From Heliocybe sulcata (lineage: Eukaryota; Basidiomycota; Agaricomycetes; Gloeophyllales; Gloeophyllaceae): 27,644 nt of DNA. Below are positions 1 through 27,644 of this stretch, piece after piece (position 1 is the stretch's first letter; every line of letters starts with the position of its first letter). The notes beneath the pieces are model-generated. The model was not told the origin of the DNA, did no database searches, and worked only from the letters and a program-made list of their open reading frames with translations. The translations under genes were made by a program, and so were the position numbers. Where the stretch lies: assembly GCA_004369045.1 (NCBI GenBank), contig ML213544.1, positions 75,550 through 103,193 on the forward strand. The letters are read 5' to 3'.

Positions 1-1198
1 GCTTTTCCCGAGCTCCGACCTCGCCCGACAACCTCTCCGAATCGTTCCACAGGCTGTCGCTGGCCTCTCGATATGCAGCGCTGCAGCGGCGCTGCATCGG
101 CGTCGCTGTCGGCGTCGGCGGCACATCGTAGCGGTGCGGTGCAGCGACGCAGCGACGCTTCGGCAATGGCCGGCAGACTTCTTCTAGGTCGTCTCAGTCA
201 GTTCGAGTCATTTCCGAGAGTGTGCGTGCCTTGCCGGCACCGTCCGTCGTCCGGCCGCTCATCGGCATCGCTTTTGATGCGACGAGCGCACATTCCCACG
301 CTTGCATCGGCCAGCGGCTGCCTCTGCATATGGACGCTGCAGCTCCTGGAGCTTGTTCCGAGGTTCGGGTTTTGGTCTAGCCTTTCTTATTGTTTTGCAT
401 ATAGTTATTGTTCTTATTGTTTAGCACAGGGACCTCGGATATTTGGTTTAGGCAGGTAGACTACTAGAGTAGCACCTCCTGTACTCGTAATTCAGGTTTC
501 CGAGTCTACCAGAGTCCCCCAGAGATTGTATCTCGTCCTCCCTGCGCAATCTAGTGTTTCCCTCCCTTCCCTGCGTCTCCGTCTGAGTTTCCTGCGTCTC
601 CGTCGCTAATCCCGCTCATCGTCGCTAAACCCGCTAATCGTCGCTAAAGTCGCTGCTTGTCGCTAAACGGCTGACAAGCGTTGCTCACTATCCTGCGCTT
701 CACGAAATCTTCGCTGCTCTACGCTCCGAGTCGTCCCTAGCTATTGCCAGCTATTGGGCGCTGTCGCTACACCCGCCGCTGTCGCTTCGTCATATTTTCC
801 CACGCCTCGCTGTTTCACTCATTGTTCGCTTTCTGTCCGTTTCTTTCAGAGCTTTTGCTGTCTGTGTTTCGCCAGACACCAGAGGTCTTTTCCCTTCATT
901 CTATTTTTGGAGTCTACATCTATTTTTAGCGTTCAGTGCATTTGTCGTTTCTGTAGCGTTCTCCGTCGCTCCCGGTCGCTTTCGCCGCTTGTTCTATTTT
1001 TAGCGCTTCGCTACGTCGCTCTTGTGGCTTGTGGTCTCGGTCTTATATTTCCCATTGACTCCCTCTGAACTACATTCATACCCTTCGATCCCCGGGGCCT
1101 CGCAGCCGCGGCAGCACCAAGGGATTGGTGCTGGTGTGTGGTTGTTGTTGTTTGTTTAGGTCTTCCTCTTTCCGGGTTTCGTCGTGTGTTCGTGTTCA
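1..1198. repeat. GTCGCT-rich repetitive sequence, possible retroelement end
   Basis: No convincing gene is seen. The plus strand is pyrimidine-rich and carries many degenerate copies of GTCGCT, often as CGTCGCTAA (densest at about 598-670, again at 755-790 and 960-1020), and two copies of CTATTTTTAGCG near 917 and 990. The open frames here have low-complexity, compositionally biased translations and look spurious. Its right edge coincides with the point where the P450 pseudogene loses homology to its intact relative. The edge reads ..GTGTTCA, so on the minus strand the block starts TGAACACG, compatible with the TG..CA ends of an LTR. No gag/pol, primer site or second end is visible, so the class is unknown. 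The left boundary lies outside the window. Confidence 0.45.
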
Positions 1199-1928
1199 TC
1201 AGCGGCCATCAGCGGAAGCTTCAATCATATCCTGCCAGTGAGTAATCAACTGAAAAGAGGGGCTGAGCTCTTGACCATGCTATCAGTGACAGGATACCTG
1301 CGTGTTCGATCCACGTCTTGAAGACCGGGAACAATGCCTTCGCCTCGGGTGTGCCGAAGGCAGGCAACATCACCTTCCTCTGCCTCTTGTGGACGTCCCC
1401 TAGAATAACGTCCATGTCAGTAGGAATGCAAGCACAAAGAATCTTGCTAAGGAACTTCAGACCAGACGAGATCGGGTCCATCCATCGTGTGCATGAGGGT
1501 GCGAGCGGCATTCGGTTTCGTGAAGCTGTAGGCTGACTTGTGGAAGATGTACTGCAAGGCCTTTGGATCGCTGAGTATGAGCTTGTCGGCCTGTGCAGAA
1601 GGTAAGGAGTACGTAGAGTACGAGATAGGATGGAAAAGCTTACACCAAAGAGAGCTTTGATCCGAATAACAGAGCCAAACTCATCTTGCCACGGGAAGTG
1701 AAAGTCGCCCGCTGGACTGTATCCTATTTCAAGTAGGTGTCCTGAAGAATATTCTTATCACATACTGCAAGGGAAGAGGGATTTGTGAACAGGCGTACCG
1801 AAGATGAACGAGTTGGATTTAGGTCCACGGATGTAAGAGATCAATCCGCCTTTGAATTTTTTGTAGAGGGCGATGATTGACAAGGTGGCAACGGAAGCAG
1901 CGATAAGAACAGGTAAGTTAAGACTCAT
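1199..1928 (-). pseudogene. Truncated cytochrome P450 (N-terminal half)
   Basis: This is the N-terminal part of a microsomal P450. Putative exons are 1928-1799, 1741-1644, 1590-1456, 1399-1298 and 1249 to about 1199. The product starts MSLNLPVLIAASVATL, a membrane anchor, and runs through a helix-C segment (DVHKRQRK.MLPAFG.PE) to HWQDMIEASADGR. It closely matches the intact P450 at 8251-10565: both have a 98-nt exon 2 ending in phase 0 and a SDPKALQ exon. I-helix, ExxR and heme-binding parts are missing because homology stops at the repeat-like block ending near 1198. Exon 3 ends GAA|gttcct where the relative has GAAG|gtacgt, costing one nucleotide and breaking the frame; exon 4 to 5 phase also disagrees. 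It is therefore a pseudogene, although a promoter-like TATA remains. The C-terminal half might lie left of the window. Confidence 0.8.
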
Positions 1929-1973
1929 GTTAGCGCAACACAGTCGATGGACGTTGGAGCTATGCAAGAGTAC

Positions 1974-1981
1974 CTTTTATA
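1974..1981 (-). promoter_or_regulatory. TATA box of the P450 pseudogene
   Basis: The minus strand reads TATAAAAG about 46 bp upstream of the ATG at 1928. The spacing fits a core promoter and supports 1928 as the start rather than upstream in-frame codons. Confidence 0.5.
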
Positions 1982-1984
1982 CCT

Positions 1985-2884
1985 CAGCTTTGAGCTCGAG
2001 AAAATTCTTTTGCGTGCATAAAGGCCTTGTCGGCTCCCACCCTGGCGCGATTAGAATCTCGTTGTCACCTCTGTACTCTGAGTTGATGGTCAGGGGATCC
2101 GGTGTCATATGAGGCATGACAGTAACTTCCAGAGACACTCGGACAGCCAATTACAGACAAGCATATGCTGTCTCCAACGATATCCAGTGATTCCAAGAGG
2201 AAGGTATAGCCTCCCACTATCTTCAGCAAACATGATGGAGCTCGGATCATTGCATGGGTTCCCCTTCGGAACAATAAGGCGAACAGACTTATATCCCAAT
2301 TGCGCCGAACACAGTTGTTGTTGAATCTACGTGATACATGATGACAAGGGGTGTAGCCGCAAAGAGACGTGAAAGCAGAGGAGGCCGACAGGTTGTAGTT
2401 TCGGCGTGCCTGGATGAAGCGCGGGTCTTCAGGATAAGAATATCTCTCGAAATTCATAGGTTGCTTGTATATACCCATCACACGGATAGGAGCTATACCC
2501 TGTGCTCCCATGATACGAGGATGATCTTGAGTCTGTACGTCAATGACTACAGAAGCATGGTCCAAGTTGATGATTACACATCGTAAGATAATTTCGCACT
2601 TCGCAGTCCATGCAGTGTACATGGCCCATCTTGATATTGTGCCAACATATGCTCCGCTATTTATTCAGTGTCAGAACATCCTGAGTGATAATAAAGCGGG
2701 TTCACTTACTGCGGACCGTCGAAGCTCTGCTGCAAAGGCTCAACCGGGCCATGTACTTGCACAAGCCATGTAAAAGAGTTTGAGAAACCGTGATTACCTC
2801 GTCAGCCCTGGGCGAGTCTATGCCACGAAAACAAGGTGTGGTAAACATCAGCGCCACAGCCACAATTAGCACGATGGCAATCGC
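1985..2884. other. Intergenic region without a recognisable gene
   Basis: The longest open stretches are on the minus strand: 2622-2065 and, in another frame, 2324-2105. The latter encodes a protein-like run around GYKSVRLIVPKGNP and GRLYLPLGITGYRW. I recognise no family and cannot join the frames by convincing splice sites. It could be a relic exon or chance. Confidence 0.4.
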
Positions 2885-3621
2885 ATGACGTCACGCGCCC
2901 CGGTTGCCTGCAAGAAGCCTGGAATGAGCATCCGTTTCTCCCCCAACTACTGCTTGAAAGGCGCAAGAGCTTCACGCTTCAGTTCTTATCACAACTTTCT
3001 TACAGCGTTACGGTATCAAGTACGAACAATGGCCAGCACCAACGAGACACCCGACCTTGAATCCTGGGCTAAGTCACGCATCGCATCGTTATACGAAACC
3101 CTCGAGGAGGAGCAATTCCATACGGCATTCGACTCTTGTTTCTCTCCCGATGCACAGGTCATCATGAATCATGAACCGGTCTCGCGCGACAACGCTAAAA
3201 GCGACTTGTTGACGAAGAGGTTCGCAGCGCAGAGTGCGACTGTCAAGTGGGAGAATGTGATTTCTGTGCCGAAAGAGGGAGATGATAATGTACGTTGTCG
3301 ATCATCGCTGGGATCGTGGACTGTGGATAAACAAACTGGAAGGTTGGAGTGGTGGCCGGATTCTGCACGATCACTCGGACGATGAAGTTACGCATTCGTG
3401 CAGCGCCTGCGCAACGCACTACTCAATGCGCGTTCAGCATCAAGTAAGTGCCACTTTAAGCTATGTGCTGTAGTGCTCACTGGACTTGCAGAGTCGACCG
3501 TGATACCTCGGACCCTGCGGAGACGGGCGACAACCGGCGGATCGTCAACCTGTGGCAAACGACCGTCGACAAAGCAGCACCGATTCACCTCGCACGACCG
3601 CACCCTCCTGCTGCGGAATGA
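2885..3621 (+). CDS. SnoaL/NTF2-like domain protein
   Basis: This encodes a small protein of the SnoaL-like/NTF2-like fold type found in many fungi; the biochemical role is unknown. Exons are 2885 (or 3029)-3289, 3343-3443 and 3492-3621, with introns of 53 and 48 nt and cleanly joined phases. Characteristic stretches are WAKSRIASLYETLEEE, then FDSCFSPDAQVIMNHE, then across the first junction VGVVAGFCTITRTMKLRIR, and finally RRIVNLWQTTVDKAAPIH near the C-terminus. From the internal ATG at 3029 (MASTNETPDL) the product is 163 aa, a normal size. From 2885 it is 211 aa, with an Arg/Ser/Lys-rich, acid-poor leader that could target mitochondria or could be 5' UTR. No obvious TATA box decides this. 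It lies between the P450 pseudogene and the FAD monooxygenase and could belong to the same metabolic neighbourhood, but nothing proves that. Confidence 0.75.
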
Positions 3622-5204
3622 GTGAAGGGCTAGATATGCAATTTGGATATCTTTGGGTTTGTGTACGAGTATATGAGATGCGTATGGGTGTACGAGTAAG
3701 ATCAGAAAGGTGAGCGCTTAGCCTCCTTTTTCGCCGTGCGGTACAGCTTACTCTAGACCGGTATGAATTTGGAGACTGCATAGGCACTGCTGTTGAGGAA
3801 TATAGGAATGCAATAGAAAATTCCGCCGACGCGAGCCATCTTGGAGTCCACCACGCTCTTCAGTGTATCCGAGATCCACAGGCAACTCACCACCGCCTTT
3901 CTCCCCAACAACGACTAGCGATGCAAGCCACGAGCCTTCCCTCCTTACACGCGTACCGGGTAGGCAACGGCGTACTCGAATGGTGTATCTTATCACGAAG
4001 CGCACGTGTGTCTACGCAAGTAAATGACACCCTTACCAACTCGCTGCAACCCCAATTTCTCGCTTTTAGGATGACCGGGGTGCAGTTCTTCCTCGTTGAC
4101 TGCGTCAATAACTTCCTCCTTTCCCGTGAGGACGGCGTGCAACCTGAGGGATGATTTTGTTACCTTCCATCTTAACTCTGCCCCCCGAAAGAAGATCGCT
4201 GCGAGGCCTCCCTGCCGTTCGCGGGATCTAAATCGCTGGCCACATGAAATGCGAAGCACACCACGTCTGCTGCCACGGGTAAAACGGAGCTGAAGATCTC
4301 TGCTTCTCGCCCATTGAATTACTTACCGGTTACCCACGGAAGCGCCACGCGATTCAGCCAAAGGGATCGCTGGGCAAGTGCAATCTGACACGGAAGCGTA
4401 GACAATGGGATTTTCGATACAACATCCCTGTCATCATTGAATAACGATTGTTTGGAAGGACAGATCAATTCAGTATCCAATCCCGCTTCCTTGCCGTAGG
4501 CGAGACGATCTGGGACCGGGATCGTTGCTAATAGTTTGAGGGGAATCTGACTTGGTGTTTGTATCAATGAATAGGCGACGGGCTGTCTGGATCAGCATGG
4601 CCAAGGACCCGGAAGTAGTTGTTGTAGCTCGACCTTCATTTTAGTTGCCCCGGGAGACAGTATTTATTTTGGAAATCGGTTTGCTCCGTATAGCACTGGG
4701 GGATGCTCGTTCGGCAACCGATGGTAGAGACTCTCGTCCTAAGTCAAAGGAAGCGATCTGTCGGGCAGCGGCGGTAATGAATAACGGAGATTAAAGCTGA
4801 ACAGTGGATCTTACGAGTTACAATTATGCCACAGAGGAAGTGCGCCACAAAATCATGCGTTCGCTCGATTGCATCAAGAGCAATGACCAGATCGAAAGGC
4901 AGCCGCAGTAGCGCACATGAGAAGGTACTTTCCTTGAGACGTCGCCAGTAAGGTTAGGTGCAAATCCGATCTCATCACGGGATCGATCGTCGCTCAGTGA
5001 TCTGACTTATACCAAGGTGCAAGGCTCCGAGGGGCTTGACCTACCCCCGTAATTGCAATATCGGATTACCGTCGCGGACGGTATCATCCTCGGTTTGAGA
5101 AAAGTTGTATACAGGACGGTCAAATACTTGGGTCAAGACAGCAATGCGTGAGCCTGTGCAGGCGGATGGACATGGGTATTGAATACACATGTACCTTTCA
5201 TAAA
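3622..5204. other. 1.6-kb intergenic region, no supported gene
   Basis: The best candidate is on the minus strand: an open stretch at about 4567-4319 ending in ALPWVTG, followed by a plausible donor (gtaagt, near 4326) and acceptor (cttcag). The continuation hits a stop within about 25 codons in the best-phased frame. There is no ATG at the head of the open stretch and I recognise no family. It may be a decayed gene; otherwise I see nothing. Confidence 0.4.
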
Positions 5205-6512
5205 TTAAGGCCTCTTTTTCAATTCGTCGACAACAGCCGCGTATCGCTCACACGCGTCCTTCTCGACGTCAAATGCAAAGAGCCACTCGTCTCTTCCGAG
5301 CTTCATACCCTCCGGATCCTCCTTCACCTTATCGAAATCAGCCTTGTGCCACTTGTCGCGGTTGGTCTCGCCAAGGACTTGTGCCCTCCTTACCCTATCA
5401 TACCTCAGCTTCTCGTACGCCCTGACTGCATCCGGCAGGGGATCTCCCCTCTGCACAGCCAGAGACAGGCACGTCGCGAGGACTACCCCGTCTTCCATCG
5501 CCTGCGACGCGCCCTGGATGGACGTCGGCAGGAACGGGTGCGCCGAGTCGCCGAGGAGACAGATCCGCCCCGCCTTCGACACCCAGCGCTCCAGCGGGTC
5601 GCGGTACACGAGTTTCCAGTCCACGCAGCTCTCCGCCAGCTGCACGATCCTCCGCGCGACGGGGTCCCACCCGTCCAGGACCTTGAGAACGTCAGCGAGC
5701 TTGCCGGGGAAGGACCACGACTCCTCGATATCCGCATCGTCCTTGTGCGTGCACACCCATGAGACGGACTGCGTGTTCTGGATGTAGGCGAAGATGAAGT
5801 GCACGTCCGGGCCGAACCAGCCGACGTGGTAGTCGGCGCCGGCGACGAGGTGCGCGGTGAGCGGGTCCTGGGCGATTGAGGATGCGTCCATCCAGGCGCG
5901 GTAGACGGCGTACCCGGATGGTTTCGGGTTGTCGACGTAGCCTAGCACGAGTTCGCGGGCCTTGCTCCGGACGCCGTCGGAGCCGACGACGATATCGGCC
6001 CACATCACCTCGGGCTCTGGCGTCGACTCGTCCGCGCCTCTCACGATGTATCGCACGCCCGCGCGGTCAGTTTCCTCTACGTACTGCACGACGCGCAGTC
6101 CCAGTCTGATGTCGATGCCCAGTGCTTTCGCGTATTCGAACAGGATCTGGTGCATCGCTCCCCGGTGCCCGCTGAATTCCGGTGCGTCCTCCTTCCGCTC
6201 ATGAACAGGCTGGGTGGTCAGGAACTCGCCATCCCACCTGCGAAACGTGAAGATGTCGTTCCGCAAGCAGATGGGGCTGTACTGCTCCGCAACAGTGGGA
6301 GCAGTAGAGATTGGGGCTGGTGGCCAGCGGTGGATGATGCGCCCCGCATTCGGCGCAAATGAGATGATATCGCCGAGGGGCTTCAGGACCGGGAAGGACT
6401 CTAAGACGGTAACAGAGTGTCCTTTGAGGTAGCATTCGATTGCGGTGGTAAGGCCCGCGAAGCCGGCGCCTACAATGATAACCTTTACACCCGTAGAAGC
6501 CGTACGAGACAT
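5205..6512 (-). CDS. FAD-dependent monooxygenase (salicylate hydroxylase-like)
   Basis: This is a single-component class A flavoprotein monooxygenase of 435 aa, expected to hydroxylate an aromatic or related substrate using NAD(P)H and O2; the substrate cannot be read from sequence. The N-terminal FAD ADP-binding motif is VIIVGAGFAGLTTA (GxGxxG at residues 15-20). The DG motif is IVVGSDGVRSKAR (D179, G180) and the GD motif is CLLGDSAHPFLPTSIQGA (G321, D322), followed by the usual ASQAMEDG. Length and motif order are complete for the family. The gene is one uninterrupted frame, unlike its intron-rich neighbours, and is GC-rich. Start 6512 gives a FAD motif beginning about ten residues in, which is normal. 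It is divergent from the intact P450, with about 1.7 kb between them. Enzymes of this type often act in aromatic catabolism or secondary metabolism. Confidence 0.92.
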   Translation of the reverse strand: MSRTASTGVKVIIVGAGFAGLTTAIECYLKGHSVTVLESFPVLKPLGDIISFAPNAGRIIHRWPPAPISTAPTVAEQYSPICLRNDIFTFRRWDGEFLTTQPVHERKEDAPEFSGHRGAMHQILFEYAKALGIDIRLGLRVVQYVEETDRAGVRYIVRGADESTPEPEVMWADIVVGSDGVRSKARELVLGYVDNPKPSGYAVYRAWMDASSIAQDPLTAHLVAGADYHVGWFGPDVHFIFAYIQNTQSVSWVCTHKDDADIEESWSFPGKLADVLKVLDGWDPVARRIVQLAESCVDWKLVYRDPLERWVSKAGRICLLGDSAHPFLPTSIQGASQAMEDGVVLATCLSLAVQRGDPLPDAVRAYEKLRYDRVRRAQVLGETNRDKWHKADFDKVKEDPEGMKLGRDEWLFAFDVEKDACERYAAVVDELKKRP

Positions 6513-6622
6513 GTCTGCTCAGGGGTGCCACAGGCACATTAAACTGGGCATTCATGGGAGATCTGGCAGACGTACCGCTGTATCAAGAAAGTCGGTGTAG
6601 TGTTCCTTGTTGATCGTCCGCC

Positions 6623-6630
6623 CATATATG
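6623..6630 (-). promoter_or_regulatory. Possible TATA element of the FAD monooxygenase
   Basis: A CATATATG element lies about 110 bp upstream of the ATG at 6512. The match is weak and the spacing only plausible. Confidence 0.3.
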
Positions 6631-8178
6631 AGCTACTGGACTTGATAAACCATATAGCCGACCTGGGTCACAGGACGAGACTTCCCACCACAGAAAACCA
6701 GCTGATTCGGCGTTATTGATATTGTAATAAATTCAGCATTCAACGAGACAGACAGGCGCCTGAGCACAAGGTGAGATTGGTTGATTGAAAGGCCAACGAT
6801 GAGCGGATCGAGTACCATGTCCCAGTCAGGTCGCCGATCTGTCAGCGTAGAGAAGCTGCCGCAGCTACACATTCCAAGTCAACGACATCGTCACAGGAGC
6901 AGAAGAAGAGGCAGCGATCTGAGCATAGGCGCCTTTCCCTTACGCCACGAATATGAGAGATCCGGAAATGCAGTTTGAATCTCGAATTATATAAGCGCTT
7001 TTGAATATCGAATAAGCGCTGGTGATGAGCACAGCCACCGCCGCCGTCGCGCATTTTACGTTGAACTTGCTGACTTTCTCCTCAAGGGCCACTGACTGCC
7101 GAAGCACCGTTACATTCCTTGTACTACGGATGCGATGCGTAAACCGCCGTCTCTGTCGGTATAACTGTAGGAACTCGAGCTTTCTTTTCTGCTCTCACCT
7201 TAACTCAAACCAACAGAATACTCGGGAATAGCGCTCAAGTTGGGCTCCGGACTGGCACTCGCCGGTAGAACCATCAAGTATCGATATCTACCCATCGACC
7301 ATGCATCGTCTATGCATCAGGTTGTGCGAATCGTTCGGAGAATGCGATGTCGCAGCCCAGTCCTAACCCGATGCACAACAAGGAAGGCCAATGTTCGGTG
7401 CAAGCCCCCTCGGAGAGGCTTTCCTCAAGATTATATGACACTGGCATTTGACAAGACTTCCTTGAAAACGAGAAAATAGCCCGGGCCCGACTCCGGCTGG
7501 GCATTGCAGCTCTTCTTTTCATTTCCTCTCGGCGACATGGCCCGATTTGCTCTGATTGGAACATCCATTTCCACGATCAACGTCCTTGTGCAGCAATTAC
7601 CCTAGCACTAACGACTTTGTAGGGCAGCACACTAGCATCGCGTCTTCCGACAAGAACAGTTTTCTCTGTGCAGGTGTGGCGCCCGAGGTACGGATCACCG
7701 CGACTAGCTACGCTGTGGAAGCCAGACAGAAACCCTCGGTTACCTCGGTTTTGTAACGATAAGCCTAACCAAGGAGCCCGGAACAGCTCCCGATGCACCA
7801 TATATCCATCGATGCCTCGGCTTCCCATTCCCATTCCCGCTTAACTTGCACCCAATACGCTCGCGTGGGAGCCCTCCGGGAGGGGGACCTGCTTCTTACT
7901 CGACGCGGCCGGCACGCGACACCGTCTTCTCCGTTCTCGATTTACATGTTACGCCAGCGCGTATTACGCCGGGACACGATCCCGTCGCAGCTGAGGCGAA
8001 AAAGGCCATGCAACCGGGGCCGATACTGGACGACACCATCCCGATCCCCTCGCATGCCTGTTCACAGGGTCATAAGAAGGCCATTCTGAACGTAACGTTG
8101 ACCAAGGCGGTCTTGCGATAACGGCCCATACCTGACGTTTGACATCATCGGAACCTTCATTACACAGGGCTTCCGTCG
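6631..8178. other. Divergent intergenic region between FAD monooxygenase and P450
   Basis: About 1.5 kb between two divergent oxidative genes. Open frames here are short, low in complexity and lack family motifs. It presumably holds promoter elements for both genes, but I cannot identify individual regulator sites. Confidence 0.45.
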
Positions 8179-8185
8179 TATAAAG
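8179..8185 (+). promoter_or_regulatory. TATA box of the intact P450
   Basis: TATAAAG lies about 65 bp upstream of the ATG at 8251, a normal distance for a fungal core promoter. Confidence 0.55.
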
Positions 8186-8250
8186 AGCAAAGGCCATTCC
8201 TGCACAAGGCCCGCATACACTCTCGTGTTCATCATCCTACGCCTATCACC

Positions 8251-10565
8251 ATGATCGTTGCGCTATGTTTCCTGAGCGCAGTTGCCTTACTTGTCGCTGT
8301 ATATCGCAGGTACACCCGTCTTACATTGGCTGATGTGCCTGGTCCAAAGGCTGAGTCATTCCTCCTTGGTGAGTAACATCGCACTAACACCTCAAAGTCC
8401 ACGACCTAACGCGCGTGTACACAGGCAACATGCGCGAGCTGATGCAAGGTGGCGCAACCGAGGCGGATACCATATGGCAGAGGCAATTCGGCGGCGTCGT
8501 CAAGTTTAAAGGCCCCTTTGGAGTAAGATGGAGCGATCTCTCGAAGCTATTGCCGCATCTTACACGATCTTGCCGCTAGGAAAACCGACTCATGGTATCA
8601 GATCCGAAGGCACTTCAACACATTCTGCACAGTTCGGCTTATCACTATACCAAACCCAACGGGTTCCGAAAAGCGATTGGAAGAATTCTGAATGGTAACG
8701 GACTGGTTGCTGCGGAAGGTACGTGACGTCGTCTGTCTCAATATATTATGGCCACGTTGAAGATGACCCTGCTAGGTGACGTACACAAGAGACAGCGGAA
8801 AGCAATGCTTCCCGCCTTTGGCGGCCCTGAATCAAAAGCCCTCTTCCCGGTCTTCAAGTCCATTTCTGAAGGCGTGCGTATGCTCTTATCCGCCGTTATT
8901 AGTATGACGCTGACCTGCATATCCAGCTCGTATCACACTGGAACGACGTGATCAGCAGCAGCGAAGACAAAGCCTCCGTGGTAGTCAACGCGCCCTGGTG
9001 GCTTAGCCGAGCCACGCTAGACGCAATCGGTGAAGGTCAGACAATCTTCAGACACGCTCTTCCATAGCCCTGACATATCGATCGCCAGCCGCGTTCGACT
9101 ACAAGTTCGGCGCTCTCGACGATGTCGACACCCAACTAAAACGTGCATACAGCAACATCATGTCCGTCTTCCTCCCTTTTCCTTCATCCCAAGTCTCACA
9201 TTTGCTTGTCCTTGCCAGCTTGACCCTTTTCGGCAATCCGTCTACCCCGCGCGTCTTCCTCGAAGCCTGTTCTGAGTACCTCCCCACGGGCCCCCTCGTG
9301 TGGCTCTTCAATACGCTCCCCTTCCGCCGTTTTGTGCGCCTGCGCGAGGCTTGCCGTGCGTCGGTTGATACCGCTGCCAGTTTGGTGAAGGAAAAGGGAC
9401 AGGCGCTGCTCGAGGGGAGGGGTAATAAGGATGTTATGAGCTTGCTTGGTACGCTTTTACCTCTTCGTTCAACGTCAATGCAGCCCGACTGATTGAGTGG
9501 TCGGTTGCAGTCAAGGCTAACGCGTCGACCAATGAGAAGGCGAAGTTGACTGACGACGAGCTGTACGCGGAAATGCGGTATGTTTAGCTGTCCTAGCTGC
9601 CTTCCTGTGCAAATATTCATTTACTGCAGGATCATCCTTTTTGCTGGGCATGAGACTACGTCCAACTCTCTGACCCTGATGCTCTGGGAGCTCGCCAAGA
9701 ACCCTCAAGTCCAAAGCCGTCTCCGCGACGAGATCCGAGCGACGGAAGCTGCCATGCGTGCGCGCGGGGCGAGCGAACTCACGCTCGCGGACATGGAGAA
9801 CATGCATTATCTGCAGGCGTTCCTGAAAGTGCGGCCTACTTCCCTGTCTCTTCTGTGTTGCGGCTCTGATTGCTGTCGTACTACCAGGAGGGTCTTCGTT
9901 TCCACCCGGTAGCGAGTAATATGTTCCGCCGTGCCACTCAAGACGATGTTATCCCTCTCTCTGCGCCTATGCGCCTTAGCAGCGGAAAGGTCGTCGGTGA
10001 ACTGACGGTTCCGGAAGGGACGAGTATGATCCTCTCCGTTGCGGCCTACAACAGGTACGTCTTTCGCTTGACTGATGATGGCTGAGCACAGATTGAAGTG
10101 CGAGGGAACTAGGGACAAGAATCTGTGGGGTGAGGATGCGGATGTGTTCAATCCCGATAGATGGCTGGATGGGGAGGGGAAGGAGAAGAAAAGAATCCCG
10201 GTCGGTGTTGTGGGGAACTTGTGAGTGCCACGCTGCCATCCGGATCCGCTTTGCCTCGTCGATCCCTGACACTATTCTCTTCCCAGAATGACATTCTCCT
10301 CGGGACTCCGCTCGTGCATCGGATGGCGGTTCGCGTAAGTACTCGCCATCTTGTCCATGTCCGATACTGATCATGACATTTTCAAAGAATGACGGAGATG
10401 CAATGCTTCCTTGTCGACCTCGTCAGCAACTTTGAGTTTGCGATCGCGTATCCCGAGAAACGGGTGCGGCGAGAAGGATCGGGACTGATGTTCCCTGTTG
10501 TGGTGGGTGAGGAGAAGGATGGGGTGAAGTTGCCGTTGAGGATCTCTGCGGCGCTGAGGGAGTGA
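8251..10565 (+). CDS. Cytochrome P450 monooxygenase
   Basis: This is a complete microsomal P450. Exons: 8251-8368, 8425-8522, 8580-8718, 8776-8873, 8927-9035, 9089-9448, 9511-9577, 9630-9828, 9888-10054, 10113-10220, 10287-10334, 10388-10565. All phases join, giving 562 aa. Residues 1-17 form a membrane anchor, followed by proline-rich VPGPKAES. The I-helix oxygen-binding motif is FAGHETTS (334-341), the K-helix ExxR is EGLR (397-400), the PERF-type motif is FNPDRW, and the heme loop is FSSGLRSCIG with Cys498 as thiolate ligand. All catalytic hallmarks are intact. A further 57-nt stretch inside exon 6 (9162-9218) may be an intron, which would give 543 aa. It resembles the large basidiomycete P450 families; I do not assign a CYP number. 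The substrate is unknown. The truncated P450 at 1199-1928 is a close paralogue in opposite orientation. Confidence 0.93.
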
Positions 10566-12323
10566 AGGATGTTGGAGAGAAGGACGGAGTTTGGTAATGT
10601 TATGGGGGTAATAAACGTTCAACGCTCGCATTTGTACATTTTCCAATGGCATTCTTCTGGACTTATAAACTCGACCATAGCTCGACGTCCCGCTTTGAGA
10701 TGCTAGCGTGCAAATGCGCTGTATGTACTGTGTTCCGTGCGCAACTAGAAGAAGCATCCACGGACAACTAGGCCTAGCTCGCCTACTTGGTTGCTTTGAG
10801 GAGCCGTCACTAGCAAGTCTACTGGCGCCTTCTGATCCGGAATACATATTTTGGCCGTCTCACGCCTGTAGCTTCGACGCTCTCCTCCAATTGGCATTAA
10901 TGCGATTTGAACCAGAAAGATACCTCGATCGGCATCGTAAGCAACTGTATTCCGGGAGGATCTCTATTGCAACAAGAAACCTAACGCCCTGCTCCCCTGC
11001 CAGATTGGCATTTCTCAGCGATCTCGTTGGTCTGCATCCGATGGCGCTCCCGTGAGCGATTCAATGGTAGAAAACTAAAGATCTTGGACCGAGTTCCTCT
11101 GAATGCGATTTCTGGCATGATGCGCCTCACGATTCAGACCTCAGATTCCGGTTGGCTGTGGCCACTGGCAGGTCGCCGCACTGTGTAGGAAGGTGTTGGG
11201 TCAAATTTGCACTCTATAGTGTAGCGGAAGCAAGGTGTGAGTGGATTCGAACGACATAGAGTAACGAAGGGCGGTGCTCCTTGCATGTACATGTGGCAAA
11301 CAACTTGTCAGCGTGAAAAGGCCTACTGACGCATGTCGGGACTATCTCCGCGAACAGCATACAGCACCGTCATGTTGAAGTGCGTGAAGAGCATCAGGCC
11401 TGGGTCGTCGAGAAATCTGAGTTCAGTGAGCCTCCGTACAAGTACAGTACAGACGTCGAAAGGGTCGGATAAATTCATGAAATGGAACTCTTGCTAGTAG
11501 AGAGGACGGAAATCGGATTCCCTCCGTGAGAACTTGTTCACACGGCCCCAAAAGGCGAATGCCCAGAAAACACAGTACTCATTCCAAGCGACTTGACTGA
11601 ACGAAAGCTGCAGTGATAGTCTCTCCTTCAAACTGTTTAATGGATCAACCTGTTGCCTGTTACTTCGGCAGTCGTTGCAATCCAACTTGCTCTGCCATCA
11701 TATGATATCGTGCTGGACGAAATCTGGACTTCTGCTCACACCTTCGCAGGCAGCCGACTATAAAGCTTGTCGAATCAATATCAGAACGTCTCTTGTTCTG
11801 TATGCTGGCTGACTGTCCCATTTCTAGGAGCTGCTTCGAGGCTTGCAGTGCAGGCGCCTCACCCTCTGCCGTCGACATAAACGTGAACACAAATGCTTCT
11901 ATCCGCGCCAAACTTTCAGTTCGTTCCTCATAATTGTACCTTGTGCGGACTCACGAGGACGATTTTGGTGCGAACAATCTGATAGTTTGAGCCCAATTTA
12001 CGGGTCGCCTGAGCAACCTTCGCACCGGATCTTTATCGGTCACCGTCGCCCCGCATCTTCGGCTCTGGAGTTGGAAGTGGTCAAGGAACACGCTCTCAGG
12101 GTTGTAGCAACTCTCCAACCTCATGTTCATATTTGATCTTGCTATCTATGCCGGACCTTAGAATAGCAGCGCCCTGCTCCTGCCCCTAAGCTTACTGGTG
12201 GAGACCCTATGGCTTTGCTCGCATCTCGTATCATTACCGCTCTTGTGATCTTTGGCTCGCAATCGCTTCCGAACGGGCACGTCTCAACTAGCTTGGCTGA
12301 CGAACGTGGAGCTTCAAGAATAG
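10566..12323. other. 1.8-kb intergenic region, no supported gene
   Basis: Only short unrelated open frames occur. One (10708-11055 +) contains RFEPERYLD at 10903-10929, reminiscent of the P450 PERF motif, without other P450 signatures. A minus-strand open stretch at 11911-11660 has no ATG at its head and no recognised family. Confidence 0.4.
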
Positions 12324-12330
12324 TATAAAG
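12324..12330 (+). promoter_or_regulatory. TATA box of the GH16 gene
   Basis: TATAAAG lies 72 bp upstream of the ATG at 12402. An in-frame ATG at 12339 is only 9 bp downstream of this box and would precede the expected transcript start, so 12402 is the better start; it also gives a clean signal peptide. Confidence 0.6.
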
Positions 12331-12401
12331 AACCAGCTATGCGGCCCAGTGCTTCTACGCCGTCTTGTCAGTCCTTCGGCCTCCCTCTATTCAGTCTAAC
12401 A

Positions 12402-13729
12402 ATGGTCTTCACGAAGCTTTTATCTTTAGGTGGCCTCATCACCGCGGCATCGGCGGCCACGTACTCTCTTAGCGATAACTGGATTGGTCCTGCTTTTCTG
12501 AACACTTGGACGCACGAGGCTATTGCGGACCCCACCAACGGTCGAGTGTCCGTACTCTGATTCATTTATCGACACGAATAACGCTTATATTTGCCACTCG
12601 ACTCTTTGAATAGGAATTATGTGGACCAGGCCACCGCTCTGTCGCTTAACCTCACTTACACCTCGGACGATACGCTGATTATGCGATGTGACGACACTAC
12701 TGTACTGAGCTCCAGCGGGCCGGGGAGGAACAGTGTACGATTGAGGAGCGATAAAACCTACACAACTCATGTTGCTATGTAAGTTCTACGAAACTTCGCT
12801 TCTTTTATCTCAATGTAAAGAAATGGTCAGATTCGATATACGCCATATGCCCCAGGGATGCGCGACGTGGCCTGCGGTATGGGAGACTCTCGAGTCCGAT
12901 TGGCCGAACTCTGGCGAAGTCGATATCGTCGAAGGCGTGAACGACGTCTCGCCGAACCAGAGTACGTTGCACACCAGTTCGAATTGCACGATGCCAGCGG
13001 CGAGGGATCAGACTGGGTGATTGCCACTGCTCTGGACCCTGGTTAAATGCTCATGACGTTTTGCTAGAACCGCAGGGTCGAATGACTGCTACGGTGGCGA
13101 TAACAATAACTCTGGATGCGGCGTCCAGGACCCGACTACCAACAGCTACGGTCCGACCTTCAACGCGAACGGTGGAGGATGGTGCGGAAGACAACGCTTC
13201 ATCACATTCTTGTACTCATGCGACAACAGGTATGCAATGGAACGCACAAACAGCTACATCTCGATCTGGTTCTGGGCAAGGAACGACGGATCGGTTCCTT
13301 TCGACGTGAGCTCCGGACCGGCTCAGATTGACACAAGCACCTGGGTAAGTACCTTCGCCACTTCTCAGCGTCCTTATCCACTATTAAGTGCGTACCATAG
13401 GGAGAGCCGACAGCTTACTTCCCCAATACGGACTGCGACTTGGCTTCTCACTTTGGCCAGAACAATATCATATTCGATCTAACGCTCTGTAAGCCTGCGT
13501 TGTCGATCCCGTTTCGACAGCGATTGTTCTAATTCCGAGAGTAGGTGGAGACTGGGCTGGGGCTGTCTACAACTCGGATGGATGCTCTGGGGACTGCGTC
13601 AGTGAGTGGCGACTGTATGGACCCCTTGGTTGACCCGGAACTAACAGCTGTTAAGCTTACGTCAATGAGAACCCATCTGCATTTTCCAATGCCTATTGGG
13701 ACATCGGATTCGTGCGGGTGTACGAATGA
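12402..13729 (+). CDS. Secreted GH16 endo-beta-1,3(4)-glucanase, Lam16A-like
   Basis: This glycoside hydrolase family 16 enzyme is expected to cleave beta-1,3- and mixed beta-1,3/1,4- or 1,6-branched glucans outside the cell, for nutrition or fungal wall turnover. Exons: 12402-12547, 12614-12778, 12831-13016, 13068-13181, 13230-13344, 13401-13488, 13545-13601, 13656-13729; phases join to give 314 aa. Residues 1-18 are a signal peptide (MVFTKLLSLGGLITAASA), with mature ATYSLSDNW. The catalytic motif is GEVDIVEG: Glu133 nucleophile, Asp135, Glu138 acid/base, which are 115, 117 and 120 in mature numbering. Substrate-cleft and core segments include GPGRNSVR, HMPQGCATWPAVWE, NGGGWYAMERTNS and NPSAFSNAYWDI. 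By recall the layout matches the Phanerochaete laminarinase Lam16A almost end to end, with no added carbohydrate-binding module. It is convergent with the FunK1 kinase, 165 bp apart. Confidence 0.95.
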
Positions 13730-13894
13730 TCGACGCGGTAGCAGATAGATAGCTCAAGAATTGCACAAACGGCTCGCAGTCCTCCGTTCTATTCGTATGA
13801 ATCATCACGAACCAAATCATCCCTGCGCAATCCAATGACATACGTTCTCGTACTACCTTACGGTAGTCGTGCTAACTGTGCCGAGACATTTTAA

Positions 13895-16652
13895 CTACGT
13901 GGGCGAACGTCCAAGGCTGGTCTTGGCCATCTTGCACTTCCGCCGTTCCGGATCTTCAGGCTCGCCCGGTTGGCTTTGACTAGCACTCCGCTTGCTAGCA
14001 GACGATTGCGAGCGGGATGCAGTGGACCTGGACACCTCAAGAGCTTCAGCTTTTAGCTGGTCCTGAAGTTTATCCCCGCTGAGCCATCCGGTCTCCGTAT
14101 TCAAGTGGTCATACAGCAGCTCTATCATCGGGGTGTGAGTTTCGATGGGTGTGACATCTTCGAGGTCCGCGAATGTCTTCTCCTCATCCTCTTCGGAGTC
14201 CACATCAATCTCATGTGCGACGGAAGTCTTTGGTGTACTGGTAAGGAGACTCGCGATAGAGTCACGCTCCTGTGCGAATCCTAGAAGATACGACGGGGTA
14301 GCAGTCTTTGTAGAGACAGAGGTGATCGCCTCCTCGCGCACAGGAGCATTCTCCGGCTCAAGAAGATGGGGATGACTCTTTACGTAGTACTTCTTGAGCC
14401 ACTGCAATGACCTGCGTATGATCCTCCGCACATGCAGACTGTCAAACCGCAGAACCTTGGCCCCCGTGCTCAAGTAACCAGCATGAAAAGCACCCAGTTT
14501 CTCGCTTCCTCCACTTGCCTCTCCATTCGGCGCATAGTCGTACGAATCGAAGTACTGCCTCATGACCAACTTAACTGAGTCGCAGTTATGTCTGAGGTAA
14601 CGGAGACTTTCATAGATCAACACGTGGACAAAAGATTCCAGGTCGTCTGCGACTTGGTGAACTTTCTTTGGATTACGTAGCAGCGCTGCAGACATAAACT
14701 GCCATGTACCCTACTAACTGTGTTAGAAATGTCACAACGCATATTTCGCGGAGAAAATACGCACTGTGCGGTTCGGCTGCCTGGCCCCCTCTCTATTGGT
14801 CCTCACGTCCTTCGACAGATCCCAATCGTTCAGAATGGCCGTAGTGACAATCTCTGGCGAGCCGTCCGCTTGTAGCCGCCCCGTGGGGTGAGAGTAGATT
14901 AGGATGTTGCCGCGGCTGACGTCGCGATGAAGGATTCCGGCTCGTTCATAAGCCATGTAATGTGCTGAAGATCGATGAATATGGTAGCGGACACAATTGC
15001 ACGAGCGGACTCACCGACAACGGCATACATGATGGTCGCAATCAGTTGTCTAGACTCCTCGAAATCGTCGAGAGGCTGGCCAATTTCTGAGACGACCATT
15101 CGGTAGTGAATATGCGGCTTCATGGTATTCATCTCATCTGCACTGTCGCCTCTCGCATGTTTGTCCGTCAACGTTGACTGGGGCCCATCTAAGGCCGCTG
15201 GAGAGAGAGGAGCGTTCGAGCCCCGAAGTGCTGTCTGGACTGCATTTCCTTCTGAACTGGACTGGGTACCTAGCCATGGACCAGTCATACCAGCGCCACT
15301 GGCGGCCGGAACGTCGTCAGGAACAGGGTGCGTGGACTCTCCGGAGTTCAATCCACAACGGCTGCAGACGTCGCCGTCACATACGAGCGTAGGGACATAC
15401 TCGACCTGAGCTACCCGTAGAGCACGCAGGACATCACCCTCCTTCTGAATACCGGGTAACGAAACGCGCCAGCAGTCCTTCAAATAGAACAAGCGGCGCG
15501 TTTCCGGATCCATGGCAATATACCCCCGCGTCCCTCGTCCAGTGACACCGAGTGCCCGGAAATGAGGCTTCGCGACAAGGAAGTATCGAACCAGTTGCTT
15601 CTCTGCAGGGCGACTCTCGCCCAAAGGCAGGCTTTCAGGACTTTGAGGAGCGGTCTGTGGGGCAAGAACGTGCCGTACACAGTTGCAGTCGCTGACCTTT
15701 AGCTTCCACCAGGGCCAATCCTCGCGGAGAGAATCCTGCCAGTACTGGAGTTGCTTAGGAGTTAAGGCGTTGGGGTCTGGGCCTGCCTTCATCAGATCAT
15801 ACAACGCTGACGGTTTGTCAATCTTCTCAGCTGTCGGGTCGATACCTTGCTGCTCATCGGACAGCTTGCAGAACCGCCAGAGAAACTGAACAAGCAACGT
15901 TGGGTCTTCAACATAATCGACGAGATCAGAGACAAAGGCGCCAGCCTTATCCCAACGGAAGAAACGGGCGTAACGCCCCAGCACTTGAAGTGAGAAGATG
16001 TGGGTGCGCTGCTGGTGGGCGAGCATCGCCTCCGCATAACCAATCGCCTGTCCTCGAGTCTGCGTTGGTTTCTCCCCTAGGCGCTCGAACGCTTCCGTGG
16101 GGTCGTCACAGAATCCATCCACTTGACGGGCGACTTTCATTCCCTTGAACTCAACAAAGACACGCATGTTGCTCCATCGTGTGGCGCCATCCTGAGGCGC
16201 CTGAAGCTCGGGATACAGGCCCACATCTGGAACTTGCCTCCCTCTTCCGCGGTAGTCCTGCGGATCCCCCTTATGCGGCGTGGCGACGAATTTATAGCCT
16301 GAGCAGAAGTTACTTTCATGTACGACTTGAATCTAGGAAAGTATAGTCAGCAGCTAACCCGGATAGTAATACCCGACTGCCTAACCCAAGGTGTATACAT
16401 GCCACGTTCTGTCTGGATAGTTTCCATGGGTCTGAAAATGTCGGGAGAGAATGTCGGAGTGTTGCCCCATTCAGCCTGGACAGGCATGAATCTATCCAGC
16501 CATTCTATTCCCGCCAGCCTAATGAACTCCCCATTCATATCAAGTGCGTGCTGTTTCTTCCTTTCCTCGGCGGCCGGCTCTTCGTGGGCGTGAGGACGAG
16601 AGCCCGTTGTAGACCTTTTGTAAGGCGAACTGGAAACCTGAGACGAAGGCAT
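13895..16652 (-). CDS. FunK1-type fungal protein kinase
   Basis: This belongs to the fungal-specific FunK1 kinase family, expanded in multicellular basidiomycetes; substrates and pathway are unknown. Exons: 16652-16386, 16332-15015, 14964-14765, 14710-13895; phases join to give 866 aa. An N-terminal family region of about 350 residues precedes the kinase core. Likely ATP-binding Lys is K374 (RLFYLKDCWR), with helix-C Glu near E387. The catalytic loop is HRDVSRGNIL (H541, R542, D543, N548). The DFG position reads DWD (D575-D577), usual for FunK1, and the activation segment ends in GTWQFMSA (596-603). The key catalytic residues therefore appear present. The C-terminal tail has an acidic DVDSEEDEE patch and a Ser/Arg-rich end, possibly regulatory. 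The start is the first true ATG (MPSSQVSSSPYKRS); an upstream GTG at 16709 is in frame but not expected to initiate. The gene is convergent with GH16. Confidence 0.88.
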
Positions 16653-17243
16653 TGTAGCAGATGAGGGTGACGAACCTCGATAAGGAGAGCGCCCAGGTAT
16701 ACCGCGCACTGTGTGGTCTAATGTGGCACTGTTTGTTTGACTTGTGTTCTATCACGTTAGCACGAGGTTGATGCCCTGTTTCTCACCTCGGGTTTCGGGA
16801 AGCAATCACGGCGCGGAAGGATCTTGACTCAAACGATTATAGGAATGGTTCCAGGAATAGTCGTCTTGCAATGCAGCGTGCACGCAGTTCCAGCAAAGAT
16901 GCTGTTGCAGCAGTCACGCAGCAGTTCGAGTAACGGCCCACGATCACGTGATTTTGCAAGAGGCGCGCGTCCGCGACGCGCCACGATGGAAGACTGTGGC
17001 GTCCGTCGATATGACTCTATATTGACTACAATATACGTTTACGGGGTATCCGTTCCTTGTGCCTTGCGATACGTACGCCGCAACAGGCCTGCGGCAGCAG
17101 TATCGAGCAAGATTGTATATGGATCAACTCATGAAACACGCGACAGATTGTCTGTAGGACCTGGGAGCTATCATTACGATGCACGCGGCTGTATGCACTT
17201 TGCGTGTCGAGGGTCAGTAACCCATGAGTTGGAGCAGAGAATA
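16653..17243. other. Intergenic region, no supported gene
   Basis: Upstream flank of the FunK1 gene. The open frame at 16824-17300 (+) has no recognisable domain and overlaps the antisense relic exon at its end, so I do not call it a gene. Confidence 0.4.
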
Positions 17244-17286
17244 CCGATGTTCATAGCCGACTGGGATGTGGCTTTGATGCGAGGCA
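17244..17286 (-). pseudogene. Relic of exon 1 of the 18227-19542 gene family
   Basis: This 43-bp segment matches 19499-19541 at 37 of 43 positions on the same strand. It encodes LPRIKATSQSAMNI where the intact gene has MPRVKATSKSAMDI. The start codon has become TTG and the strong donor gtgagc has become gtattc. No later exons of the gene can be seen nearby, so it is a degraded partial duplicate. Homology is short, but it covers exactly the coding part of exon 1 in the right orientation. Confidence 0.65.
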
Positions 17287-18226
17287 AGTACTGCACATGA
17301 CGGCCAGTTCTCGGATCGATATGCTGTGGAGTTTGAGGTTCCCGGGGCGGAAAAGACATACAATACAAATAGTTTTCGAGCTTAGAAGCTAGTTTGGTGT
17401 GCAACAGCGGTAAGAGAGCTGCACAAAGCTGGACGAACGCACGACCGGAGCGCAATCGATTGTTATCCAGCGCGCGTTGTTATGCGACTACAAAACTACT
17501 TGTTACTCGATCTCGATCTCTATCTTCGACATACTCAGACGTGCTCAGCTCATCTCCGATCCCCAAGCGTCTATGATCCCGACGGCAAAAAAGATCTAAT
17601 TTTTGCGAGCGTAAATCTCACGCCAAATCAACCAGCCTGTCTACCGACATTCTGCCCCAATGGCGGTACGGAAGGTTGGTCACGAGCCTAATCCTTACCC
17701 ATCGGATGTGGTTCAATGCTGTCTTATTTTTTGTTAGCTCAAACTGCATATAGCCAGTAGTGCTGGATCTCTTTACAGAGAAGCCGATGATCGTTGTAGA
17801 ACGAGGTCACGGAGCACCCGAGCTTCGACTGATCATGAAAGCAGAGCTTGGAACGAGACTTCAAGTTGGCACCAGCAACGATCGCCGCCTTTACTGCGCA
17901 TGAGGATCAAGGCGTACAGGTGGGTGTCCCAAGGACGATGGTCACAGCGGCCTAGCGACGTCTCCCCGCTGAATCTGGCGAGTACTTCATGCCGAAGGAG
18001 GGAAGTCTCCGGAAGAGTGTGCTGGTCTGCTTGCGTATGAGTAGCGCAGTGGCCTATGTACGCCCAATATCAGATCTTGTGGTAATGTCCACCGTAGTCA
18101 GTGCATTCAGGCGTAATCTGCCAGTTCTACGTTGATCAAGAGCACGGCGGAGTAGGGGTGCGGGGATTTGTATACCAAGAGCAGTTATTAAGGATGCACA
18201 AACGAGCGCAGCAGGATACCCAACCG
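17287..18226. other. Intergenic region, no supported gene
   Basis: No recognisable coding region, RNA gene or repeat was found. The open frames are short and without family features. Confidence 0.4.
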
Positions 18227-19542
18227 TTAAGCATACTCGGCCCTGTCCGCCATGTCCTTCAATCCCCACTGAATCGCGTCCACCTGGAATACACTGAACT
18301 CGCCCTTCTGCACCAGCTTTTGAAAAAATGCGTCCACACGCGACTCGGGCCGCGCAGCGAGCGCTCGGAGGCACCTGAAACAAAGTTCCCTGTCAATCGC
18401 AGGATAGAGTAAGCGGAAATGGAGGACGTTTACTCTGCATTCGAGATTCCGAGGCGATTGAAGACGGGCCACAGGTGAGGCTGGGGCGGAGAGAGAGACG
18501 AGAGGAAGGCTAGGACGGAGTCGGAGGCGGAGGGGTCAGAGGGAGCGGCGTCGGGCGAGGAGAGGAGCGTCGAGCTGGACGCCTGCGAGCTGGCGCGCGG
18601 CCTCGAAGCTGATGACTCTGGAATCTGCGCCCTGAACAACGTCGGAGGCTGCAGGCACGTGGGACTGATTTTGGGTGGTACCTCGACGTACATCTGGGAA
18701 CAGCGTCAGTGATATTCGCGGCGAATGCAGTTGCGGTGATCTACCTGAGGAGACTTTGCAGATTCCAAGGGCTCCCTCGGTTTGCGGAAAGATTTTGCCT
18801 ACATCCGGACCTCAGACGCCATGGCACCTCTGCCGAGAGTGGGACTTACGATGTGCTCTTTCTCTCCGTCCGACTCTTCCTTGAGATCGTCCGAGCTCAT
18901 CAGCCGCTCACTTGCATTATAGAGGACCACAGCACTCGATGCCGTCTGCGGACCGGCATTTCCATTCTCCTTGTCCTTCCTCGCGAGACCCTTTTTCACC
19001 TTCTTGCCCTTCTTACCTGCCGCACCCGACTTCGTGCGAGACAGCGCAGAGTGCCTCTGATTCGCCATCCAGCGCGTCACGTAGTCTCTAAGTGGATAAG
19101 AGTTCGGGAACCTCGCGAAGATCGGGAACTCTATCGTGGCCTGCATACATGAGAGTCAGCATACGAGCAGTGCCTTGTTGTACTCACCGTTTGGAGGAAC
19201 TCGTCCCAATTTCCTGGTACCTGATCCCGCAGCGTACTCTCCGTGTCGAGGTACTCGCTCGCGAGCGCTTGTACAGCTTTCTGCGTAACCGATAAAGTCA
19301 GCTGCGTTGTTTCGCGCAACAGAAGACAGAACATGCATACCCAGAGCTTTTTAGCCTCTGCATCAGGCAGGATCCCGCCAATGGCTCTCGTGTAACTCAG
19401 ACGCGTGGATTTCTGCTGGCGTGCGCGGGGGGTCGTCGCGCGTACTATTCATGGCCGCGTGTCGAGTAACCGCAAATACGTAAAGGAAACAAAGCTCACC
19501 AATGTCCATAGCGGACTTGGATGTGGCCTTGACGCGAGGCAT
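18227..19542 (-). CDS. Uncharacterised 312-aa basic protein, member of a local family
   Basis: I do not recognise the family. Exons: 19542-19500, 19444-19341, 19280-19188, 19140-18850, 18693-18434, 18374-18227. All five introns are GT..AG, 48-157 nt, and phases join exactly, which strongly supports a real gene. The N-terminus is MPRVKATSKSAMDI; next comes a helical region with RLSYTRAIGGILPD and TLRDQVPGNWDEFLQ, then FARFPNSYPLRDYVTRWM. A lysine cluster at about 123-135 (KKGKKVKKG) could be a nuclear localisation signal. A Ser/Pro-rich, probably disordered linker follows. The C-terminal 70 residues (HLWPVFNRLGISN, CLRALAARPES, DAFFQKLVQKGEFSVFQ) look like a compact helical module. There is no signal peptide or membrane span. 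Its 5' flank lies in the left inverted-repeat arm, and an exon-1 relic lies downstream at 17244. Function is unknown; a nuclear or DNA-associated role is only a guess. Confidence 0.75.
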
Positions 19543-19608
19543 ACCGAGCAGAGGAAGATTAGCGCGAGAGGTTAACGGAGGAAGACAGGCGCTGCGTACC
19601 TTTATAGT

Positions 19609-19971
19609 CGCCGTAGCTTTGTTAATAACATTCTCCTACCCTGCTAATACGTAACTAAGGCCTACAAAGTGCGACATATATATAGCTCCGTTCAAACGCG
19701 GCCGGCGCAGGACCGCGCTCATTCAGTGTTTACAAATTCATATTGTCTTGACATGCGGCCTGGCTCCATGGCAAAGACAAACGCCACGATAATTGAATTA
19801 ATGCTGTATCGAACAGGCGCAGACAGGGATTGAACTGTCGGACATCGCGCGCACGAAGTAAGTGCGCAGTAGAACCCAGAAACGGCTGTTCAGAAAGAGG
19901 CATGTCAGTCACGATCACATGACCGTGACTCATCCCGTTGGCCCGTCACACGGCTACTTACCCTGCATCGC
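19609..19971 (-). repeat. Left arm of a long inverted repeat (at least 363 bp)
   Basis: Read on the minus strand, this matches 27282-27644 on the plus strand with one mismatch found by eye (19967/27286). The pairing follows the rule left + right = 47253. It begins 66 bp upstream of the ATG at 19542, and therefore includes the likely promoter of that gene. The right arm runs to the last base of the window, so the repeat may extend outward. Each arm holds the same 67-codon open frame, with no known domain and probably not a gene. Confidence 0.95.
19672..19683 (-). promoter_or_regulatory. TATA-like element upstream of the 18227-19542 gene
   Basis: The minus strand has GCTATATATATG about 130 bp upstream of the ATG at 19542. 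It lies inside the inverted repeat and is therefore duplicated in the right arm. The spacing allows a core promoter with a 5' UTR of roughly 100 nt. Confidence 0.4.
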
Positions 19972-20023
19972 GGGGATAATTTAAAAAGTAAATCTAAAAT
20001 TTATACTTTACATATTTTTTCAT
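19972..20023. other. AT-rich 52-bp segment found only beside the left arm
   Basis: This segment lies between the 363-bp arm and a further 20-bp block (20024-20043) that also has an inverted partner at 27263-27282. On the right the two blocks are adjacent. The segment is strongly AT-rich in a GC-balanced setting. It is either an insertion in the left copy or a deletion in the right. Confidence 0.6.
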
Positions 20024-20043
20024 CATTGGCGGATCGTCAAGCA

Positions 20044-21108
20044 GTGGCGGAGCCCATGCAACCAGTCTAGCTACCAAGCACCCATGGTAAGGGCAACTCT
20101 CGTTTTGACAAGATGTGCACTTGATGAAGCGAGCTGTACCTCGATACGGTTCGTCCTTGTCACCGGTGAGGGACATGGGCTATTGCGAGCGGGGGGGAAC
20201 TGCCTAACACTAGGTGCGCTTCCTAACGCTCTCATTAGGGACGTTCGATAACCTTGGCTCGTTCCGACTAGGGTTCTCCTTGCTCTGATTCGACTGGACT
20301 CCGAGAGCATTGGGCTGCAATTACTTGATTTCCCCTTGGAGCTACTAGGCGCCCTCACGGCATCGGAGAGCTGAGATTTGAGCGCAGGACTTAGGTCGAG
20401 TGAGAAAAGACTGGATAGCAAGCAGGACTTTTCGTCCTCGCATTAGCGACCACTGTTCGGTGAGGGCATCCTGAGGATTAGAAATGGACCAGTGTCTGAT
20501 CCATTTGTTGGGAAATGGATTTGGAAGATCCGAGAGATAAGCTGAAAGACGGGTATGGTGAGCAGCAGAGATAAGGTATGTGAGTGATAGAACTGTCGGC
20601 ATTATGACTCGATGACTACCTAGATTCCTTTCGATAGACGACAGGGTGAGGTGAGCAATAAGACGGCAAGTACCATCAAATTCTGGACGAGGAGAAAACC
20701 TCGGCGAGTAGCTTCATGCGTAGAGAAAGAACGGCACGATCTCGCGCCTTCGGAGTAGCTGACAAAGGCGACGCGTACGCTTGCCGGGCGTCATTCGATT
20801 AGAGACTATTTAAAGGGCTGGCTCTAGAGGAAGTCAGATGACTGTTATTCGTGCGGTAATGTTGAGCAGGCCACGCGACTATATCATCTCATCTGTGGCA
20901 GCGACTTTGCCACATCTCATTCACTCTTCTGCTATCGCTGCCTGCACCCAATCGCAGGTGCCGATCATTTATCAGCCATCATCTCTGCGGTCGTCTTCGT
21001 TGTCTCCGATTGGCAGTGATCGCAGAGGTACTCTACGTACGATCGCCAGTACCGCCGCTCCCATTTCGAAGCATTTCCCTCGGCCCGATGTCGTCACCGG
21101 TGCTGCTG
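20044..21108. other. Intergenic region upstream of the aldo-keto reductase
   Basis: Weak similarity to the inverted partner continues for about 30-40 bp past 20043 (AGTCTAG..CTAC on both sides, with a small gap). Minus-strand open frames at 20602-20345 and 20421-20071 have Ser-rich translations without a known domain. An open frame extending the aldo-keto reductase upstream to 20838 is taken as 5' flank. Confidence 0.4.
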
Positions 21109-21116
21109 TTTATAAG
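21109..21116 (+). promoter_or_regulatory. TATA-like element of the aldo-keto reductase gene
   Basis: TTTATAAG lies about 70 bp upstream of the ATG at 21186. This favours 21186 over the in-frame upstream ATG at 20838, which would add 116 residues with no counterpart in the family. Confidence 0.5.
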
Positions 21117-21185
21117 CACACTTCACGTCGGCACTCCGTCGCCCACTCTCCCTTTTCCCTCCGTCCACCACCACAGTACAGCACA

Positions 21186-22836
21186 ATGGCGATGAAAAAC
21201 ACGGCTGAAGATGTCAAAATCGAGTTCAACGCGAAGGGCATGCCCTTCCGCCAGCTCGGGTCTTCGGGCCTGCGCGTGCCGGTATTCTCCCTCGGAGGCT
21301 GGCTCACGCTCGGCGGGACGGTCGTTGGCGATCCTGTCAAGGTATGCATCTGCTATAGACTGTGATCTCGCCTTATTCACTGGTAGGCTAGGAAATCATT
21401 AAAATTGCGTATGAGAATGGTATCAACATGTTCGATACCGCCGAGGCGTATGCGAAGGGAAAGTCTGAGATCGAAATGTGAGTGCGATGTCTCTTTCTGC
21501 GGAATCAGTCTCTCAGTCTTATCATGTACAGGGGTCGTGTGATCAAAGAGCTCGGCCTGCGCCGTACCGACCTCATCATCACCACCAAGATCTTCTGGGG
21601 CCCGCGCGACGGCCCCAACGACAAGGGTCTCTCCAGGAAGCAGTGAGCTTATTCAATCCATGCAGTCATTCGATGAACGAACGGCTGTTCCCAGCATCAT
21701 CGAAGGCACCCGCGAGTGCCTGCAGCGTCTCCAGCTCGACTACGTCGACGTCCTGTTCGCGCACCGGTACGACGTGACCGTGCCGATGGAGGAGGTCGTC
21801 CGCGCATTCCACTGGATCATCGAGCAGGGATACGTGCGTGCCGCTCTCTGTCGCCTGATTTGCTCACACGCTCATAACCTCCATAGGCGTACTACTGGGC
21901 AACATCCGAGTGGTCCGCGCGCGATCTTGAGGAGGCGATCCGTAAGTCTCCCGTTTTGAGCTCTCCTCTCCTGCTCACGGTACACTGTGCCTCACGCGTG
22001 CAGAAATTGCGGACAAGTACGGCCTCCACAAGCCTGTCGCCGAGCAGTGCCAGCACAAGTGCGTCTTTCTCCCCCTCCCTTTTCTGGCCCACTGACGCAC
22101 CGCATAGCATGCTCCACCGCGAGCGCCCCGAGAAGGAGTACGCGCCGCTGTACAAGAAATACCGCATCGGGACAACGGTCTGGAGTGCGCTCGCGAGCGG
22201 GCTGTTGACCGGCAAGGTGCGTGCTTCGCCCTCTTTCCAAGCTATAGACTCATCTCTCCCGCGCACAGTACAATAATGGCGTGCCCGAAGGCTCGCGGTT
22301 CGACCTCAACAAGGACTTTTTCAAGAACACGCTGCAGTCGCTCACCGAGGAGGAGGGCCTCGCGAAGATCGAAAAGGTCAAAAAGCTGACGGCGCTTGCG
22401 GAGAAGAGTGCGTGCTCTGGTTGGCTGTTGGCTCTGTACTCACCATGGCTCTCTGCGTACGGCCTTGACTTGTCTCGGTAGAGCTCGGCTGCAGCCCTGC
22501 GCACCTCGCGCTCGCGTGGGTCGCGAAGAGCCCGAACACGAGCACGGTGATTCTCGGCGCGAGTAAGCCCGAGCAGGTCAGTCTCCTATTCCGTGGCGCC
22601 TCTCCATCTAACCACCCCGCCATCCCAGGTCATCGACAACCTGAAGGCGATTGAGGTCATCCCGAAACTGACGCCCGAGGTGATGGAGGAGATCGAGGGC
22701 ATCCTCGGGAACAAGCCGGATCCTTACGTGCGTTCTGATTCAACATGATGAGTAGCATGATGGCTGATGTTGGCGTGTGTAGCTGACTTATGGTCGACCG
22801 CCGTTGGACGCGTTCGGGCGGGATCCGATCTACTAA
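21186..22836 (+). CDS. Aldo-keto reductase, voltage-gated K+ channel beta-subunit type
   Basis: This NADPH-dependent aldo-keto reductase resembles the Kv-beta (AKR6) group. In fungi such proteins are soluble and probably reduce aldehydes, ketones or quinone-like compounds. Exons: 21186-21341, 21392-21477, 21532-21642, 21695-21833, 21887-21941, 22004-22058, 22108-22216, 22269-22407, 22482-22576, 22629-22727, 22783-22836; phases join to give 365 aa. The N-terminal barrel strand is [19 protein letters not shown]. The catalytic tetrad is Asp67 and Tyr72 ([11 protein letters not shown]), Lys100 ([10 protein letters not shown]) and His141 (DVLFAHRYD). Cofactor-site segments include [15 protein letters not shown] and, near the C-terminus, [13 protein letters not shown]. 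Length is usual for the family. It is one of two intact genes enclosed by the inverted repeat and lies upstream of phospholipase B on the same strand. Confidence 0.95.
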
Positions 22837-23574
22837 GGGAAGGCAAAGGGATATGCAAGATGAGAAGGATAGCAGAAGGTGTACAAGGGTGCGCAGGGAA
22901 ACTGGGAGATGTATGAGAATAGGCAACGAAAGGAAATGTATTGGTATTGAATCGAAAGCACAAGTGTGGCTGTGAGTGTTGTTCTCATCCACGTCGATCT
23001 AATGTCCTGGACTTGGTCGATCTGCCATCTCTCAACTCGGCGGGTTAGGGTTCCCTGCGAGTCGGCGTGAGATACCCATGGCCAACGTAGGATTATTACG
23101 GAAAGGATGGAAGTATTGTGTTCCACAAACTCCCCGCCACTTGCTCTGCAGTCTGGAAGGGAAGGCAAGCTGGAGAATTTCCGGCATTCTGAGGCTCATA
23201 TTCCCCGGCTCGTCTTCATTCTTCCTCGTTTTCGCAGACTGCAGCCGATCCTCGTCGCAGTACCCGCCACGCGCTGACTAGCAACACGGCTCATGAGATG
23301 CAGCGTCCATTCCTGGAAGCAGACACATTACGGCAGAAAGATGTAGTTCCTGGAAGTCATCAGGCAAGGAACGGCATCACCAATACTCCCAGCCCAGTCC
23401 TAAATCCAACTCGAAAGCAGTCATCTGACCTTCCTTGCCCTCCTTCGACGTTGCGGAGCGAGAAGGTATTTTCAAAACGCTGCCGATATATCTCCGCACC
23501 TCCTACCCCGCATTCCCATTAAATGCACCTCGCGATACTTCCCAAATGCACCAGCGCGTCTGCCCGGCCTCGCC
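22837..23574. other. Intergenic region between aldo-keto reductase and phospholipase B
   Basis: No gene is seen. A weak AT element, GATATATC at about 23485-23492, lies some 85 bp before the phospholipase B ATG and could be its TATA box. Confidence 0.4.
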
Positions 23575-25599
23575 ATGCTGTTCACCATCGTCGCACTCGC
23601 GGGCACCGCCTCGGTCGCCGCGCTGACGGCCTCGCAGGCGTACACGCCCACCGCCGGCGCCTGCCCCGCTGGCTTCTCCCTCGTTCGGAACGCAGGCAGC
23701 CCCGCGACGGGCCAGACGCTCTCGCCCTCCGAGGCGGCCTACATCGCGACGAAGCGGGAGACCGTGCTCCCCCATGCTTTCCGGACCTACCTCGACACGG
23801 TCGTGCGCACGCAGGTGCAGCTCCCGGCGTACATGTATAATATCCTGGGGAGCGAGGATCCGGAGCAGATGCCGACCGTAGGGATCGCGACGAGCGGCGG
23901 GGCGTATAGGGCGGCGCTGTTTGGCGCGGGAGTGCTGAATGCGCTGGATGGGAGGAATGAGAGCAGTTTGGAGAGGGGCACGGGGGGGCTGCTGCAAGCG
24001 ACGTCGTATATCTCGGGCCTTTCTGGGGGCAGCTGGCTCGTGTACTCGCTGGCGCAGGCGAATTTCCCTCCGGTTCAGCAACTTGTCTTTGGGGAGAACG
24101 TTGAGGGCGGGTATGGCGGGTGGAACCTCGAGTATGGGACGCTCACTCTGTACCCGTCAACGGACGATGCTACCGACGCGGAGTATATGAGCCAGACTGT
24201 TGCAGATATCACTGGCAAGTATGAGGCTGGATGGCCCGTGTCGATCGTCGACCTTCTGAGTCGGAGCATGGGGAGACATTTCTTGAACGATACAACCCAG
24301 AGCAACTTCTTCGACAACAGCACGGTGCATGGTGCCGGCGTCTTGTTTTCGGATCTCCAAACTGTGTAAGTGCAAAGCGAATTGAGAGTGTCGGTTGGTT
24401 GACATGGTTTCGTATAGCCCGACAATCATGTCACGCGAGCAGCCGTTCCCCATCGTGGTTGCGGACGGCTGGTCGAAATATCCGTATGGCGCCGATGGAG
24501 GGGAGGCGCTGGGAAGCCTGGTTCCGCCATCGAACGTTATCTATGAGTTCAACGCATGTAAGCCGCCAAACTGACCCGTGTTTTATTATGTGTATCAGGC
24601 TACTGACGGCGGTTCTGACGTATTTTGCAGACGAGATGGGGTCGTATGACCCGCAGCTCGCTGCCTTTGCGCCGATCCAATACTTGGGTACCACCAATGA
24701 GAGCGTATGCATAACGGGCTTCGAACAGGCGTCTTTTATCGTCGGAAGCTCTAGTGATTATTATGCAGCAAGTAACTCGAGTGTGCGTACATTTCGCTCT
24801 TCGGTTTGCATGCATATGGATGATTGGACTCCTATAGTACGCGAGTATCATGGCCTCCGCGGGGTCTTGGATTACTCTGGTGAACGAGTCCTTCACGCAG
24901 CCGGGTGTGCAGCTCGATGTTGCCTTGTATCCCAACCCTTTCCAAGGCGCGGGCAACGGCTCCTTTACCGAAGTCAACGAGACTTACCTGAGTATCGTCG
25001 ATGGAGGAAACGATGGCCAGGCGATCCCGATTCAACCGCTCCTCGTGAAGGCGCGAGCGATTGACACGCTGATCGCGATTGACGTGAACGCGGAGGTCAA
25101 CAACTACGCTACTGGAGGAGATTTCATTGTACGTACCTCCTCAACACTCTCCTGCGCACATTCTCATAGCGTATGTTATCAATTGCAGTCATCTGCAACT
25201 CGCGCTGCACTGTTCCCGGAAGCATACTCATTCCCGCCTATCCCGCTCAACACCAGTACGTTCGTCGCGGAGAACCTCACCACCCGCCCGACTTTCTTCG
25301 GATGCAACACGCCCGAGACCCCGCTCATCGTATACATCGCGAATGGTGGCCCACCAGCAGGACAGCCCGCGGTGACCAACACGAGCGATGATACGTGGAC
25401 GCCGACACTCGCCGAAGCGTTCCTGGATCAGACTTTCGATATGGCGACGCAGGGAATCACGAATGGCACAGTGGGCGCTAGAGATGCGGAGTGGGGTGCA
25501 TGCTTGGCATGCGCAGTTGTTGACAGGGAAAGATATCGCCAGGGTATCGCGAGAAGTGGGGTTTGCGAGACTTGTTTGGCGAGGTACTGTTGGAGTTGA
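23575..25599 (+). CDS. Secreted phospholipase B / lysophospholipase
   Basis: This fungal phospholipase B is expected to hydrolyse acyl esters of phospholipids and lysophospholipids outside the cell or in the wall. Exons: 23575-24365, 24418-24557, 24631-24782, 24838-25128, 25189-25599; phases join to give 594 aa. The N-terminus MLFTIVALAGTASVAALTASQA is a signal peptide. The oxyanion/arginine segment is IATSGGAYRAAL (Arg112), with SGGA where many relatives have SGGG. The nucleophile elbow is SGLSGGSW (Ser150), and the catalytic Asp is in SIVDGGNDGQAIP (Asp416). The C-terminus carries the typical Cys-rich signature WGACLACAVVDRER..CETCLARYCW. Many N-x-S/T sites suggest heavy N-glycosylation. 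There is no C-terminal hydrophobic tail, so a GPI anchor is unlikely. Length is near the family norm. A fragment of a second copy lies about 0.65 kb downstream. Confidence 0.95.
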
Positions 25600-26246
25600 A
25601 TAACCAATTAGAGAGGCTATTTTACCGGGTTAGAGGGACTTAACTGGGTTGCGGAATCAGTACCTTTGGGTCATCGGGACACTTGCAACGCATAGTCGTT
25701 TGATAGGTACTTGGCATTGCAGGATTTGTGATGCATGTCTTCGCAAGGATTGCAATCCCGAGACATGGTAATGAGGGCCCTGCGTTGTACGGCGAACGAA
25801 GGCGGGATGTGTCTCTTCAAGGTGACGTCTCGAGAAAGGAAGTCTTGGAATCAGTTCATCAGCACGCCCTATTGCTGCACGACCGGGGACACGGCAAGTT
25901 CTGCTCCAGATTTACTCGATTCGCAGCAGGTTCGAGGAGGCTGGGTCGATGGAATCGTCGCCCCGCTAAGGCGTTTCAGAAGTCGGTACGAATCCAGTCA
26001 AACGCCAGCGCGAATCCCCCAAGCACGTAAGCAGAACAGGCTTGAGGTCAACCTTGGAAGAACGGGCTTTGTAGGAGGCTCACGTAACCATCGCTCTGAC
26101 TTGGCCCCGAACAGACGCCGAGAGGAACTGCGGCATCGTGGCTTGCATGAGCCCACGATAAAAGTGTTCGTGTGATGCATCTCCTACGCATCATGCCGCG
26201 AACGAAAATACGCGAGGAAGGAATTTCTACATACCTAATCAGCCAG
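25600..26246. other. Region downstream of phospholipase B, no supported gene
   Basis: An open frame at 25735-26175 (+) has no recognised domain. Because a phospholipase B relic follows directly, part of this stretch may be decayed duplicate DNA, but I could not align it to the intact gene by eye. Confidence 0.35.
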
Positions 26247-26297
26247 AGGTTTTTTGAATGTAACACGCACGAGACCCCGGCCCTCATATCCATCGCC
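26247..26297 (+). pseudogene. Phospholipase B relic fragment
   Basis: The segment encodes RFFECNTHETPALISIA, matching TFFGCNTPETPLIVYIA encoded at 25291-25341 in the intact phospholipase B, with a similar nucleotide run (ACACG.CCGAGACCCCG type). The frame closes soon after and no catalytic motifs are seen, so this is a broken partial copy in the same orientation. Its full extent is unclear. Confidence 0.5.
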
Positions 26298-26369
26298 AGC
26301 AGCATAGCCTGCGCTTGGATGCTGGAGGCCTCCGAATTTCTCGCTTCTGTTCGAGGTCCTCGGAGTACC

Positions 26370-27122
26370 CCTTAAACGATACAGATGGTAGCATTCGGAC
26401 AGCTGATATGCAAGGAAAAGGATACCGTCAACTTGCTCTGTCCTCTCTTCCGGAGGCTGACTCAGTGCCTCTCTGAGATCTCGAAACATGACGTCCAGGT
26501 ACGAAGCGACGGATCCGTCCTCTGGACCCTTGCGACCTTCATCTACCATACTGCGGTAATGTTGTCTAATGCCGTTGTAGTCGCGGAATTCATACTGAGG
26601 CTCCATCCACTTGCCTGGCCCAAATCCATGTATCTAGTGGAAGTCATGTCGGGGCATGCCGCGGAAGAATGCCTCCAGCGGCTCGACCACCTTGTCCATA
26701 TGCCTCAAGATCCCATGCATACCGTAGCACTTAACGGTGCCAAGTAGCTCCGTCTCCTGTGCACCACGGCGTAGAGCTGCAAGGAGCTGGTCGGCCGCGT
26801 CCCGATCCTCTTGCTGGAGTGCGGAGTTTATGGCGAGCTTCAATGAGACACTGCCATCCCTGTGCATGGTCATAGTGACCGCAGCATATCGACCCTCTCG
26901 TCCCGTAGAGACAGTTGCAGCAATGTCATCTAGAACCTTGAGGTCATCGTCGCGATCGTCCACGCCAAAAGGCAGATCATGGTGCTTGCCGGCCTTAAGT
27001 CTGGTCCAGCGCTGCGACTTCTTTCAGTTCTCGGGTTAGTTCTGCTGTAGAGGGATATACTTCAGTGTCACAGTGGAATGTGCGAAGAGCAGTTATTCGG
27101 ACCCACCTTGAGTATCGTTCAT
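26370..27122 (-). pseudogene. Decayed gene of unknown family
   Basis: I do not recognise the family. A short exon 1 (27122-27107, MNDTQ) has a good donor, and exon 2 from 27044 begins AELTRELKEVAAL. That frame stops at 26997, whereas the following protein-like sequence (TRLKAGKHHDLPFGVDDRD) is in another frame, so a frameshift near 27010 is likely. The main frame runs through helical, acidic sequence to LLGTVKCYGMHGILRHMDK and on to RHDFH, where a TAG stands at 26636-26634. The same frame continues open beyond it (GKWMEPQYEFRDYNGIRQHY .. LFLAYQLSECYHLY). The TAG may be a nonsense mutation or the acceptor of a 57-nt intron (26690-26634). The real C-terminus is probably near 26370; the open frame then runs antisense through the phospholipase B relic. 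No signal peptide or membrane span is seen. Confidence 0.6.
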
Positions 27123-27182
27123 TGTGTTCCTATAGATGCCTGCGATAGATGCTGGTGTGGTGAGGGTGGATCCGGGGGGCAT

Positions 27183-27189
27183 CTTATAA
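27183..27189 (-). promoter_or_regulatory. TATA-like element of the decayed gene
   Basis: The minus strand reads TTATAAG about 60 bp upstream of the ATG at 27122. The spacing supports that ATG as the original start. Confidence 0.4.
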
Positions 27190-27262
27190 GCCAACACACA
27201 TCTGGTCAGCCGGGTTGTTATGTTATCCTTCCCTTGTAGCAGTCTAGACTGCAGCCTTCTTG

Positions 27263-27282
27263 TGCTTGACGATCCGCCAATG
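27263..27282 (+). repeat. Inner 20-bp block of the inverted repeat, right side
   Basis: TGCTTGACGATCCGCCAATG is the exact reverse complement of 20024-20043. On this side it abuts the long arm directly. Confidence 0.85.
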
Positions 27283-27644
27283 CGACGCAGGGTAAGTAGC
27301 CGTGTGACGGGCCAACGGGATGAGTCACGGTCATGTGATCGTGACTGACATGCCTCTTTCTGAACAGCCGTTTCTGGGTTCTACTGCGCACTTACTTCGT
27401 GCGCGCGATGTCCGACAGTTCAATCCCTGTCTGCGCCTGTTCGATACAGCATTAATTCAATTATCGTGGCGTTTGTCTTTGCCATGGAGCCAGGCCGCAT
27501 GTCAAGACAATATGAATTTGTAAACACTGAATGAGCGCGGTCCTGCGCCGGCCGCGTTTGAACGGAGCTATATATATGTCGCACTTTGTAGGCCTTAGTT
27601 ACGTATTAGCAGGGTAGGAGAATGTTATTAACAAAGCTACGGCG
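27282..27644 (+). repeat. Right arm of the long inverted repeat, cut by the window end
   Basis: This is the reverse complement of 19609-19971, with a single mismatch seen. The last base corresponds to 19609, only 67 bp short of the start codon of the 18227-19542 gene. If the repeat continues, a second copy of that gene could begin just outside the window, reading rightward. Confidence 0.95.

Follow-up and report, generated by a model that had tools for sequence, protein, structure and literature searches.

A probable low-copy inverted segmental duplication, cut off by a contig end, near a chromosome end in Heliocybe sulcata

The 27,644-nucleotide stretch of Heliocybe sulcata DNA analysed here (the window; C42:75550-103193) contains two near-identical sequences of 363 bp in opposite orientation, the second of which ends where the contig itself ends. 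The question raised by this locus is whether the two sequences constitute a short and complete repeat, the ends of a mobile element, an artefact of assembly, or the visible part of a larger structure. The overall interpretation that we consider likely is that the window cuts into a subtelomeric segmental duplication that is inverted and of low copy number, the second copy of which is represented by one piece at the end of C42 and another at the end of a different contig, C50, with a gap between them.

The left arm sequence (19609-19971, + strand), which is the inner part of the left arm of a larger block (block D, see below), was found by self-comparison to recur in inverted form at 27282-27644 (- strand), with 7,310 nt separating the two 363-nt sequences. 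On exact comparison the arms are identical at 362 of 363 positions, a value that the repeat-finding step rounds to 100%, and the sole mismatch is at window position 19967, 4 bp short of the inner limit of the 363-bp match; the first-pass annotation, which had reported a near-perfect inverted repeat with one visible mismatch, was correct in this regard. The match between the arms (E 1.3e-186) is far above chance. A genome search for further copies of the arm (31.6 Mb, 51 contigs), which had been proposed as a check, returned two places among the matches listed, both in C42, the count being a lower bound for the searchable part of the genome.

At its inner edge the left arm continues with an AT-rich stretch of 53 bp (19972-20024) that is absent from the right arm, and then with 19 bp (20025-20043, + strand) that are the exact reverse complement of the corresponding bases of the right copy (27263-27281, - strand). 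Similarity between the arms stops past these 19 bp (20043/27263). The inner edges thus do not merely diverge, as initially described, since an exact match first follows the left-only stretch. Because of the 53-bp indel, and the exact bases after it, the right arm reads as a copy that has had time to age, with one small indel, rather than as a cleanly joined fragment. A gene for a tRNA or another RNA within the arms was also considered, on account of a tRNA-like stretch, and was dropped when neither ARAGORN (run with the bacterial code) nor Rfam (with its gathering thresholds) gave such a gene in the window.

C42 is 103,193 bp in length and the right arm stops at its final base (C42:103193), and the arm length of 363 bp is for this reason a limit of the assembly and not a biological limit. 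A position exactly at a contig end is also what would be expected of an assembly or library chimera, i.e. of a contig end that has been extended by an inverted read fragment, and the right ends of C18 and C23 each finish in a comparable manner, with a 112-nt inverted copy (99%) of their own sequence. The latter two ends have in addition 1,829 bp in direct (99.8%) and 1,280 bp in inverted (100%) orientation in common. They were considered as a second case of the anatomy described here and then set aside, since their frames, judged by motifs, read as what we take to be a Copia-type retrotransposon; they serve only as a caution. Several features of C42 are, however, difficult to reconcile with a chimera. 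An artefactual hairpin arising from a missed adapter would place the inverted halves side by side, whereas here they are 7.3 kb apart, with unrelated sequence between, and the edge has indel differences, and this form of artefact was rejected on these grounds. A copied read would not differ from the left arm by a mismatch and by a 53-bp indel beyond which 19 bases match again, the block hit by the arm is independently duplicated on C50, and a fragment that landed there at random would have had to find a target of ~6.8 kb in 31.6 Mb. A chimeric right arm is, in our judgement, very improbable.

The sequence missing from the end of C42 is probably present, in large part, at the end of C50. The right end of this 29,711-bp contig carries window positions 13259-18544 in + orientation; in the genome search C50:24427-26267 corresponds to window 13259-15100, and C50:26167-29711, i.e. 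up to the end of the contig, to window 15000-18544. The orientation fits a continuation of the arm that is cut in C42, with C42 running outward from 19971 to 19609 and C50, when followed inward from its right end, from 18544 to 13259. The two pieces do not overlap and cover different parts of block D, and for the 1,064 bp that lie between them (18545-19608) only diverged relatives, at 65-85%, are present genome-wide among the matches listed. On the simplest reading, in which we infer the join, the two contig ends are probably one second copy of block D (13259-20043, + strand for the left, proximal arm), split by a gap of 1,064 bp; the outer limit of D is set by the start of the C50 similarity and its inner limit by the end of the similarity to the right arm. 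The arms would then probably be ~6.8 kb in length around a 7.2-kb spacer. Thus, the 363-bp arms first described are real, and with a further 5.3 kb on C50 they are probably only a fraction of the repeat. Inverted placement within C42 itself is seen for 363 bp plus 19 bp, the other 5.3 kb depending on the joining of C50 across the gap.

Segmental duplications span 1 kb or more, with an identity of 90% or above, and are not high-copy repeats. In the present case the second copy comprises 5,285 bp on C50 and 363 bp on C42, with identity at 5,034 of 5,045 positions over C50:24667-29711, and no third near-identical copy of either the C42 or the C50 piece is present among the matches listed in the genome, these counts being lower bounds. 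It may instead be that the C42 and C50 ends represent two different copies, or that C50 is the version from the other nucleus of a dikaryon, so that D would be dispersed or allelic rather than a 6.8-kb inverted repeat confined to a single locus. C42 and C50 are not joined by any sequence, the 1,064-bp gap being unobserved, and near-identical ends can remain unmerged in this assembly: the left end of C2 and the right end of C15 agree at 99.8% over 1,784 bp, in the same orientation and up to the limit of both compared stretches, reflecting either an unmerged end overlap or a repeat common to both. Separate copies would, however, predict at least one further copy of 18545-19608 and 19609-20043 beyond C50, and none is found among the matches listed; the two fragments are, moreover, non-overlapping and complementary, and their orientation fits. 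We consider separate copies unlikely, and the reading as a single second copy with a gap is retained in what follows.

C50 also provides the evidence for nearness to a telomere, in that its left end opens with an 11-nt telomere-type run. Such runs are present at 16 of the 66 readable contig ends among 80 that were inspected (51 left and 29 right, of 102 in all), that of C50 being the shortest of the 16. The repeats at these ends mix TTAGG with TTAGGG, which is why an initial search with four perfect TTAGGG units found no telomere, and it was the subsequent reading of the contig ends that showed the telomere-type runs. The first 3 kb of C50 have no similarity to the other contig ends examined. 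With C42 linked to it by the proposed join, the duplication is probably near a chromosome end; if the join is right, the outer edge of the distal arm would lie ~24.4 kb, and the end of C42 ~31 kb, from that end, and the order would be unique DNA, D, spacer, inverted D, ~24 kb and then the telomere.

Block D contains host genes. Its outer edge (13259) lies inside a laminarinase-like gene (12402-13729, + strand, limits read by eye), presumably of family GH16; the assignment is derived from one structure-database search with one frame, 13057-13482, which matches 2cl2/2wlq PUTATIVE LAMINARINASE (E 1.4e-20) and has no Pfam family at E 0.01. Similarity to C50 begins only at 13259, and the C50 copy consequently has only the 3' part of this gene. 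Because it begins inside the laminarinase-like gene, the distal (C50) copy is probably the derived one. Also in D is a gene for a fungal-specific protein kinase (13895-16748, - strand, boundaries approximate), in three open frames (13895-14710, 14899-16332 and 16347-16748). PF17667 is found in the second of these (E 7.9e-17) and, below the cut-off, in the first (E 1.3e-4), and the only Pfam match of the third is unrelated and likewise below the cut-off. The C50 copy of this third frame, which is thus without Pfam support, has an in-frame stop, an observation that points to possible decay of the kinase copy in the distal arm.

A further gene of D, at ~18100-19541 (- strand), is uncharacterised; two of its frames have no Pfam match, and the genome search gave diverged relatives at C50:19198-20481 (- strand, 66-77%) and at two places on C15 (65-92%). 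The C50 relative is inverted relative to the D block of that contig, and the two C15 relatives, C15:291873-292994 (+ strand) and C15:300206-301191 (- strand), are ~7 kb apart in opposite orientation. A 44-bp direct similarity (86%) between 17243-17286 and 19498-19541 is perhaps a common start of two adjoining minus-strand genes in D. The block also contains, at 17337-17692, one end of a dispersed element, of which there are two copies on C1 and one on C10, at 95-96%; in all three an inverted end of ~92 bp accompanies it, so that the element measures ~1.2 kb overall. More diverged ends of the same element are present elsewhere in the genome.

The spacer (20044-27262, 7.2 kb) contains the two genes that the first-pass annotation had placed between the arms, both of which are supported by Pfam. 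The aldo-keto reductase gene is represented by one exon-containing frame (21543-21959, + strand; PF00248, E 8.3e-08), and the phospholipase B gene (23404-25599, + strand) by several open frames, with PF01735 in 23404-24369 (E 5.9e-30) and in 24838-25599 (E 3.3e-27). Two open frames at 26235-27023, which correspond to one of the two relics noted at the outset, have no Pfam match. The sole other similarity of the spacer among the matches listed is to one place on C1 (73-85%), in the aldo-keto reductase part.

Long, near-identical inverted arms on either side of a segment of a few kb could also be the terminal inverted repeats of a DNA transposon that carries the spacer as cargo, and the dispersed element with inverted ends that has one end in D might appear to add to this. 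That end, however, is within D and not at its edges, the outer edge of D falls inside the host laminarinase-like gene, and host genes are present within the arms. Only two near-identical copies are found among the matches listed in 31.6 Mb, the 7.3 kb between the arms has no dispersed relatives among those matches, and a Pfam scan of 16 frames, of which 5 lie in the spacer, recognised no transposase, a test that covers a subset of frames. A transposon origin of the arms is barely credible, and the preference expressed at the outset for an inverted segmental duplication over a transposon end is supported, though at a different scale.

Two further similarities in the window lie at a distance from block D. 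Positions 1-1205 are a dispersed repeat, with at least 23 near-full-length matches at 74-95% in addition to partial ones (39 of 144 candidates scored), the first frame of which (1-459) has no Pfam match. An 87-nt inverted similarity (75%) links 1317-1403 with 8772-8858; a motif suggests that these may belong to a pair of oppositely oriented cytochrome P450 genes, but the frames tested near them, 1221-1754 and 9034-9492, have no Pfam match.

The differences between the two copies of D are distributed unevenly. Over C50:24667-29711 there are 11 differences from the window in 5,045 bp, with no gaps; going inward, there are none in the first 823 bp, then 8 in 69 bp, then 3 in 4,153 bp. The island of 8 differences (14323-14391) is thus surrounded by a near-identical core, only 3 differences being present in the other 4,976 bases compared on C50. 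When 11 differences were placed at random 200,000 times, clustering of this degree never arose, the maximum being 5. The island lies in the kinase frames, where it changes 8 codons, 6 of the 8 changes being replacements. By contrast with the core, the outermost 241 bp of D are 95% identical, C50 being one base shorter, and at the opposite edge the 363-bp part has 1 difference in 363 and is followed by the 53-bp indel. Identity in the core is thus well above that at the edges, and it changes in blocks, the pattern expected of arms that undergo gene conversion.

This block-wise pattern, with diverged edges, one diverged island and a near-identical core, is the reason that we favour, though not exclusively, an older duplication whose copies gene conversion has since made partly alike; the sequences suggest such a history rather than dictate it. 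A recent duplication with a conversion tract from a third relative is likewise compatible with the mosaic, and the 69-bp island could stem from such a third-relative conversion, or from relaxed selection, instead of from incomplete homogenisation. The near identity of the arms had at first been ascribed to recent duplication or gene conversion. Of these, conversion, of recent date, is favoured by the mosaic, and the duplication itself would be rather older, again not exclusively.

In the favoured model, an inverted copy of D (~6.8 kb) would have been placed beyond the 7.2-kb spacer, on its telomere side. Later exchange between the arms by gene conversion would have kept the core near-identical, with the edges and one 69-bp island drifting. 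The assembler would have passed the first arm and the spacer and halted 363 bp into the second arm, at the end of C42, the remainder becoming the end of C50. A dedicated function for the arrangement would be unnecessary. An extension of this model, which is speculative and rather doubtful, is that continuing conversion keeps the 6.8-kb subtelomeric arms near-identical and that they act as an invertible segment, such that the 7.2-kb segment bearing the genes for the aldo-keto reductase and for phospholipase B would exist in both orientations in a population, and the kinase gene would exchange sequence between its ancestral version and one on the telomere side with an apparent premature stop.

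Where inverted repeats lie close to the ends of fungal chromosomes, those ends can become inverted or rearranged, and such repeats also break assemblies. The 363-bp arm marks the stop of the assembler, the biological unit probably being nearly twenty times larger. The spacer may flip if the arms recombine, and likely consequences of the arrangement are in the dosage of the kinase and in such inversion occurring from time to time. The pattern of differences also provides a small, well-defined place for measuring gene conversion between inverted arms.

Comparison with known systems places the locus among several related types. At the level of titles and the beginnings of abstracts, no report that could be tied to this locus was found, which says nothing firm about what is in print. 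The arms of human Y chromosome palindromes are homogenised by gene conversion; a near-identical core with more diverged edges is similarly present here, with the difference that conversion is deduced from one genome only. A fungal parallel is Zymoseptoria tritici, with a large palindrome on chromosome 14, flanked by Copia-type elements, and inverted repeats of chromosome 17 that are hypothesised to recombine and so rearrange a chromosome (PMC3681731). The presence of a large inverted repeat in a fungus is common to both cases. By contrast with the chromosome 14 palindrome, no dispersed repeat was found at the searched edges of D, and the arms of D are parted by a 7.2-kb spacer.

With respect to origin, inversion of a segment by staggered breaks leaves inverted duplications at both of its ends, and the layout of D, spacer and inverted D is the footprint expected of such an event (PMC7584159). 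Such an origin is a minority possibility for the spacer, though one with some substance; it concerns origin only, is compatible with the favoured model, and its likelihood is not to be added to those of the other readings. The duplication is long for the version that involves single-strand overhangs, the sister-chromatid version staying possible, and the comparison has no uninverted relative with the ancestral arrangement that would show inversion of the spacer. The data do not choose between a staggered-break inversion and a repair-based copying event.

The closest likeness is to low-copy, inverted subtelomeric segmental duplications, in that more than 5 kb are present at more than 99% identity, in two copies found, with host genes inside and apparently near a chromosome end; the difference is that the second copy is here split by an assembly gap, so that its full length is a deduction. 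The locus is thus an example of a known and ordinary kind of genome rearrangement, to which the signs of gene conversion add a little.
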